DNA of 63,500 nt, taken from positions 233,813 through 297,312 of the forward strand of contig NZ_AOJE01000070.1 of assembly GCF_000337915.1 (NCBI RefSeq), in the 5' to 3' direction. Position 1 is the first letter of the stretch, and the number at the start of each line of letters is the position of its first letter. Positions 1-63,500 of this stretch are shown piece after piece. This DNA comes from Halorubrum saccharovorum DSM 1137 (lineage in GTDB: Archaea > Halobacteriota > Halobacteria > Halobacteriales > Haloferacaceae). The notes under the pieces were generated by a model. It saw only the letters and a list, made by a program, of their open reading frames with translations. It did not search any database and was not told where the DNA came from. The position numbers and the translations under genes are program-made.

Positions 1-1502
1 CACGACGTCCAGAACGCCTTCGTGAACAGCACGAGCACGGGGATGATCTCGATCCGACCGATCCACATGAGGACGATCATCACGGCTCGGGTGCTCAGCG
101 GGAAGGTCGCGAACGTCCCGTACGGCCCCGCGTCCCCGAACGCCGGACCGATGTTGAGGAACGTCGTCGCCGCCGCGCCGAGCGCCTCGAACTCGTCCAC
201 GCGGAGGTTCGCCCGCTCGGCGTCGACGACGATGACCACGGTGAGCAGAAAGAAGATGACGACGCTCAAGAGGAGGTACGCGTAGATGTCGCGGATCGCC
301 CCCTCGTCGATCGGCTTCTCCGAGATCCGGACCGGCCGCACCGCCTCCGGGTGGATCGCGGTATAGAGGTTCCGCTTGAACGACTTCAGCGCGACGAGCC
401 ACCGGAGCGACTTGATCGAGCAGGTGGTCGAGCCGACCATCCCCCCGATGAACATCCCCATGAACAGCATGTGCTTGGCCGCGGGCGCCCACAGCACGTA
501 GTCGGTGCTCGCGTACCCCGTCGTCGTCACGATCGACGCGACGTTGAAGACGGCGTGGCGGATCGTCCCCTCGGCGCCGAAGGTGGTACTCGGATCGAGG
601 AACAGCCCGAGGGCGACGATCGACGCGAGCGTCCCCATCGCGCCGAGGTAGAAGTGGAACTCCTCGTTTTTTAAGAGGCGCATCGGCTCGCCGTTGATCG
701 CGAAGTAGATGAGCACGAAGCTGGTCGAGCCGATCACCATGAACGGGACGACCGCCCACTGGATGAGGGGGTGGAACGCGCCGATGGAATCCGGCTCCGG
801 CGAGAACCCGGCGGTCGCGACCGACGTGAACGCGTGCGCGACCGCGTTGTACAGGTCCATCTGCGGGTCGACGGCGAGGCCGAGCAGGAAGTAGACGGCG
901 ATCGCGAGCCCGGTGAGCCCGAAGTAGATGCCCCAGATGAGCTGTGCGGTCCGCGAGATCTTCGGCGTGAGCTTGTTGACGTCTTGGGTCTGCGACTCCG
1001 ACTCCATCAGCTGCGCCCCACCGACGCCGATCTCGGAGAGCACCGCGGTCGCTAAGATCAGGATCCCGAGCCCCCCGAGCCACTGGATCACCTGCCGCCA
1101 CATCAGGACCGAGCGGGAGTGGAGCGAGAAGTCCCGAAGGACGGTCGCCCCGGTGGTCGTCAGCCCGCTCATCGCCTCGAACATCGCGTTCACCGGGTGG
1201 GCGACCGTCCCGACGTCCGCGACGACGAACGGGATCGCGCCGACCGCGGCGACGAGGAACCAGATCATCGCGACCGCGAGGAACGCCTCGCGGGGGCCGA
1301 GGTCGACCTCCGGGTCCTGCACCGATCGGAAGGCCGCTCCGAGCGCGAGCGAGACCGCTATCGCCGCGAGGAAGGGGAGGGGAGACTCGCCGTAGTACAG
1401 CGCGACGAGTAGCGGGAACGCCAGCGGGACGGGCAGGGCCGCGAGGACGTCGCCGGTGAGCCCCACGCTCGCGCGCCAGCCGACCCGGATTGTGGTCCTC
1501 AC
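1..1502 (-). CDS. trkH: TrkH-type potassium uptake subunit (3' end outside the window)
   Basis: Membrane subunit of a Trk/Ktr potassium transporter; about 500 residues lie in the window and the C-terminus runs off the left edge. The frame is a series of hydrophobic segments with the pore-loop pattern of the family, for example MFEAMSGLTTTGAT, ATAGFSP, SIVTTTGYAS and GGMVGSTTCSIKSLR, the repeated TTG-type K+ filter motifs. The GTG start at 1502 lies 7 bases beyond the trkA stop, so trkA and trkH form one operon in that order. The role (K+ uptake gated by the cytosolic TrkA ring, central to salt-in halophiles) follows from the family. An internal start cannot be excluded. Confidence 0.9.
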   Translation of the reverse strand, partial: MRTTIRVGWRASVGLTGDVLAALPVPLAFPLLVALYYGESPLPFLAAIAVSLALGAAFRSVQDPEVDLGPREAFLAVAMIWFLVAAVGAIPFVVADVGTVAHPVNAMFEAMSGLTTTGATVLRDFSLHSRSVLMWRQVIQWLGGLGILILATAVLSEIGVGGAQLMESESQTQDVNKLTPKISRTAQLIWGIYFGLTGLAIAVYFLLGLAVDPQMDLYNAVAHAFTSVATAGFSPEPDSIGAFHPLIQWAVVPFMVIGSTSFVLIYFAINGEPMRLLKNEEFHFYLGAMGTLASIVALGLFLDPSTTFGAEGTIRHAVFNVASIVTTTGYASTDYVLWAPAAKHMLFMGMFIGGMVGSTTCSIKSLRWLVALKSFKRNLYTAIHPEAVRPVRISEKPIDEGAIRDIYAYLLLSVVIFFLLTVVIVVDAERANLRVDEFEALGAAATTFLNIGPAFGDAGPYGTFATFPLSTRAVMIVLMWIGRIEIIPVLVLFTKAFWTS

Positions 1503-1509
1503 GGGCGGG

Positions 1510-2847
1510 TTACGCCATCGAGGCGATCTTCCCCACGGAGTCCGAGTCCACGAGCAGGATCACGTGGTCTCCGGCCTGGAGCACGGTGTCCCCGCGGGGG
1601 GTGACCAGCTTGTGATCGCGCGTGATCGCGCCGATGACGAACCGCGCGTCGCTCTCGGCGACGATATCGGAGATCGGCCGGCCGGTGAGCCCGCACCCCT
1701 CGGTGAGTTCGAGTTCGAGGACCTCGGCCTGGTCGTTTTCGAGGACAGCGATGTTCTCCGCGACGCTCTCGTAGGTGAACCGCGTGATCTCCTCCGCGGT
1801 CACCGTGCGGGGGTTGATCGCGATGTCGATCCCGATCTCCTCGAAGACGGTGACGTAGTCCGGGCTGTCGACCACCGCGATCACTCGGTTGACCCCCAGT
1901 CGCTTGGCGAGGACGGAGACGAGCAGGTTCTTCTCGTCGGAGCGGAGCGCGGTGACGAGGATGTCGGCGTCGTCGACGTGCTCGCGGGAGAGGAACTCGG
2001 TGTCGGTGGCGTCGTGCTCCATCACGACCGTGTTCGGGAGGTTCTCCGCGAGCCACCGCGCCCGGTCGGCGTCCCGCTCGATCAGCCGCGGCTTGAAGTC
2101 GCGCTCTTCGAGGAGCCGGGCGGTCTGGTAGCCGATCTCGCTCCCCCCGACGACGACGATCTCGTCGGCGCGACCGGGTGTCGCCTCCGGGGCCACGTCG
2201 GTCGCGAACGACTGGACGCTCTCCGGGCTCCCGATGACGACGGCGCGGTCTCCGACGGCGATGTCCGTGTCGCCGCGCGGGATGGTCATCTCGCCGTCGC
2301 GGAACAGCCCCACGAAGGTGAGCGACTCGAAGCGGTCGGCCTCCGAGACGGTCTGTCCGGCGACGGGGCTCCCCTCCGCGATCTCGAACTCGGCCATCTG
2401 GACCAGGCCGCTGGCGAAGGGGTCGACGTCGATCGCCGCCGGGAGCCCGATGACGCGGACGATGTTCTCGGCGGTGAGCAGGTCGGTACACACCATGAAG
2501 TCGACGCCGAACGCGCCCTCGTCGCCCTCCCACGTCCGGAGGTACTCGGTGCTCTTCACGCGGGCGATGGTGAACGCGTCGCCGAGCGTCTTCGCGGCCC
2601 CGCAGGCGACGAGATTCGTCTGGTCGTTGTCGGTGCAGGCGATGACCATGTCGGCCCGTCCGACGTCGGCGGCCGTCTGTATCTCCGAGGTGGTCCCGTC
2701 GCCGGCGATGGTGAGCACGTCGAGTTCGTACTTGAGCTGGTCCGCTCGGTCCGGATCGACGTCGACGACGACGACCTCGTGGTCCGACGCGAGACTCGCA
2801 GCGATGCTCGTCCCGACCTCGCCGGCCCCGATGACGACCACATGCAT
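1510..2847 (-). CDS. trkA: TrkA, NAD-binding gating subunit of potassium uptake
   Basis: Cytosolic regulator that binds TrkH and nucleotides. The 445-residue protein starts MHVVVIGAGEVG, a Rossmann GxGxxG at residues 7-12, and repeats the fold in its second half (VVVGGSEIGYQTARLL). Each RCK_N half is followed by an RCK_C half (the second contains GRPISDI and TVLQAGDHVILL). This is the usual two-copy length of about 450. The frame is open nine codons further upstream, but the ATG at 2847 places the glycine motif at the normal position. trkH follows after 7 bases. Confidence 0.93.
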   Translation of the reverse strand: MHVVVIGAGEVGTSIAASLASDHEVVVVDVDPDRADQLKYELDVLTIAGDGTTSEIQTAADVGRADMVIACTDNDQTNLVACGAAKTLGDAFTIARVKSTEYLRTWEGDEGAFGVDFMVCTDLLTAENIVRVIGLPAAIDVDPFASGLVQMAEFEIAEGSPVAGQTVSEADRFESLTFVGLFRDGEMTIPRGDTDIAVGDRAVVIGSPESVQSFATDVAPEATPGRADEIVVVGGSEIGYQTARLLEERDFKPRLIERDADRARWLAENLPNTVVMEHDATDTEFLSREHVDDADILVTALRSDEKNLLVSVLAKRLGVNRVIAVVDSPDYVTVFEEIGIDIAINPRTVTAEEITRFTYESVAENIAVLENDQAEVLELELTEGCGLTGRPISDIVAESDARFVIGAITRDHKLVTPRGDTVLQAGDHVILLVDSDSVGKIASMA

Positions 2848-2931
2848 GGGCACAACCAGATACCCGACCCTCAAGTTCGTTACTATCGGGAGCCGGGCGG
2901 GCCGCCGCGAGAGACCGCGTTCGACGGGCGC

Positions 2932-3843
2932 CTACGACTCCCCGCCGAACGACGAGGGATCCGTCCACTCGTTGCGCCCCGAGACCGTGCGTTGCGGGAA
3001 CGGGATCGAGATGTCCTCCTCGTCGAACCGCTGCTTGACGGCCTTCACGTAGTCGGCACGCGCCTTCACGAAGTCGGCGCGTGAGGGGTCGTCGATCCAG
3101 ATCCGCGACTGCAGGCCGACGTACGAGTCGGCGAGTTCGGTCAGCCGCACCGAGGGCGCGGGGTCGTCGAGGATGGCGTCGCTCCGCTCGGCCTCCTCGA
3201 CGATGATGTCGGTCGCTTTGTCCACGTCGTCCTCGTAGTCGATCCCGAAGACGAACTTCAGCCGCAGCGTCTTCTTCGCGACCGGGTTCTTCACCACGTC
3301 GCTCGTCAGCGTGTGGTTCGGCACCGTGAGCAGTTCGTTGTCGAAGGTGCGCACGCGGGTGACGCGGAAGGAGATGTCCTCGACGACGCCCGAGTTCCCC
3401 TGCCACTCGATCCAGTCGCCGATGCGGAACGGCTTGTCAGTGTAGATGAACACGCCCGCGACGAAGTTCTTGATCACGTCCTGGAGCGCGAAGCCGATCG
3501 CGAGCGTCGCCGCGGCGGCGATCGTCGCCAGCGAGCGCAGGAACCCCTGATAGCCCGCTGCGCCGAACGCGACGGTGACGCCCGCGAACAGCACGAGGAA
3601 CGCGACGATCTTCTGGAGCGGGCGCCGCGCGTGCTCGTCGAGGCCCTGTCTGTCGAAGACCCGACGGAGGAGCGGGCCGATGAGAACCTTATAAAGGACG
3701 TACGTGGCGACGACGACGGCGAGGAAGATCGCGGCGTCGACGACGAGCCCGGTCAGCGGGCCGAGGTACGGCTCCAGCGTCCCCGCGATCGCGACGACTC
3801 CGCCCGCGTCGGCCGTTCCGCCCGCGCCGCCCGCGCCGCTCAT
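2932..3843 (-). CDS. MscS-family mechanosensitive channel
   Basis: Small-conductance mechanosensitive ion channel that releases osmolytes when the membrane is stretched. The 303-residue protein has an N-terminal hydrophobic part with about three membrane helices, then the TM3/beta-domain signature (AIGFALQDVIKNFVAGVFI, DKPFRIGDWI, VEDISFRVTRVRTFD, VPNHTLTSDVVKN) and a C-terminal alpha/beta domain ending in FPQRTV. The open frame continues upstream over the yhbY gene, but that part looks like antisense-type Arg-rich sequence. The ATG at 3843 touches the yhbY stop codon, which suggests a shared transcript. Its place beside trkAH groups three osmotic-response genes. Confidence 0.9.
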   Translation of the reverse strand: MSGAGGAGGTADAGGVVAIAGTLEPYLGPLTGLVVDAAIFLAVVVATYVLYKVLIGPLLRRVFDRQGLDEHARRPLQKIVAFLVLFAGVTVAFGAAGYQGFLRSLATIAAAATLAIGFALQDVIKNFVAGVFIYTDKPFRIGDWIEWQGNSGVVEDISFRVTRVRTFDNELLTVPNHTLTSDVVKNPVAKKTLRLKFVFGIDYEDDVDKATDIIVEEAERSDAILDDPAPSVRLTELADSYVGLQSRIWIDDPSRADFVKARADYVKAVKQRFDEEDISIPFPQRTVSGRNEWTDPSSFGGES

Positions 3844-4088
3844 CAGTGCAGCACCGCCGTGTTCCCACGGGTCTCGATCAGGTCGGCGCCGACAGCGTCG
3901 GCCAGTTCCGCGGCGAGCTCGTCGGTCGTGGTCCCGCCCCGCGCGGCTCGGAGGAACTTCACCTTCACGAGCTTGCGGTCGTCGAGCTGGTCGTCGAGCT
4001 CGTCGACGACCGAATCGATGCCGTGTTTCCCGACCCAGACGGTGACGTCCAGGTCGTGCGCCTCCTTGCGAAGCTGTTGGTCGCTCAT
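3843..4088 (-). CDS. YhbY/CRM-type RNA-binding protein
   Basis: Single-domain CRS1-YhbY (CRM) protein of 81 residues, expected to bind rRNA precursors. It carries the hallmarks of the fold: VWVGKHGID near residues 17-25 (GxxG-type loop) and KVKFLRAARGGTTTDELAAEL, ending in GNTAVLH, as in bacterial YhbY (IGK.G.....E.. and G......R). The ATG at 4088 follows a short spacer. A common haloarchaeal partner, an RNase P protein gene, is not seen upstream, where a SHOCT protein lies instead. Confidence 0.85.
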   Translation of the reverse strand: MSDQQLRKEAHDLDVTVWVGKHGIDSVVDELDDQLDDRKLVKVKFLRAARGGTTTDELAAELADAVGADLIETRGNTAVLH

Positions 4089-4179
4089 ACGCGGTAGAGT
4101 CGACCGCGCGCATTGAAGCTTGAGGTTTGCTGGCCGGTCAAGAGGGGTCGCGGGCGCTCTCACAGCGGCAGTCGACGCC

Positions 4180-4683
4180 TCAGCGTTCGCGCTCGACGCC
4201 GCGGTCGGACTCCGACTCGCTCCGGCGGCTCCGTTCGACGTACTCGGCGGCGTCCTCGGGCGTCTCGGTCTCCAACAGCCGGTCGAGCTTTCGCTCGAAC
4301 TGCTCGTCGGTGAGGTCGCCGTTCGCGTACCGGGTGCGGAGCCGGTCGAGCGCGTCGGTCGTGTCGCCGCGTCCGACATCGTCGCGGTTGCGGTCCCCGC
4401 TTCGATCGCGTCCCGCGTGCCGGCTCAGCTCCCGCTCTCGGTCGCGCTCACTCTCCGGGTCTGTCTCCCGCCCCGCTGTCCGGTCGGCGCCGCCCCACGC
4501 CGACTCCTCCTCGTCGAACAACATCGAGACAACCGGGACGATCACGATGTAGCCGAACAGCATCAGCGGGAGCCACCAGCCGAAATCGAGCAGCAGCGCC
4601 GCGAGCCACGTCCCCGTCACCGCCGTGGCGGCGATGCCGCTCGCGTTCCGTCGGAACCGTTCGCGCGTGGAGGTGTCCGTCAT
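4180..4683 (-). CDS. Two-helix membrane protein with C-terminal SHOCT domain
   Basis: The 167-residue protein has two hydrophobic segments near residues 15-55 (GIAATAVTGTWLAALLLDF and WWLPLMLFGYIVIVPVVSML), a long charged Arg/Asp/Glu linker, and a C-terminal SHOCT motif (DALDRLRTRYANGDLTDEQF). SHOCT motifs are short oligomerisation modules at protein ends; no enzymatic function can be deduced. The ATG at 4683 is the only plausible start. The next gene downstream, yhbY, is about 90 bases away, so co-transcription is possible. Confidence 0.75.
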   Translation of the reverse strand: MTDTSTRERFRRNASGIAATAVTGTWLAALLLDFGWWLPLMLFGYIVIVPVVSMLFDEEESAWGGADRTAGRETDPESERDRERELSRHAGRDRSGDRNRDDVGRGDTTDALDRLRTRYANGDLTDEQFERKLDRLLETETPEDAAEYVERSRRSESESDRGVERER

Positions 4684-4758
4684 CGACGTACCGGTCCGCG
4701 CCGAGTGCCAAAGTCGTGTCGGCGCGTGGAGATGAGGTCCGGGCGGTCGACCCCGATA

Positions 4759-4774
4759 ATTAGACTAGTCTAAT
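4759..4774. promoter_or_regulatory. Perfect 16-bp palindrome, probable metal-repressor operator
   Basis: ATTAGACTAGTCTAAT reads the same on both strands. It lies about 20 bases upstream of the TATA-like AGTATATTATA and 50 bases upstream of the ATG of a Zn/Mn-type ABC uptake operon. The form and position fit a binding site for a DtxR/MntR/SirR-type repressor. That assignment is inference; no such regulator is encoded in the window. Confidence 0.75.
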
Positions 4775-4787
4775 CTTTTTCTTTGAC

Positions 4788-4802
4788 CAGAAGTATATTA
4801 TA
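4788..4802 (+). promoter_or_regulatory. TATA box of the metal ABC uptake operon
   Basis: The AT-rich stretch AGAAGTATATTATAC sits about 27 bases before the ATG at 4825. This is the usual spacing for leaderless haloarchaeal transcripts and argues against the upstream in-frame TTG at 4783. Confidence 0.6.
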
Positions 4803-4824
4803 CACTCCCGATCTAAATAACGGT

Positions 4825-5901
4825 ATGCACACAGACGCGAACGGTTCGTCGACCGTCTCTCGGCGTCGGTTCGCCTCGATCGGCGCCGGCGCTCTCGCGG
4901 GAGGACTCGCCGGCTGCACCGGGAACGCGGCCGACACGGGCTCGGCGGGTGACGGATACGGTACCGGCGACGGCGACGGCGACAGCACCGGCGACGGCTA
5001 CACCGTCGTCGCCTCGTTTTTCACGTTCTACGACTTCGCCGACTCGCTCGCCGAGGGGACCGACATCGCGGTCGAGAACCTGGTCCCGACCGGGCTCCAC
5101 GGCCACGGCTGGGAGCCGGACCCCTCGATTCAGCGTCGGATCACCGACGCCGACGCCCTCGTCCACGTCGGGCCGGACTTCCAGCCGTGGGTCGACCGCG
5201 CCATCGACGCGCTCGCGGCCGAGACGACCGAGACCGAACTGATCAACGCCCGCGAGGGCGTCGACCTCATCGACCTGGCCGATTCGCTCACGGAAGAGGA
5301 GGCGGTCGAGGACGCGAAGGACCCGCACTTCTGGCTCGACCCGCGGCGCGCGAAGGTCGCGGTCGCGAACCTCGCCGACGGGCTCGCTGGCGTCTCTCCC
5401 GACCACGAGGCGACGATCCGTGAGAACGCCGCCGCCCTCGACGAGGAGCTCGACGCCCTCGACGAGGAGTGGAACGCCGTCTTCGACGCGGCCGAGCGCG
5501 ACGTGGCGTTCCTCGCCGCGCACAACGCCTTCGGCTACGTCTCGGAACGCTACGGCGCGACGATCGAGCCGCTGGTGGTGAACCTCGCGGCCAGCAACGA
5601 CGTTCGGCCGGCCGACATGCAGCGAGCGCAGGACACGATCGCCGCGAACGGCATCCGCCACATCGGCGCCGCCGTCTTCGAGCCGATACGGCCGGCGCGC
5701 CAGCTCTTAGAGCAGACCGACGTGACGGCCTACTTCCCCGTGACGCCGTACGCGGGGACCGCGGAGTCGTGGGTCGAGCGGGGGTGGGGGTACTTCGACA
5801 TCGCTCGCGAGGTGAACCTCCCGACGTTCCGGATCCTGCTCGGCATCGACGACCCCGAGGACGTGACGTTCGCCGACTACGGCCGGAACTTCCAGCCATG
5901 A
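4825..5901 (+). CDS. Zinc/manganese-type ABC transporter substrate-binding lipoprotein
   Basis: Extracellular metal-binding protein of cluster A-I (ZnuA/MntC-like), 358 residues. A Tat-type signal (SRRRFASIGAGALAGG) leads to a lipobox, LAGC, with Cys31 as the anchor. A Gly/Asp-rich spacer follows. Probable metal ligands are the His residues in LHGHGWEPD and DPHFWLDP and the His in AAHNAFGYVSERYG; an acidic ligand is expected near the C-terminus (GIDDPED). First gene of a three-gene operon whose cistrons overlap by 4 bases (ATGA, GTGA). The palindrome upstream suggests metal-dependent repression. Zn versus Mn cannot be decided from the sequence. Confidence 0.9.
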   Translation: MHTDANGSSTVSRRRFASIGAGALAGGLAGCTGNAADTGSAGDGYGTGDGDGDSTGDGYTVVASFFTFYDFADSLAEGTDIAVENLVPTGLHGHGWEPDPSIQRRITDADALVHVGPDFQPWVDRAIDALAAETTETELINAREGVDLIDLADSLTEEEAVEDAKDPHFWLDPRRAKVAVANLADGLAGVSPDHEATIRENAAALDEELDALDEEWNAVFDAAERDVAFLAAHNAFGYVSERYGATIEPLVVNLAASNDVRPADMQRAQDTIAANGIRHIGAAVFEPIRPARQLLEQTDVTAYFPVTPYAGTAESWVERGWGYFDIAREVNLPTFRILLGIDDPEDVTFADYGRNFQP

Positions 5902-6677
5902 GCGGGGAGCCCGCGCCGACCGACGCCGCCCGGACCCCCCTCGTCGAGGCCCGAGACCTCACGTTCGGATACGCCGCCGTCCCGGTGGTCGAGGACGTGG
6001 ACCTCCGGGTCGAGCGCGGCGAGTACGTCGGGATCGTGGGACCGAACGGCTCCGGAAAGAGCACGCTGCTCCGGCTTCTCTTGGGACTTCACGAACCCGA
6101 TTCGGGGTCCGCCGAACTGCTCGGTCACCCGGCCCGGGCGTTCGCGGAGCGCGAGCGCGTCGGCTACGTCGCACAGGACGTGACGGAAGACGAGAAGCGG
6201 ATGCCGATCACGGTGAGCGAGGTCGTCCTGATGGGTCGGTTCCCGCACGCCGGGTTCGGCCGGGTGACGGCGGACGACCGCGAGCGCACTCGCGAGGCGC
6301 TTCGGACGGTCGGGATCGAGCACCTCGCCGACCGCAAGATCACCGCGCTCTCGGGCGGCCAGCGCCAGCGGACCTACATCGCCCGGGCGCTCGCGGGCGA
6401 GGCGGAGCTGCTCGTGCTCGACGAGCCGACGGTTGGCGTCGACGCCGAGTCGGTCGAGGCGTTCTTCGAGCTCCTCGACGGGCTCGTCGACGACGGGATG
6501 ACCGTCCTGCTGGTCGAACACGACATCGGCGCCGTCATCGAGCACGCCTCCCGGGTGGTCTGTCTCAACCGCGAGGTGTACTTCGACGGCGACCCGACGG
6601 CGTTCGCCGACAGCGACGCGCTCGATCGGGCGTACGGGACGAACGTCCGGCGCGAGGAGGGAGGGATCGTCACGTGA
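5898..6677 (+). CDS. Metal ABC transporter ATP-binding protein
   Basis: 259-residue ATPase that powers the metal uptake system. Walker A is GPNGSGKST (residues 48-56), the Q-loop lies in YVAQDV, the signature is LSGGQRQR, Walker B is LLVLDEPT, and the switch His lies in LLVEHDIG. The ATG at 5898 overlaps the stop of the substrate-binding gene (ATGA). The frame is open far upstream, but that part is antisense-like. The closest family type is ZnuC/MntB. Confidence 0.92.
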   Translation: MSGEPAPTDAARTPLVEARDLTFGYAAVPVVEDVDLRVERGEYVGIVGPNGSGKSTLLRLLLGLHEPDSGSAELLGHPARAFAERERVGYVAQDVTEDEKRMPITVSEVVLMGRFPHAGFGRVTADDRERTREALRTVGIEHLADRKITALSGGQRQRTYIARALAGEAELLVLDEPTVGVDAESVEAFFELLDGLVDDGMTVLLVEHDIGAVIEHASRVVCLNREVYFDGDPTAFADSDALDRAYGTNVRREEGGIVT

Positions 6678-7678
6678 CGCCGCTGGTGTCTGTTTCGGTC
6701 GCGCTGATCTCCCTCCTCTCCGCCCCCTACGGACTCCTCGCCCGGCTCGTCGGACTGTGGAGCGACGGGCTCGGCTGGCTCGGCGAGCGGCTGGGGATCG
6801 CGATGTTGGAGTACGTGTTCATGCACCACGCGTTCCTCGTGGGCGCGCTCATCGCGGTGATGGCGCCGCTGATCGGCACGTTCCTCGTTCACCGCCAGCT
6901 CGCGCTGATCGGGGACGCGCTCGCGCACACCGCGTTCGCGGGCGTCGCCGTCGGGCTGTTCGTCAACTCGCTGCTCGGCACCGGGATCTCCCCGTACGTC
7001 ACGGCGATCGTCGTCGCCGTGATCGCGGCGCTGGCGATCGAGCTGATCTCCGAGGCCACCGACGCGTACAACGACGTATCGATGGCGATCGTGCTCTCGA
7101 CGGGGTTCGCGCTCGGGGCGGTCCTCATCAGCCTGAACACCGGCGGGCTCGCGGTCGGCATCAACCAGTACCTCTTCGGGAACCTCTCGACGGTCTCGCG
7201 GGAGAACGCCGTCCTGTTGGTCGTCCTCTTCGCCGTCGTCGCGCTGGTCGTCACGGTCACCTACAAACAGCTGCTGTACGTGACGTTCGACGAGACGGCC
7301 GCCCGCGTCGCCGGCGTCAACGTCCCGTGGTACAACCGCCTGATGACGACGCTGACCGCGCTCGTCGTCGTCGGCGCGATGCAGATCATGGGCGTCATCC
7401 TCGTCGCGGCGATGCTCGTCGTCCCCGTCGCGGCCGCCGCCCAGCTCGCCCGCGGGTTCCGCGAGGCGCTGCTCGCCTCCGTCGTGCTCGCGCAGATCGC
7501 CGTGCTCGCCGGGATCACGATGTCGTTCCACTACAACACGACCGCCGGCGGCACCATCGTCCTCGTCGCGGTCGCGGTCTACATCCTAGCGGTGCTCGCC
7601 GGGAAGGCGCAGTCGCGGCGAGCCGGGGACGAGATCCCCGAGCGCGCCGACGCGACTGAGAAGTCGACGAGCGACTAG
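6674..7678 (+). CDS. Metal ABC transporter permease
   Basis: 334-residue integral membrane subunit of the ABC-3 (ZnuB/MntC permease) family with about eight or nine hydrophobic segments. Family features include LIGDALAHTAFAGVAVG (the ABC-3 signature, SHA.......), TGFALGAVLIS, and the repeated small-residue helices near the C-terminus. It begins with GTG at 6674, overlapping the ATPase stop codon (GTGA), so translation is coupled. The end is Arg/Glu-rich and cytosolic. Its stop codon overlaps the stop of the convergent RND gene by 4 bases. Confidence 0.92.
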   Translation: MTPLVSVSVALISLLSAPYGLLARLVGLWSDGLGWLGERLGIAMLEYVFMHHAFLVGALIAVMAPLIGTFLVHRQLALIGDALAHTAFAGVAVGLFVNSLLGTGISPYVTAIVVAVIAALAIELISEATDAYNDVSMAIVLSTGFALGAVLISLNTGGLAVGINQYLFGNLSTVSRENAVLLVVLFAVVALVVTVTYKQLLYVTFDETAARVAGVNVPWYNRLMTTLTALVVVGAMQIMGVILVAAMLVVPVAAAAQLARGFREALLASVVLAQIAVLAGITMSFHYNTTAGGTIVLVAVAVYILAVLAGKAQSRRAGDEIPERADATEKSTSD

Positions 7679-10173
7679 TCCGCCCGTTCGCCCGTCGACT
7701 CGCGGAGGCCGCCGTCGAGTCCGAGCCCGACCCGATCCCCGTACCGGTCCCAGACGACGACGAGCGAGGGGACGAGCAGGATCGAGCAGAGGTACGCGTA
7801 CAACACGCCCAACGCGAGCAGCAGGCCGAAGTCCTGCAGGAGGGGGATCACGGCGAGCCAGAGGACGCCGAGCCCGCAGACGGTCGTGAGCATGCTCCCG
7901 GTGAGCGCGCCGCCGGTGCCGGCGATGGTGATGTCTAACGCCTCGTCGACCGCGTGTCCCGCCTTGTACTCGTCGACGAACCGGTGGACGAAGTGGACGG
8001 TGTAGTCCACGCCGAGCCCGATCGACACCGAGAGGATCGGCGCGTTGATCGGCGTCAACGGGATCGAGAACAGCCGCATCGACCCCACTAACAGCCCGAC
8101 CGTGACGAGCACGGGCACGAGGTTGAGCAGACCGTACACGGCCCTCCCCTCCAGGTAGGCGTACGAGAGGGCGAGGAAGATCGCCGTGAGCGCGAACGCG
8201 GCGATCAGGCTCCGGATCGCGGACTCGGTGAGCCGGTCGATCACGGCCTCGTTGACGACGAGGCTCCCGGTCGGCACCGCTTCGAGGGGAGTGCGTTCGG
8301 CGAGCTCGCGCACGTCCGCGACCGCCTCGGAGTTGTCGACGCCGGGGCGGATCGTGTAGTCGATCCGCGCGCTCCCGCGGTCGTCCGCGAGGTAGCCGCG
8401 GGCCTGGCCTCTGGCCGGCGAGTCGAGCAGCGCCTCGTACACCTCGTCGACGTTGCGGTCGGGCACCCCGGTCCCGAGCCGGTCGTTGCGGTTGACGACG
8501 GCGGCGAACTCGGGGTCTCGCGCCGCCCGATCCTCGATGACGGTGACGACGCTGGTCGAGGCCGCCCGCCGCTCCTCGGTCGTCTCGAAGGTGTCTGGCG
8601 GGTTGCGCGTGGTCCGGTCGATCAGCTCCAGGGCGTCGTCGTCTCTCACCGACTGGTCGACGTACAGCGTCACGCTCCCGACGAACCCCTGCTCGAACTC
8701 CTCCTCGAACAGCGTGAGCACCCGCAGGAACGTGTAGTCGGTCGGCGCGAACGGCTCCGGGAGGTTCGAGTACGTCTCCAGCCGGTCCTCGTTCGGGAAG
8801 AACGCCTCCTCGGAGAACTCCGTGTTCACCCCGGTACCGTACGCGCCCCCGATCGCGCCGCCGACGAGGAGCAGGACGACGACCGCGACCGGTGCGACCC
8901 GCGAGAGGTCGACGCCGACGCGCAGCGCGCGCCCGAGCCGCGACCCGCCCGAGCCGAGCGGGGTCGTCCCGAACGCTGGGATCGGGAGCCGATCGCGCCA
9001 GCGGTCCGCGAGCACCTTCGCGGCGGGGAGGAAGATCCCGAAGATGACGAGCGTGAACGTGATCCCGGCGGCGGCGACGATCCCGAAGTCCCGGTTGGGC
9101 TCGAAGGGGCTGGCCACGTTCGAGACGAGCCCGAACACGGTGGTGATCGTCACGAGCAGGAACGCGATGAGCAGCTGGTCGGTCGTCGTTCGCATCGCGG
9201 CCGCGATCGAGAGCCCCTCGCCCCGCTCCTCGCGGTACCGGTTGACGATGTGGATCCCGAAGTCGATCCCGACCGCGAGCAACAGCGGGAAGACGGTGAC
9301 GAGGGAGTCGGAGAACGGAATCCCAGCGTACCCCATGAACCCGAACGTCCACAGCAGCGACAGCAGCAGCGCCGCGAGCCCGATACCCATGTCGATCGGG
9401 TCGCGGTAGGCGAACACGAGGAACCCGAGGATGAGAAGCAGCGCCGCGGGGAACACGATGATCGCGGTGTCGCCGAGCAGCGCGGTGATCTCCGACTGCA
9501 ACACCCCGTCGCCGAAGAGGATCGCGTTGTCGCCGGCGTCGTTGCCCGGCACCGAGTCGACGACCTCGACGCTGCGCGTCTGGAGCCCCGTCACCCGGGC
9601 GGTCGTCGCCGCCTCGGGCACGTCGTAGGTGATCCCGACGATCGCGGCGTCGGCGGTCTGGGCGGTCGGGTTGTAGTCGACCGACACCTGCGCCGCGACC
9701 GCGCCCGCGGCGTCGGCGTCGTTGATGGCCGTTCGCAGCTCCTGTGGCGTCGCCTCTTCGACTGCGTCGCGGCGCTGTGCGGCGGTCTCAGCGGTCGGGT
9801 CGAGCCGGCGGGCGATCGCGTCGGCGTGGCTCGACGTCGATCCCACTCTGAGCGTCGACCGCGACTCCAACCGGTCTTGGGTCTCCAGGATCCGTATCAG
9901 CGTCGGCCGAGAGAGCACGTTGTCGTCGGTGACGATCACCTGCGCGGCGGTGGCCGACCCGCCGATAGAGGTCTCGAACTCCTCGTCGATGTCGTCTAAC
10001 GCCTGCTGGGCCGGGATGTCCTGCGTGAACTGGTCGGCGCCGGCGCTCGTCTCGATCCCGCCGATCCCGCCGACGGCGACGACGCTGATCAGGAGGAAGA
10101 CGGCGATCACCGTCACCGGCCGCTCCGTGACGAACTCGTCGACGCGCTCGACGGCTCGGTCGGCGGCGGTCAC
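7675..10173 (-). CDS. RND/MMPL-family exporter
   Basis: 832-residue polytopic transporter of the RND superfamily (MmpL/HpnN-like), expected to export lipids or hydrophobic compounds with ion-motive force. The order is one N-terminal helix, a large external loop (about residues 40-230), a five- or six-helix bundle with GIDFGIHIVNRYREE, a second helix and external loop, and a second bundle with IGLGVDYTVHFVHRF. These GxDxxxH-type segments are the RND helix-4/10 signatures. The GTG start at 10173 is preceded by GGAGG. It lies 87 bases after the CARDB protein gene on the same strand, and the two are probably a functional pair. Confidence 0.9.
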   Translation of the reverse strand: MTAADRAVERVDEFVTERPVTVIAVFLLISVVAVGGIGGIETSAGADQFTQDIPAQQALDDIDEEFETSIGGSATAAQVIVTDDNVLSRPTLIRILETQDRLESRSTLRVGSTSSHADAIARRLDPTAETAAQRRDAVEEATPQELRTAINDADAAGAVAAQVSVDYNPTAQTADAAIVGITYDVPEAATTARVTGLQTRSVEVVDSVPGNDAGDNAILFGDGVLQSEITALLGDTAIIVFPAALLLILGFLVFAYRDPIDMGIGLAALLLSLLWTFGFMGYAGIPFSDSLVTVFPLLLAVGIDFGIHIVNRYREERGEGLSIAAAMRTTTDQLLIAFLLVTITTVFGLVSNVASPFEPNRDFGIVAAAGITFTLVIFGIFLPAAKVLADRWRDRLPIPAFGTTPLGSGGSRLGRALRVGVDLSRVAPVAVVVLLLVGGAIGGAYGTGVNTEFSEEAFFPNEDRLETYSNLPEPFAPTDYTFLRVLTLFEEEFEQGFVGSVTLYVDQSVRDDDALELIDRTTRNPPDTFETTEERRAASTSVVTVIEDRAARDPEFAAVVNRNDRLGTGVPDRNVDEVYEALLDSPARGQARGYLADDRGSARIDYTIRPGVDNSEAVADVRELAERTPLEAVPTGSLVVNEAVIDRLTESAIRSLIAAFALTAIFLALSYAYLEGRAVYGLLNLVPVLVTVGLLVGSMRLFSIPLTPINAPILSVSIGLGVDYTVHFVHRFVDEYKAGHAVDEALDITIAGTGGALTGSMLTTVCGLGVLWLAVIPLLQDFGLLLALGVLYAYLCSILLVPSLVVVWDRYGDRVGLGLDGGLRESTGERAD

Positions 10174-10260
10174 GGTCGCCTCCGGCGGTCGAGCCGTGGT
10201 CGGTCAGAAATCGGATGCCGCCGCTCGCGCGGTCGGCCGGGTGTGCGGTCCGTCATCGGG

Positions 10261-12000
10261 TTACCGCCGCCGGTACCAGACGACCGCGCCCGCGCCGGCG
10301 ACCACGACGAGCAGGCCGACGACGAGCGTGCCGATCGGGAGCCCGCCGTCGTCGGCGGCCTCGGTCACCTCGACCGGGTACTGGGTCACGTCCGAGATCC
10401 GGTCGTTGCCCCGCTCGTCGTCGTACCGGAAGTCGAGCTCGATCGGGTGCGTCTCGACGCTGGCGCCGGGGGCGGCCGACACCTCGAACCAGATCTCCGT
10501 CGACTCGCCGGGTTCGAGCTCGTCGACGAACGCCTCGTCGTTGGGGGCCGAAAGCGGGCTGTCGGCGTACAGCCCCGCGTTGATCGACGAGAGCGTCTCC
10601 GGGCGTTGGTTCGTGATCTCGAAGGATATCCGCCGCGTCTCGCCGGCCGGCACCGTCGTGTTGTCGGCGACGAGGTCGAACTCGGGCTGGCGCGGCGCGA
10701 CCTCGATCCGGCGGGTCTCGTCGATCGCGATCGTCGAGTCGCCGCTCTCGTACTCGGTCGTGAACCGGAACTGCCGCGGGCCGGGGTCGGCGTTCCCGTT
10801 CACGTCCGCGTCGAAGGAGAACTCGACCGACTCGCCGGCCTCGATATCCGGGAGCGCGTACCGGCTCTCACCCAGGCTCACCCGCTGGCTCTGGGGGTCC
10901 GCGACCAGCACCGCGTCGTCGACGTCGAGCGGGCCCTCGTTCGCGAGCGTCCCCGAGACGGTGCCCGAGTAGCCGACTTCGAGGGTGCCCTCCACGTCCT
11001 CGACCGAGAAGGACTGCTCGGGGGCGGGGACGACGCCCGCCCGCGAGGGGGCCGCCGTCTCCTCGATCCCGTCGCGGTCGCGGTAGTCAACCGTCGAGAC
11101 GAACGCGTACGCCCCGCCGCCGAAGTCCGGAGAGACGGTGGAGTCGAACGTCACGGTCCGGTTCTCGCCGGGCTCCCAGTTCCCGACGAACGTCTCCCCG
11201 CTGCCGTCGCTGCCGAGCACGGCGCCGCTCCCGGTCGTGGTCCCGGTGACGACCGCGTCGCGGGCGACCTCGTCCCCGACGTTCTGAAGCGTCGCGGTCA
11301 CGTCGCCGCTCCCGCCGACCTGCGCGTCCGTCTCGGTGTCGAGGATCGCGAACCGGGCGCCGTCGTCGACGACGACCGTCAGGTCGAACTCGTCGCTCCC
11401 GCGGGTGTCCTTGTGGTTGTTGAACTGCGGGACCACCTCGAAGGTGTACCGGTAACGGGCGGTCACCTCGACCTCGTACCGCCCGTCGGGCACGTCGTCG
11501 GGGACCGTGACGTCGAGCGGGACCTGAACGGGACTCGCGTCGGTCCGCACGTCGCCCACCACCGTCGTGCCGTCGCCCACCTCGATGGGCACGTCGCCGT
11601 CGTCGACCTCCAGCGTGAGCCCCCGGGCGGTCGTCACGCGCGGGTCGAGGTCGTTGCCCATCTCCATCTCGCCCGTGTTGAGGATGTCGACCGTGACGGT
11701 GGACTCGGCCCCGCTCGGAACGGTCCCCTGAGAGAGGAACAGGTCGAGCACCGGTGAGCCGCGGACCTGCCGTCCGTCGGCCTGTGCGACGGCGTCGCCC
11801 CCGACCGCATCGCCGCCGATCGCGCTACTGCCGGCCGCATCGCTTCCGACCAGCGTCGCCTGTCCGCGGTCGAGCGCGTCCCCGGACCCGGGTGCGGCAG
11901 CACCGGAGAGCGCGACGCCCGCGACGAGCGCTCCGGCCGCGACGAACGCGAGCGTCAGCGTCGCGATCCGCGTCGGCCGGCCCATCTTCGGCCGGCTCAT
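10261..12000 (-). CDS. Secreted CARDB/COG1361 S-layer-like protein
   Basis: 579 residues from the ATG at 12000. An N-terminal signal segment (IATLTLAFVAAGALVAGVAL) is followed by several Ig-like CARDB/NEW3-type beta domains (patterns such as LDLFLSQG, VDILNTGEMEMGNDLDP, DVTVPDDVPDGRYEVEV, VTATLQNVGDEVARDAVV, ISFEITNQRPETL) and a C-terminal membrane helix with an Arg tail (VVGLLVVVAGAGAVVWYRRR). It should stand on the outer face of the membrane. Such proteins are often encoded beside MMPL/RND exporters, as here. A start at 12111 would add an Arg-rich leader that looks unnatural. Confidence 0.8.
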   Translation of the reverse strand: MSRPKMGRPTRIATLTLAFVAAGALVAGVALSGAAAPGSGDALDRGQATLVGSDAAGSSAIGGDAVGGDAVAQADGRQVRGSPVLDLFLSQGTVPSGAESTVTVDILNTGEMEMGNDLDPRVTTARGLTLEVDDGDVPIEVGDGTTVVGDVRTDASPVQVPLDVTVPDDVPDGRYEVEVTARYRYTFEVVPQFNNHKDTRGSDEFDLTVVVDDGARFAILDTETDAQVGGSGDVTATLQNVGDEVARDAVVTGTTTGSGAVLGSDGSGETFVGNWEPGENRTVTFDSTVSPDFGGGAYAFVSTVDYRDRDGIEETAAPSRAGVVPAPEQSFSVEDVEGTLEVGYSGTVSGTLANEGPLDVDDAVLVADPQSQRVSLGESRYALPDIEAGESVEFSFDADVNGNADPGPRQFRFTTEYESGDSTIAIDETRRIEVAPRQPEFDLVADNTTVPAGETRRISFEITNQRPETLSSINAGLYADSPLSAPNDEAFVDELEPGESTEIWFEVSAAPGASVETHPIELDFRYDDERGNDRISDVTQYPVEVTEAADDGGLPIGTLVVGLLVVVAGAGAVVWYRRR

Positions 12001-12126
12001 CTCCGCACCCCGACACCGGGGCGACGGTGGCTCCCGTGATCCGCGCCGCGGCGACCACCGGCCCGTCCGCCGACCGCGTCGAGTCGAGTCATACGTTCGT
12101 GTCGGACGCATTCAACATAAGCGTGC

Positions 12127-12144
12127 TGAATGAACGTTCAATCA
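12127..12144. promoter_or_regulatory. Inverted repeat in the divergent promoter, probable TetR operator
   Basis: TGAATGAACGTTCAATCA contains the perfect 10-bp palindrome TGAACGTTCA and lies between the exporter operon and the divergent TetR gene. A CTATAA box at 12150-12155 is about 27 bases from the TetR ATG. The layout fits autoregulation and control of the exporter; that is inferred from position. Confidence 0.7.
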
Positions 12145-12178
12145 AGAGAGCTATAACCACGGCCGGGATAGGTCGCGT

Positions 12179-12841
12179 ATGAAGGACCCGTTCGCAGAGC
12201 CGGCCGACACTCGGCAGGCCATCCTCGGCGCGGCGTTCCGCGCGCTCTGCGAGCACGGGTACGCCGATCTCACGATAAAGCGCATCGGCGAGGAGTTCGA
12301 CAAGAGTCCCTCGCTCGTCTACCACCACTACGACGGGAAAGACGAGTTGTTAGTCGACCTGCTCGGCTTCCTGCTCGACGGCTTCGAGGCGTCGGTCTCC
12401 GAGGGCGCGTTCGACATGGCGCCCCGAGAGCGCCTCGACACCTACGTCGCGGCGACGACCGACCCGAACTCGATACCCGGCGAGTACGGTCCCGACGGTC
12501 GGTTCATGACCGCCATCGTCGAACTCCGCGCGCAGGCCGCGACCGACGACGCCTACCGGGACCACTTCGACCGCAGCGACCGAGTGTTCGGATCGTTCCT
12601 CGAACGCACGGTTCGGGAGGCGGCGACCGAAGTCCAAGAGGGGGCGCGGGGCGAAGAGCGAGCCGACGCGACCGCCGACCCTGTCCCGCCCGCCGAGGTC
12701 GCGTCGGCGCTCCAAACGCTCGCGGTCGGCGGCATGTTTCGCTGGACGACCACGACCGACGACGAGTGGGCCGACGACACCCGGAGGGGGATCCGTCGGC
12801 ACCTAGAGCTGGTGCTCCCGAGGGTCGATACCGACGGCTGA
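12179..12841 (+). CDS. TetR/AcrR-family transcriptional regulator
   Basis: 220-residue repressor. The N-terminal helix-turn-helix is typical: TRQAILGAAFRALCEHGYADL, then IKRIGEEFDKSPSLVYHHYDGKDEL (about residues 10-60), with the conserved YHHY..K element. The C-terminal ligand and dimer domain (residues 65-215) has no recognisable effector. The gene is divergent from the CARDB/RND operon, shares its promoter region, and probably represses it in response to a transported compound. Leaderless ATG at 12179. Confidence 0.92.
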   Translation: MKDPFAEPADTRQAILGAAFRALCEHGYADLTIKRIGEEFDKSPSLVYHHYDGKDELLVDLLGFLLDGFEASVSEGAFDMAPRERLDTYVAATTDPNSIPGEYGPDGRFMTAIVELRAQAATDDAYRDHFDRSDRVFGSFLERTVREAATEVQEGARGEERADATADPVPPAEVASALQTLAVGGMFRWTTTTDDEWADDTRRGIRRHLELVLPRVDTDG

Positions 12842-12860
12842 GTGGAGACGCTGACAGTCC

Positions 12861-12904
12861 CGGAAGACGCACGGAAAACGCACGGAAGACGCACTGAAGA
12901 GCCC
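12861..12904. repeat. Short 11-bp tandem repeats downstream of the TetR gene
   Basis: Four imperfect copies of an 11-base unit (CGGAAGACGCA and variants) lie in the gap between the TetR gene and the convergent HD-domain gene, followed by CCCGAAAA-like copies to about 12930. Probably slippage-derived; no function is evident. Confidence 0.6.
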
Positions 12905-12940
12905 GAAAAACCCGAAAACACCCGAACCGAAGGAAGACGA

Positions 12941-13642
12941 TCAGCGGTCGGTAACGCCCTCGGCGTCCATCCGCGAGACCTCCTCTTCGAGCCACTCGCG
13001 GAGCCACTTCACCCGCTTGATGCGCTGGTGCGCGATGCTCTCGGCGGTGTCGGAGACGACGCGATCGGTGTGGTCGTGAGCGCGCTGGAGCACCCGGTCG
13101 ACCATCTTCGCGGAGTCCATGTGGGTCCGCGACTCGTACCCCATCCGGAGCAACATGAGGACGGCGCCGTTCGCGCCGACCTTGTCGAGCACGTCGGCCT
13201 CGATCAGACACCGGCTCTCCAAGGGGACATCCGCGAGATCGCCGGTGTACGAGTGTTCGACGACCACGCTGCACACCTCATCGATAAACGACTCCGGGTA
13301 GTTGCCGCGGCTCTGCAAGTACTCGCGAGCGACCCGCGCGCCGGCCTCGGCGTGAACGTCCTGTTCGGCCTCCAACTTCGCCACGTCGTGGAACACCGCG
13401 GCCACGCGGACCACGTCCAGGTCGGCGCCCTCGTTTTCGGCGATATCGGTCGCCAGATCGACGACGTTGAGAATGTGGTTGAACCGGTAGTCCGCGGAGT
13501 GCCACGGGTACCACCGCATCCGACCGCCGTCCTCCTCGCTCTCGACGCTGGCCGCGAGGTAATCTCTCACAAAGCCCTTCATCTCCTCGAAGTCCTCGTC
13601 GCTCACCTCCGTTTCCTTAATCTCGACGCCCACGGGAACCAC
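12941..13642 (-). CDS. HD-domain metal-dependent phosphohydrolase
   Basis: 233-residue protein with an HD fold: first His in RFNHILNVVDLA, the HD pair in VAAVFHDVAKLEAE, a later His in VVVEHSYTG and an Asp in LIEADVLDKVGANG. These are the metal ligands of HD phosphohydrolases (nucleotide or phosphate-ester hydrolysis). The substrate cannot be told. GTG starts are available at 13642 and 13633; the longer is listed. An HD protein of this type is common as a single gene in haloarchaea. Confidence 0.83.
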   Translation of the reverse strand: MVPVGVEIKETEVSDEDFEEMKGFVRDYLAASVESEEDGGRMRWYPWHSADYRFNHILNVVDLATDIAENEGADLDVVRVAAVFHDVAKLEAEQDVHAEAGARVAREYLQSRGNYPESFIDEVCSVVVEHSYTGDLADVPLESRCLIEADVLDKVGANGAVLMLLRMGYESRTHMDSAKMVDRVLQRAHDHTDRVVSDTAESIAHQRIKRVKWLREWLEEEVSRMDAEGVTDR

Positions 13643-13801
13643 CTCGGGCGAAAAACTCGTCGTTCATTACCGTAACCGAGGAGCGTTTCGTTCTTAGTCG
13701 TTACGACGGGGCCGTTGGCCGTCGATCGTCCGGATCGGTCGCCGATCACGTCGATCTCGCCGGCGAGCGATCGAGTCCGACCTCGGCGGTCACACCCGAT
13801 C

Positions 13802-15241
13802 TCACCGGTCGAAGTCGACCTCGACGACGTTCTCGCTCACGTGGAGGTAGGTGATCGAGTTCTGGCCGGCGCCGCCGGCGATCCGGATCTCCACCTCGGC
13901 GAGGTCCGGGTCGTACTCGACACTCGCACTCCCGCCGGTCTCCAGCGTTCTCGTCACGAACGCTCCCCGAAGTGCCGGGTTCCCCTTCGTGACGACATCG
14001 GCGTTCGGCGCGTAGACGATCGCCTCGATCGTCGGAGTCCCGTCCCCTTGACTGCCGTCAAGGAAGCCTTCGTTGACGTAGAACTGGTTCCGCTTGGCTT
14101 CGATATCGCCGTTCGCCGTTCCGACGTATCCGTCCCCTTGGAAGTCGAGCGACCCGTTGACGTAGTATTTGACGCCGTTGTCACTGCCGTCGACGACAGT
14201 GAGTTCGCTGTTTCCAACGTCGAAGTCGCCGTCGACGACGACCGTAATATTTCCGTCGGTCGCGTTGAAGTCCAGGTCGCCGTCGACCGTCGCGTCTCCG
14301 TTGATAAAGTAGGTGCCCGCACGGAGGGTGCCGCAGTTATCGAACCCGGATGAGGTCACACACGACGTGTTGTCGTTGTCGTCGGCCGCCGACTCTATCG
14401 AACTCTCGATGAGCGGACCGGGCGAGGGGCTGGAGACACCTTCAACGTACTCCGACTCGCTCAGTTCACCCTTCCAGCTCCCCTTATGTGAGTAGCCGTC
14501 GGGCTGGCCCACCGTGAGCGTCCGGTCGAAGCTCACCTCGTCCGGCACGACCAGTCTGGCGGTCACCGTCCGGTTCGCGTCGTCCTTCGTCACGGTGCCG
14601 TCGGCGCGTCGGGTGAAGAAGTCGTACCACCCCTCGTAGTAGTCGCTCTGGACCTCGACGACGACCGTCCCGTTCCGGAGCGGGTTCGCGGTCTCGATGG
14701 CGTTGGAAGCGCTCGCGTTCTGGCGGACCACTCCGGTCCCGCTCGCGGGCGACGACCCGTCTCTGGTCAGGCGAACGATCGGGAAGGTGAGCGTCTCATC
14801 GCGGTAGTGGTACTCCGGCGGCGAGATCATCCGCCCGCGACCGCCCTCTGTCGCCCAGACGCCGCCGCCCTGCATCGCGATGGTCCGCTGGTCGCCGACG
14901 TACTCCAGCGCCCCGATCGACCCGTTGTACGGGGTGGTGGTGTCGGTCCCGTTCTCGATCCGCACCTCGACGCGCCCCGCGCTCTCGTTGAGGCGGAGCT
15001 GGCCGCCGTCGACGGAGCCGAGGTCGAACCGGCGCGCGTCCGTCTCGCCGAGCGCGACGAGGCTCGACTGGGAGCTGAGCTGCGACATCCCGTTCTCCAC
15101 GCTCGCCGAGCGGGCCTCGTCGGTGACCAGCCCGAGCGCCGCGCTCCCGGTCGTCACCGTCACCGCCACGGCGCCGATCGTGATCGCCAACAGGAGCACG
15201 ACCCCGATCACCTCGCTTTGGCCGCGCTCGTCGCGATTCAT
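13802..15241 (-). CDS. Pilin-like exported protein (DUF7289-type)
   Basis: 479 residues. The N-terminus (MNRDERGQSEVIGVVLLLA) has the archaeal type IV pilin/class III signal pattern: a charged start, Gly-Gln at the prepilin cleavage site, then a hydrophobic helix. The rest is predicted beta-rich and extracellular, with many Asn-Gly-Thr sequons and a C-terminal part of bactofilin-like repeats (TYFINGDATVDGDL, ITVVVDGDFDVGN). Such large pilin-like proteins are a haloarchaeal family; I assign DUF7289 from memory. TTAAATAT about 24 bases before the ATG suggests a leaderless transcript. Confidence 0.75.
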   Translation of the reverse strand: MNRDERGQSEVIGVVLLLAITIGAVAVTVTTGSAALGLVTDEARSASVENGMSQLSSQSSLVALGETDARRFDLGSVDGGQLRLNESAGRVEVRIENGTDTTTPYNGSIGALEYVGDQRTIAMQGGGVWATEGGRGRMISPPEYHYRDETLTFPIVRLTRDGSSPASGTGVVRQNASASNAIETANPLRNGTVVVEVQSDYYEGWYDFFTRRADGTVTKDDANRTVTARLVVPDEVSFDRTLTVGQPDGYSHKGSWKGELSESEYVEGVSSPSPGPLIESSIESAADDNDNTSCVTSSGFDNCGTLRAGTYFINGDATVDGDLDFNATDGNITVVVDGDFDVGNSELTVVDGSDNGVKYYVNGSLDFQGDGYVGTANGDIEAKRNQFYVNEGFLDGSQGDGTPTIEAIVYAPNADVVTKGNPALRGAFVTRTLETGGSASVEYDPDLAEVEIRIAGGAGQNSITYLHVSENVVEVDFDR

Positions 15242-15404
15242 GTGATTCCATTGGTCGCCGAGATATTTAAGCTCCGACCGCCGACAATCAGTTCTGATAC
15301 CCCACGGCCGAGGCGACGCTCGGATCGCCGCCGTGCCACCACGGCCCGATCGGCGCGCTCCGGACGACGAGGTTCTTAAGGTCGGGCGGTGACGACCGAC
15401 ACGT

Positions 15405-16397
15405 ATGTTGGGGCCCTGGGGGAACGGCGAGAAGGCGCGGTTCCAGCGGGCCGCGGGAGTGAACGTCGTCGGCAACGCGGTGAAGATCGCCGTCGAGGGC
15501 GCGGTCGGCGTCTACTTCGGGAGCGTCGCGCTGGTGGCCGACGCCGCCCACTCCGTCGCCGATCTGGTCGCCAGCGCGGTCGTGTTCGTCTGGGGCGGGT
15601 CCCGGTACGACGCCGCCGACGAGACCCACCCACACGGCCACCAGCGGATCGAGCCGCTGACCGCGCTACTCGTCGGCGCGACGATCGTCATTCTCGGGCT
15701 CTTACTGCTCCGCGAGTCGGTCCGCGGCGTGATCGGCGCCCACAGCCCGCCGCGGCAGAGCCTCCTCCTCATCGGGGCCCTGCTGTTCGCGATGGCCGAC
15801 ATGTACCTGTTGTACTGGTACACCGAGCGGGTGAACGCCGACCTCGGATCGACCGCGCTCGACGCGCTGGCCGTGGACTGTCTCAACGACATCTACACCA
15901 CGATCGCCGCCCTGGTCGGCGTGTTCGGCGTGTTCCTGAACGTCCCGATCCTCGATCCGATCGCGGGGGCGCTCGTCAGCGTGCTCGTCGTCTACCAGGG
16001 GGTCGAGATCGCCCGCGAGAACGTCACGTATCTCGTCGGCGCGGCGCCGCCCGCGTCCGACCGCGAGCGCGTCATCGCCGCGCTCCGCGAGAACCCCGCC
16101 GTCGAGGGGATCCACGACCTGACGGTGTACTACGACGGAACCGACCTCGAGGTCGAGGTCCACGTCGAGGTCGACGGGGAGATGACGCTTCGGGAGGCCC
16201 ACGACATCGAGACGGAACTGGTCACGGGGCTCCGGAACTTGGAGGACGTGGGCGACGTTCACGTCCACCTCGACCCCTCGGGCGTCGGGGAGTGGAAGGA
16301 CGCCGCTGACGGCGGCGACGGGAGAAGCGACGGCGGGAGAAGCGGCGACGAGAGGAACAGCGGCGGGAGAATCGACGGCGGCGGTGACCAGGACTAG
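15405..16397 (+). CDS. Cation diffusion facilitator (metal efflux)
   Basis: 330-residue CDF transporter that exports divalent metals in exchange for protons. Six membrane helices fill residues 15-210. Helix 2 contains DAAHSVADLVAS with the metal-binding Asp/His, and helix 5 contains the second site in VDCLNDIYTT. The cytosolic domain carries VHVEVDGEMTLREAH and VHVHLDP. A short Gly/Arg/Asp tail follows. A CTTAAGG box about 30 bases upstream suggests a leaderless start at 15405. The neighbouring genes do not indicate which metal. Confidence 0.9.
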   Translation: MLGPWGNGEKARFQRAAGVNVVGNAVKIAVEGAVGVYFGSVALVADAAHSVADLVASAVVFVWGGSRYDAADETHPHGHQRIEPLTALLVGATIVILGLLLLRESVRGVIGAHSPPRQSLLLIGALLFAMADMYLLYWYTERVNADLGSTALDALAVDCLNDIYTTIAALVGVFGVFLNVPILDPIAGALVSVLVVYQGVEIARENVTYLVGAAPPASDRERVIAALRENPAVEGIHDLTVYYDGTDLEVEVHVEVDGEMTLREAHDIETELVTGLRNLEDVGDVHVHLDPSGVGEWKDAADGGDGRSDGGRSGDERNSGGRIDGGGDQD

Positions 16398-16476
16398 CGC
16401 GTTGGGGCGACCCGTTTCGGCCCGTGCCAGCCCACCCCAGCGTGCGGGTTATCCCGCCGGCGCCCCTACCGATCGT

Positions 16477-17187
16477 ATGCTCGAACGGCGCTGGCTGGAG
16501 ATGACGTGGCGTGACGGGCTGTTCTGTCACTGGCCGATCGATCCCGCCGTCGTCTCCGAGACGCTGCCCGACCGGCTCTCGGTCGCCGCTCACGAGGGTG
16601 ACGCGTATCTGAGCGTCGTCGCCTTCGTGATGGACGACATCCGCCCGCGCGGAGCGCCCGTCGGACTCTCGTTCCCGGAGCTCAACCTCCGAACGTACGT
16701 CGAGGGGCCCGACGGTCCGGGGATCTACTTCTACAACCTCGACGCGGACGACCGGATCGGCGTCGCGGTCGCGCGTCGGCTGTTCGCGCTCCCGTACTAC
16801 CGCGCGGAGATGGACGTGTCCCGCCCCCCGACTGCCGACCGCCCCGGAGGCGCAGGCGACCCGATACGGTTCACAAGTCGCCGGTCCCACCCCGGCGTTC
16901 CGCACGCCCGGTTCGACGCCACCTACGAGCCGACGGGCGAGGCGTTCGCCGCCGAGCCGGGGTCGCTCGACGCCTTCCTCGCCGAGAACTACCGGTTCTA
17001 CGCGGCCGGGAACCGGCTGTACCGCGGGGAGATCGCGCACGAGCCGTGGACGCTGCGCGAGGCGACCGCCGACATCCGGGCGAACACCCTGTTCGAGGCG
17101 AGTGGCTTCGAGCGGCCCGACGGCGACCCGATCGTTCGCTACGCGGAGCCGGTCGAGGTGGGTGCGGACCGGATCCGCTCGGCGTGA
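16477..17187 (+). CDS. DUF2071 (YqjF-like) protein
   Basis: 236 residues with the DUF2071 pattern: the opening MTWRDGLFCHWPIDPAVV, LPDRLSVAAHEGDAYLSVV, FPELNLRTYVEG and GIYFYNLDAD, then EPWTLREATADI and LFEASGF near the end. The biochemical role of the family is not known. The frame is open to 16384, but the ATG at 16477 begins the conserved part. Confidence 0.85.
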   Translation: MLERRWLEMTWRDGLFCHWPIDPAVVSETLPDRLSVAAHEGDAYLSVVAFVMDDIRPRGAPVGLSFPELNLRTYVEGPDGPGIYFYNLDADDRIGVAVARRLFALPYYRAEMDVSRPPTADRPGGAGDPIRFTSRRSHPGVPHARFDATYEPTGEAFAAEPGSLDAFLAENYRFYAAGNRLYRGEIAHEPWTLREATADIRANTLFEASGFERPDGDPIVRYAEPVEVGADRIRSA

Positions 17188-17206
17188 GGTAGGGGCGAGT
17201 CGCCGT

Positions 17207-18514
17207 TCACGGGAACAGCCCGCGGTACTCGTGGGCGCTCGCGGTGCGTTCGAGCGCGAGCGTGTACGCGGCGGTCCGGAGGTCCGGAAGCCCCTTCTGG
17301 TCGTACTGGTCGATCGTCTGATCGAAAGCCGTACCGATGCGGCGCTCCAGTTCGGCGTTGACGGTCTCAAGCGGCCAGGAGAACTCCTGCGCGTTCTGGA
17401 CCCACTCGAGGTACGAGACGATGACGCCGCCGGCGTTCGCGAGGATGTCGGGGACGACCTGGATGTCCCGCTCGGTGAGCACCTCGTCGGCGGCGACGGT
17501 CGTCGGGCCGTTGGCCGCCTCGACGATCGCGGAGGCCCGCAGGTCGTCGACGTTGTCCTCGGTGATGACGCCCTCGATCGCAGCGGGGATCAACACGTCC
17601 ACGTCCAGCGTCAACAGCTCCTCGTTCGGGATCGCGTCCGGGTCGTCCCACTGGTTCCCCCCGCCGGTTCGCCGGTCCTCGGGCAACGCTCGGGGGTCCC
17701 CCGTCACGTACTCCTCGATCAGCCCGCCGGCGTCGACGTGAGCGCCCAGCGCCGCCACGTCGAGTCCGTCGGGGTCGTAGGCGGCGGCGCTCACGTCGGA
17801 GGCGGCGACGATCCGCGCACCGGACTCGTCGAGGAGCCGAGCCGCATGCGACCCGACGTTGCCGAACCCTTGGATCGCCACGCTGGCGTCGGAGAGGTCG
17901 CGGTCGAGGTACTCGAAGAGCCGTTCGGTGACGATGGAGACGCCGCGGCCGGTCGCGGCGACGCGCCCCGGCGTCCCGCCGATCTCCAGCGGTTTCCCGG
18001 TGACCACCTGCGGGACGGAGTGCCCCTCGTACATCGAGTAGGTGTCCATCATCCACGCCATCGTCTGCGGGTTCGTGTTCATGTCCGGCGCGGGCACGTC
18101 GGTATTGGGGCCGATCATCCGGCGGATCCCCTCGGTGTACCGTCGGGTGAGGCTCTCCAAGTCGTTCTGGGTGAGGTCCTTCGGCTCGCAGACGACGCCG
18201 CCCTTCGCCCCCCCGTACGGGAGGTCGACCAACGCCGTTTTCCAGGACATCCACCCGGCGAGCGCCTCGACCTCGCGCTGAGTGACCGACGGGTGGAACC
18301 TGACGCCGCCTTTAAACGGACCGCGGGAGCTGTCGAACTGGCAGCGATACCCCTCGAACACCTCGACCTCCCCGGAGTCGAGCTCCACCGGGAGCGTGAC
18401 CTTGAGCGTGCGCTCCGGGTGTTTGAGCCGTTCGAAGATGCCGTGATCCACGTCGGCGTACTCCTCCGCGCGGTCCATCTGTGCGAGCATGTTCGCGAAC
18501 GGGTCGTCGGCCAT
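17207..18514 (-). CDS. gdh: Glutamate dehydrogenase (Glu/Leu/Phe/Val family)
   Basis: 435-residue enzyme that interconverts 2-oxoglutarate plus ammonium and glutamate. Key parts are GPFKGGVRFHPSVT (substrate site), LPYGGAKGGV with the catalytic Lys, GPNTDVPAPDMNT, the dinucleotide-binding GFGNVGSHAARLL, and LIPAAIEGVI. Length is normal for hexameric archaeal enzymes. GATAATT near 18555 supports a start at 18514 rather than 18541. The next operon upstream on the same strand encodes PgsB/PgsC-like proteins, for which this enzyme could supply glutamate. NAD versus NADP preference cannot be decided. Confidence 0.93.
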   Translation of the reverse strand: MADDPFANMLAQMDRAEEYADVDHGIFERLKHPERTLKVTLPVELDSGEVEVFEGYRCQFDSSRGPFKGGVRFHPSVTQREVEALAGWMSWKTALVDLPYGGAKGGVVCEPKDLTQNDLESLTRRYTEGIRRMIGPNTDVPAPDMNTNPQTMAWMMDTYSMYEGHSVPQVVTGKPLEIGGTPGRVAATGRGVSIVTERLFEYLDRDLSDASVAIQGFGNVGSHAARLLDESGARIVAASDVSAAAYDPDGLDVAALGAHVDAGGLIEEYVTGDPRALPEDRRTGGGNQWDDPDAIPNEELLTLDVDVLIPAAIEGVITEDNVDDLRASAIVEAANGPTTVAADEVLTERDIQVVPDILANAGGVIVSYLEWVQNAQEFSWPLETVNAELERRIGTAFDQTIDQYDQKGLPDLRTAAYTLALERTASAHEYRGLFP

Positions 18515-18606
18515 GGTCGGCCCGACTCGTCCCCGGGTCATATCGGTTTCGGCAATTATCGCGTGCGTGAGAGAGTGTCAATCACGCACATCCGCAACGG
18601 CGGCGC

Positions 18607-18660
18607 CTCGCCGGTCTACCCTCTCGCCGGTCTACCCTCTCACCGGTTCGCCCTCTCACC
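18607..18660. repeat. 16-bp tandem repeat between gdh and the pgsB-like gene
   Basis: Two identical copies of CTCGCCGGTCTACCCT are followed by a variant (CTCACCGGTTCGCCCT) and a partial fourth copy. It lies at the 3' side of the pgsB-like gene, in the region upstream of gdh. Function unknown. Confidence 0.8.
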
Positions 18661-18683
18661 CTTTCCATTCGACCGTCGCTCGG

Positions 18684-19835
18684 TCACCCGACCGTCCGCC
18701 GATCGATCTCCGCGGTCAGTTCGCGCATGAACTCCGCGACGGTGTTCCCCATCAGGTAGACCGGATATCCCTCAGCGAGACACGCGTCGAGGACCCGCTC
18801 CGGCGGTTCCGACTCCGGGTGATGGACGAACTCGGCGTCCACGCGCCGTTCCAACAGCTCGGCGTGCGATCCCGCAACGTGGACCGGGCCGATCAGACCG
18901 TTCTCCGCGAGCCACGTGAGGTAATGGACGAACGCCGCGGTCCGTCCGGCGCGGTCCCGGCGCGTGTACATGAACGGCGTGATCGTGGTGCCGTCGAGAC
19001 GGTTGACGAGGAACTGTCTGAGCAGTTCGGTCGACTCGATGTCGTTCATCATCGCCCCGTTCGAGACCAGGCCGCCGCCGTCGAGTCGCTGCCACCCCCA
19101 CTCGCTCCGGAGTTCGGTGACGAGCGACTCGATCCGAGACGGCGGGAGCGGCTCCAGGTCGAGCGCGCGGAGCGCCTCGTCGACGAGGAGCGCCGACCGG
19201 GCGCCGAACACGTCTTCGAACGGGGAGTCCGGACGCGGTTTGGCGACGGTGAACGTGTGGCCCGTCTTCTCGAACTCCCGCCCGAGGTACTCGTTGATGG
19301 CGTCGTTCCGATCGCCGCTGATGACGTGTGCGTCCTCCGGGATCGTCCGCGTGAACAACCGGGCGATATCGGTGAGTTCCGCGCCGAGCGTCGACTGGTG
19401 GTCGCGGCGGACGTTGAGCAGGAGGACCACCTGCGGATCGAACAGCTCGTTGGCGAGCCGAGTCGTGTACTCTCGGATGCCCTGGTTCTCGGCGACGATC
19501 GCGTCGACGGGCGCGTACGTCCGGAGTTCGCGCTCGTTCTCGTAGAGCCGCGTCGGCCCGCTGCGGGAGATCTCGTGCTCGCTGCGGTTCCGGTACGAGA
19601 AGGCCTGATTGCCGGTGACCTTCGCGTACGTTTCGAGGTCGCGCGCGACGAGGGCCTCGTTGAGCCAGCGAACGACCGTCGACTTACCGCGCACGCCCGA
19701 GACGGTCACGCGATACGGCGTCTGCTCGACGCGCTCGAAGTGCGACCGGCCGCGCCCCGCGACGTGCCGAACGGTCCGTGCGGAGCGGGACAGCGCGCGT
19801 CGCAGCCGCGAGAGAACGCCGTCTCGGTCGCTCAT
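18684..19835 (-). CDS. PgsB/CapB-like polyglutamate ligase
   Basis: 383-residue Mur-ligase-like ATP-dependent amide ligase, close in length to Bacillus PgsB. The P-loop is SGVRGKST (residues 46-53); further family features are AKVTGNQAF, AIVAENQGIREYT, VVLLLNVRRDHQSTLG and HVISGDRND. The reaction expected from the family is ATP-dependent polymerisation of glutamate through gamma-carboxyl links at the membrane. The ATG at 19835 overlaps the stop of the membrane partner by 4 bases. No CapA/PgsA-type gene is seen beside it. Cyanophycin- or folate-type ligase activity is less likely because of the PgsC-like partner. Confidence 0.8.
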   Translation of the reverse strand: MSDRDGVLSRLRRALSRSARTVRHVAGRGRSHFERVEQTPYRVTVSGVRGKSTVVRWLNEALVARDLETYAKVTGNQAFSYRNRSEHEISRSGPTRLYENERELRTYAPVDAIVAENQGIREYTTRLANELFDPQVVLLLNVRRDHQSTLGAELTDIARLFTRTIPEDAHVISGDRNDAINEYLGREFEKTGHTFTVAKPRPDSPFEDVFGARSALLVDEALRALDLEPLPPSRIESLVTELRSEWGWQRLDGGGLVSNGAMMNDIESTELLRQFLVNRLDGTTITPFMYTRRDRAGRTAAFVHYLTWLAENGLIGPVHVAGSHAELLERRVDAEFVHHPESEPPERVLDACLAEGYPVYLMGNTVAEFMRELTAEIDRRTVG

Positions 19836-21061
19836 CGGTCCTCCTCCTCCGTGTCCGCGACCAGGGGCGAGCCGTCAAGGTCCCCGTCGTCGAGCGAGAC
19901 GTTGGCGAACACCGACTCGCGGGCGAACGCCGCGGAGTCGGGGATCGACCGCTCGAACCGGTACATCTCGATCAGGGCAAGCCCGACGGCGACGATCCCG
20001 AGGAAGGCGGCGGGACTGTAACCCGAGTGAAGGAGGCCCTCGGAGGGGATGTCGACGAGCACGAAGAGGATCCCGTAGAAGAGGGCGAACAGCCCGGCGG
20101 AGATCCGAATGTGCGCGGACCGGTTTTTCGGCGCCACGCGATGCAGGTTGTACGCGCCGATGCCGACGAACAGGCCGATGAAAAAGAGGATGATCCCGGG
20201 TGCTGAGATCGATTGGAGAACGCCGATGACCAGGACGTACGCCGTGCCGAGGGCGAGCGAAATCGCGAGGAGCACCCTCCCGTAGATGAGCGTCGTCCAG
20301 TGGACGTACGAGAGGAGGAAATACACCGCGGTCGCGCCGATGGCGTAGATGACGATCGCGGGGGCGTACCGGACGCTGAACACCGCCAACAGCGGGATGA
20401 TGATGATCCCAGCGAGGCGGTGATCGTAGCGTTTGCGAACCCCCTCGTAGATGACGATATCCGTGAAGAGGAGCGCGATGGTGATCCGATCCGGGATGAT
20501 CGTCGGATAGACGCTCCCGTGCGGTTCGATCCCGATCCAGTGAATGGCGTCGCTCGTCGGCAGGGCGAGAATGGCCGGCGTCGGGGACCCGATCTCGGCG
20601 AGAACCAGCAACGACGCCGCTCCGACACCCACGAGGAAGAGATATCCCACACCCATCGCGATCAGATCGCCGCGACGGTCGTCGGGATTGAGACGCATGA
20701 CGTTGTACGCGGTAACGCCGGGGAAGATGCTCGCGATCACCTCGGCGTTCTCGAACGAGAGTTGCCCCGGAAAGAGCAGCGAGAAGGCGTATCCGGCGAG
20801 TATCGTAGCGATCGCACCGACGGTGACGGACGCCAGAAAGAGGCGGCGGCCGTGGTTGAGCGTGTACTCTCGGAGCAGCCAGAGGGCGATCCACGCGGCG
20901 ATCGCTCCGATACCGAATATCACCGGGGAGAGCGGCTCACGAAACGTGTAGATGGCGAGTAGCGGGAGAACCATCACGCCGCCAAGTCGGTAGCCTTCGG
21001 ACTGCGAGAGGAGCGCGACTAGCGTCAGCCCGGCGACCATGATGACGGAAGCGGCGATCAT
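19832..21061 (-). CDS. PgsC/CapC-like membrane protein with two repeated modules
   Basis: 409 residues, almost all membrane-embedded except for an acidic C-terminal tail of about 55 residues. Bacterial PgsC/CapC is about 150 residues; here two copies appear fused. Module 1 has GYRLGGVMVLPLLAIYTF, NHGRRLFLASVTVG and FPGVTAYNVMRLNPDDRRG. Module 2 has DHRLAGIIIIPLLAVFSV, IYGRVLLAISLALG and FVGIGAYNLHRVAPKNRS. The last pair matches the PGLIAxD..RQG element of PgsC. First gene of a two-gene operon with the PgsB-like ligase. A TATTTTAATA box lies about 35-40 bases upstream. The role in polyglutamate synthesis or export is inferred from the pair. Confidence 0.75.
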   Translation of the reverse strand: MIAASVIMVAGLTLVALLSQSEGYRLGGVMVLPLLAIYTFREPLSPVIFGIGAIAAWIALWLLREYTLNHGRRLFLASVTVGAIATILAGYAFSLLFPGQLSFENAEVIASIFPGVTAYNVMRLNPDDRRGDLIAMGVGYLFLVGVGAASLLVLAEIGSPTPAILALPTSDAIHWIGIEPHGSVYPTIIPDRITIALLFTDIVIYEGVRKRYDHRLAGIIIIPLLAVFSVRYAPAIVIYAIGATAVYFLLSYVHWTTLIYGRVLLAISLALGTAYVLVIGVLQSISAPGIILFFIGLFVGIGAYNLHRVAPKNRSAHIRISAGLFALFYGILFVLVDIPSEGLLHSGYSPAAFLGIVAVGLALIEMYRFERSIPDSAAFARESVFANVSLDDGDLDGSPLVADTEEEDR

Positions 21062-21299
21062 CTGCGACCCCGCCTGTCCGGTCGGTAGACCGATATTAAA
21101 ATAGGACTGTTTGTATCACCGGTTATCTCATCGAATCGGAACCACACCGTCCCGTCTCGAGCCGGTTCGACCGGTCCGACCGCTGGCCGGTCCGATCGAG
21201 CTGCGCTCCGTGACGCGCTCGATGATTTCCGCCCGGACTTATACGTCGGGACCGACAACCACGGCGCATGACACTCGGACGCGCGTCGGGGGTGCGTCG

Positions 21300-21764
21300 A
21301 TGACGACGCAGACGCTCCACCCCCGCGTTCAGGTCGTGTGGGTCCTCCGTGCGGTTCTCATCGCCGCGGTGTTGACGGCGCCGTTCGTCGGCGGCGTCTA
21401 CCTCGATCGGCTCCCGGAGTGGGCGCCGATCGCCGCCGGCGCGGTCTTCCTGGTGCTCGGCGTCGGCCACGCGCTCCTCCGGTACCGCCGCTGGAGCTAC
21501 GAGATCCGGGAAGACGCGCTGTACCTCGACCGCGGCGTGGTCACGCAGGTCCGGACGACGGTGCCGCTGGTGCGGATCCAGCACGTCGACTCCCGGCGCG
21601 GCCCCGTCGAACGCGGCGTCGGACTCGCCTCGTGCGTGGTGTACACGGCCGGCTCCCGCGGCGCGGACGTTCGGATTCCGGGACTCACGCCCGACGGGGC
21701 GAGCGATCTCCGCGAGGAGCTGAAGCGACTGGCCATCCGCGCGGACGGGGAGGACGCGGTGTGA
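21300..21764 (+). CDS. bPH2-domain membrane protein (YdbS-like)
   Basis: 154 residues with two membrane helices (VLRAVLIAAVLTAPFVGGVY and WAPIAAGAVFLVLGVGHALL), then one bacterial PH domain (DUF304): YEIREDALYLDRGVVTQV, VPLVRIQHVDSRRGPVER and LASCVVYTAG. YdbS/YdbT pairs are widespread membrane proteins of uncertain function. The ATG at 21300 is chosen because the upstream frame is not protein-like. Its stop overlaps the GTG of the next gene. Confidence 0.85.
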   Translation: MTTQTLHPRVQVVWVLRAVLIAAVLTAPFVGGVYLDRLPEWAPIAAGAVFLVLGVGHALLRYRRWSYEIREDALYLDRGVVTQVRTTVPLVRIQHVDSRRGPVERGVGLASCVVYTAGSRGADVRIPGLTPDGASDLREELKRLAIRADGEDAV

Positions 21765-23671
21765 AGCTCGCGCCCCAGTCGGTCCCGTACCGCGCGCTCC
21801 AGAAGGTGTCCGGGATCGTCGTGGTCCTCTTCTTCGTCGTCAACAACAACCCGGAGTGGGGGCTCGCACCCGCGGCCGCCGTCGCCGGCGCGGTCGTCCT
21901 CGCCGCGTTCGCGTACGAGGTCGCGTACTACCGACGGTTCGACTACGAGCTGACCGAGGACACGCTCGACATCTCCTCCGGCGTGATCTCCCGGCGCGAG
22001 CGGGAGATCCCCTACCGCCGGATCCAGAACGTCGACGTGAGCCGGAGCGTGATCCAGCGCGCGATCGGCGTCGCCGCGGTGGACCTAGAGACGGCCGGCG
22101 GATCCAGTACTGAGGGGTCGATCCGATTCGTCGTCCCCGACGAGGCGACCCGGCTCCAGCGGGAGGTTCAGCGCCGCAAATCGACCGGTTCCGACACGAA
22201 AACGGACGGCGAAAGCGCGGATCGACCCGGAAGCGAGGCGAGCGGGCGAACGGACGCCGGGCCGGGCGCTGTCGGTCCCGACGAGGAGGAGCTGTTCGCG
22301 ATCTCGCCGGGCGAGCTCGCCCTGGTGGGGGCGCTATCGTTCGACGGTCGGCTCATCGGGCTGTTGGCCTTCTTAAGTTCCGGGTCGGTTCCGGTGCTCT
22401 CCAGTTTCATTCCGGACGCGTCGGCGGTCGCGCTCACCGCGACCGCGATCGTCGGCGTCGGCGGGCTGTTCCTCGTGTCGTGGGTGCTCGGCGCGGGGAT
22501 CGCCTTCTCGAACTACTACGGGTTCCGGCTCTCCCGCGCCGGAGACGAACTCCGGTACGAGCGCGGGCTGTTCCGGCGGTACAGCGGCTCGATTCCGACC
22601 GAGAAGGTGCAGGCGCTCCGGATCGCCGACAACCCGGCGAAGCGAGCGCTCGGCTACGCGAGCCTCTCGATCGAGACCGCCGGCTACGCCCCCGGCCAGG
22701 GCGGCGACCAGGGGAGCCAAGCCGCCGTCCCGATCGCCTCGACCGACCGGGTGTACCGGCTGGCGCGCGAGGTCGAGTCGTTCGGCGAGCCGAGCTTTCA
22801 CCGCCCGCCCAAGCGGATCCGCTGGCGGTACGCGTTCCGGTACGCGCTCGTCGTGGGCGCCTTCGTGGCGGTCGCGTACGGGGTCAACTGGTACTTCGGC
22901 GCCGGAGCCCCGTGGTACGCCCCGGTCGCGCTCCTGCTCGCCGTGCCGCCGGCGGCCCACCTGAAGTGGAAACATCGCGGCTACTGGCTCGGCGACGACC
23001 ACCTCCTCACTCGGAACGGATTCTGGAGCCGCACGGTCACCGTCGTGCCGTACTACCGGATCCAGAACGTGATCGACACTCGGACCGTCTTCCAGCGCCG
23101 CTGGGACGTGGCGACGATCGTGGCCGACACCGCCGGCAGCAGTTCCATCGCCGGCAACGACGCCGCCGCCGTCGACTTCGCGACCGACGAGGCGGTCGAC
23201 CTCCGCGAAACCCTCCGGGAGCGCCTCCGAGCTTCCGTCGCGGAGCACCGCGATCGACGGGACCGGTTCGAGTGGTTCGCCGGCGACGCGGAGGGGGCCG
23301 GTGATGACGGGGAGCCGGCCGGTGAGGGCGACGAGCCGGTCCCCGACACAGCCGGATCGGCTCCTGACGGCGACGAACTGATCCCCGATGCCGACGACGA
23401 AGCTTCCTCTGAGGGGGACGACGAGAGACGGTCGGACGTTCCGGACGACGGCGTGATCCGCCCCGATTTCTCGGGAAGCGGTCGCGACTACTCCGAGCCG
23501 GCCGAGCGCATCGACACCGGCGAGTACGCGGTGGACCGCAACCCCTCGGACATGGGCGGTGACGGGAGAAACGAAGATGACGAGGGCGGTACGGACAGTG
23601 TCGACGACGAGACTGACGACGTCGGCGGCGAGGCCAACGATGTCGACGACGCGAGCGACGATGAGAGATAG
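21761..23671 (+). CDS. Three-module bPH2-domain membrane protein (YdbT-like)
   Basis: 636 residues made of three repeats of two membrane helices plus a PH domain. Module 1 has DTLDISSGVISRRE and IPYRRIQNVDVSRS. Module 2 has DELRYERGLFRRYSG and IPTEKVQALRIADN. Module 3 has DHLLTRNGFWSRT and VPYYRIQNVIDTRT. Each ends with an ETAG or ADTAG strand. The last 100 residues are a very acidic, disordered-looking tail. The GTG at 21761 overlaps the previous stop (GTGA), so the two PH proteins are translationally coupled. The length and triplication are typical of YdbT relatives; the function is not established. Confidence 0.85.
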   Translation: MKLAPQSVPYRALQKVSGIVVVLFFVVNNNPEWGLAPAAAVAGAVVLAAFAYEVAYYRRFDYELTEDTLDISSGVISRREREIPYRRIQNVDVSRSVIQRAIGVAAVDLETAGGSSTEGSIRFVVPDEATRLQREVQRRKSTGSDTKTDGESADRPGSEASGRTDAGPGAVGPDEEELFAISPGELALVGALSFDGRLIGLLAFLSSGSVPVLSSFIPDASAVALTATAIVGVGGLFLVSWVLGAGIAFSNYYGFRLSRAGDELRYERGLFRRYSGSIPTEKVQALRIADNPAKRALGYASLSIETAGYAPGQGGDQGSQAAVPIASTDRVYRLAREVESFGEPSFHRPPKRIRWRYAFRYALVVGAFVAVAYGVNWYFGAGAPWYAPVALLLAVPPAAHLKWKHRGYWLGDDHLLTRNGFWSRTVTVVPYYRIQNVIDTRTVFQRRWDVATIVADTAGSSSIAGNDAAAVDFATDEAVDLRETLRERLRASVAEHRDRRDRFEWFAGDAEGAGDDGEPAGEGDEPVPDTAGSAPDGDELIPDADDEASSEGDDERRSDVPDDGVIRPDFSGSGRDYSEPAERIDTGEYAVDRNPSDMGGDGRNEDDEGGTDSVDDETDDVGGEANDVDDASDDER

Positions 23672-23707
23672 CGGGTCGCTCGGGGCGTTCGGCTCGCTCG
23701 TGTCGCC

Positions 23708-24853
23708 CTACTCGTCGAGGAGCTGTTGGGCGATCGTGTTCCGAAGGACCTCGCTGGTCCCCTCGTAGATCTCAGACAGCTTCGCGTCGCGGTAGAACCG
23801 CTCGGCGGGGAAGTCCTTCGTGTAGCCGTAGCCGCCGTGGATCTGGATCCCCTCGTTGGCGACCTCACGGGAGATTTCAGAGGCGTACAGCTTCGCCTGT
23901 GCGGCCTCCTTGATGTAGTCCTCGCCGCGCATCTTCAGATCGGCCGCCTCGTGCATCAACAGCTCCGCGGCCCGGACCTTCGTGTCCATGTCGGCGAGCT
24001 TGTGCTGGATGGCCTGGAAGTCCGCGATGGCGCGATCGAACTGCTCGCGCTCTTGCGCGTACGACTTCGCCTCGTCGAGGGCGGCCCGGGCGATCCCGAC
24101 CGAGCGCGCCGCGATGGTGATCCGGCCGCCGTTCAGCGTCTTCAGCGCCTGCACGAACCCCTCGCCCTCCTCGCCGAGCCGGCGCTCCTCGGGGATCCAC
24201 ATGTCGTCGAAGCGGAGCTCGGCCGTCGGACACCCCTTGTCGCCGAGCTTGTCTTCGGTCCCCTCCACGACGAACCCGTCGTCCTCCTCGGGACGGACGA
24301 GGAACGAGGAGATGCCCTTCCGTCCCGCGTCGGGGTCGGTCTTCGCGAACAGCGTGACCGTGTCCGCGACGGAGCCGTTCGAGATCCAGAGCTTCCCGCC
24401 GTTCACCGTGTAGCCGTCGCCGTCGCGCTCCGCAGTGGTCGACATCGCCGGCACGTCCGAGCCCGCCTCGGCCTCCGAGAGCGCGAAGGCGCCGATGTCC
24501 TCCCCGGTGTTGAGGGCGGTGAGGTACGCCTCCTTCTGGTCCTCGTCGCCGAACTCGTACAGCATGTTGCCCGCGAGCGACGTGTGGGCGGCGACGACCG
24601 TCCCGAGCCCGCCGGAGCCGCGGGCGATCTCCGCGAGCCCGATCGCGTAGCTGTGGTAGTCGAGCCCGGCGCCCTCGTACTCCACCGGGAACGGCATCCC
24701 CATGAGCCCGAGATCTGCCATCTCGTCGATCAAGTCGGCCGGGAACTCGTCCGTCTCGTCGATCTCGGCGGCCCGAGGGACGACCTCCTCGTCGACGAAC
24801 TCCGCGACCGTGTCGCGGATCTGGCGCTGCTCTCCGGAGAGCGTGAAGTCCAT
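23708..24853 (-). CDS. Acyl-CoA dehydrogenase
   Basis: 381-residue FAD enzyme that introduces a double bond at C2-C3 of acyl-CoA. It shows FALSEAEAGSDV and KLWISNGSVADTV (FAD and substrate region), EEREQFDR-type helix sequence (AQEREQFDRAIADFQAIQ), and the C-terminal QIHGGYGYTKDFPAER with the catalytic Glu in LSEIYEGTSEV. The start is set at ATG 24853 (MDFTLSGEQ); six more codons are open upstream. Substrate chain length cannot be told. Confidence 0.92.
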   Translation of the reverse strand: MDFTLSGEQRQIRDTVAEFVDEEVVPRAAEIDETDEFPADLIDEMADLGLMGMPFPVEYEGAGLDYHSYAIGLAEIARGSGGLGTVVAAHTSLAGNMLYEFGDEDQKEAYLTALNTGEDIGAFALSEAEAGSDVPAMSTTAERDGDGYTVNGGKLWISNGSVADTVTLFAKTDPDAGRKGISSFLVRPEEDDGFVVEGTEDKLGDKGCPTAELRFDDMWIPEERRLGEEGEGFVQALKTLNGGRITIAARSVGIARAALDEAKSYAQEREQFDRAIADFQAIQHKLADMDTKVRAAELLMHEAADLKMRGEDYIKEAAQAKLYASEISREVANEGIQIHGGYGYTKDFPAERFYRDAKLSEIYEGTSEVLRNTIAQQLLDE

Positions 24854-25031
24854 GATCGTGGGTGTCCGCACGGCAACTTAGCCGTTTCCACACGATTGTA
24901 CACGGGTCCGGTGTTGGGCGGATCGCACTGCGGACAGAAACCGGACACCGCGGAGCCGCGACCGCTTCCGGGAGCGCTCCCGTCGTTCCACGAGGCTTTT
25001 TATGCGTTGTGCCGTAAGAGTCGGTAACCGA

Positions 25032-26099
25032 ATGAGCGGACGAGCACACGGTCCCGTCGAGCCCGACCTCGAGTGGTGTTACGAGGCGGTGCAGGGCGTC
25101 TCCCGGACCTTCGCGCTAACGGTCGACGTGTTGGAGGAACCGATGGCCTCGCACATCTGTGTGGGGTACCTCCTCTGTCGAGTCGCCGATACCGTCGAGG
25201 ACGCCGGGCACATTCCTCCGGAAGCCCAAAGCGACGTGTTGCGGACGTACCGGCGAGCGATCGACCCCGACGACGACACCGATATCGCGGCGTTCCGCGA
25301 GGCGGTCGACGAGTGGCTCCCGGCGCCCGCGGAGCGCAACGACGACTGGGAGGTCGTCGCCGAGGCGCCGACGATCGTGGCGACGTTCGCGGAGTTCGAT
25401 CCCGAGGCCCGCGACGCGATCGTCCCGCCTGTGGTGGAGATGGTCGACGGCATGGCGATGTTCGTCGATCGGCACGCCACCGAGGGCGGGCTCCGCATCG
25501 ACGACCGAGACGAGCTGGAGCAGTACTGCTACTACGCCGCCGGCACCGTCGGGAACCTCATCACGAACCTGCTCACCCGCGGCGACATCACTGAGGACCG
25601 CGCGCGCCGGCTCCGCGACACCGCCGAGGAGTTCGGGCTCCTCCTCCAGCTCGTGAACGTCTCGAAGGACGTGTACGACGACTACACCGAGGAGAACAAC
25701 GTCTACCTCCCCGCCGAGTGGCTCGCCGACGAGGGAGTGGATCAAGAGCGCGTCGTCCACCCGGAGAACCGCGAGTCGTCCGCCCGCGTCGTCGACCGGA
25801 CAGCGGAGTACGCCCGCTCGTTCCTCGACGACGCGCAGGCGTACCTGGAGACGATGCCGCTCTCGAACGGAAACACGATGGAGGCGTGGACCGTCCCGTA
25901 CCTGCTCGCGGTCGGCACCCTCCGCGAGCTCAGCTCCCGCCCCGAGGACGCACTCACCGAGGCCGGCGTGAAGATCTCTCGGCAGGAGGTGTTCGCGGTG
26001 ATGTCCGTCGCCGGCGACGCCGGGCGCGACTCCCTCGCGGAGCTCCGACAGACGATCGCTCGGACGCCCTTCCACCGGGCCGTCGAGCCCGCCGACTGA
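25032..26099 (+). CDS. Squalene/phytoene synthase-family enzyme, probably squalene synthase
   Basis: 355-residue head-to-head prenyl transferase. The first Asp-rich motif is CRVADTVEDAG, the second NVSKDVYDDYTEENNVYLP; VSRTFALTVDVLEEP near the N-terminus is characteristic of the squalene-synthase branch in haloarchaea. The product would feed squalene, a neutral membrane lipid of this group. A CTTTTTATG box lies about 30 bases before the ATG at 25032. Phytoene synthase is the main alternative; carotenoid genes are not adjacent. Confidence 0.85.
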   Translation: MSGRAHGPVEPDLEWCYEAVQGVSRTFALTVDVLEEPMASHICVGYLLCRVADTVEDAGHIPPEAQSDVLRTYRRAIDPDDDTDIAAFREAVDEWLPAPAERNDDWEVVAEAPTIVATFAEFDPEARDAIVPPVVEMVDGMAMFVDRHATEGGLRIDDRDELEQYCYYAAGTVGNLITNLLTRGDITEDRARRLRDTAEEFGLLLQLVNVSKDVYDDYTEENNVYLPAEWLADEGVDQERVVHPENRESSARVVDRTAEYARSFLDDAQAYLETMPLSNGNTMEAWTVPYLLAVGTLRELSSRPEDALTEAGVKISRQEVFAVMSVAGDAGRDSLAELRQTIARTPFHRAVEPAD

Positions 26100-26135
26100 C
26101 CGGCGTCCCGCTTTCCGCTTTCTCCGTTCACCACG

Positions 26136-28127
26136 TCACAGCCGCGAGCGCGCCCTCGCCACCGCCGGCACGCGCACGCCGATCGTCTCGGCGAGCGCCT
26201 CGGCCGCGCTCAACAGCCACTCGGCGCGCTCGACGCGCGAGTCGAGGTCGCCCGGCCCGATCCGGTACGACTCCACCAGCTCCTCGACGGTCGCGCCGCC
26301 GATCCACTCGTCGAGGATACGCGCCGTCTTCACCGACTCCAGCCACTCCTCGAAGTCGTCCGTCTCGTCCATCGCCGTCGTCAGCGTCCCCGCGTTCGCC
26401 CGCGCGAACCGGTATATCTCGGCGCGCTCAGCGTTGCCGAGGTAGGTGTCCTGCATGTCGGGCGTGTCGCAGATCACCTCGAAGACGGTGAGCGTCGTCG
26501 GGTTCGACATGCCTGCCGCCGTCCGGAGTCCGGAGACGATCCGCTCGGCGGTCTCCGGTCTGACGTACTGCTTCGAAGCCGTCTCTCCGACCGGGGTGGC
26601 GATCAGCCGGTACGCCTCGACGCCGCCCTCGCCGGTCTCGCGGCGGACCAGGCCGCCGGAGACGAGGTCGTCGACCGCGACGGCGACGGCGTCGGCCAGC
26701 CCGCCGGCGCCGGTCTCCCGGGCGTAAAACGTCCCCTCGAACACGTCGAGGATCTCGGCCTCCGTCTCGGCGAACCCGGTCGCGATCGCCGAGAGGACGT
26801 GCGTCCGCAGCGACGCCGGGTCGGCGAGCGTCGACTCGACCGCCTCCGGCTCCCCCTCGACGTACCGCTCGACGAGTTCGGCCTCGGTGTCCCGATCGCC
26901 GACGAGGACGGCCTCGCCGTACGGGTCCAATCCCGGTCGGCCGGCGCGTCCGCACATCTGGTGGACCTCGAGCGTGGGGAGCCACTCCATCGCCGACCCC
27001 GCGTACCGCTTCTGGTCGCGGACCACGACTCGACGCGCGGGCACGTTGACGCCGGCGGCCAGCGTCGGCGTCGCGCAGATACAGGCGACCTCGCGGTCGC
27101 GGAAGGCCTCCTCGACGACCGCCCGGTGGCCGGCCCGCAGGCCGGCGTGGTGGAAGGCAACGCCGGACCGCAGGCAGTCTGCCAGCCGCCGGCCGGTGGC
27201 GGTGCCGTCCACGTCGGCAGCCTCGTCGCCCGCGGCCGCGGCGGCCGCTTCGACGCCCAATCGCTCGGCGAGCCCGTCGTCCGCGAGCCGCTCGGCCAGC
27301 GCGGCCGCCTCGGTCCGCGACCGGACGAACGCGAGACACTGCCCCCCCTGATCGACCGCGTCGGCGACGAGGGCGGCGGTGATGTCGGTGTCGTCAGGGG
27401 GATCGTCGTCACCGGTCCCGTCGTCGTTTCCGCCTCCACTCCCGTCCTCGTCGGCGGCGCCGTCCTCGACCGTTATCGCCGTCCCGTCGTCGAACGTCAC
27501 CTCCCCGCCGACGGCGACCCCGGTGCGCAGGCTGACGGGTCGCCACTCGGACTCCACGAGGGTCGCGTCCAGCCACTCCGCGATCGCCTCCGGGTTGTCG
27601 ACGGTCGCGGACAGCGCGACGACCTGTAGCTCGGGGTTCCGCCGACGGAGCGTCGCGAGAGTCACTTCGAGGGTCGGGCCGCGGCGCTCCGCGCCGAGGA
27701 GGTGGACCTCGTCGACCGCGACGCAGGCGAGGTCGTCGACCCACGACGCGCCGTTGCGGATCGCGGAGTCGACCTTCTCGCTCGTGGCGACGACCACGTC
27801 GTTCCCCGCGAGCGCCTCGCCCGACGCGTCGAAGTCACCGGTCGAGATGGCGGCGTCGACGCCCGGTAGCGCCGCGAACGCCTCGTACTTCTCGCGGGCG
27901 AGCGCGCGAAGCGGGCAGACGTACAGCCCGGGGCCGTCCGCGGTCAGCAGCGCCAACTCGGCGATAAACGTCTTTCCGGAGGCAGTCGGCACCGCGGCGA
28001 CGACGTTCTCGCCCTCACAGACGCCGGCGTCGGCCGCGGCCACTTGGGGCGGATACAGCTCGCTGATCCCCCCATCGGTGAAGTGATCGACGAACCGCTC
28101 CGAGAGCGGGAGATCGCGAACGCGCAT
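26136..28127 (-). CDS. Hel308-like superfamily 2 DNA helicase
   Basis: 663-residue ATP-dependent helicase. Motif I is PTASGKT, motif Ia is CPLRALAREKYE, motif II is DEVH, motif III is LSATVDN, and the second RecA domain has CLAFVRSRTEAAALAE, CATPTLAAGVNVPAR and motif VI QMCGRAGRPGLDPYGEA. A winged-helix and ratchet region with the C-terminal SYRIGPGDLDSR helix-hairpin-like part follows, as in Hel308, which acts at stalled replication forks. An Asp/Gly-rich insert near residues 225-250 interrupts the second domain. A TTTTTAAATA box about 27 bases upstream supports the start. Confidence 0.85.
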   Translation of the reverse strand: MRVRDLPLSERFVDHFTDGGISELYPPQVAAADAGVCEGENVVAAVPTASGKTFIAELALLTADGPGLYVCPLRALAREKYEAFAALPGVDAAISTGDFDASGEALAGNDVVVATSEKVDSAIRNGASWVDDLACVAVDEVHLLGAERRGPTLEVTLATLRRRNPELQVVALSATVDNPEAIAEWLDATLVESEWRPVSLRTGVAVGGEVTFDDGTAITVEDGAADEDGSGGGNDDGTGDDDPPDDTDITAALVADAVDQGGQCLAFVRSRTEAAALAERLADDGLAERLGVEAAAAAAGDEAADVDGTATGRRLADCLRSGVAFHHAGLRAGHRAVVEEAFRDREVACICATPTLAAGVNVPARRVVVRDQKRYAGSAMEWLPTLEVHQMCGRAGRPGLDPYGEAVLVGDRDTEAELVERYVEGEPEAVESTLADPASLRTHVLSAIATGFAETEAEILDVFEGTFYARETGAGGLADAVAVAVDDLVSGGLVRRETGEGGVEAYRLIATPVGETASKQYVRPETAERIVSGLRTAAGMSNPTTLTVFEVICDTPDMQDTYLGNAERAEIYRFARANAGTLTTAMDETDDFEEWLESVKTARILDEWIGGATVEELVESYRIGPGDLDSRVERAEWLLSAAEALAETIGVRVPAVARARSRL

Positions 28128-28208
28128 TCGATCGCGGGTTCGGTCGGATCGTATTTAAAAAGTCGCGCGGCCAGCGTCACTCGGCGTCGTCGTCCGTCGG
28201 CGCCGGCA

Positions 28209-28802
28209 TCACTCCCCGGGGTCGGCGTCGAACTCCTGAAACAGCTTCTCGAAGTCGTCGTCGTCGTCGGTCACCGCCTCAAGCGACTGGTCGGCCTGCG
28301 ACCGGAGCTCGTCGATCCGGTCGGTGAGCCGCTGGTACTCTTCGTTGTCCGCGAGCTCGGTGGCGCTCTTCTCGGTCTCCAGCATCGCCTTCTTCGAGGT
28401 CAGCGAGAACAGCTCCTGCATCTCGGTGTCGTACTCTCCGCGTCGAAGCAGTCCCTCGACCGTCTCTCGGAGGGTGTCGCTGGTGACCGGCTTCACGAGA
28501 TAGTCGTCGAATCCCATCTTCAGGATGTCGAAGTCGGGTTCGACCGCGGTCACCATCGCGACGCGACAGTCGATGCCGCGCTCACGGACCGCGGAGAGGA
28601 CTTCGTCTCCGGAGAGCCCCGGCATCCGTCGGTCTAACAGGATCGCGTCGACCTTGTTGTCGGCCTCGTCGAGTTCGTCCAGCGCCTCCTGGCCGCCGTA
28701 CGCAGTCCGGACGCGATACTCGTCGCCGAGCCACGCGGCGTACAGGTCGGCCAAGTCTGGTTCGTCCTCAACCACGAGGACCAGCGACGGTTGCTCACTC
28801 AT
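28209..28802 (-). CDS. Response regulator with HalX domain
   Basis: 197 residues. The receiver domain (residues 5-120) has the acidic pair VVEDEPD, the phosphorylatable Asp in AILLDRRMPGLSG, and the Lys in DDYLVKPV. The C-terminal HalX domain (EMQELFSLTSKKAMLETEKS and the helical remainder) is a haloarchaeal module without a DNA-binding signature, often encoded beside histidine kinases; none is adjacent here. A TATTTTAATATA box at about 28855-28866 lies 50 bases upstream of the ATG, leaving a short leader. Confidence 0.9.
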   Translation of the reverse strand: MSEQPSLVLVVEDEPDLADLYAAWLGDEYRVRTAYGGQEALDELDEADNKVDAILLDRRMPGLSGDEVLSAVRERGIDCRVAMVTAVEPDFDILKMGFDDYLVKPVTSDTLRETVEGLLRRGEYDTEMQELFSLTSKKAMLETEKSATELADNEEYQRLTDRIDELRSQADQSLEAVTDDDDDFEKLFQEFDADPGE

Positions 28803-28935
28803 GGATGACCGGAGCGACGACGTGTTCGCTCACACGTTTCGTCTCTCCGCGGACTATATTAAAATACCTCTTCGGGCCCGCGTCACCGGTTCCGGGATCG
28901 CCTCGAATCCGGAATGTGATGCCGCTATCGCCGCG

Positions 28936-30423
28936 TCACTCGTTCGGGCTGTAGTTGGGCGCCTCGTCGGTGATCATCACGTCGTGCGGGTGGCCCTCGG
29001 TCTGACCGGCGCTGGAGACGCGGACGAACTCCGCGCGCTCGTGGAGCTCCGGGACGGTCTCGGCGCCGACGTACCCCATCCCGGAGCAGATGCCGCCCGT
29101 GAGCTGGTGGAGTTCGGAGGCGAGGCTCCCCTTGTACGGGGTCGCGGCCTCGACGCCCTCCGGGACGAACTCCTCGTCTTCGTTCTCTTCCTTGAGGTAG
29201 CGGTCGCCGCCGCCGGACTTCATCGCGCCGACCGACCCCATCCCGCGGTACTGTTTGTACTTCTTCCCCTGCATCGTGATGACGCGGCCGGGGGCCTCGT
29301 CGGTGCCGGCGAAGTACGAGCCGAGCATGACCGCGTTCGCGCCCGCGGCGAGCGCCTTGATCGCGTCGCCGGAGTACCGAATCCCGCCGTCGGCGATCAC
29401 CGGAACCCCGTGTTCGGAGGCCACGTCGGCCACCTGCGAGACGGCGGTCATCTGGGGCATCCCCGCGCCGCTCACCACGCGGGTGGTGCAGATCGAGCCC
29501 GGTCCGATTCCGACCTTCAGCCCGTCCGCGAAGTCGACGGCGGCCTCTGCGGCCTCGCGCGTCCCGACGTTGCCGACGACCACGTCGGCGTCGACCGTCT
29601 CCTTGATCGCCCGCGCCGAGTCGAGCACGTTGAGGTTGTGGGCGTGCGCGCAGTCGATGAAGATCACGTCGACGTCGGCCTCGTCCGCCGCGATGGCTCG
29701 CTCCTCCTCGAAGGGGCCGACCGCGACGCCGGCGAGCAGGCGACCGTCCTCGTCGCGGGCGGCCTCCTCGTGTTCGCGGCGCTGGAGGATCCCCTGCATC
29801 GTGACGAGCCCGACCAGCCCGTCGGCGTCGTCGACGATCGGGACGCGCTCGATCTTGTGGTCGTACATCAGTTCCAGCGCCTCGCGGGCGTCGACGTCTT
29901 CGGGCGCGGTGATGACCTCGTCGGTCATCGCCTCGCTGACGGCGTCGTCCTCGCCCACTTCCAGGTACGGACGGATGTCCGTTCCCGAGATGATCCCCAA
30001 GACCGCGTCGTCCCCGTCGACGACCGGGGCTCCGGAGACGCCCTGACGCTCCATCACGGCGTCGGCCTCGCGAACCGTGTCGTCGGGCGAGACGGTCACG
30101 ACGTTCTCGCGTCGGATGACGAGTTCGTGCGCGCGCTTGACGCGCTCGACCTCTTCGGCCGTCTCCTCGACGGTCATGTTGCGGTGGAGCACGCCGAGCC
30201 CGCCCTCTCGTGCCATCGCGATCGCGAGGTCGCTCTCGGTCACCGTGTCCATCGCCGCCGAGAGGATCGGAACGGTGAGTTCGACGTTCTTCGAGACGCG
30301 CGCGGAGAGGTCCGCGTCGTCGGGCTCGACGCGGCTCTCCTTGGGCCGTAAGAGCACGTCGTCGAACGTCAACGCTTCCGGGACATCGAGTTTCGATGAG
30401 AATCGACCGGAGTCTGTCGCCAT
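28936..30423 (-). CDS. guaB: IMP dehydrogenase
   Basis: 495-residue enzyme that oxidises IMP to XMP in GMP synthesis. It has the N-terminal catalytic start (LTFDDVLLRPKESRV), two CBS domains (about residues 100-215), the IMP/NAD loop VKVGIGPGSICTTRVV (here LKVGIGPGSICTTR) with the catalytic Cys, the ADGGIRYSGD strand, GSYFAGTDEAPG and the flap YRGMGSVGAM. The C-terminal Y-K-S-rich part is normal. The ATG at 30423 is 26 bases from a TTTTTTATC box, so the longer open frame is not used. Confidence 0.96.
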   Translation of the reverse strand: MATDSGRFSSKLDVPEALTFDDVLLRPKESRVEPDDADLSARVSKNVELTVPILSAAMDTVTESDLAIAMAREGGLGVLHRNMTVEETAEEVERVKRAHELVIRRENVVTVSPDDTVREADAVMERQGVSGAPVVDGDDAVLGIISGTDIRPYLEVGEDDAVSEAMTDEVITAPEDVDAREALELMYDHKIERVPIVDDADGLVGLVTMQGILQRREHEEAARDEDGRLLAGVAVGPFEEERAIAADEADVDVIFIDCAHAHNLNVLDSARAIKETVDADVVVGNVGTREAAEAAVDFADGLKVGIGPGSICTTRVVSGAGMPQMTAVSQVADVASEHGVPVIADGGIRYSGDAIKALAAGANAVMLGSYFAGTDEAPGRVITMQGKKYKQYRGMGSVGAMKSGGGDRYLKEENEDEEFVPEGVEAATPYKGSLASELHQLTGGICSGMGYVGAETVPELHERAEFVRVSSAGQTEGHPHDVMITDEAPNYSPNE

Positions 30424-30896
30424 ATAAATCGTCGTGAGTCGCTGATAAAAAACGTTGCGAGTCAGCACGGACGTGTACGTCGTTGTCATCCAAGTTCATC
30501 TACTATACAAGTTTGTGGATCGAATGCGTCTGAGTCGTTACCGCGTCGACATCGACGTCGTCTCCGCGTCCCAACTGGCGTTCGGAACTGCCGTCGATCC
30601 GGCGCTCTCAGTTCCGTCCGACGGACAACCACCTAATTCGATGAAAACAGACAATATGTACAGAAAATCCTCGAAATCCGTCGATACGATCGATCTTCTC
30701 GCTCCAGTAGTACGATAACGCAGCGATCGTACACGTATCGGCTATCGATACCGACCGATGTCCGAGAAATTATCAGCCGATTCGCGGTTCCGTCGTCACA
30801 TCCACGACGTACTTAAAAACGAGATGTTCCGATCTCTCGTTCCGTGCGGGCACGTCTCACACAACCTTTAACGCAACCGAAACGGATATATGAGGT
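30424..30896. other. 470-base intergenic region between guaB and the DUF5794 locus
   Basis: Lower-GC spacer. It holds the guaB promoter at its left end and TATA-like boxes at about 30812 (ACTTAAAAAC) and 30884 (GGATATATG) pointing right. An 87-codon frame at 30455-30718 (+) has no recognisable features and is not called a gene. No tRNA-like or attachment structure was seen. A small RNA from the 30812 box is possible but unsupported. Confidence 0.6.
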
Positions 30897-31103
30897 ATGG
30901 ACTCCGACAGTCCCGTGAATGCGCGCATCGCCGGCCAGCCGATCCTCCACCTCGGCGCCCGCTTTACAGCCGGCAATCCGCGCAAACGCTTTACATGGGC
31001 TCGTCGGGCCGCTCGCGGCTTCGACTCCGTACGCCGGGCCCTCGGCTATCGCGGGTCGTCCGCTTCCCACCGTGTACCCGTCGGTCAGGGACATCGCCCC
31101 TGA
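30897..31103 (+). CDS. Possible 68-residue leader ORF before the DUF5794 gene
   Basis: An ATG frame that ends with TGA directly before the ATG of the DUF5794 gene (31104). Its product is basic and Arg-rich (PRKRFTWARRAARGFDSVRR), unlike the acidic proteins around it, which argues against a stable protein. It begins soon after a GGATATATG box. It could be a translated leader or simply untranslated leader sequence; the repeated CGCTTTACA in it might also be a second promoter. Confidence 0.25.
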   Translation: MDSDSPVNARIAGQPILHLGARFTAGNPRKRFTWARRAARGFDSVRRALGYRGSSASHRVPVGQGHRP

Positions 31104-32141
31104 ATGAGCGTCTCACGCCACCCGATCGCGCTCCGACTCGAACAGCAGGTCGGGAGCGCGACGAAGCTGCTCGCGACCGTGATGGTGTTGCCGCTCGTCG
31201 ACGGGATCTTCCCCGCCTTAGTCGTCGCCGGCGTCCTGACGACTGCGACGGGCGTGATCGAGACGGGCATCCTCATCTTCGGTGGCTCAGCGACCGCCGC
31301 CGTGATCCTCGCGGAGATGGACGGCAGTCGCCGACAGATGGCCGGATCCGTGCTGCTGATCGGCGCGGTCATCATCCCGCTCGCCGCGCTTGAGGCCGCC
31401 TTCGCACCCACGTTCAGAGGGTTCCTGAACCTCCCCGTCTTCGAGCGCTTCGCCGGCCTGGTGATCCTCACGATCGCCGCCAAGACCGCGAGCTCGGAGA
31501 TCGGCGAGTACCTACCGAGCCCCGGCGTCATCATCTCGCTCGGGCTCGTCGCCAGCTTCGACCCGTCCGGGTTCGTCCTCCGGACCTCGCCGGAGTACGT
31601 CCTCAACGGCGCCGCCGCAGCGGGCGTCGGCGTCGGGTTCGCGTTAGCGATCGCGCTGCTGTCCCCGCATCTCCGCGGACGCGTCGACATCGACCGGTTC
31701 CGGTTCGGCTCGGCCGTCGCGCTGGGCGTGCTCGCGCTGCCGATCCTGCTCGGCCCCTTCGACCTCATGCAGACCGACGCGCCCATCGCGCTGGCGGTGC
31801 TCGGCGTGACCACCCTGTTCGCCTACGATCCGAACGCCGGACCGGCCGGCGCTTCCGCTGGCGAAAGCGCCAGTGACGACCCCGACGGCGGTGCCGGAGA
31901 CGGCGGCGCGACCACGGCGGACGACGAAGTCGACGACGACGCGGACGCCGACGGCGGTGCGGACGGCGAGGGAGACGCGGAGCAGTCCGAACCCCCGCTC
32001 GACGCGCCGACCGCGCCCGGCCCCATCGTCGACGACGACGTGGCGGTGATCGCCAACGGCGGCGATCCCTCGACCGCGAGCGACGACGGAGACGGGACGG
32101 ACCCTTTCGCGGACGACGATTCCCGGGCGCCCTGGCTGTAG
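31104..32141 (+). CDS. DUF5794 membrane protein
   Basis: 345 residues. The first 240 are hydrophobic with about seven membrane segments (for example LATVMVLPLVDGIFPALVVAG and GAAAAGVGVGFALAIALLSP). The last 100 are an acidic, low-complexity tail (DDEVDDDADADGGADGEG). This matches the haloarchaeal family DUF5794, whose function is unknown. The neighbour DUF5795 accompanies it in other haloarchaea, to my knowledge, so the two may work together. Confidence 0.8.
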   Translation: MSVSRHPIALRLEQQVGSATKLLATVMVLPLVDGIFPALVVAGVLTTATGVIETGILIFGGSATAAVILAEMDGSRRQMAGSVLLIGAVIIPLAALEAAFAPTFRGFLNLPVFERFAGLVILTIAAKTASSEIGEYLPSPGVIISLGLVASFDPSGFVLRTSPEYVLNGAAAAGVGVGFALAIALLSPHLRGRVDIDRFRFGSAVALGVLALPILLGPFDLMQTDAPIALAVLGVTTLFAYDPNAGPAGASAGESASDDPDGGAGDGGATTADDEVDDDADADGGADGEGDAEQSEPPLDAPTAPGPIVDDDVAVIANGGDPSTASDDGDGTDPFADDDSRAPWL

Positions 32142-32233
32142 ACACTGGAACCCCGGGACGGTACGAACGGGCCGGAGCCATTCTCCGCCCCGCGTGTCGC
32201 CGGTGTTTAGGTGCTCGGCGGTGAACGGCAGGT

Positions 32234-32461
32234 ATGTCCAATCGCGTCGTGCAGGGGCGGATGGTGACGCCAGAGAAGCTCGCGGAGCTGGTCGAGGGCG
32301 AGTCGGTGCTCGAAGCCGAATCGATCGCGGACGCCGACCGCGACTGTCCGGAGTGCGGCGGCGACGTCATCACCGTCGGGTACATGCCGAGCGTCACCGA
32401 GTTCGTGAACGGCTACAAGTGCCAGGAGTGCGAGTGGAGCGCCGACGACCGAGAGGAGTGA
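32234..32461 (+). CDS. DUF5795 small zinc-ribbon protein
   Basis: 75 residues with a CxxC...CxxC zinc ribbon: DCPECGGDVITVGYMPS and GYKCQECEWSAD. The first half (VVQGRMVTPEKLAELVEGES) is the conserved DUF5795 part. The gene lies 92 bases after DUF5794 on the same strand. Zinc binding is predicted from the cysteines; the partner or nucleic-acid target is unknown. Confidence 0.85.
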   Translation: MSNRVVQGRMVTPEKLAELVEGESVLEAESIADADRDCPECGGDVITVGYMPSVTEFVNGYKCQECEWSADDREE

Positions 32462-32622
32462 CTGAGCGGCGTCGCCGTCTTCGCTCCACTACATCCCACC
32501 TCGATCGGCCGTTCCGTCGCCCGATCGCTCGCGATCGAAACCCCTTTATCTGCGTTTCGGCAATCAACTGATGCGAGATCACGCGGGGCTGTGGCCAAGC
32601 CAGGCATGGCGACTGACTCCAG

Positions 32623-32723
32623 AGGCTTGCGCCCGGGACGACACTCCAGACTGATATACCGAGCGGCCGACTGATCATCGGTCGTGTTGACGACCCTCTG
32701 GAGTTCCGAGGCGCACCGGAGAT
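32623..32723 (+). ncRNA. tRNA-Trp intron, probable box C/D guide RNA
   Basis: CCTCTGGAGT at 32695-32704 is a perfect 10-base complement of ACTCCAGAGG at 32616-32625, which spans the anticodon loop and 5' splice site. In Haloferax the homologous intron guides 2'-O-methylation of the same tRNA. The exact intron ends are set by the anticodon-loop length and could be off by a base or two. Confidence 0.7.
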
Positions 32724-32745
32724 ATCAGTCGATCGGGGGTTCAAA

Positions 32746-32759
32746 TCCCTCCGGCCCCA
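32746..32759. repeat. Left attachment core (3' end of tRNA-Trp)
   Basis: TCCCTCCGGCCCCA occurs here inside tRNA-Trp and again as a direct repeat at 48436-48449. Direct duplication of a tRNA 3' end is the standard trace of tyrosine-recombinase integration. Confidence 0.85.
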
Positions 32760-32840
32760 TAGCGGTCTTCACTCTAACGTATTACTTCTCAGTAATAGGT
32801 ATTCGACTAAAAACAGGTCCACAACCGGAGGGGTTCCGGC

Positions 32841-33240
32841 GTGAGCGTCGATATGCCCTCGACGGCGGACGCGACGCTCGGGACGCTCCCCGATCCGCGC
32901 CTCGAGGACCGCGTCGCTCCCGAGCCGGCCGCCCACGGCGCCGCCGCTCAGGCCGTGTTCAACGACGCGGGTCGCGACCTCGCGCTCTACTCGGCGGTCC
33001 ACCAGCTGTGGTACGATGTCGTCGGCGACCGCGACGACGAGCCCGGAATCGCCGCCGAAGTCGATCACGATGTGCTCCCGTGGCTCGACGCGCCGACGCC
33101 CGGCCGCGAGTGGGTCGTGAAGCTCACCTCGTCGCGCTGGAAGGCCGGCACGGGGACAGGAGACGACTACTCGGCGTACTACAAGTACGACCTCACGCTC
33201 CGCGAGCGCGACGAGGACGGCGACGTCGACGACTGCGATC
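32841..33240 (+). pseudogene. 3'-truncated gene next to the left attachment site
   Basis: A GTG frame with an ACTAAAAAC box about 30 bases upstream. It encodes about 133 natural-looking residues (MSVDMPSTADATLGTLPDPR, RDLALYSAVHQLWYDVV, VDHDVLPWLDAPTPG, DDYSAYYKYDLTLRERDEDG). Beyond about 33240 the sequence becomes Arg/Gly-rich antisense of the opposite gene, so the 3' part is lost at a junction. The family is not recognised; position at the element edge suggests a plasmid or virus gene. Confidence 0.6.
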
Positions 33241-34118
33241 CACCGTGCCGTCGTGAACGCCTCCGCCTCTCGGAGGAGGAACAGCGACCCCACGGCGATC
33301 CCGGCGACGGCGATGATCGCGCCGGTCTCGGCTCCGATGCTGAACAGCCCGGCCTGCGCCGCCGCCACGGCGATCGCGGCGCCGACGGCGCCGGTGAGGA
33401 GCCGGTTCTCTCCGACGCTCACCAGGCCGCTGCCAACCACCGAGACGGCTGACTCTACTGCCGAGCCGAGCGGTCCACCGACCCGCGGGATACGGGAGAC
33501 CACGCTATCGATGCTGGAGGCGACCGCGTCGACGGCGTCGCGCGAGCTTGCCGGACGCGTCCCGGCGACGAACAGCATCGCGACGCTGCCGAACAACGCG
33601 AGGAGGCTCGGAAGGTTCCCGGTTGTCGTGACTGCGAAGATGCCACCGCCGACCGAGTCCGTCGACGTGCTCGGTGGGTCGGTCGGCACGATCGACACGA
33701 GCCCCACGTCGTCGCGGCTCACTTCGATCGGGTCCGGCTTCTCCGCGGCGCCGAGGTCCTCGCCCGTCGAGTCGACGACCGCGTACCACTGGCCGTCCGT
33801 GCCGGCGACGTACTCCACGGTCCACGAGTCCCCGACGACGCTCGCCGGCTCGACGACGAACTCCGTGTTCGTCTGGTTGGCGCTCTCCGGCACCCGGACG
33901 CGCATGCTGTTCTGCTCGGGCGACACGCGGGCGGAGAGCGTGTTCAACGTCACCTCTGATCCCGACGATGCGTTCGGCGCGTAGAGGCGCTGGTCGCCGG
34001 TGCCGTATATCTCGACATAGTCGCTCTCAGCGGAGTAGCTCTCGTTATCAGCGTGGTAGACGAGCGATCCCTGTGGCGTCTCGCCGACGCCGAGGTTGCT
34101 ATCCGAGCCCCACGTCAC
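33232..34118 (-). pseudogene. Truncated membrane-protein gene, both ends disturbed
   Basis: The frame runs from a GTG at 34118. It encodes a beta-rich, Asn/Thr/Ser-rich part (about 150 residues, for example NTLSARVSPEQNSMRVRVPE and SWTVEYVAGTDGQWYAVVDS), then several hydrophobic helices (LPSLLALFGSVAMLFVAG, LLTGAVGAAIAVAAAQAG, IIAVAGIAVGSLFLL). It abuts the IS5 fragment at 34117, so the true N-terminus is probably missing. After about 33235 it runs antisense to the preceding gene. A viral envelope or secreted membrane protein is possible; no family was recognised. Confidence 0.55.
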
Positions 34119-34245
34119 GATGCTTGATCAGTGGACGAATCTCGTGTTGATGGGTAAGTCGTCTGATCTTCTGGTCCTCGTAGCCTTTGTCACCGAGCAG
34201 AACGTGAATGCTCTCGGGGTTGCGCTTGATCAACGACGGGGCGAC
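34117..34245 (-). pseudogene. IS5-family transposase fragment
   Basis: Reading the minus strand from 34245 gives about 43 residues of a DDE transposase: PSLIKRNPESIHVLLGDKGY and then EDQKIRRLTHQHEIRPLIKH. The GDKGYED and IRPLIKH blocks are characteristic of the C-terminal half of haloarchaeal IS5 transposases. Both ends of the gene are missing, and no terminal inverted repeats were found at this spot. The fragment sits at the junction of the truncated membrane-protein gene and the transglutaminase operon. Confidence 0.75.
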
Positions 34246-34265
34246 CTAGAAATCGTGTATTAGGG

Positions 34266-34278
34266 ATAAGTTAATATG
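34266..34278 (+). promoter_or_regulatory. TATA box of the transglutaminase operon
   Basis: GATAAGTTAATAT lies about 30 bases before the GTG at 34302, just right of the IS5 fragment. It shows that the operon kept, or gained, its own promoter at this junction. Confidence 0.5.
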
Positions 34279-34301
34279 TACCGAAATCAACAGGTGTCGG
34301 T

Positions 34302-37300
34302 GTGAAGGGAACGATCTTCCGCCTTGGAGTCGCGTTAATCTGTTTATTCGGGATCGTTCTTGGCGGGTCGCTCGCTCCGGCAATCGGGATCGAGACGCCA
34401 ATCTCGGATCTCGGTGTGGAAGAAAGTGACGGGCCGGCCACCGAAGAACTGCTCGTCGATAGCGATTCAGGCAGTAGCTCAGACGCGAGTAGCGCATCCG
34501 GAAGTGACAATCCGGGAGGCGGAGCTGACGGCACTGGTGAGGGCGGCGAGGCGAGCGGCGGTGAACCCAGTGGGGAGCCAGGAGCCGGAGGTGACAGCAC
34601 CGGTGAAAGCGGCGAGGCGAGCGGCGGTGACACTAGCGGCGAACGTAGTGAATCTGGCGAAGAAACGGGAAGTGGGCAAGGGAGTGGAGCCCCCGGTGAC
34701 ACGACCGATCAAGAGCGCGGATCGTCCGGAGACACCACCAAACTCACCGAGGATGGCTCGCCGGCGGAGTCGGGTGCCGAAAGCTACGGCGGCGTCTCTG
34801 GAGGCGGATATCCGGAGCAAAACACGGTGGGCGGACCGCTGTCACTCTCGGACCATGTAGAGCTACGGGTTGAGAGTCCAGAGCCGTCACGTTGGCGGCT
34901 CGGTGCGTATACAACGTACACCGGTTCCGGCTGGGATCGGCAATCAGGAGAACAGCAACCACTCGATGGCCCGCTCCCGGTGACCGAGGGGAACCCAGCG
35001 CCGTCGCATACGATCCGTGTGACCGCAAATCGGTCCTTTGACACGTTGGCGACGGCATGGCGGCCATTTTCGGCTGAGGCGCCGAATACGCAAGTTTTCG
35101 TTACTGAAGAGCGTGGGCTGACTGTCTCAGACTCCATCGAAGCTGGCGAGACGTACACCACAACCACATACGGCCCACCGTCACACGGGACGGCTGCGTC
35201 GGCCAGTGGGAGTGGACCGATTCCTCCCGATATCGCCACCCGATACACCCAACTTCCGGAAGAGACGCCAGCACGACTTGGCGACCGGACCGCAGACATC
35301 ACGGCTGACGCGGAGACGCACTATGAGACGGCCGCAGCGGTCCAACTGTGGCTGATGGAGAATAAGGCGTATTCGCTGGATGCGACGCATGATCGCGACA
35401 CGGATGTCGCGACCGCATTCGTCTTCGACATGGAGGCCGGGTACTGTCAGTACTTCGCGACATCAATGGTCGCGATGCTCCGGACACAAGATGTCCCCGC
35501 ACGCTATGTGACCGGCTACACGGCCGGTGAGGAAGTCGCTGACGGCGAGTACGTTGTTCGCGGTCAGAATGCGCATGCGTGGGTTGAAGTGTACATCGAC
35601 GATGTCGGTTGGGTACCCTTTGATCCGACGCCGCCTAGCGGGCGTTCGGACGCGGGCCGTGACAGTGCGAACTCGGGGTACGCAGGTCCCACTCCTGAAT
35701 CCTTGCAATCCGGGCCCGGTTCCGGCTCGAGTGATAGGGGACAGTCGGACTCGGGTGACAACGAGAGGACAAGCGAGTCGGAGCAAGACGGCTCGAGTGA
35801 CCAAGCTGATGACTCGAACGAAGGCGACACACAAACCGACTCAGAACAGGAGGACACCGAAACCGAATCAGAGGACGACTCCCAGACCGAATCAGAAGAA
35901 GATGCCGACGAGGAAGACGAAGAAGAAGAGGAGGAAGACAACAACGGAAACGAAGAGGAAGACAGCGACACGGAGACAGATCAGGAAGATAGCCAAAACG
36001 AAACAGACGAAGAAGACGAGCTGGAACCTCTCGAGATAGACCCTGCTGACGATCCTGTCCCGGGGAATGATCTGACGGTGACGGTGACACGGAGCGGCGA
36101 TCCGGTCTCCGACATCGAGGTGTTGTTCAACGGCGAGTCGATCGGTGAGACGGACGGCGACGGGAACGTGACCGGCGAGGTACCATATGTCGCGTCACTC
36201 GAGATTGTTGCCCGAGACGACAACTCGGAGGGCCAGTCAGAATCACTCGCGGGCCACACGCAGCCACGAGTGAGAGGTGGGCTGGCCGGAGCACCGCCAG
36301 GCTTCAAAGCGAGTAGCCAGCGCGTGTCGACAGCCCCAGTGGGCATCGTCACGAGCGGTCTCAGAACTCCTGCCACCAGCGACGACACGATCGCACAGAC
36401 TGATAGCAACGTCACAGTGGCTGTCCCAGTTGACATCGATATTGAGCCGCAAACCAAGCCGATCGCTGGCGAATCAGTCACACTTCACGCAACGATCGAC
36501 GGTACACCGGTGCGCAATGGAACCGTCCGGGTCAATGGAACCACAGTTTCACAAACCGGGCCACACGGCGAGGCACGCGTTGAACTGCCCGCGATCAACG
36601 CCACTGAGGTGACCGTCTCACGCGGCGAGGCGTTCGGGAACCGAACCATATCGGTGGCCACGTTCGACATGACGACCACCGCATCAACGATCATTCCGTT
36701 GCCGCTGACAGCAACTGAGGTCACCGCTCGGATCGACGGCGAGCCAGTCGAGAACGCGACGGTCGCAGTTGCTGGTGAATCAGCCGCAACGACCGGACCA
36801 GCGGGAACGGCAGCGGTGACACTGCCACTGACTGACACGGCCATGATTGAGACCACCGCAGACGTGGACGGCACCAGCGCGACGGCGACAACGGCCGTCG
36901 CCAACCTCTACCGGAACCTTGCGCTTGTGCTTGGAATCGGCGCCGTTGGCGTTGGTATGGTGGGTCGACGCGTCTACCGGAGCGGGATATCCGTGCGGTC
37001 GGCCTCCCGCTCAGTAGTGCAGATTGCCGTCGGGCTGGGTCGTTCTGCGATCGCGGGACTCGTCGGGATCGCGGCCACCTTCGACCAGATGGTGTCGGCG
37101 GGTCGTCGGGGCGTGATGAGAGCTGCTACGCTACTCCGGGAGGGGATTAGTGGAGCGATCCAGCTCCTGCGCGCGCTCAGCAGGCACGCCGGTCAATTCG
37201 CTCGTCGCGGGATAGCCATCATCCGGACGCTTCCCCACCGACTCCACCCCCTGACACTCCTCGCTGCCCTTCGCCAGTTCGTCCGGTCACTTCGGACCAG

Positions 37301-37640
37301 CATCGGAGGCGGCGGAGCATCTGACACCGCGACTCACGGCCGCCAGTCGGGCGGAACAGGGACAGAGGAAGTCGATGATGAGCTGCTCTCGATCCGAGAG
37401 GCGTGGGCGGAGTTCCGTGGCCACGTCTCAATTCGGTCGTGGCGGACCTCGACTCCGGGAGAAATCGCCCGCTGGGCGATCCGGCGAGATGGACTCCCTC
37501 CCGAGTCCGTTCGGACCCTAACCGACGCATTTCGGGACGTTGAGTACGGGAATACAGCGCCGGATGAGTGTGCGCCGGCCGCCCGGGACGCGCTTGAACA
37601 GATCCGCACCGATGAGGATGAGACGGAGGCAAATTCGTGA
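34302..37640 (+). CDS. Membrane-anchored transglutaminase-like protein
   Basis: 1112 residues. An N-terminal signal or anchor helix (LGVALICLFGIVLGG) leads to a long Ser/Gly/Glu-rich stretch (about residues 45-150). The transglutaminase-core domain has the Cys in GYCQYFATSMVAML, the His in NAHAWVEVYIDDVGW and the Asp in PFDPTPP. A strongly acidic linker (residues about 470-580), Ig-like repeats (ESVTLHATIDGTPVRNGTV), a membrane helix (LALVLGIGAVGVGMVG) and a C-terminal DUF4129-like region (REAWAEFRGHV, DAFRDVEYG) follow. Expected role: protease- or transglutaminase-like action on surface proteins. First gene of a four-gene operon with 4-base overlaps. Confidence 0.85.
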   Translation: MKGTIFRLGVALICLFGIVLGGSLAPAIGIETPISDLGVEESDGPATEELLVDSDSGSSSDASSASGSDNPGGGADGTGEGGEASGGEPSGEPGAGGDSTGESGEASGGDTSGERSESGEETGSGQGSGAPGDTTDQERGSSGDTTKLTEDGSPAESGAESYGGVSGGGYPEQNTVGGPLSLSDHVELRVESPEPSRWRLGAYTTYTGSGWDRQSGEQQPLDGPLPVTEGNPAPSHTIRVTANRSFDTLATAWRPFSAEAPNTQVFVTEERGLTVSDSIEAGETYTTTTYGPPSHGTAASASGSGPIPPDIATRYTQLPEETPARLGDRTADITADAETHYETAAAVQLWLMENKAYSLDATHDRDTDVATAFVFDMEAGYCQYFATSMVAMLRTQDVPARYVTGYTAGEEVADGEYVVRGQNAHAWVEVYIDDVGWVPFDPTPPSGRSDAGRDSANSGYAGPTPESLQSGPGSGSSDRGQSDSGDNERTSESEQDGSSDQADDSNEGDTQTDSEQEDTETESEDDSQTESEEDADEEDEEEEEEDNNGNEEEDSDTETDQEDSQNETDEEDELEPLEIDPADDPVPGNDLTVTVTRSGDPVSDIEVLFNGESIGETDGDGNVTGEVPYVASLEIVARDDNSEGQSESLAGHTQPRVRGGLAGAPPGFKASSQRVSTAPVGIVTSGLRTPATSDDTIAQTDSNVTVAVPVDIDIEPQTKPIAGESVTLHATIDGTPVRNGTVRVNGTTVSQTGPHGEARVELPAINATEVTVSRGEAFGNRTISVATFDMTTTASTIIPLPLTATEVTARIDGEPVENATVAVAGESAATTGPAGTAAVTLPLTDTAMIETTADVDGTSATATTAVANLYRNLALVLGIGAVGVGMVGRRVYRSGISVRSASRSVVQIAVGLGRSAIAGLVGIAATFDQMVSAGRRGVMRAATLLREGISGAIQLLRALSRHAGQFARRGIAIIRTLPHRLHPLTLLAALRQFVRSLRTSIGGGGASDTATHGRQSGGTGTEEVDDELLSIREAWAEFRGHVSIRSWRTSTPGEIARWAIRRDGLPPESVRTLTDAFRDVEYGNTAPDECAPAARDALEQIRTDEDETEANS

Positions 37641-38452
37641 CGGGGCAGGGTATCGAGTCGGCGACCGCAAACAGCACCGACGACCGACACGGGCTTGCAA
37701 CCGCAGACGCTCCGTCCACGGACAGCGACTCTCCGAGTGACTCCACCGACCCGCCCCGCTCAGATGGGAGCGGTGTATTTTCATGGGTGGTTCGCGTGGT
37801 CGCGAGCCTCGCCGGGACGGCTCTCATCGGGTTCGCGGCGGTGCTGCTGTTTGCGCCACAAGAAGTCGAGTCGGTCGTGTCGATCACCGCGATCGCTCAG
37901 AGTCCAGCGATCGCAGACGAGATGGTGCGTGGAGGCCTGTTCGCCGCACTTGGTGTGGGGTGTGCGTTGTGGGTTCTCCTGACGAGGCCCGCGTGGGCCG
38001 ATCGCCAGTCGGCGCCGTCCTCGCCAGATGACGAGGAGCTCCCACGGTTCGAGGCGTTACGGTCGAACCCACCAGAGGTAGCAGACACCACGCCCGTCGT
38101 CGGTGCCTCCTTCGATAACAATGTTGAAACCCTGGTGGCGGCCACTGGGAGCGACCAGACGGATTCCATCCGGACGCAGTTACGGTCACTCACGGCCGAC
38201 GCGCTCGTGACGGTTGACGGGCTCTCCCAGCAAGAGGCGCAAACCCGTCTTGATGAGGGCACTTGGACAGACGATACCGTCGCCGCCGCCTATCTCGCTG
38301 ACCGTGAGGCGACGCTTTCACGCCGGCAGCGTCTGGTCGCGTGGCTTCGGCCATCGCGAACCAAACGCCGCCGGATCGAGCGGACAACGAACGCCATTGC
38401 GGCCCGGTTCGACACCGGCAGCGATCAACTCGCCACGGGTGAGCCGTCGTGA
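37637..38452 (+). CDS. Membrane protein of the transglutaminase/DUF58 operon (DUF7269-type)
   Basis: 271 residues: a Ser/Thr/Asp-rich N-terminus, two membrane helices (VVRVVASLAGTALIGFAAVLLF and GLFAALGVGCALWVLL), then a charged cytosolic domain (ADALVTVDGLSQQEAQTRLD, AAYLADREATLSRRQR). I relate it to the haloarchaeal DUF7269 family by position and shape, from memory. The start at 37637 overlaps the transglutaminase stop, and its own stop overlaps the DUF58 start. A role as connector in the same surface complex is inferred from the operon. Confidence 0.7.
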   Translation: MTGQGIESATANSTDDRHGLATADAPSTDSDSPSDSTDPPRSDGSGVFSWVVRVVASLAGTALIGFAAVLLFAPQEVESVVSITAIAQSPAIADEMVRGGLFAALGVGCALWVLLTRPAWADRQSAPSSPDDEELPRFEALRSNPPEVADTTPVVGASFDNNVETLVAATGSDQTDSIRTQLRSLTADALVTVDGLSQQEAQTRLDEGTWTDDTVAAAYLADREATLSRRQRLVAWLRPSRTKRRRIERTTNAIAARFDTGSDQLATGEPS

Positions 38453-39735
38453 CAGAAACCGCGCTCACGGGTCGGTTCGACGGCGCGACCCTCGTTGCGG
38501 TTATTCTCGTGACTACCGGCACCGTGTTCGGAGAACCGGCGCTGTTTGTGGGGGCGACGGTGCCGCTCGGCTACCTGCTCGTCGGGTGGATCGCCACCCC
38601 GCCTGCCATCGATGTGAGTGTTGAACGGGACATCGATCCGGCGCCGGCGGCACCCGGCGAACGAGCGACAGTCACGCTGCGTCTCACAAACGTCGGCGAC
38701 GCAGCCCTCACCGACATTCGGGTTGTCGATGGCGTTCCCCCGGACCTCCCTGTTGAGGCGGGCTCTCCGCGTGCATGTCTGTCGATCCGGCCAGGTGAAA
38801 CGGCGTCGGTGACGTACGATGTCGTCGCGAGCCAGGGCGCGTACGACTTTCGGTCGCCGGTTGTGCGGGCCCGGCCGCTTTCCTCGGCCGCCGTCACCAC
38901 GACTCGCCCCAGCGTTACCGGAACGACAACGCTGATCTGCCGGCGTGACGTCGGCGACGTACCCCAACTACAGGGCTCGCTTCGGCGTGTCGGCACCCAA
39001 CCGGTCGATCGCGGCGGCGAGGGGATCGAGTTCCATTCGACCAGAGAGTATCGCCCGGGCGATGACGTCCGGCGCGTTGACTGGCGCGGATTTGCGAAGA
39101 CCGGCACCCTGGCCACCATCCAATTCACCGAGACGAGCGCAACAGAGACGGTTGTTCTCGTCGATGGACTCGATGCCGGTCAGATCGCCCGTGGAGCGGG
39201 CTACCCAACGGCGAGTGAGCTGACAGTCTACGCTGCAGACCGTGTCGTGACACGCCTATTCGCCGAGGGCAATGAGGTTGGGCTCCGAACGGGCAGTATC
39301 ACGGCTGCCGAGATCGGAGTTCCAGTGCCAACGAATGCGGATGGCCACCCGTGGATCGCACCCGGTGCAGACGAGGCAACGCGGCGCCAGATCGAGGCGA
39401 CGTTTGACAGTCTCGGTGAGGCCACACACGATGGCGACGGAAACAGTACGACCCACTCACGTGGGCTCCACGAGCGACTCCCTTCGAACGCTGATGTCGT
39501 GTTAGTGACACCGGCGCTTGATGAATCGACGGGTGAACTGGTCGAAACGCTGTGTGCCGCTGATCGCCATGTCGCCGTGGTAACGCCCGATGTCACCGAC
39601 CGTGAGACGGTCGGAAAGACCGTCGCGCGGGTTGAGCGTCGCCTCACCCTCGCGCGGCTCCGGAGCGCGGGCGCCACGGTGTGTGACTGGGACACGCGGT
39701 TCCCGCTGGCAAGCGCGATGGAGGTCGCCACATGA
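38449..39735 (+). CDS. DUF58 domain protein
   Basis: 428 residues: two N-terminal membrane helices, a CARDB-like beta domain (ATVTLRLTNVGDAALTDIRV), then DUF58 with the hallmark GGEGIEFHSTREYRPGDDVR and RVDWRGFAKTGTLATIQF. DUF58 resembles a von Willebrand A fold, and DUF58 proteins are classically encoded with MoxR ATPases and transglutaminases. GTG start at 38449, coupled to the previous gene. The MoxR partner here is the convergent gene at 41324-42280. Confidence 0.88.
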   Translation: MTETALTGRFDGATLVAVILVTTGTVFGEPALFVGATVPLGYLLVGWIATPPAIDVSVERDIDPAPAAPGERATVTLRLTNVGDAALTDIRVVDGVPPDLPVEAGSPRACLSIRPGETASVTYDVVASQGAYDFRSPVVRARPLSSAAVTTTRPSVTGTTTLICRRDVGDVPQLQGSLRRVGTQPVDRGGEGIEFHSTREYRPGDDVRRVDWRGFAKTGTLATIQFTETSATETVVLVDGLDAGQIARGAGYPTASELTVYAADRVVTRLFAEGNEVGLRTGSITAAEIGVPVPTNADGHPWIAPGADEATRRQIEATFDSLGEATHDGDGNSTTHSRGLHERLPSNADVVLVTPALDESTGELVETLCAADRHVAVVTPDVTDRETVGKTVARVERRLTLARLRSAGATVCDWDTRFPLASAMEVAT

Positions 39736-41297
39736 CCGCCTCGCCGGGTGGCGGTGAGCTTCCCCCGACAAACTGGCAACCGACGCGTCCAACCACGACG
39801 ACGGCAGCCATCGTTGCAGTTGGCAGCACGCTCGGGCTGGCAACGCTCACAGGCGACGCACTCGTGGCGCTGCTTGGAGTCATCACCGGGATCACACTGG
39901 CAGTGACGGTCGCCGCCGTCGGAACTGGAGATCATCGACTCACTGTCGTAGCAGGTGGGCTGCTCGCCACGCTGACCGGAGTTGGGTTGCTCGGTTCCGT
40001 TGCAGCGGCCCTCATTGTCCAGGTCGCGTGGCCGCCAACACCGCCGTACGACACGCTCGCCGCGGCCCCGTTTCTGATCGTGGGCGCTGGGCTGTCCACC
40101 GGCTTCGGGGTAGTCACCGTATTTCGGAATCTCTCACCGGCACGTGATGCGGGGTACACCGCGCTCCGGCTGCTGACCGTCGGGTTTGTTCCGGTTGTGG
40201 CCGTCGCTGTCGATTGGTGGCAGCCACTGAACTCCGCCGGGACCAAGCTGGTCGCGGCCCGCTTCGATCAGCTGCTTCGCCCAACGCAACCCGCGTCAGA
40301 CGCTGGCGCAGTGCTGCCGCAGTTTGTCGGGGTCGTCGCGCTGTGGTTCGTCACGATGATCGTCCTCTACATGGCGGTGAGCCGGCTTCCCGTGGTCGAG
40401 CTCACACACGAATCCAACCGCCAATCCGTCACAAACGCGCGAGACACCGTTCTGGGCTGGTTACGGCTGGGAATGGGTGTCGCGCTGGTCACCGAGTTCT
40501 GTGCGCTCGTCATGATTAGTTCGTCGGTGATCAGAGCCGAAGAGCTGCCGCCAGCCGTGGTCGACGGACTCATTACAGTCTCCTACGCGTCGCTGCCTCG
40601 ACGCCTCCTGGTCGCCGGGATCGCGGTCGGGGTGAGCAGCCTCCTCGCGATACGGGCAGCGCGGATGCTGGCTTCCCGGCAGTTTCGCCCCACATACCTC
40701 CCTGTCGCTCCACTCGCTGTCGGCAGCCTCCTCACCGCTGTGGTCGTGATCGCTCATGACCCTGCCGCGACAGTTGCGCTCGAGCAGAGCACAAGCGACA
40801 CAGCCCAACGAGTGCTCCGGGACCTCTTCGAGACGGTCGGGTCGTTCGCGTTGCTCTCGGGGATCATCCTCAGTAGCCTTGCAACCGCGGCGGTTGCGGC
40901 ACTTGTCGTGAGCTTTGTCCACGGTATCGGACTGCTGAACCGGCATTCTGGCACCCAGCTCGCCGGCAGTGGGGTCTTTCTCGCCGCCATCGCTGCGGGA
41001 ATCTCCGACGTATCGATCCCAATTGTCCTTGTAGGCATCGCAGCGAGCCTCTACGTGTTGGATCTCGGCGAATTCAGCATGACGCTCGGCCAAGAGATCG
41101 GACGAGCAGGCACCTCTCGGCGGGCGGAAATCGTCCACGGTGCCGGCGGCGCAGTGATCGCCCTCGGGACTGTTGGGCTCGGCGTTGGGACGCTTGCAGT
41201 GATCAGCAGCCTGCCACAGCTCCCTGCACCCCCAACTGCGGTCGCCGTCGTCGCGGCGGCAGTCGGCACCATCCTGTTGTTCCTTGCGACGCGATAG
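39732..41297 (+). CDS. Polytopic membrane protein (DUF7519-type)
   Basis: 521 residues with about twelve hydrophobic segments (for example VAALIVQVAWPPTPP region, LVASLLAIRAARML-like helices, VLVGIAASLYVLDL). No enzymatic motif was seen. Its position as last gene of the transglutaminase/DUF58 operon and its shape match what I recall as DUF7519 in other haloarchaea. It may form the membrane base of the complex; this is inference. The ATG at 39732 overlaps the DUF58 stop. Confidence 0.65.
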   Translation: MTASPGGGELPPTNWQPTRPTTTTAAIVAVGSTLGLATLTGDALVALLGVITGITLAVTVAAVGTGDHRLTVVAGGLLATLTGVGLLGSVAAALIVQVAWPPTPPYDTLAAAPFLIVGAGLSTGFGVVTVFRNLSPARDAGYTALRLLTVGFVPVVAVAVDWWQPLNSAGTKLVAARFDQLLRPTQPASDAGAVLPQFVGVVALWFVTMIVLYMAVSRLPVVELTHESNRQSVTNARDTVLGWLRLGMGVALVTEFCALVMISSSVIRAEELPPAVVDGLITVSYASLPRRLLVAGIAVGVSSLLAIRAARMLASRQFRPTYLPVAPLAVGSLLTAVVVIAHDPAATVALEQSTSDTAQRVLRDLFETVGSFALLSGIILSSLATAAVAALVVSFVHGIGLLNRHSGTQLAGSGVFLAAIAAGISDVSIPIVLVGIAASLYVLDLGEFSMTLGQEIGRAGTSRRAEIVHGAGGAVIALGTVGLGVGTLAVISSLPQLPAPPTAVAVVAAAVGTILLFLATR

Positions 41298-41323
41298 CGG
41301 TGCTCTGAGCGCCTACGAGTGAG

Positions 41324-42280
41324 TCACTTAACCGCGACAGCGGGGACCTCGACCCGCTCGACGACATCGTCGACAACGGTGTGGGGCGACACATCCCGCA
41401 CCGTCGCATCCGCGGTCAACACCAATCGGTGGACGAACGTCTCCGCGACGATTGCCTTGATGTCATCTGGGGCGACGTACTCACGTCCTTGGATGAGCGC
41501 ATGGGACCGGCTCGCCTCAAACAGCCGCTGGATCCCGCGTGGTGAGACACCGACCTCGACCCGATCGTCCGCGCGGGTTGCCTCTCCGAGAGCGATGATG
41601 TAATCGCGGATGCCGTCCTCCACGGTAACCTGTTCAGGGACGGTCTGCAGTTCAGACACGACCTCACCGTCGACGACGCGTTGTGGATTGGGTGTCCGAG
41701 CGGTCCGATCGGCCCGCCGGTCAAGAATGGTCTGCATCCCGTCTGTGTCGGGATAGCCGAGCGTCGTCTTCAGAATGAATCGGTCACGCTGTGCCTCCGG
41801 GAGCGCGAACGTTCCCTCTTGTTCGACCGGATTCTGCGTGGCGATAACGAAGAATGGGTCTGGTAGCTGGTAGGTTGTGCCATCGGCGGAGACCTGCCCC
41901 TCCGACATCGCCTCCAACAGCGCGGCCTGTGTTTTTGGTGGTGCACGGTTGATCTCGTCCGCCAAGACGACGTTTGCAAAGATTGGCCCTTCTGCGAAGT
42001 CAAACTCTCCCTGCTGTTCGCGGTATACGTGTGATCCCGTGATGTCACTCGGGAGGAGGTCAGGCGTAAACTGGATCCGGTTGAACGACAACCCAAGCGC
42101 TGACGCAAAACTCCGTGCCATCAGCGTCTTTCCGGTTCCAGGGACATCCTCCACGAGCACGTGTCCGCGAGAAAGCACGCCAGTGAGTACTGTCTCGAGA
42201 ATCTCCCGATCGACGACGACCACATCTGAAATTGTCTCGATAACGTTCTCACAGATATCTGTCGCCGCATCTCCGTCCAT
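41324..42280 (-). CDS. MoxR-family AAA+ ATPase
   Basis: 318 residues. Walker A is EDVPGTGKT, Walker B is VVLADEINRAPPKTQAALLE, and family elements GQVSADGTTYQLPDPFFVIAT, QNPVEQEGTFALPEAQRDRF (sensor 1 and arginine region) and VGVSPRGIQRL (sensor 2) are complete. MoxR ATPases act as chaperone-like partners of DUF58/VWA proteins. The gene is convergent with the DUF58 operon, 26 bases from its end. In many genomes moxR is co-directional with this cluster, so this arrangement is slightly unusual. Confidence 0.92.
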   Translation of the reverse strand: MDGDAATDICENVIETISDVVVVDREILETVLTGVLSRGHVLVEDVPGTGKTLMARSFASALGLSFNRIQFTPDLLPSDITGSHVYREQQGEFDFAEGPIFANVVLADEINRAPPKTQAALLEAMSEGQVSADGTTYQLPDPFFVIATQNPVEQEGTFALPEAQRDRFILKTTLGYPDTDGMQTILDRRADRTARTPNPQRVVDGEVVSELQTVPEQVTVEDGIRDYIIALGEATRADDRVEVGVSPRGIQRLFEASRSHALIQGREYVAPDDIKAIVAETFVHRLVLTADATVRDVSPHTVVDDVVERVEVPAVAVK

Positions 42281-42434
42281 ACCATCATGTCGGCTGGAAG
42301 GTATTTCAATCCCTACGGTTAGCTAGCACCCAGTCAAGTCCGAAGCGTGTCAGTACATCTCTACTCAGTATGGTGGTCGGTTGGCGCTGGCAGGCTCTGA
42401 GGTGTTTCGATATCCACCAGATTTCGTACGGGTC

Positions 42435-43040
42435 TTACGCGAACCCCGCCTCCTCGAAGGCCTCGTTCACGACCTCGGGCGTCGGCGCGTTCAGGTACGG
42501 TTCGATCGCCTGGAAGGAGTCCCAGCCGCCGACCTGCATGACGACGCGGGGGTTCACCTGCTTATCGACGAGGAGGCGCTGCGCGAATCGGCGCCGGAGA
42601 TCGTGGCTTGAGACGTGGAGATAGTCCTCGTCGCCCGTCACCTCGGCCGCGCGCTCGGCCGTGCGTTTGACGACCGCCCGGACACCGCTCTCGGAGAGGT
42701 TGACGATCGGCTCATGCCGGCCGACGTCTTCCGATCGAACGAACCGGTGGATGTCGCCCTCGACCTCTCGCGGGAGGTAGGCGTCGCGAGGCTTCCCGCC
42801 GCTCCCGGTCGTGTCCTTCCCCTCGGGGACGCGGAGGCGGAAGTGGTCGCCGTCCGGGGTGCGTTTGACGTGTTTCGGCGCGACCTGCGGGATCTCGAAG
42901 GTGCGGAGCCCGACGCTCGCGCCGAGCTGTATCACGAGGTCGTCGCGGTGACTCCCGGCGGCGCGGCGGAGCTCCTCGATCTCGCCGTCGGTGAGCCAGC
43001 ACTTGTACTGGTCCGGCTTTCCGGTTGCCTCTAAGCGCAT
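42435..43040 (-). CDS. Short tyrosine recombinase (integrase)
   Basis: 201 residues, catalytic domain only. The active-site residues are all visible: Arg46 in ASVGLRTFE, Lys75 region in VPEGKDT, His146 and Arg149 in SSHDLRRRFAQ, Trp173 in QVGGWDS, and Tyr182 in IEPYLN. The N-terminal SAM-like core-binding domain of full-length XerC/phage integrases is missing, as in a group of short haloarchaeal integrases. It lies 5.4 kb inside the right boundary of the tRNA-Trp element and is the only recombinase seen in it. It may or may not be the enzyme that made the attachment repeats. Confidence 0.85.
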   Translation of the reverse strand: MRLEATGKPDQYKCWLTDGEIEELRRAAGSHRDDLVIQLGASVGLRTFEIPQVAPKHVKRTPDGDHFRLRVPEGKDTTGSGGKPRDAYLPREVEGDIHRFVRSEDVGRHEPIVNLSESGVRAVVKRTAERAAEVTGDEDYLHVSSHDLRRRFAQRLLVDKQVNPRVVMQVGGWDSFQAIEPYLNAPTPEVVNEAFEEAGFA

Positions 43041-43151
43041 GTGAACTTCCAAAAGAAGATAGCACTTAGTACGGCAGAACCGACGAGGTCCTCGGCCCGA
43101 TCAGGGTGGATTCGGGGGGTTCGTTGACGACTTGTGTAAGAAGTCGCGGGT

Positions 43152-44051
43152 CTACTCAGAATAGTCGTTGGGATCGAATTCGTATTTCGATGGTTCCGGA
43201 TACTCATATGATTTAGCGAAGTCTTCCGGTTTCATATTTTTAGCTTCCGGTTCTTCTTCGCCAAGAACTAGGAAATATGTAGTTGAATGGACCTTCGAAC
43301 TCTCAATTTGTCCGCCGTCTGAAACCGTTTTTCGAGTACGGATATCCGTCGGCATAGAGCCAAAATTCTCGTCAAAAATTCCCGCTCGAAGGTTTCTCCA
43401 CAGGTAGATGTCATTGGTAGAAATCGAAACCGTTTGATTTGTCATGTGATCTGGTGGGATGAAGTGAATATTTCTCCCGGAGTTTTGACGGGGATCCTCT
43501 CCACGTCGCTGTCTTTCCGCCCCCCAACTAGGAGAAAAGAGCGCAGGTATTCCCATCCTGATTTTATTATTCGAATTCCACTGGTTCGGATTAGGGAAAT
43601 CGTGGACGTCAACGAATAATGTGAATTCGATCGCATGAGGTAGGGATAGCCGTCTTATGATTGCGGGTATGGCGTAGAAAGCCTCATCTGGATCAAAGTT
43701 CTGCTGGAGAATGTCAAGCTGTTCAAGATTTACTTGGAATTTTATGAATTGACCGTCATCAGGATGACTCTGATCGACAAGGTGCCTAAATCTCCCGACC
43801 TCCGCGGCGAGATAGTAGTCGCTGTAATTCGGACTTTTGTACTGAAATACGACAGCACGGCCCCACGGGTGCGCCTGAGCAACGTCGTATCCCAACCCAT
43901 CGTCACCTCCCTCCATCTTTCTTGATGGAGATAGCGCTATAGTGTCTGGATAGATCTGGCGATATTCATTAACCATGTCGTGGGTAATATCCATCTCTAA
44001 AGTCGATTCAGACGGAGGATTTCCAGCCGGTAATCTCATTGAGTTATTCAT
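43152..44051 (-). CDS. Unknown protein, possible PD-(D/E)xK-like nuclease
   Basis: 299 residues from the ATG at 44051 (Met at 44039 fits the TATA box slightly better). The sequence around residues 48-73 (DGLGYDVAQAHPWGRAVVFQ followed by YK) resembles the Asp-x(n)-(E/Q)xK pattern of restriction-type nucleases: Asp56, Gln70 and Lys72. The second half is polar with no membrane segment. Lower GC and different codon use than the neighbours point to transfer. Neighbours are an integrase and HicAB, so a defence or conflict role is plausible but not shown. No named family was recognised. Confidence 0.55.
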   Translation of the reverse strand: MNNSMRLPAGNPPSESTLEMDITHDMVNEYRQIYPDTIALSPSRKMEGGDDGLGYDVAQAHPWGRAVVFQYKSPNYSDYYLAAEVGRFRHLVDQSHPDDGQFIKFQVNLEQLDILQQNFDPDEAFYAIPAIIRRLSLPHAIEFTLFVDVHDFPNPNQWNSNNKIRMGIPALFSPSWGAERQRRGEDPRQNSGRNIHFIPPDHMTNQTVSISTNDIYLWRNLRAGIFDENFGSMPTDIRTRKTVSDGGQIESSKVHSTTYFLVLGEEEPEAKNMKPEDFAKSYEYPEPSKYEFDPNDYSE

Positions 44052-44143
44052 CAAGCTAACAAGTTATAAATTAAGCCGTCAACTTTTGTCCCACATTAGG
44101 GGATCACCAAGGCCAGATGTATAACAAGTCGTGAAGTCGGGAA

Positions 44144-44395
44144 TCAGCGATGCTCGTCGATCCACTCGCACCACGCGTGGAAGTCGTCTGCACCGCACTG
44201 ATCGGCGATCGACTGTAGCGTTCCGGTCGGGATCTCGTCTTCCGATGCCATCGGAACAGTCACGATCCGAACCTCGTCCGTGTCCGGTGACTCGTACCGC
44301 ATCTTCAGGTGGCTTCCGACGCGACCGACGCGCTTGTAGCCGAAGTCGTGGAGGACAGACGCGATCTCACGTCCGGAGAAGTTCGTCCGGACCAT
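44144..44395 (-). CDS. hicA: HicA-type toxin (mRNA interferase)
   Basis: 83 residues with the HicA double-stranded RNA-binding-like fold: FSGREIASVLHDFGYKRVGR, GSHLKMRY with the catalytic His29, and VTVPMASEDEIPTGTLQSI. HicA cleaves mRNA in translation-stress conditions. Its ATG directly follows the HicB stop (no gap), so toxin and antitoxin are co-translated, antitoxin first. Confidence 0.9.
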   Translation of the reverse strand: MVRTNFSGREIASVLHDFGYKRVGRVGSHLKMRYESPDTDEVRIVTVPMASEDEIPTGTLQSIADQCGADDFHAWCEWIDEHR

Positions 44396-44656
44396 TCACT
44401 GCATGAAGTCGGGAAGCTCCTTGTCGCCGGGTTCCGTGTCTTCGAGGCCCCACTCTTCGAGGTCCTCTTCCGTCACGGGCTCGCCGCCGCCTTCGTGAAG
44501 CTCGATCGCCTCCGCGAGCATCCGGAGGGCTTCCGCCTTCGTTTCGCCGAAGGACGCGACACCGGTCTCGATGTCCTTGGCGGTGATCGAGCCGTCATCC
44601 CCGTGAATGAACTCGACCCCCTCTCCGTTGGACGGGTCGCGTGTCGCACTTGCCAT
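44396..44656 (-). CDS. hicB: HicB-type antitoxin
   Basis: 86 residues from the ATG at 44656: a partially degraded RNase H-like HicB fold (GSITAKDIETGVASFGETKAE, ALRMLAEAIELHE) and an acidic C-terminal part. There is no clear DNA-binding domain, as in short HicB forms. First gene of the hicBA pair; CTTATTC about 28 bases upstream is the likely TATA box. Confidence 0.88.
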   Translation of the reverse strand: MASATRDPSNGEGVEFIHGDDGSITAKDIETGVASFGETKAEALRMLAEAIELHEGGGEPVTEEDLEEWGLEDTEPGDKELPDFMQ

Positions 44657-44842
44657 ATCCCCTCTTTCGCGGACCGCTCGAATAAGCGTTCTGTCGAACA
44701 CGACTCGACAAGTATGAGAAGTCGACAGCCACCGAGTAAAACATAAGTGATAGTGGATCAATATATCTGGTACAGATGGAGCAAACTGCCGACATCAAAT
44801 TGGCCCGCTTGTCGGCGGTTAGCTCGGTTGCCTGTATTTGGT

Positions 44843-45097
44843 ATGGGCAACCGAGGCATATTACCAGATAGTTGCCCAGGGCTTGCGCTTTCTTCTTACC
44901 AAATATTATACATATTTTTGGTCGTCCTATTCTCGATTTTCACTATTGGTGTATCGTTTGGAGTGTACGCGGGCCACATAACGTTCTGGCAAGGAGTTCA
45001 AATGTTTCTGGAATTGGACCAAGGGATACTTGTCGGATTGGTCCTGCTCCTCGTCGAACGTCTCTTTAATAACGAGGATAAGAACGGAGGAGCCTAG
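44843..45097 (+). CDS. Small two-helix membrane protein
   Basis: 84 residues from the ATG at 44843, with two hydrophobic segments (ILYIFLVVLFSIFTIGVSFG and ILVGLVLLLVERLF) and a short polar end. The frame is open from a GTG at 44747, but the extra N-terminus (WYRWSKLPTSNWPACRR) looks unlike protein. Low GC. No family recognised. Position between HicAB and the Orc gene suggests an accessory plasmid or virus gene, possibly an effector that disturbs the membrane; that is speculation. Confidence 0.5.
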   Translation: MGNRGILPDSCPGLALSSYQILYIFLVVLFSIFTIGVSFGVYAGHITFWQGVQMFLELDQGILVGLVLLLVERLFNNEDKNGGA

Positions 45098-45147
45098 CTC
45101 AGGCAAATTTCTGGTGACTGAGTAGCAAATCTGGATTATCGAAAACA

Positions 45148-45165
45148 TCCGGAACCGTCCGGAAC
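45148..45165. repeat. 18-bp repeat left of the Orc1/Cdc6 gene
   Basis: TCCGGAACCGTCCGGAAC occurs here and again, identical, at 47124-47141. It contains two copies of TCCGGAAC. The pair flanks the Orc/VapBC segment and could be Orc-binding sites of a plasmid-type origin. Confidence 0.7.
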
Positions 45166-45194
45166 ACTCGGGGGTCGGCTTATATCCCCACGTC

Positions 45195-46245
45195 GTGACC
45201 GACCAAAACGTGATACGCGACGGAACGGTGTTCGACGACGACCACCTCCCCTCCTCAATTGTCGGACGGAACCGCCACATGAACGAGGTAACGGACGCGC
45301 TCGCACCCATTCAGGACGGCTTTCGTGCCGAGAACTGCTTCCTGTTCGGTCCCTCCGGGGTCGGAAAGACGACCGTCGCGAAGGCCGCCGTTCGCGAGCT
45401 TCGGCAGGAGGTCCTCGACGTCCCGCACGCCTACGTGAACTGCTGGCAGGATTACACCCGGAACGCGGTGCTCGAACAGCTCGCCCGGGAGCTGGTGGGT
45501 GCGGCGCTCCCGCGATCGTCCTCCACCGACCGGCTGATCGACCTGATCACGAGCAACCTCCACGGTCCGGGCGTCGTCATCCTCGACGAGGTGGACCAGC
45601 TGCGCGGGACCGAGGTGCTCTACGACCTCCACGAGATTCGCGGACTCTCGTGGATCGGCATCGCGAACCGCGAGGTCGACCTCCTCGCGGACCTCGACGA
45701 GCGAGTTACCTCACGCATTAGCGTCGCCTACCGCGTGAACTTCGACACCTACGGCGAGGACGCGATCACGGAGATCCTCTCCCGGCGGGCTCGCGAGGGG
45801 CTCGGTCCGAACGCCGTCGGCGAAGACGTGCTCGCGCGTATCGCGCGGCTCTCCGAAGGAGACGCGCGACAGGCGATCGCGGCGCTGTGGGTCGCCGCAC
45901 GCATGGCCTCCCGTGAGGGACTGTCAGCGATTCCGGGGCGGCTCGTCGAGGACGCGGTCGCCGACGCGGAACGGGAGGTCAGACAGAAGACCATCTCGAA
46001 GCTGAACGCCCACCAAGCGTGTGCTCTACGAGGTCCTTGAGGAGGAGGGCGAACTCATCCAGAAGGAACTCTACGCGCACTACCGGGAGACCCACGACGA
46101 TCCGGTGACGCTGCGGTACCTCCGCGAGAACCACTTGCCGAAGTTGGAGCACTACAACCTCGTCGAGGTCGAGCCACACCGCGGGTCGAAGCGGTACAGT
46201 CTCGTCGGGGTCGACCATTCCGAGTCGACTCCCGAACAGCTCTGA
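45195..46245 (+). pseudogene. Orc1/Cdc6 replication initiator, frameshifted near 46015
   Basis: AAA+ origin-binding protein. The first frame (45195-46040) has Walker A FGPSGVGKTT, Walker B VVILDEVDQL and the ARRESV-type helical lid. In that frame it ends abnormally (HQACALRGP). Removing one A from CACCAAGCG near 46015 gives HQRVLYEVLEEEG and continues into the frame 46021-46245, which encodes the missing winged helix (LRYLRENHLPKLEHYNLVEV, GSKRYSL). The sequence thus holds a full initiator of about 350 residues with a single-base insertion. The GTG at 45195 is close to its TATA box (TTATAT, about 45179); GTG 45210 fits better as leaderless. Confidence 0.85.
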
Positions 46246-46264
46246 TTCGAAGAGTCCATGCAGT

Positions 46265-46280
46265 AGTGTGATGACACACT
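46265..46280. promoter_or_regulatory. Inverted repeat upstream of the VapB-type gene
   Basis: AGTGTG-ATGA-CACACT precedes the TATA box CTATATTTAT (about 46278-46287). Together with the palindrome at 46299-46318 it brackets the promoter, which suggests antitoxin or toxin-antitoxin autoregulation. Confidence 0.55.
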
Positions 46281-46298
46281 ATATTTATTGGCGGCGTC

Positions 46299-46318
46299 CT
46301 CATACGCTAGCGTATGAG
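46299..46318. promoter_or_regulatory. Perfect 20-bp palindrome over the vapB start codon
   Basis: CTCATACGCTAGCGTATGAG is fully self-complementary and includes the ATG at 46314. A site here would let bound antitoxin block transcription or translation of the pair. Confidence 0.75.
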
Positions 46319-46565
46319 CGGCGAGAGCGTCGATTCCGAGAGCAAGGTCTCGGGGAACCAGGCGAACATCCCCGCCCACATCCGCCGAGAACTGGAGATC
46401 GACGACGGCGACAAACTCCGCTGGCAGATCGAGGACGACGGGACGATCCGCGTGCAGGTCGTTCAACAGCGCAGCGGGACGTTCAGCGATTTCGACGGGT
46501 ACGACGGCGACCGGGAGACCGACGTCGAGAGCGAACACGACGCGTGGGGCGTCGATCCCGAGTAG
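46314..46565 (+). CDS. vapB: VapB-type antitoxin with AbrB/SpoVT DNA-binding domain
   Basis: 83 residues. The N-terminal swapped-hairpin AbrB domain is recognisable: SKVSGNQANIPAHIRRELEI and DDGDKLRWQIEDDGTIRV. The acidic C-terminus (FDGYDGDRETDVESEHDAWG) would bind and mask the toxin. Its stop codon is directly followed by the ATG of the PIN toxin. The palindrome over its start codon fits autoregulation. Confidence 0.88.
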   Translation: MSGESVDSESKVSGNQANIPAHIRRELEIDDGDKLRWQIEDDGTIRVQVVQQRSGTFSDFDGYDGDRETDVESEHDAWGVDPE

Positions 46566-47000
46566 ATGCCCCGGGCGCTCGTCGACACGACGGTTCTCTT
46601 CGCGGCGGCGTACCGCCGCGACAGCGCGCACGATGACGCGCTCCCGATCCTCAGGGGGATCGACACCGCGGACCTCCCGGAAGCGGTGATCGTCGATTAC
46701 GTGCTCGCGGAAACGCTCAACGGCTTGACGACGCACGCGGGTCACGACGCCGCCGTCGACTTTCTCGACCGGGTGGAGGAGAACACGCGATTCCACGTCG
46801 AATCGTTGACGACGGACGCGTTCGCGACGGCGAAGGGCCTCTTCCGGCAGCACGAGCGGTTCTCGTTCGTCGACGCCTGTATCGTCGCGTACATGCAGAT
46901 GGAGGGACTCGGCTATCTCTACGCGTTCGACGACGACTTCGACGCCGCCGATGACGTGTATCGCCTCGACGTCGCCACCGACCCGTATCAACCGGAGTGA
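46566..47000 (+). CDS. vapC: VapC-type PIN-domain toxin
   Basis: 144 residues. The PIN acidic residues are visible: Asp7 in RALVDTTVLFAA, Glu49 in YVLAETLNGL, Asp103 in FSFVDACIVAYM, and the Asp cluster at 122-124 in YAFDDDFD. The expected activity is Mg-dependent endoribonuclease cutting tRNA or rRNA. No gap to the antitoxin gene. All key residues are present, so it should be active, in contrast to the broken Orc gene before it. Confidence 0.9.
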   Translation: MPRALVDTTVLFAAAYRRDSAHDDALPILRGIDTADLPEAVIVDYVLAETLNGLTTHAGHDAAVDFLDRVEENTRFHVESLTTDAFATAKGLFRQHERFSFVDACIVAYMQMEGLGYLYAFDDDFDAADDVYRLDVATDPYQPE

Positions 47001-47123
47001 CCGGGACGCGGCCCGCGTTCCGCGAACCCCCTTCACTCCCTGCACGAGTGTTCCGACGGTTCGACCATTCGGAACACCGTTCGGAACGCGCCTAACTCGG
47101 AGACGGTACCGGAATCCCGACCG

Positions 47124-47141
47124 TCCGGAACCGTCCGGAAC
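47124..47141. repeat. 18-bp repeat right of the VapBC genes
   Basis: Identical to 45148-45165. Related copies (ATTCGGAACACCGTTCGGAAC near 47068-47088, and TTCCGACGGTTCG near 47049) lie just left of it, so this 100-base spacer is rich in TTCGGAAC-type words. Confidence 0.7.
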
Positions 47142-47184
47142 CCTCCGAGTCAGGCTAAACCGCAGTCGACGACCAGCCCTCGGT

Positions 47185-47502
47185 ATGGCCTCGACGCAAC
47201 CGGTCCACGGCAGTAGCGCACAGACGACGGAGTTCGACATCGACCTCGTCGGTGAGCGGATCCGCGGTCGCAGCCCGAATCACGCCCGCGCCGTCGTCAG
47301 CGTCGACGCGAACGGGACGCTCCGCGTCGAGATCGAGGCGGCGAACCAGTACGACTGGCAGCTCGACGTGCGAATCGTCGCCGGGTCGATCGAGATCGTC
47401 CGCACCTTCTGCGAGGGGGACACCGTCCACGACGCCGACGTGCCGGCCTGGGTCGAGCGTGTGGCTGGTGTCGTGGGTGAGCGCCTAGACGGGGATCGAT
47501 GA
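47185..47502 (+). CDS. Small conserved-looking protein of unknown function
   Basis: 105 residues: a predicted beta-rich part (TEFDIDLVGERIRGRSPNHA, VVSVDANGTLRVEIEAAN) and a helical end (WVERVAGVVGERLDGDR). No named domain was recognised. It starts at ATG 47185 and its end overlaps the start of the Dam-like relic, so the two were probably co-transcribed in a plasmid. Its sequence looks intact and natural. Confidence 0.55.
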   Translation: MASTQPVHGSSAQTTEFDIDLVGERIRGRSPNHARAVVSVDANGTLRVEIEAANQYDWQLDVRIVAGSIEIVRTFCEGDTVHDADVPAWVERVAGVVGERLDGDR

Positions 47503-47776
47503 TGGCAGACGCCGTCTTCCCCTTTCCCGGCGGGAAGAGTCGCCATAGGGTAGGAAGACTACTACCTCGTGAACACGATCGACCACGAGGCGCTCGTCGA
47601 CGGGCTCGCGGGGTTGGAGGACGACTGGATCTGCTCCTACGAGACCTGTCGGCGGGCTTCGAGGACGTGTACGTGCTCGATCGCTACGAGAAGCGGTTCA
47701 TCAATAATGGGAAGCAGAGATCGTCGAAAGACGCGAAAGAGTGGCTCGTGATTAGCTTCGATCCGGAAGAGGTTGT
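47499..47776 (+). pseudogene. Dam-type DNA adenine methylase relic
   Basis: The start MADAVFPFPGGKSRH matches the N-terminal motif of D12-class (Dam-like) adenine methylases (FxxPGGKxR). A large internal deletion follows. The C-terminal part resumes in another frame at about 47565 (YLVNTIDHEALVDGLAGLED, DWICSYE) and switches back near 47645 (FEDVYVLDRYEKRFINNGK, KDAKEWLVISFDPEEV). The DPPY catalytic motif is missing. The gene is therefore inactive. Its loss implies that any cognate nuclease would be unopposed if present. Confidence 0.75.
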
Positions 47777-48435
47777 GAGGTCACCGCGCCGTGCTCCAGT
47801 CGCTCTACGACCTCGTCGACCGGCGTCACGGTGCCGACGGCGAGACCGTCGCGCGCCTCGCCGTTCGCGAAGACTCCCGGGTCGTCGACGAACTCGACCT
47901 CCGGGACCGGTTCCGGCGCGACCTCGAGGCCGACCGCGCGATCTCGCTCGTCGAGGACCTCCGCTACCACGCCGGCGAGCGCAAGCTCGTAACCGATGGC
48001 GGTGTCGATCAGCGTGCAAACGGTGACGATGAAACCGGACGTGGTTCGAGTGGTAGGAAAGGCGGAGCACGCAGGTGCGTGCCTCTGACGTGGTGTGCCG
48101 GCCACACCAAGATATTGGAAGGGTTAGATGAAGAAAAGTTTGCTGGAAATTCTCGGCTGATTACCGACGGCGGTCGCAACCCGGATGACAACCTCGCCCG
48201 CGTCGCGGACGCCCTCGAACTCCAGAACGCGCTCCTCCTCCAACTGGTCCAGGACCGGCGCCGGAACTGTAAGTTCACGGAGCGCTCGCACGCCTCGAAG
48301 TGCCCTCGTCGCGGGCGCCTCACCACATCCGGACGGGCTCGCTCACGTGGCACTGCGATCGCGGGCTCCCGATCGACGACACCGAACGCGGATGTCTCAG
48401 GGGACCGACATAGGGAATTTTTTGAATTTGGTTCG
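47777..48435. other. Right end of the element with gene remnants
   Basis: No convincing intact gene. A plus-strand stretch at 47791-48000 reads as a helical protein fragment (VDELDLRDRF, ADRAISLVEDLRYHAG) and one at 48185-48260 as another (DNLARVADALELQNALLLQ, LVQD), but frames and starts do not fit. An overlapping minus-strand frame at 47752-48105 is also open and cannot be excluded. A run of A/T (GGGAATTTTTTGAATTTGG) precedes the right attachment repeat. Confidence 0.5.
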
Positions 48436-48449
48436 TCCCTCCGGCCCCA
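48436..48449. repeat. Right attachment core (copy of tRNA-Trp 3' end)
   Basis: TCCCTCCGGCCCCA, identical to 32746-32759. The five bases GGTTC upstream also match the T-loop side of the tRNA with a 2-base gap, so the duplication may extend imperfectly further left. Confidence 0.85.
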
Positions 48450-48499
48450 CTATCTCAGTCTCCACACGCCAAGCGGTGCGAGCGTCTACAACGAACCCG

Positions 48500-49696
48500 T
48501 CACACCGGCAGCACGCCGTCGTCATCGTCGCCGGACCCGTCGTCGGTTCCGTTCTCAGTTCCGTCGTCGGACCCATCATCGGTCCCGTCAGTGGTGCCGC
48601 CGTCGCTGTCGTCGGCCTGGTTCCCGTCATCGGTCGCGTCACCGTCGGACGAGTCCCCATCGGTCTCGTTTCCGGCGTCGGAGTCAGAGCCGTTCCCCGA
48701 CGAATCGGTCCCGTTCCGCACGTCGTCGCCCTCGCCGAAGATGTCCGTCTCGATCCTCTCCTCGTAGGTGAGCGCGTCGAGCGGGATAGTCGTCTCCTCG
48801 CCGGTCGGGAACTCGATCACGGCGTAGAACTCGATCCGGAGGTCCGTCACCTGATGCCCCCGGACGTCCTCGTCGAGATGGGTGACCCACCAGTCGTCGA
48901 GGTGGCGGTTCTGGAGCGCCGTGGTGAACTCGACCGTTTCGGTGCTCTCGGAGGGGATCACGTACCCTTCATCGGTCTGTCCCGACCCCATCGCCACCCC
49001 GTTCATGGTGATGTCGTAGCCGATCTCCGTGACCGCGTACGGCTCGAAGTTCGGGTTGTACACGGTAAACGCCATCTCGATCGGCGTCTCCGACTCGCTG
49101 ACGGTTCCCCACTCGCCCCGCGTCTCGTTGACGTAGAGGACGGGGTCGCTCACGAAGGGGCTGTCGGCGTTCACCGGGCGCGTCTCGTCGGAGTTGAACG
49201 CGCCGAGGAGATCCGTCTGGATCTCGCGGCTCCGCGAGAAGTCGACGCCCCGGCCGAGTCGGTCCGAGGTCGCGGTCGCGTCGATGTCGAGGGTCGTCCG
49301 CTCGCCGTTGCGGACGTGGCTCACCCACCACGGTGGGATCCCGTCGTTCCGAAGCCGCGTTTCCAACTCCAGCGTGGAGTTCCCGGTGCCGACGCTCACG
49401 CCCTCTCGACCGCCCTGCGCCATCTCGATGCCGTTCATCGAGACGGTGTAGTTCACCGAGACGCCGTCGAGGCCGATCCCGACGGGGTTCGGGTTCGAAA
49501 CGACCAGGTCGGTCTCGATCTCCGTGGTCTCGTTGGTCACGTCGCCGAAGGTGTTGTCGACGGCGGCCACGCTCGGTACGCCGAGAATCCCCAATACGAA
49601 GGCCCCGCCGACGGCTCCGACGACGACGAGCACCCCGACGAGCGCGATCCTGAGTTTCGAGCTGACGAGCGCGGAGAGGACGTCGCTCGGGTTCAT
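48500..49696 (-). CDS. Membrane-anchored protein with two LEA/WHy-like domains
   Basis: 398 residues: an N-terminal membrane helix (LRIALVGVLVVVGAVGGAFV), then two similar LEA14/WHy-type beta domains. Domain 1 has ETDLVVSNPNPVGIGLDGVS and VNYTVSMNG. Domain 2 has MAFTVYNPNFEPYAVTEIGY and DITMNGVAMG. Each continues with a WWVTH or WWVSH segment. The C-terminus is an Asp/Gly/Thr-rich repeat tail. WHy domains are linked to desiccation stress in plants; here the protein is anchored outside the cell. The gene lies just right of the integrated element. Confidence 0.85.
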   Translation of the reverse strand: MNPSDVLSALVSSKLRIALVGVLVVVGAVGGAFVLGILGVPSVAAVDNTFGDVTNETTEIETDLVVSNPNPVGIGLDGVSVNYTVSMNGIEMAQGGREGVSVGTGNSTLELETRLRNDGIPPWWVSHVRNGERTTLDIDATATSDRLGRGVDFSRSREIQTDLLGAFNSDETRPVNADSPFVSDPVLYVNETRGEWGTVSESETPIEMAFTVYNPNFEPYAVTEIGYDITMNGVAMGSGQTDEGYVIPSESTETVEFTTALQNRHLDDWWVTHLDEDVRGHQVTDLRIEFYAVIEFPTGEETTIPLDALTYEERIETDIFGEGDDVRNGTDSSGNGSDSDAGNETDGDSSDGDATDDGNQADDSDGGTTDGTDDGSDDGTENGTDDGSGDDDDGVLPV

Positions 49697-49808
49697 ACTC
49701 GCTCACCCTCGCGGGATCGTAAAATCGTACCGCATTGGCATCGAGTCGCACACTGTTCGGCTTGGTTACAGGTCTCACCGGCGCGCGCCCGGCCCGGTCG
49801 TTCGGATC

Positions 49809-50006
49809 CTATAACACGTCTCCGATCCGCACCGGTTCGCCGTCGAGATCGGGGTCCTCGGCGACGATCTGCAACACCTCGTGGTCGGTGACATCGCGGT
49901 ACCCCTTCCCCGTCGCATCCTCGATCAAGTCCTTTTCGAGTTCGAACTCGGTGCCCTCGTAGACGACGTCGACGCCGTCGTCGGTGAACGTCAGGTCGGT
50001 GCTCAT
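49809..50006 (-). CDS. DUF5800 protein
   Basis: 65-residue acidic protein of the haloarchaeal family DUF5800 (DDGVDVVYEGTEFELEKDLI, YRDVTDHEVLQIVAEDP). Function unknown. A CTTTTATC box about 25 bases before the ATG at 50006 suggests a leaderless transcript of its own. Confidence 0.85.
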   Translation of the reverse strand: MSTDLTFTDDGVDVVYEGTEFELEKDLIEDATGKGYRDVTDHEVLQIVAEDPDLDGEPVRIGDVL

Positions 50007-50095
50007 AGGTGTGGGTAGGCCGCGACCCGATAAAAGGAGCGTGACACGCCGGCGGTCGGCTCACGAGCCGGAGCTGCCGCAGTCGACGGGGGTAC

Positions 50096-50278
50096 CTACT
50101 CGTCGTTCTCGTCGTCTTTCATCTCCGAGAGCCGCCCGACGAGGTCGTCGGTCGACGCGCCGCCCTCGATGGAGACCTCGCCGTCGTGGTCGTTTTCGTG
50201 GACGTTTACGGCACTGTCGTCGTCGGTGTCCACGTCCTGGTCTTTCTGCTCGCTCTCGTCGTACGATCCGAATCCCAT
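50096..50278 (-). CDS. DUF5786 protein
   Basis: 60-residue, very acidic haloarchaeal protein with the conserved start MGFGSYDESEQ and the helix STDDLVGRLSEMKDDE. The family is called DUF5786; the function is not known. The ATG at 50278 is chosen for the conserved start; the upstream open frame is Arg-rich and unlikely. Confidence 0.85.
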   Translation of the reverse strand: MGFGSYDESEQKDQDVDTDDDSAVNVHENDHDGEVSIEGGASTDDLVGRLSEMKDDENDE

Positions 50279-50430
50279 ATCAGATGCTCCCGGGCTGGCG
50301 GGAAAAGAGTAGTGACACCGCCGCGGTTCGACAACGGCCCACACATGGTTCCGGGGTGACCGCCCGTCTGCGTCCGACGCCCGTCGGACGACCCCACACG
50401 GTTTATACGGGCGGAGGGAGTTCTCCCGGT

Positions 50431-51696
50431 GTGTCGCTGAGGGGAGGCGGTCCGATAGAGGAGCTCGCCGTCCCGGCCGGGACGACCGTCGAGGAGCACG
50501 ACCTCGTCATCGACGGCGACGTGCTCGTCGGCGGCCAGTCGACCGTGGAGTTCGGGCTCCGCGGGCGCAACGTCGCGCTCGGAGAGCGCGTGAACGTCGA
50601 GAACGACATCGAGGCCGAGGGCGACTGCCGGCTGGACACGTGGTGTTCAGTCGACGGCAACGTCCTCGTCGGCGAGGACGCGTACCTCGGCGAACGGGTG
50701 ACCGTCACCGGTCGCCTGATGGTCTCCGGCGATCTCGATATCGGCGACGACGTGACGATCGAGGAGGGGTTCGAGGCGAACGGCTGGATCGTCATCCGGA
50801 ATCCCGTCCCCACCCTCGTCTTCTACTTCATCGTCCTCTCCCAGCTCTTACGGCTCGGCGAGACCGACGCGGCCGACGACCTGGCGGAGGCGCTCGCCGA
50901 CGGCGAAGAGGTGCGCGACCCCCTGCTGGTCCCGCGCGGCGCCGAGATCTCCGACGACGCGTGGCGCGTCTCGACGCCCGCGACCGTCGGCGACGACTGC
51001 CGGCTCCACGGTAACCTCCGCGCGGAATCGATCCGCGTCGGCGAGCGCAACGAGGTGTTCGGCTCTCTACGCGCCCGCGAGGACATCACGGTCGGCGCGG
51101 ACACGACGATCCACGGCGACGTCACCACTCGGGGCGGAACCGTCACCGTGGAGGCCGGCGCGCGCGTGCTCGGCGACGTCTCCGCCGGCGATCTCGTCGT
51201 CCACGACGGCGCCGAGATCGACGGGACCCTCCGCGCCCGCGGCGAGATGAAACTCGTTCAGGAGACCCGCAGCGATGAGAACGAAGAGGAGACCGAGACC
51301 GATGCCGGCGGCGGTGAGAAGGACGAGGAGCGGAACGAGTCCGGTGAGTCCGACGGGCCCGGTGAGTCCGACGAGACGAACATCGACGAGCCGTCCGCCG
51401 ACGGCGGGGCGTCCGGAGGCGACGACTCCGACGCGAACGGGTCCGAGGACGACGATTCCGGAGACGACGCCCCCACGAGTGACGGAGAGTCGGACTCCGA
51501 GGCGGTTGCCGGCGAGGCGCGAGAGTCGGACGCGGCGATCGAATCGAACGAGGAAGACGCAGTCGATAGCGAGGCGGAGGTCGACGACGGGGGGCCAGAC
51601 ACCGACGAGTCCGACACCGACGAGTCCGACACCGACGAGTCCGACACCGACGAGTCCGACACCGAAAAACCGGACGCCGACGCGGAAGCGAAGTAG
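50431..51696 (+). CDS. Bactofilin-like polymer-forming protein with acidic repeat tail
   Basis: 421 residues. The first 110 and residues 180-270 are right-handed beta-helix-type repeats of the bactofilin/polymer-forming kind (LVIDGDVLVGGQSTVEFGL, CRLDTWCSVDGNVLVGEDAY, LHGNLRAESIRVGERNEVFG, GDVSAGDLVVHDGAEIDG), separated by a hydrophobic segment (PTLVFYFIVLSQLLRL). The last 140 residues are acidic, ending in DTDES repeats. It starts with GTG at 50431, 27 bases after a GTTTATAC box (leaderless). Bactofilins form cytoskeletal polymers in bacteria; a haloarchaeal role is not settled. Confidence 0.78.
   Translation: MSLRGGGPIEELAVPAGTTVEEHDLVIDGDVLVGGQSTVEFGLRGRNVALGERVNVENDIEAEGDCRLDTWCSVDGNVLVGEDAYLGERVTVTGRLMVSGDLDIGDDVTIEEGFEANGWIVIRNPVPTLVFYFIVLSQLLRLGETDAADDLAEALADGEEVRDPLLVPRGAEISDDAWRVSTPATVGDDCRLHGNLRAESIRVGERNEVFGSLRAREDITVGADTTIHGDVTTRGGTVTVEAGARVLGDVSAGDLVVHDGAEIDGTLRARGEMKLVQETRSDENEEETETDAGGGEKDEERNESGESDGPGESDETNIDEPSADGGASGGDDSDANGSEDDDSGDDAPTSDGESDSEAVAGEARESDAAIESNEEDAVDSEAEVDDGGPDTDESDTDESDTDESDTDESDTEKPDADAEAK
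51598..51657 (+). repeat. Four 15-bp tandem repeats (DTDES) in the bactofilin-like gene
   Basis: GACACCGACGAGTCC repeats four times without a mismatch and encodes DTDES each time. Unit length is a multiple of three, so copy-number change keeps the frame. Confidence 0.9.
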
Positions 51697-51728
51697 CCGA
51701 GAAGCGCTCTCAAGCGGTCCGACCGCGA

Positions 51729-52493
51729 CTACCGCTCGTCGGTTTCGCCGACGAACACGTCCTCGTGAAGCGCCTCCGTGACGGTGTCCGCGAGGGTCCG
51801 GAGGTTCTCTGTGTCCTCGCGGTTGTACGAGACGAGCGTGTCGAGCGCGTCGTCGTCGCCGCGTTCGTACTCGCGCCAGAGCCGGACCGCGTCCCGTCCC
51901 GAGATGTCCGGGCGGTCGCGCTCGATCCCGATCTCCTTCTCGATCGGCTTCAGCCCCCCGGAGAGCCCGATTCGCTTGCAGGGATACATGAGATCGAGGT
52001 GAGGCGTGTTGACGTCGATATCGAAGGAGGTCTCGAGGAACGGCACGTCGAACCGGGCGCCGTTGAACGTCGCGAGCAGGCTGGCGCCGGCGAACTCCTC
52101 GCGGAGGCGCTCCGCGGTGAGGTCCTCGCCGGCGACGAGCGTCGTCGTCTCGCCGGCTCGATGGAAGCTCACGGTCGTCACCCGGTCGCGGTGCTCGTCG
52201 AGCCCGGTCGTCTCGATGTCGAAGAAACAGGTCTCTTCGCGGAAGTTCTCGTAGAGCCGCCAGCGTTCCCCGCTGGGGAAGGCGCGGTCGAAGTAGGCGG
52301 CGTCGCCGTCGTCGAGGCGGGTCAGCGCCTCGGCGATGAACGACTCGATCCGGTCGGCGGTGGTCGAGCCGACGCCGGCGACGTCGACCGCGGGGTCGAA
52401 CGACTCCCACGTGGTGACGCCCTCGCGCCAGATCCGACGCTCCGTCGTCTCGCCGACCCCCTCGACCGGGATGAAGCTGTTCTCGATGCGCAT
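51729..52493 (-). CDS. RNase H-like (YprB-type) DEDD exonuclease
   Basis: 254 residues. An N-terminal helix-hairpin-helix-like part (FIPVEGVGETTERRIWREGV, GVGSTTADRIESF) precedes an exonuclease fold: FFDIETTGLDEHRD (first two acidic residues), TFNGARFDVPFLE (third), LVSYNREDTENL (fourth). The DNA-binding N-terminus suggests a repair or DNA-processing role. YprB is its bacterial relative by fold. Adjacent to the SRAP gene but divergent from it. Confidence 0.85.
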   Translation of the reverse strand: MRIENSFIPVEGVGETTERRIWREGVTTWESFDPAVDVAGVGSTTADRIESFIAEALTRLDDGDAAYFDRAFPSGERWRLYENFREETCFFDIETTGLDEHRDRVTTVSFHRAGETTTLVAGEDLTAERLREEFAGASLLATFNGARFDVPFLETSFDIDVNTPHLDLMYPCKRIGLSGGLKPIEKEIGIERDRPDISGRDAVRLWREYERGDDDALDTLVSYNREDTENLRTLADTVTEALHEDVFVGETDER

Positions 52494-52604
52494 ACACGAC
52501 CGCGGCGTCGCGCGGCCAAAAACCCGACGGGAGGCGGCGATCAGTCCGGGCGGCGCCTCCCCCGACCGCTACTTAAGTATCACCGGGCCCAATCGACCGC
52601 ATCC

Positions 52605-53348
52605 ATGTGCGGCCGCTACACCCTCTTTACCCCCGCCGCCGACCTCGAAGCGCGGTTCGACGCCGAGTTCGCCGGCGTCGAGCCGAGCTACAACTGCGCG
52701 CCCGGCCAGGACCTCCCGGTGATCGCCGACGAGGACCCGAGCGCCGCGACGCGGATGGAGTGGGGATTCACCCCCTCGTGGGCCGACGAGCCGTTCGACC
52801 TCATCAACGCCCGCGCGGAGACGGTCCGCGAGAAGCGGAGCTTCGCCGACGCCTTCGAGCGCCGGCGGTGTCTCGTCCCGGCGGACGGGTTCTACGAGTG
52901 GGTCGAGGGGAGCGGGCCCGACGGCGACGGGAATCGCGGCGGGGCCGGCAAGACCCCCTACCGCGTCGCCTTCGAGGGCGACCGACCGTTCGCGATGGCG
53001 GGACTCTACGAGCGGTGGGAGCCGCCGGAGCCCGAGACGACGCAGACCGGGCTCGGCGCGTTCGGCGGTGGGTCGGGCGAGGGGGGAGACTCGGACGACG
53101 GCGACGGACCTGTCGAGACGTTCACGATCCTCACGACCGAGCCGAACGACCTCGTCGACGACCTCCACCACCGGATGGCGGTGATCCTCGACCCGGACCA
53201 GGAAGAGACGTGGCTCCGGGGCGACGCCGACGAGGCCGCCGCGCTGCTCGACCCGTATCCGGCCGACGAGATGACGGCGTATCCGGTCTCCGCGCGCGTG
53301 AACTCGCCGGGCGTCGACGCGCCGGAGCTGATCGAGCCGGTCGGGTGA
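52605..53348 (+). CDS. SRAP/HMCES abasic-site protein
   Basis: 247 residues. The family covalently traps abasic sites in single-stranded DNA. Key residues: Cys2 directly after Met (MCGRYTLF), the Asn in LINARAETV, the Glu in DGFYEWVEG, and the His in HHRMAVIL. An Asp/Gly-rich insert sits at residues 150-168. ACTTAAGTAT 27 bases upstream of the ATG supports the start. The divergent neighbour is a DEDD nuclease, so both flank a shared repair-gene promoter region. Confidence 0.93.
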   Translation: MCGRYTLFTPAADLEARFDAEFAGVEPSYNCAPGQDLPVIADEDPSAATRMEWGFTPSWADEPFDLINARAETVREKRSFADAFERRRCLVPADGFYEWVEGSGPDGDGNRGGAGKTPYRVAFEGDRPFAMAGLYERWEPPEPETTQTGLGAFGGGSGEGGDSDDGDGPVETFTILTTEPNDLVDDLHHRMAVILDPDQEETWLRGDADEAAALLDPYPADEMTAYPVSARVNSPGVDAPELIEPVG

Positions 53349-53409
53349 CGGCTACGCAACGTGCGCGTTCGAGGGAATCTTTTTATTCCCGTTAGTTGAA
53401 CGAAAGGTA

Positions 53410-53664
53410 ATGTCCCCCGTCCTCCAAGCCGGCCTTCCCGGCGGTACAGAGCTGTTCGTCGTCCTCGTCCTCGCCGCGGTGGCGGTCGTTTCGATGGTGT
53501 GCGCGGCTCTGATCATCTACCTGGACGCGGTGGACCGGAACAGCGACCACGCGCTCGCGTGGACGGTCGCCGCCCTGTTCGGCGGCGTCGTGGTCTGGAC
53601 GCTCTACCTCGCCGTCCGCGACGAGGTGGGCGGGAGCGGACTGACCGCGAGCCGCCGTCCGTGA
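53410..53664 (+). CDS. Small two-helix membrane protein
   Basis: 84 residues with two helices (ELFVVLVLAAVAVVSMVCAA and ALAWTVAALFGGVVVWTLYL) and a polar end. TTTTTATT lies about 25 bases before the ATG at 53410, which supports expression from its own promoter. No family was recognised; the size resembles phospholipase-D-nuclease N-terminal-like membrane proteins, but this is weak. Confidence 0.65.
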   Translation: MSPVLQAGLPGGTELFVVLVLAAVAVVSMVCAALIIYLDAVDRNSDHALAWTVAALFGGVVVWTLYLAVRDEVGGSGLTASRRP

Positions 53665-53710
53665 CCCGGTTCGGTGACGGCCTACGACCGGACCGGGTTC
53701 CGCGGCCGTC

Positions 53711-55195
53711 TCAGGGCGCCACCAGGTCGACGACCGTCTCGTCGTCGACGACCACGTTGTACGCTCCCTCGTCGTCGTTCCAGAGCACGAGCCCGTTCTC
53801 GACGAAGACCACGGAGCCGTAGTCGGCCGTCCGGAGGTCGTCGTTGAGCACGGTCTCGCGCGTGCAGACGAGGTAGTGATCCACCGTCTGCGAGCCGTCG
53901 CCCACGCGGTAGAGCGCGTTGTCGCCGTCGCTGAGGTCGTGGCTCAGCTTCACCGCCAGGTAGTTCACGCGGTCTGTGACGTGGTCCTCGGAGTCGGCCA
54001 TGCGCGCGCAGCGCCCGTCGCTCGCTCGCACGTCGACCCGCCGCTTCCCGTCCGGGCGGAGAATCGCGTACGCGAACTGCACGTCGACGTTGACGAACTC
54101 CCCCGGCTCGTCCCCGGAGCCGCGCTCGGCGGCCTCGTCGAGCCGGCGTTGGAACGGCGGGACCGCGAGGTCGTCGGCCACGTCGAACGACCACCCGCCG
54201 TCCGAGGGGGTCGCGTCCGGCCAGAGTCGGAGCGTCGGCGAGTACGTCTCGACGCCGCTCTCGGGCGTCGCGACCGCCCGTTCGACCTCGCGGAGCCCCA
54301 TGGCGGTGTTGCGGTCGGCGGGCGCGAACGCGGCGACGCTCCCGTCGTCCGCGAGCCGGCCGAGCGCGCCCTCGACGACCGCGATCGGGTCGTCGAGTTC
54401 CGAGAGGACGTTCCCGAACACGACCAGATCGAACCCGTCGGCGGCGTCGGCGCCCTCGGCGGTGCCGCCCCCCGCCGTCCCGCCACTGTCGCCCCCAGCC
54501 CCCCCGCCGTCGAGTCCGAGGAACGACTCCGCCGTCTCCTCGTGGATCGTCGACCGGAAGTTCCGACCCGTCTCGTCGAGCACGTGGTCGAGCACGTCGG
54601 CGGCCGCGCTCGGTTCGACGGCGTGGTAGTCGACGACGGCGTCGTCCGGGAGGTAGTCCCAGAGGCCGAGGGCGGGGCCGCCGACGCCCGCTCCCACGTC
54701 GAGGACGCGGAGCGTCCTGTCGAGCAGCCCGTTCTCCACGAGGTCGTCGAGGACGTAGCCGATCGTCGCGTAGTAGGCCGGCAGGTGATAGATCGCGTAG
54801 CCGAGCGCCGCGACCCGGTCGTACGCCACGTCGTTCCCGTAGAGGTAGTCGTCCTTCAGTCGACGCACCGCCTCGCGCAGTTCGTCGCCGGACTCCCCGC
54901 GGTGCCAGTTCGCGCCGAACTCTCGGACGAGGAGGTCTTCGAGAGCGAACGAGTAGTTCTCGGGGAACGCGGTCGGCGCCCAGCCGGGCGCCGAGACTGG
55001 CTCCTCGGGGACCGGCTCGAAGGCGCCGTCCTCGCGCTCGCGGAGCCGGAGGTCGAACGCCTCCTCGCGGAGCGTCTCGCGGACGACGGCGGGGTGTGCG
55101 CCCCCCTCGATGTACTCCGCGATCTCCTCGGGGTCGATCGGTCTGACGTTGCGCAGGTAGTTGGCGTTGTTCCGGACGGCTGCTCTGTCTATCAT
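53711..55195 (-). CDS. SAM-dependent methyltransferase, Rsm22-like
   Basis: 494 residues. An N-terminal helical region (ALGYAIYHLPAYYATIGYVL) precedes a Rossmann methyltransferase core with the SAM motif VLDVGAGVGGPALGLWDYLP and a post-I acidic residue in DYHAVEPSAAAD, then DLVVFGNVLSEL (motif IV-type). A variable C-terminal beta domain follows. The Rsm22/mitoribosome-assembly family has this order. Interrupted in the middle by a Gly-rich loop. It lies 25 bases after tyrA on the same strand and is probably co-transcribed with it. Confidence 0.8.
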   Translation of the reverse strand: MIDRAAVRNNANYLRNVRPIDPEEIAEYIEGGAHPAVVRETLREEAFDLRLREREDGAFEPVPEEPVSAPGWAPTAFPENYSFALEDLLVREFGANWHRGESGDELREAVRRLKDDYLYGNDVAYDRVAALGYAIYHLPAYYATIGYVLDDLVENGLLDRTLRVLDVGAGVGGPALGLWDYLPDDAVVDYHAVEPSAAADVLDHVLDETGRNFRSTIHEETAESFLGLDGGGAGGDSGGTAGGGTAEGADAADGFDLVVFGNVLSELDDPIAVVEGALGRLADDGSVAAFAPADRNTAMGLREVERAVATPESGVETYSPTLRLWPDATPSDGGWSFDVADDLAVPPFQRRLDEAAERGSGDEPGEFVNVDVQFAYAILRPDGKRRVDVRASDGRCARMADSEDHVTDRVNYLAVKLSHDLSDGDNALYRVGDGSQTVDHYLVCTRETVLNDDLRTADYGSVVFVENGLVLWNDDEGAYNVVVDDETVVDLVAP

Positions 55196-55220
55196 GGGAT
55201 CACTGGCGTCGGCTGTCGCG

Positions 55221-55994
55221 TCACTCGTGTCGCTCCCGGCCCTCGCGGTCGCCGCGGGCCGCCTCGTACAGCTCGGCGAACTCCTCCGCGTCGGCGTCGG
55301 CGATCTCGCGGGCCGCCGCGGCCACGTCGTCGGCGCCGTCGAAGGCGCGCTGAATCTCGGCGTACACGGCGGGCGACCCCTCGGTGACGGTGTCAGCGAC
55401 CTCGTCGAGCGCGGCGGAGACGGGGGTGTGAAACTCCTCGCGCACGTCGCCGCCCGCGAGCCGCCACGCGATCACGGCCGCGTGCGCGCCGGCCTGCACC
55501 GTCTTCATCGCCTCGTCGTGCTCCGCGGGCGTCGTCTCGAACACCTCGTTGCCGCCGGCCTCGATCGCACCCGAGATCCCCTCGACGACCGGACCGCCCG
55601 CGTCGACGACCGCGGCGACGTTGCCGGGGACTCGCGGCGGCGCGAACAGCGGGTGGTAGCTCGCGCGCTCGCGGTCCGGAGCGTGCTCGCACATCGCCGC
55701 GATCGACTCGGTCATCTCCCCGGAGACGTCGAGGATCGCCCGCTCCGCGCGGGGCGCGTACGCCTCGACGGCGGCGGGAACCGCCGACATCGGCACCGCG
55801 AGGCACACCGCGTCGTGGGCGGTATCACCGTCGGCCGGGACCGCCTCGGCGTCGCGTCCCGCTGCGGCGTCCGCGGCGACTTCGGGGTCGCGGTCGGCGA
55901 AGGACACCGTCGCGTCGACCGGCGACTCGTCGGCCGACACGGTGTCGGCGATCCAGCGGCCGATCTCGCCGGCGCCCACCACGAGGATGTCCAT
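55221..55994 (-). CDS. tyrA: Prephenate dehydrogenase
   Basis: 257 residues, aromatic amino-acid biosynthesis (prephenate to 4-hydroxyphenylpyruvate). The Rossmann GxGxxG is VVGAGEIGRWIAD at the N-terminus, followed by FADRDPE, CLAVPMSAVPA, DVSGEMTESI, and the catalytic His in RASYHPLFAPP. Length is typical for archaeal TyrA without a chorismate mutase. TTTTAAGG about 28 bases before the ATG supports a leaderless start. Arogenate specificity cannot be ruled out. Confidence 0.9.
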   Translation of the reverse strand: MDILVVGAGEIGRWIADTVSADESPVDATVSFADRDPEVAADAAAGRDAEAVPADGDTAHDAVCLAVPMSAVPAAVEAYAPRAERAILDVSGEMTESIAAMCEHAPDRERASYHPLFAPPRVPGNVAAVVDAGGPVVEGISGAIEAGGNEVFETTPAEHDEAMKTVQAGAHAAVIAWRLAGGDVREEFHTPVSAALDEVADTVTEGSPAVYAEIQRAFDGADDVAAAAREIADADAEEFAELYEAARGDREGRERHE

Positions 55995-56049
55995 CTGTCG
56001 TCCGTACGAAAGGGACGGGCGCCTTAAAAGGGCTCGACTCGGACGCCAG

Positions 56050-57309
56050 TCACTCCGACGGCGACTGCCCCGCGCCGCCGCCGAGCCCGAGGAAGCCGTC
56101 GCCCGGCGCGATCGCTTTCACGGCCGGGAACAGCGCCAGCGCGATGGCGAGTTCGAGCCCGCCGACCGCGAGGAACGCGGGGGTGTACCCGAACGCCTCG
56201 GTGGCGCTCCCGCCGATGAGAAAGCCGGCGAGGAACCCGAGTGAACCGAACACGTTGAACAGGCCCATCGCCGCGCCGCGGGCCTCGGGCTCGACGAGGT
56301 CCGTGACGAGCGCCATCGTCGCCGGCGCCATCAGCGCGCCGCAGACGCCGACGAGCACCATCAGCGCGGCCGCGAGGGGGTAGATCGGTGCCACGCCGAC
56401 GCCGATCGTGACGATCCCGTACGCGATCGACCCCACCACGACCGGGAGGAAGCGCCCCACCCTGTCGGAAAGCGAACCGAACGGGGCCTGCAGCACCGCG
56501 AAGGGGACGAAGAAGAGCGCGAGCGTCGCCCCAGCGGCCGCGGCGGAGAGCCCGAACGTCTCGGGGTCCTGGAAGTAGTAGACGCCGACCAGCGCGAAGA
56601 ACCCGGCGGTGAGCCGGTCGACGAAGCCGAACGCGAGCGGGACCAGAAGCCCGCGGGTCGTCCGTGCCCGAGCGAGAACGTCGCGGAAGCCGACGCCGTC
56701 GTCCGAAACCTCCCCGTCTACGCCAAGCGGCCGATCGGCGACAACTCGGTCGTCGACGGTGGCCGCGAGCAGCCCCGATCCCACGAGCACCGCGGCGCCG
56801 GCGTAGACGGGGTAGAAGGCGTTCACGTCGGCGAGCGCCCCGCCGACCACCGAGCCGACCGCCGCGCCGAGTCCGATCGCCACTCCGGCGGCCCCCATGT
56901 TGCGCCCGTTACCGCCGCGGAGATCCATCAGCGAGGTGATCGCCAGCGAGAAGGCGCCGATGGTGAGCGCGCCGCCGACGACCCGGACCGCGAGCGCCGC
57001 CCGGAAGCCGAACCCGAACTCCGGGACCGCGGCGAGGGCGACGTACGAGGCCGCACCGCCGAGCGCGCCGGCGACGATCAGGGGCGCCCGTCGTCCGAGC
57101 GCGTCGCTCGCGGTGCCCCAGACGACCGCGAAGGCGACGAACGCGCCGAACTCCGCGACGAGGAACCACATCCCGGCGTCGATGCCGGCGGGGGCCCCGA
57201 GCGCGACGACCAGATCCGGCACTCCCGGGTAGAGGAGCACCTGCGAGATCAACACGGCGAGCACGACGGCGCCCAGCCGCCGCCGCTCGCCACGGTCGTC
57301 CTCCGTCAT
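56050..57309 (-). CDS. MFS transporter
   Basis: 419 residues with twelve hydrophobic segments. The loop-2/3 motif is WGTASDALGRRAPLIVAG, and its second-half counterpart is FGSLSDRVGRFLPVVVG. A charged central loop (around residues 195-215) joins the halves. The substrate is unknown; drug or sugar exporters are the nearest types. A TTTATAAG box lies only about 10 bases before the ATG at 57309, so the real start may be slightly downstream (for example GTG near 57264). Confidence 0.85.
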   Translation of the reverse strand: MTEDDRGERRRLGAVVLAVLISQVLLYPGVPDLVVALGAPAGIDAGMWFLVAEFGAFVAFAVVWGTASDALGRRAPLIVAGALGGAASYVALAAVPEFGFGFRAALAVRVVGGALTIGAFSLAITSLMDLRGGNGRNMGAAGVAIGLGAAVGSVVGGALADVNAFYPVYAGAAVLVGSGLLAATVDDRVVADRPLGVDGEVSDDGVGFRDVLARARTTRGLLVPLAFGFVDRLTAGFFALVGVYYFQDPETFGLSAAAAGATLALFFVPFAVLQAPFGSLSDRVGRFLPVVVGSIAYGIVTIGVGVAPIYPLAAALMVLVGVCGALMAPATMALVTDLVEPEARGAAMGLFNVFGSLGFLAGFLIGGSATEAFGYTPAFLAVGGLELAIALALFPAVKAIAPGDGFLGLGGGAGQSPSE

Positions 57310-57384
57310 CCACTTATAAAACGTGCCGAACGCTCAAAAGGCCGACGCTCGGTGACTCGCGACAGCGGGCAGGCAGAGTCCGAC

Positions 57385-58146
57385 CTACAGCGCCGACTCG
57401 ATCGCCGCCGCGATGGAGTCCGCGTCGTATCCGTCGACCGCCTCGCCGTTCACGAAGATCGTCGGCGTCCCCGTGATCCCCCGCGATATGCCCTCGCTCC
57501 GGTCTCCCGCCGACGCCCCCCCGTACGCCGCGAACCGCGCGTCGGCGATGGCCGCGCAGGGGTCCGCGCCGGCAGTCTCCGCGGCGGCGCCGATCGCCTC
57601 CCCGCTGTAGTTCCCCTGCGCCTCGTAGGCGGCCGACGAGAACGCGAAGTACGCCTCGTTCCCCTGTCGGTCGCCGACCCCGCGGGCCGCGCTGGCGACG
57701 GGGACCGCCCACGTCGCGTTGACGGGGATCGGGAAGTCCCACTGCTCGTACCGGATGTCACCGGGCTCGATGAACTCCTCGCGAACAGTCGGGAACTCCT
57801 CGAGCTTGTAGGTCGCGCAGTGCGGACACGTGAAGTCCTCGAACGCCTGCACCACCACGTCGGCGTCGGGGTCACCGAGAGTCGGCCGGTATTCGAGGTC
57901 CGGATCTTCCGGTTCGGTCAAGTCACAGTCGTACTCGCCGGGGTCGAGATCGACGCCGCTGGTGTCGAAGCCGTCGCTTCCGTCGCTCCCGTCTCCGCCA
58001 CCGCTCCCGTCTCCGCCACCGCTCCCATCTCCGCCACCGCTCCCGTCGCTCCCGTCTCCGCCGTTGCCACCGCCGAGACACCCGGCCGCGCCGACGACGC
58101 CGGTCGCAGCGGCGCCCGCGAGAAGGGCTCGTCGCGTATGTTCCAT
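57385..58146 (-). CDS. DsbA-like thioredoxin-fold lipoprotein
   Basis: 253 residues. A Tat-type signal (MEHTRRALLAGAAATG) with lipobox VGAAGC leads to a Gly/Ser/Asp linker. The thioredoxin fold has the redox motif CPHC in FEDFTCPHCATYK and the cis-Pro loop GTPTIFVNG. Expected to catalyse disulfide exchange on exported proteins. A GATTAAGTG box about 27 bases upstream of the ATG supports the start at 58146. The DNA of the linker is an 18-bp tandem repeat. Confidence 0.9.
   Translation of the reverse strand: MEHTRRALLAGAAATGVVGAAGCLGGGNGGDGSDGSGGGDGSGGGDGSGGGDGSDGSDGFDTSGVDLDPGEYDCDLTEPEDPDLEYRPTLGDPDADVVVQAFEDFTCPHCATYKLEEFPTVREEFIEPGDIRYEQWDFPIPVNATWAVPVASAARGVGDRQGNEAYFAFSSAAYEAQGNYSGEAIGAAAETAGADPCAAIADARFAAYGGASAGDRSEGISRGITGTPTIFVNGEAVDGYDADSIAAAIESAL
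57990..58043. repeat. 18-bp tandem repeat in the DsbA-like gene
   Basis: Three copies of an 18-base unit (CGTCTCCGCCACCGCTCC on the plus strand; the third has one substitution) encode the SGGGDG linker on the minus strand. Copy-number change would only lengthen or shorten the linker between lipid anchor and enzyme. Confidence 0.85.
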
Positions 58147-58223
58147 ACTGTCGATCCAATCGGAATGCACTTAATCGCATCGAGAGGGGTAATCGGGAGA
58201 TCGCCGACGGGCGTGCCAGTAAA

Positions 58224-58276
58224 CTACCCTACCCTACTCCCTCGGCGCTCTGCGCCTCGGTCCTTGAGGGTAGGGC
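58224..58276 (-). ncRNA. Right-end hairpin of an IS200/IS605-type (IS1341-like) element, possible omega-RNA end
   Basis: CCCTACCCT (58227-58235) pairs with AGGGTAGGG (58267-58275), and inside it GGCGC (58244-58248) pairs with GCGCC (58252-58256) around a TCT loop. The structure lies directly 3' of the tnpB relic on its strand, where omega RNAs of TnpB end and where the guide begins further on. RNA function is inferred by analogy with TnpB systems. Confidence 0.55.
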
Positions 58277-58297
58277 TTTGATGTAGACTCCCGGCAA

Positions 58298-59029
58298 TCA
58301 GTCGCCAGCAATAGACTGGTAACTCTCGCCGTTCAACATCCCACCATTCAAACGCACGTCTACTGGTGCGTCTCCGCTCCCCGACTTGGGCGAGGAGCGG
58401 AGTCTGTGTTTCCGCTTTCGGGCATACCGTAGCCCGATATTTTTCGCCGCGTTGTAATCCGCGTTGACCTCATAGCCGCATTTCTGGCACTCGAAGTGTT
58501 CTCCGTGGCGGTTCGCTTCGTTCGTGAAGCCACAGTCCGTCCGAGAACAGCGCTGGGATGTGTGGTTCGGCTCGACTTGTTCCACGGAGACGGCTTGTTC
58601 TGGTCCCTTGTAGGAGACGTACTCGTACAGGCGTCGGAACGCCCAAATGTGGTGCCATTTCGCCTGCGGGAGACGCTCACGGATGTCGGTTAACTCCTCG
58701 AACACAATCACGTCGCAGTCGTGTTCGACGGCTTCCGAAACGAGCTCATTGGCAACTGTGTGGATGTACTGCTTCCGCCACGCTTCTTCACGCTTTCCAA
58801 GGCGAAGCAGGGCGTTGTGTGCGGCTTGCGTGCCGCGCTGTTGTATCTCCCCTCGTCGCTTCTCAAACTCGCGGCACCAATGGTCGTAGTCCTCTCCCTG
58901 CCAGAACGTGCCGGTCGAAGCGACTGCGAGGCTGTTGACGCCGAGGTCGATACCGAGGACTGTTTGGTGCCCGGTACCTGCCGAAACCTCGGATTCGTCG
59001 TCATCATACTTGTCGGTTTCCTCCCCGAC
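58298..59029 (-). pseudogene. TnpB/IS1341-type transposon nuclease, N-terminus missing
   Basis: The open frame gives 243 residues of the C-terminal half of TnpB: the RuvC-I motif in [15 protein letters not shown], the RuvC-II Glu in [11 protein letters not shown], a Cys4 zinc finger (CSRTDCGF and FECQKCGYE), and the RuvC-III Asp in [12 protein letters not shown]. An in-frame TAG lies just before 59029 and no start codon precedes the conserved part, so the N-terminal half is deleted. All catalytic residues remain. No TnpA gene is present. Probably inactive, but the intact RuvC part and the right-end hairpin persist. Confidence 0.85.
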
Positions 59030-59141
59030 CTACTCGCTCGCTGCGCTCGCTCCGTGAGGTCGGAGGCTCCACCTCGAATTATGCTGAACTCCGTCGAAGG
59101 CGCGTCCGAACGTTTTTGCCGCCGCCTCGCAACCCTGTGGT

Positions 59142-59438
59142 ATGAGCGACTGGGACCTCGACCTGCGCGACGCCGAAGAGCAGATGGACGAGGCGTTCGC
59201 GGCCGCCGGCGACGTCGTCCTCGGCGTCCTCGACGGGACGACCGACCCCGACGAGTGGGTCCGCAGCGTCGACTACGGCAACACCCTCGTGTTGTCCGTC
59301 GAGGGCGACCTCAACGAGCTGGCCGCGGGCTTCGCGCGCGAGGTCAAGGACATGGGCGGCGAGCTGATGCACTTCCGCGGCTTCCTCGTCGTCACGCCGC
59401 CCGGCGTCACGATCGACACCGACCGGCTGGGCGAGTAG
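59142..59438 (+). CDS. DUF5779 protein
   Basis: 98-residue acidic protein of haloarchaeal family DUF5779: VVLGVLDGTTDPDEWVRSVD, LVLSVEGDLNELAAGFAREV and HFRGFLVVTPPGVTIDTDRL. Function unknown; single compact alpha/beta domain predicted. CGTTTTTGCC about 30 bases upstream is its likely TATA element. Confidence 0.85.
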   Translation: MSDWDLDLRDAEEQMDEAFAAAGDVVLGVLDGTTDPDEWVRSVDYGNTLVLSVEGDLNELAAGFAREVKDMGGELMHFRGFLVVTPPGVTIDTDRLGE

Positions 59439-59561
59439 TCGACGCCGGGGGCGCCGCGGTCGGACCGCGATCGGAGTCATCCCGCGAAGACAACCTCGGA
59501 TCCGTTTCTCGGCGTTGACACGAGCACAAGAGGTATGTCACGGGAGTGAGACGGGACCCGT

Positions 59562-60536
59562 ATGAAAGCAGTCGTACTCGCGGGGGGATATGCGACGAGG
59601 CTCTGGCCGATCACCGAGACCCGACCGAAGATGTTCCTTCCGGTCGGCGAAAACACCGTCATCGACGAGATATTCGAGGACTTCGAGGCGGACGACCGCG
59701 TCGACGAGGTGTTCGTCTCGACGAACGAGCGCTTCGCCGACGCGTTCGAGGACTACCTCGCGGACAGTCCGTTCGAAAAGCCCACCCTCTCGGTCGAGGA
59801 GACCGTCGCGGAAGACGAGAAGTTCGGCGTCGTCGGGGCGCTCGCTCAGCTCGTCGAACGCGAGGGCGTCGACGACGATCTGATCGTTGTCGCCGGCGAC
59901 AACATGATCAGCTTCGATCTGGGCGAGTTCGCCGACTTCTTCGAGAGCAAGGGGACGCCGACGCTGGCCGCCTACGACGTGGGTGACCGCGAGCGCGCGA
60001 AGTCGTACGGGCTCGTCGAGCTCGACGGCGACGAGGTCGTGAACTTCCAGGAGAAGCCCGACGACCCGAAGACCACGCTCGTCTCCATCGCGTGTTACGC
60101 GTTCCCCGCCGAGACGCTGCCGGACCTCTCGACGTACCTCGAAGACGGTAACAACCCGGACGAGCCGGGCTGGTTCCTCCAGTGGCTGCAGGGGCGCGGC
60201 GGGGTCCACGCGTACACCTTCGACGGCGCGTGGTTCGACATCGGGACCGCCGACAGCTACCTGGACGCGGTCGAGTACGCGCTCGACGGTAAGACGCTCG
60301 TCGCCGACGACGCGACCGTCGAGAACTCCGACCTCGGCGACGTGGTCCACGTCATGTCGGGCGCCACCGTCACCGACTCGACGCTCGAACGCACCGTCGT
60401 CTTCCCGGACGCGACGATCGCGGACTCGAAGATCAAAAACTCCGTGCTCGACGAGGGCGTCACGCTGGAGAACGTGGACCTCACCGGCGCGCTGATCGGC
60501 TCGTACACCTCGATCACCGAGGGCGACGAGTTCTAG
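59562..60536 (+). CDS. Sugar-1-phosphate nucleotidyltransferase
   Basis: 324 residues. The nucleotidyltransferase fold has LAGGYATRLWPITETRPKMF (phosphate loop and the catalytic Lys), VVAGDNMISFDLGEF (metal Asp), VVNFQEKPDDP and FDIGTADSYLDA. The C-terminal part (residues 245-324) has hexapeptide left-handed beta-helix repeats (VENSDLGDVVHVMSGATVTD). The activity is transfer of a nucleotidyl group to a sugar phosphate, for example glucose-1-phosphate to dTDP- or UDP-glucose, for glycan synthesis. The exact sugar and nucleotide are not decided by sequence. Confidence 0.9.
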   Translation: MKAVVLAGGYATRLWPITETRPKMFLPVGENTVIDEIFEDFEADDRVDEVFVSTNERFADAFEDYLADSPFEKPTLSVEETVAEDEKFGVVGALAQLVEREGVDDDLIVVAGDNMISFDLGEFADFFESKGTPTLAAYDVGDRERAKSYGLVELDGDEVVNFQEKPDDPKTTLVSIACYAFPAETLPDLSTYLEDGNNPDEPGWFLQWLQGRGGVHAYTFDGAWFDIGTADSYLDAVEYALDGKTLVADDATVENSDLGDVVHVMSGATVTDSTLERTVVFPDATIADSKIKNSVLDEGVTLENVDLTGALIGSYTSITEGDEF

Positions 60537-60591
60537 CGCTCGGTCGCCGCTCGCAGGGCTCGAGGCTTCGCTGACGATTTTTTCTCGCCGG

Positions 60592-60810
60592 CTACTCGCC
60601 CGCGGAGCTCCCGGCCTGTCGGTGCGTGTGGTGGAAGCAGTCGAACGCGGCCTCCGGGTCGGCGTCCCGGTCGACCGGGTGGAAACACACCCGCCGGTAC
60701 CGCTCGTTGTCGAGGAGGTTGACGACGAACCCGTCGTTGTGTCGCGACACCGACGCGTACGGGTCGCCGCAGGCGGGGCAGGTCTCGGGCGGGTCCTCGG
60801 GGACGTACAT
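60592..60810 (-). CDS. Small Cys/His-rich protein
   Basis: 72 residues with CPACGDPY, a Cys in RRVCFHPVD and a cluster DCFHHTHR. These Cys and His residues could hold one zinc ion. No family was recognised. Start at ATG 60810. Flanked by the nucleotidyltransferase gene (convergent) and the DHH protein gene. Confidence 0.65.
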   Translation of the reverse strand: MYVPEDPPETCPACGDPYASVSRHNDGFVVNLLDNERYRRVCFHPVDRDADPEAAFDCFHHTHRQAGSSAGE

Positions 60811-60892
60811 GGTTGGAGTCCCGGTCGGCTCCCGTTACGACCCGAGGGAAGAAAATCGCTCCGGCGGTCTCACGGAAACGATTCCGGCGGCC

Positions 60893-62356
60893 TCACGACC
60901 CGTTCCCGCCCTCGCCGCCGCCTTCGACGCCGAGCGCGTCGAACAGCTTCCGACGGACGGCCTCCTCGGTGAGGTGGAGCAGGGTGTCGCGGTTGTCGCC
61001 GCTCGACTCGATCCCGGTGAAGATGCCGAGCGGAATCTCTAACGACCCCTGCGTCGAGTGCCCGGCGGCGTCGCCCATCTCCGAGAACGCCTCGTCCAGG
61101 ACGTTGCCGATGTTCAGCCGGATGTCTTTCGAGCGCGCCGCGAGATAGATGGTGTCGTCAGCGATCCCCAAGACGGCGGTCGTCGTGATCCCCTCCAAGT
61201 TGAGGAGGTGTTGGGCCGCCTGCGCGAGCGCCTCGCGGTCCCGGATGAACCCGGCCGTCGAGAAGAGGTGGCTCCCCTGCACCTCGCGGTTCTGGATCGC
61301 CTCCGCGAGCACGTCCAGCGTCTCGGGGCTCATCGACGGCGACTCCACCTGTTCGAGCGTGTCGTGGTTCGCGAACGGATGGAGGTAGGCGGCGGCGGTC
61401 AGGTCCGCGGGCGTCGTGTCCCGCTTGAAGTCGAGCGTCTCCGCGCGGATCCCGTAGAGGAGGGCGGTCGCGACCGCCTCCGTCGGCGACTGGTCGAACT
61501 CCTGCAGGTACTTCGTGAGGATCGTCGACGTCGAGGAGACGTTGGTCCGCACGTCGACGAACCGGGCGTCGAAGGGGACCTCGGCCTCGAGGTGGTCGAG
61601 GTAGATGTCGATGTCGGTATCGAAGTCGAACCCGTCCTCCGCCGACTTCGCGAGGTCGACCGCGGCGACCGTGCCGTACTCCGACAGCTCCGGGGCCTCC
61701 GAGCGGGCCAGCAGATCGATCCCGAGGAGGTTGACGAACGCGCGGTTCTCCTGGTGGCCCACGTCCCCGGTGTAGAGGATGTCCGCCTCAACGCCGAACG
61801 CGCCGGCGATGGCCTGTAGCGCGGTCGCCGACGCGATGGAGTCGGGCTCGGGGTTGTCGTGGGTCAGGATCGCCATCCGACCGTCCGCCCCCTCGATGAT
61901 CTCCGCGAGCTGGCGCGCCATGTACTCCAGCTCGCCGGTTTCCAGCGACTGGAGCGCGCTGTCGGCGATCACCGTCGAGGGGTTGATCACCACGTCCGCG
62001 CCGCGCTCGCGCAGTTCGTCCTCGCTGACGGGGTCCGAGGCGCGGACGACGACGTAGTGGTCGCCGCCGGTCTCCCGGACGGCCGAGACCGCCGCTTTGT
62101 TGGCCTCGACGTCGCTGGCGAGGATCAATACGATGTCGCGGTCGGCGAGCTCGTCGACGACGTCCGGGTCGGCGATGTCTTGAACGCGGGCGTTGAGATC
62201 TTGATCACGCAGCGCCTCGACCCGGCTCTCGTCGCGGTCGAGGATGAGCACGTCCTTGCCGCGGCTAGTCAGGTCCTCCGCGACGGCGTGCCCGACGCTC
62301 CCACAGCCGAGGATCGCGTATCGCGTTCGCGCCGATCCGGATGGCCCACTACTCAT
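60893..62356 (-). CDS. TrkA-N / DHH-DHHA1 phosphoesterase fusion
   Basis: 487 residues. Residues 13-130 are a Rossmann TrkA-N domain (YAILGCGSVGHAVAEDL, DVLILDRDESRVEAL). A DHH phosphoesterase follows: ILTHDNPEPDSIASATAL for the first metal motif, AAVDLAKSAED for the second, and DIYLDHLEAEV where the name-giving DHH is replaced by DHL. The DHHA1 domain ends with MGDAAGHSTQG. The combination suggests nucleotide sensing coupled to cyclic-dinucleotide or nano-RNA phosphodiesterase activity, which is inference. GTTAAGTG about 28 bases upstream supports the ATG at 62356. Confidence 0.85.
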   Translation of the reverse strand: MSSGPSGSARTRYAILGCGSVGHAVAEDLTSRGKDVLILDRDESRVEALRDQDLNARVQDIADPDVVDELADRDIVLILASDVEANKAAVSAVRETGGDHYVVVRASDPVSEDELRERGADVVINPSTVIADSALQSLETGELEYMARQLAEIIEGADGRMAILTHDNPEPDSIASATALQAIAGAFGVEADILYTGDVGHQENRAFVNLLGIDLLARSEAPELSEYGTVAAVDLAKSAEDGFDFDTDIDIYLDHLEAEVPFDARFVDVRTNVSSTSTILTKYLQEFDQSPTEAVATALLYGIRAETLDFKRDTTPADLTAAAYLHPFANHDTLEQVESPSMSPETLDVLAEAIQNREVQGSHLFSTAGFIRDREALAQAAQHLLNLEGITTTAVLGIADDTIYLAARSKDIRLNIGNVLDEAFSEMGDAAGHSTQGSLEIPLGIFTGIESSGDNRDTLLHLTEEAVRRKLFDALGVEGGGEGGNGS

Positions 62357-62543
62357 TGCCCGTGATTTCCGCAGGGCGACACTTAACGAGTGCGCTCTCC
62401 ACGCGGGCCAAGTGAGGAGAGCTGCGCGAGACGCTGCACCGTCACAGCGTCGGCCGACACTCCTGCCCCGAATCGATCGTCTCGCCGCCCGGGCGCCGTC
62501 GAATGAAAAGGCCTTTTACGTCGACACGGGTACGACTGAGTGA

Positions 62544-62617
62544 GGGCCGGTAGCTCAGTTAGGGAGAGCGACGGACTCTTAATCCGTCGGTCGCGTGTTC
62601 AAATCGCGCCCGGCCCG
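62544..62617 (+). tRNA. tRNA-Lys (CTT)
   Basis: Cloverleaf with acceptor strands GGGCCGG and CCGGCCC, discriminator G, D-loop TAGCTCAGTTAGG, anticodon stem ACGGA/TCCGT with loop CTCTTAA (anticodon CTT), and T-loop GTTCAAATC. No intron and no encoded CCA. Confidence 0.95.
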
Positions 62618-62678
62618 CTCCGTTAATAAAAGGTAGAGGCCTCACAGATACATTTTTCGGTCGATCACCGATCCCGCT

Positions 62679-62686
62679 GGAGGTGA
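62679..62686 (+). promoter_or_regulatory. Strong Shine-Dalgarno site
   Basis: GGAGGTGA ends 4 bases before the ATG at 62691. Most genes in this window look leaderless, so the clear ribosome-binding site stands out and supports this small gene. Confidence 0.8.
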
Positions 62687-62690
62687 GGCT

Positions 62691-62963
62691 ATGAGCAGCG
62701 TCGATCGGCGGATCGACGTTGACCTCGACACCGACGAAAACGTCGCAATCGCGGTCGTCGAGGAGCGCCGAGAAGTCGAAATCGACGAGCTATTCGACGA
62801 GAACGGTGAGCTCGTCGTGGTCTGGAATGTGGTCGATCCAAGCCCAGATCCGTCTGCATACCCACTGTCCGACTTTCCGGAGTTTCGAGGCTACGAACCC
62901 CAGGGCGTCAAGGTCGTCTTGCACCCGCGACTGGTTCCGAAGGGACAGTGTAGGTACCTGTGA
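62691..62963 (+). CDS. Small acidic protein of unknown function
   Basis: 90 residues, acidic, with a predicted beta-alpha pattern (DENVAIAVVEERREVEIDEL, ELVVVWNVVDPSPDP, VKVVLHPRLVPKGQC). No family was recognised. The strong Shine-Dalgarno sequence supports translation. It lies between tRNA-Lys and an IS200/IS605-type relic, a typical place for a small mobile or remnant gene. Confidence 0.55.
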   Translation: MSSVDRRIDVDLDTDENVAIAVVEERREVEIDELFDENGELVVVWNVVDPSPDPSAYPLSDFPEFRGYEPQGVKVVLHPRLVPKGQCRYL

Positions 62964-63081
62964 CGACCCGTTTCGCTATACGTAACCTATGTAGGTGAAT
63001 TTACTTGAACGTGTAGATCCAGCGTGGAATATCCAGCCGAGACATCGAACGCTGGGTCGTGAAGAGCCGTGTCGGATTCGT

Positions 63082-63102
63082 CCCCGCCCTGAAGAGACGG
63101 GG
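63082..63102. other. Hairpin resembling an IS200/IS605 right end
   Basis: CCCCG-CCCTGAAGAGA-CGGGG with flanking GGGGGCTTTCTCT is similar to the right ends of haloarchaeal IS1341-type elements (as I recall them). No TnpB coding sequence adjoins it, so it would be a solo relic. A terminator-like hairpin is the alternative. Confidence 0.35.
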
Positions 63103-63182
63103 GCTTTCTCTTTGGACTTCCGTAATCAGTTGCCCCCTCAGCGGTCTTCGTGAAACAGAACAAGTAAAGTTGTGATAAGCAA

Positions 63183-63199
63183 ACTTATACTGCATAAGT
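63183..63199. promoter_or_regulatory. Inverted repeat over the promoter of the substrate-binding protein gene
   Basis: ACTTAT-ACTGC-ATAAGT includes the probable TATA element and lies 14 bases before the GTG at 63213. A repressor site for a metal- or cofactor-responsive regulator is likely from position and symmetry. Confidence 0.6.
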
Positions 63200-63212
63200 C
63201 CCGCCTCCAAGT

Positions 63213-63500
63213 GTGCAGAACTCGCGAGCGATTCTACTGGCGGTGATCGTGGTGACGGCATTTATCGGAGCCCCGGGAACCGCCGCCGGAACACAGTCGG
63301 TAGGAGCAGAGTTCGAACAATCAGAGGGTGACAGACTGTCTGCCGATTTCGGCGGCAAGGAACCAATGCAGACAGCAAACAGTGACACCTGTGAGTTTCC
63401 GCTCAATGTGACAGATGCGACAGGGACGGAGATCACGCTTGATGAACGACCGGATCGGATCACGACGACGAATCCATCGGCCGCCCAGACGCTCTGGGAG
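63213..63500 (+). CDS. ABC transporter substrate-binding protein, 5' part
   Basis: The first 96 residues. A hydrophobic signal sequence (AILLAVIVVTAFIGAPGTA) with no lipobox cysteine is followed by CEFPLNVTDATGTEITLDER and PDRITTTNPSAAQTLWE, the start of a BtuF/FecB-type (cluster A-II) domain for cobalamin, iron-siderophore or haem. Haloarchaeal relatives without a lipobox often end in a PGF-CTERM anchor; here the 3' end is outside the window. GTG start at 63213. Confidence 0.8.
   Translation, partial: MQNSRAILLAVIVVTAFIGAPGTAAGTQSVGAEFEQSEGDRLSADFGGKEPMQTANSDTCEFPLNVTDATGTEITLDERPDRITTTNPSAAQTLWE

Follow-up and report, generated by a model that had tools for sequence, protein, structure and literature searches.

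A doubled CapC membrane protein and a PgsB-like ligase form a candidate two-gene poly-gamma-glutamate synthase in a Halorubrum-like archaeon

Do two overlapping genes of a Halorubrum-like archaeon encode a poly-gamma-glutamate synthase, and is its membrane subunit built from two fused CapC modules? Both genes lie on the minus strand, at positions 18684-21061 of the window (the whole stretch of DNA analysed, 63,500 nucleotides), with capC upstream and pgsB downstream. The reading frames were those of the original prediction, a 383-residue ligase and a 409-residue membrane protein overlapping by four bases, and the motifs quoted there were present in the sequence and conserved. The elements of the locus were as follows.

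19832..21061, minus strand: gene for a membrane protein of the CapC/PgsC family (409 aa; two CapC modules in tandem, with one more C-terminal helix and an acidic tail)
18684..19835, minus strand: gene for a Mur-type amide ligase resembling PgsB/CapB (383 aa; no membrane anchor at the N-terminus)
19832..19835, minus strand: ATGA overlap of the capC stop and the pgsB start (4 bases)
21094..21103, minus strand: TATTTTAATA, a TATA-like element read by eye, located some 37 nt before the start of capC

The TATA-like element is a possible candidate for capC's own promoter. CapsuleFinder takes CapB and CapC as the sole mandatory parts of a PGA capsule system, with CapA and CapE as accessory ones, and such systems have been found in archaea (PMC5542703); with CapB and CapC encoded together, the window pair is a PGA capsule system in that sense. 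Viral or phage carriage of the pair was dropped as an explanation, since phages gave no match and viral contigs no confirmed case.

When the whole 409-residue protein was compared with the Pfam family PF14102 (Caps_synth_CapC, gathering cut-off 27 bits), it scored 101.6 bits over two stretches, and in a genome-wide search both halves exceeded the cut-off independently.

20681..21031, minus strand: N-terminal CapC module, the canonical half (residues 11-127; RLGG, GRR and PG.TAYN; PF14102 E 8.3e-23, 82.4 bits)
20123..20443, minus strand: C-terminal CapC module, the diverged half (RLAG, YGR and VGIGAYN; PF14102 E 6.0e-8, 34.6 bits)

The halves also matched each other. A profile built from 72 haloarchaeal N-halves recovered 72 of 72 C-halves (2.8e-22 for that of the window), and hhalign aligned the N-half and C-half profiles with a probability of 99.7 and an E value of 1.9e-26 over 145 columns. 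The tandem duplication goes far beyond what chance would give, and the predicted fusion of two PgsC/CapC modules, which was to be given up if the halves did not align with CapC, is borne out by the matches of both. The protein scored 27 bits against the NCBIfam PgsC equivalog model TIGR04011, short of its cut-off of 96.45, and neither sequence nor fold searches returned a solved relative of CapC.

An AF2 model of the doubled CapC, of moderate confidence (pLDDT 64, pTM 0.62, nine sequences in the alignment), contained 6+6+1 helices. In each half, loops 1, 3 and 5 carried positive charges, a pattern that fits two modules of the same orientation, each with an even number of helices; the protein would thus consist of two six-helix modules arranged in parallel, head to tail. 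Residues common to both halves were R25/R215, G28/G218, GR 71-72/261-262, G115/G300, A118/A303, Y119/Y304, N120/N305 and R129/R314, while the canonical residues P114 and G27 had been lost from the C-half, whose branch in the tree of halves formed a long stem, suggesting that the N-half is the canonical module and that the C-half has specialised. A tentative extension, which we consider possible but doubtful, is that the two fused CapC modules act as a covalently linked pseudo-dimer: the single bacterial CapC would surround one polyglutamate path as a parallel pair, and the archaeal second copy, which no longer has the PG-motif proline and has acquired fixed residues of its own, would have taken on a specialised role.

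The doubling is not peculiar to this genome, as the original prediction had implied. CapC was present in 67 of 292 haloarchaeal genomes, and in the loci extracted, which are partly redundant (72 distinct sequences), 79 of 84 CapC ORFs were full-length (at least 340 residues), with PgsB directly downstream in 78 of these 79. Doubling is the norm for haloarchaeal CapC. Eight genomes of one other family in the phylum also had two CapC matches within a single frame, and the five that were read out showed a 387-residue CapC upstream of PgsB. Two genomes of yet another family carried a single CapC of 156-159 residues (L149:5045-5515 and L150:5020-5499); they share with the window the position of capC directly upstream of pgsB, a PgsB lacking the membrane helix and the motifs R.GG, YGRR and FPG.IAYN, and differ in having one module, an unduplicated form outside the duplicated group. 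In the tree of halves, all archaeal C-halves formed one clade (100/100), the single archaeal forms fell outside the duplicated group (96/87) and the doubled sequences of the other family nested inside the haloarchaeal ones. This topology indicates one old archaeal CapC duplication that was later passed on and that the window inherits; a local, recent duplication was dropped, because every C-half sampled, from haloarchaea and from related archaea, falls in the same group.

The statement that bacterial PgsC has only one module proved too general. Single CapC proteins were found in Cetobacterium and Streptomyces (142 and 160 aa), but those of Chroococcidiopsis (plasmid pCHRO.01, 333 aa) and Corynebacterium glyciniphilum (plasmid pCgly1, 334 aa) carried two Pfam CapC stretches each, as in the window; the doubled bacterial cases seen were plasmid-borne only. 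These loci differ from that of the window in being bacterial, in the gene order B-C, in a PgsB with an N-terminal membrane helix and in the shorter CapC, and they formed long branches in the tree; they may stem from the archaeal event or from a separate one.

Within the genus of the window, the ligase was present in only 8 of 52 genomes, and the window type in only one other congener (70%; the others 42-43%). This patchiness suggests horizontal spread; related copies were located on plasmids of Halorarius, Halorubrum and Haloarcula. On a plasmid of Haloarcula sp. GH36, a fragment with 67% identity to the ligase of the window and no accompanying CapC (L051:5001-5630) looks like a decaying copy. 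At two further loci CapC was split into two overlapping ORFs (L063:5485-6144 and 6120-6644, 219+174 aa; L121:5112-6121, 128+207 aa), by frameshift, decay, sequencing error or, possibly, natural splitting.

To which family does the ligase belong? Its best NCBIfam family was PgsB (TIGR04012; E 4.6e-24, 84.9 bits, residues 31-184), 20 orders of magnitude ahead of the next; MurD gave an E value of 0.075, and Pfam returned a weak Mur_ligase_M match only. CphA consists of an N-terminal ATP-grasp domain fused to a Mur ligase domain, and a cyanophycin synthetase was rejected for this protein of 383 residues, as it had neither a CphA match in NCBIfam nor an ATP-grasp domain in Pfam. The prediction of a PgsB/CapB-like ligase, which a better fit to another Mur-ligase family such as cyanophycin synthase would have overturned, therefore stands. 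Aligning 12 ligases from archaea and bacteria gave 27 invariant columns, and the window ligase kept 27 of 27; the core comprises the P-loop G(I/V)RGKS, K.TG, E116, N.R.DH, ND..S and R.DR..R, two elements of which are located here.

19677..19697, minus strand: P-loop GVRGKST, ATP binding (G47, R49, G50, K51 and S52 invariant in bacteria and archaea)
19398..19415, minus strand: NVRRDH motif, residues 141-146, matching the N..DH of Mur/FolC (N141, R143, D145 and H146 invariant)

Among solved structures, folylpolyglutamate synthases ranked first against the ligase profile, and the predicted ligase model (pLDDT 73) matched the folds of MurC, MurD and FPGS. With FolC as the nearest solved-structure family, the enzyme might be taken for a folate polyglutamylating or other cytosolic gamma-glutamyl ligase unrelated to export. 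We regard this as highly improbable, given that the folC model TIGR01499 gave only E 1.4e-3 (18.1 bits, cut-off 162.65) against the 4.6e-24 of PgsB, on which grounds FolC identity was dropped, and that the ligase is constantly paired with a membrane protein of 12-13 helices.

The ligase differs from bacterial PgsB at its N-terminus, which was not transmembrane-like (maximum hydropathy -0.3). A hydrophobic N-terminus was found in 0 of 47 archaeal ligases beside a double CapC, versus 4 of 4 bacterial PgsB. The duplication of CapC was dropped as the cause of the missing helix, since the two archaeal ligases beside a single CapC also lack it and, conversely, the bacterial ligases beside a doubled CapC have it. 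A separate archaeal PgsB subclass of 520-550 aa (L103:3118-4704, L047 and L144-L148) is extended at the N-terminus by about 130-150 residues, which in the L103 protein contain a DUF1508 domain.

Taken together, the best family of the ligase, its complete set of core residues and the nearly constant capC-pgsB pairing argue for a two-gene CapBC-type poly-gamma-glutamate synthase, which we consider the probable identity of the window pair, with the product as a prediction. Against it stand the moderate confidence of the double CapC model and its lack of a structural match, the absence of the N-terminal helix of bacterial PgsB, the fact that none of the family members was assigned by name to a haloarchaeon with proven production, and the scores of both proteins below the NCBIfam equivalog cut-offs (84.9 versus 222.7 bits for the ligase). 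Because neither cut-off was reached, we call the pair homologues that would work like PgsBC and not equivalogs; of the original prediction of a synthase, CapC in both halves and the PgsB-type ligase are supported. By analogy with the family, the cytoplasmic ligase would activate the gamma-carboxyl group of glutamate with ATP and join the next L-glutamate, while the double CapC, in place of a pair of single CapC subunits, would dock the ligase at the membrane and pass the growing chain outside.

The same machinery could instead make a modified or different gamma-glutamyl polymer, such as the poly-gamma-L-glutamate backbone of a glutaminylglycan-like wall polymer, or another amino-acid polymer. 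The ligase shares only 19-24% identity with the bacterial PgsB proteins compared and scores below the equivalog threshold, and a 2025 study proposes CapB for the synthesis of the wall polymer glutaminylglycan in Halobacteria (PMC11915815). Since all core PgsB residues are kept and no glycosyltransferase was found among the recognised immediate neighbour genes, we judge this alternative unlikely.

The partners of the synthase were predicted to lack CapA, which is correct for the locus itself, where none was found; on the same contig, 228 kb away, the genome encodes one PGA_cap protein (PF09587, E 1e-64; G000:C70:24203-25384, or L005:8203-9384), with a twin-arginine, lipoprotein-like N-terminus and near an oligosaccharyltransferase-like gene. 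CapA lay near capC-pgsB in 14 of 81 haloarchaeal loci and was somewhat commoner in genomes with CapC (43 of 67) than in the others (106 of 225; Fisher p 0.018, a value that ignores shared ancestry). It is therefore conceivable, but rather doubtful, that the pair and the unlinked protein form a complete CapBCA synthase whose stereochemistry or anchoring depends on CapA, an arrangement compatible with the two-gene explanation and graded separately from it. In the genus sample, however, a CapA homologue occurred in 14 of 27 genomes without CapC, besides 7 of 8 with it, and 24 of the 67 CapC-bearing haloarchaeal genomes had none. Being common without CapC and missing from so many genomes with it, the CapA homologue is not an obligate partner of the CapBC pair, and as it is common in congeners even without pgsBC, the main role of the unlinked protein may lie elsewhere. 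A gamma-glutamyltranspeptidase is also encoded elsewhere in the genome.

The neighbouring gene at 17207-18541 encodes, as predicted, a glutamate dehydrogenase (GDH), of the GdhB-like type; the functional link to the synthase found no support. GDH belongs to ordinary central metabolism, and none was detected in the flanks of about 80 other haloarchaeal capC-pgsB loci, closest relatives included. That it shares a functional unit with the pair and feeds the synthase is thus very unlikely, although its gene shares the strand of the pair and follows pgsB at a distance of 142 bp, and Natrialba aegyptiaca shows GDH activity while producing polymer (PMC4187202). As the adjacency is not conserved at other loci, GDH was dropped as an operon member, and the adjacency is best taken as chance.

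Returning to the two-gene synthase, the stereochemistry of its product can be predicted. In Bacillus subtilis, CapA is dispensable for polymer synthesis, and PgsBC without PgsA yielded a polymer of 95% L-glutamate at 26 g/L (PMC6029982). The Asp/Glu racemase family PF01177 was not found in the window genome, whereas the same search was positive in Haloferax volcanii. The L-rich product of PgsBC and the absence of this racemase family lead us to predict L-polyglutamate, an extracellular polymer that would hold water and salt. Natrialba aegyptiaca makes pure L-polyglutamate without D-glutamate suppliers and shows no racemase activity (PMC4187202).

The haloarchaeal pair has been known since 2006, when capBC of Haloquadratum walsbyi was named a polyglutamate capsule system (Bolhuis et al. 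2006, PMC1544339). We compared it through its relatives Haloquadratum J07HQX50 and J07HQW1, whose PgsB and CapC are 71-74% and 55-60% identical to those of the window, identities that are theirs and not those of the published H. walsbyi protein. Like the window they have capC upstream of pgsB and no linked CapA detected, and they differ in lacking a GDH neighbour and in having two copies per genome; the two window-type pgsB copies of each genome are separate (L036-L039). A capA-linked haloarchaeal group (Halorubrum lacusprofundi pHLAC01 and Haloarcula hispanica pHH126) also has a doubled CapC beside the ligase, but its operon includes a CapA of 685-704 aa, and its ligases, some of them extended at the N-terminus, show 38-40% identity. 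The Bacillus PgsBC(A)E and CapBC(A)DE systems share the CapC family, the PgsB core residues and the gene pair; in the window, by contrast, the order is C-B and not B-C, CapC is doubled, CapA is not linked, and the ligase lacks the membrane helix, with both proteins below the equivalog cut-offs.

A 2015 BLASTP survey did not find PgsC in archaea (PMC4497714), and the diverged, fused form of the archaeal protein is a likely reason. NCBI annotation already names such proteins PgsC/CapC; no published description of the double CapC was found in the open literature, most subscription journals lying outside its coverage. The window pair is thus a largely ordinary representative of the CapBC-type synthase that is standard in haloarchaea. 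Production of pure L-polyglutamate by haloarchaea is known, and the doubled CapC closes a gap in annotation; capC-pgsB offers a minimal two-gene candidate for producing this polymer. The doubled CapC is also a natural test of the stoichiometry of CapC and of its action as a dimer, and, should the pseudo-dimer prove true, it would provide a handle on a family without a solved structure and show how CapC works everywhere.
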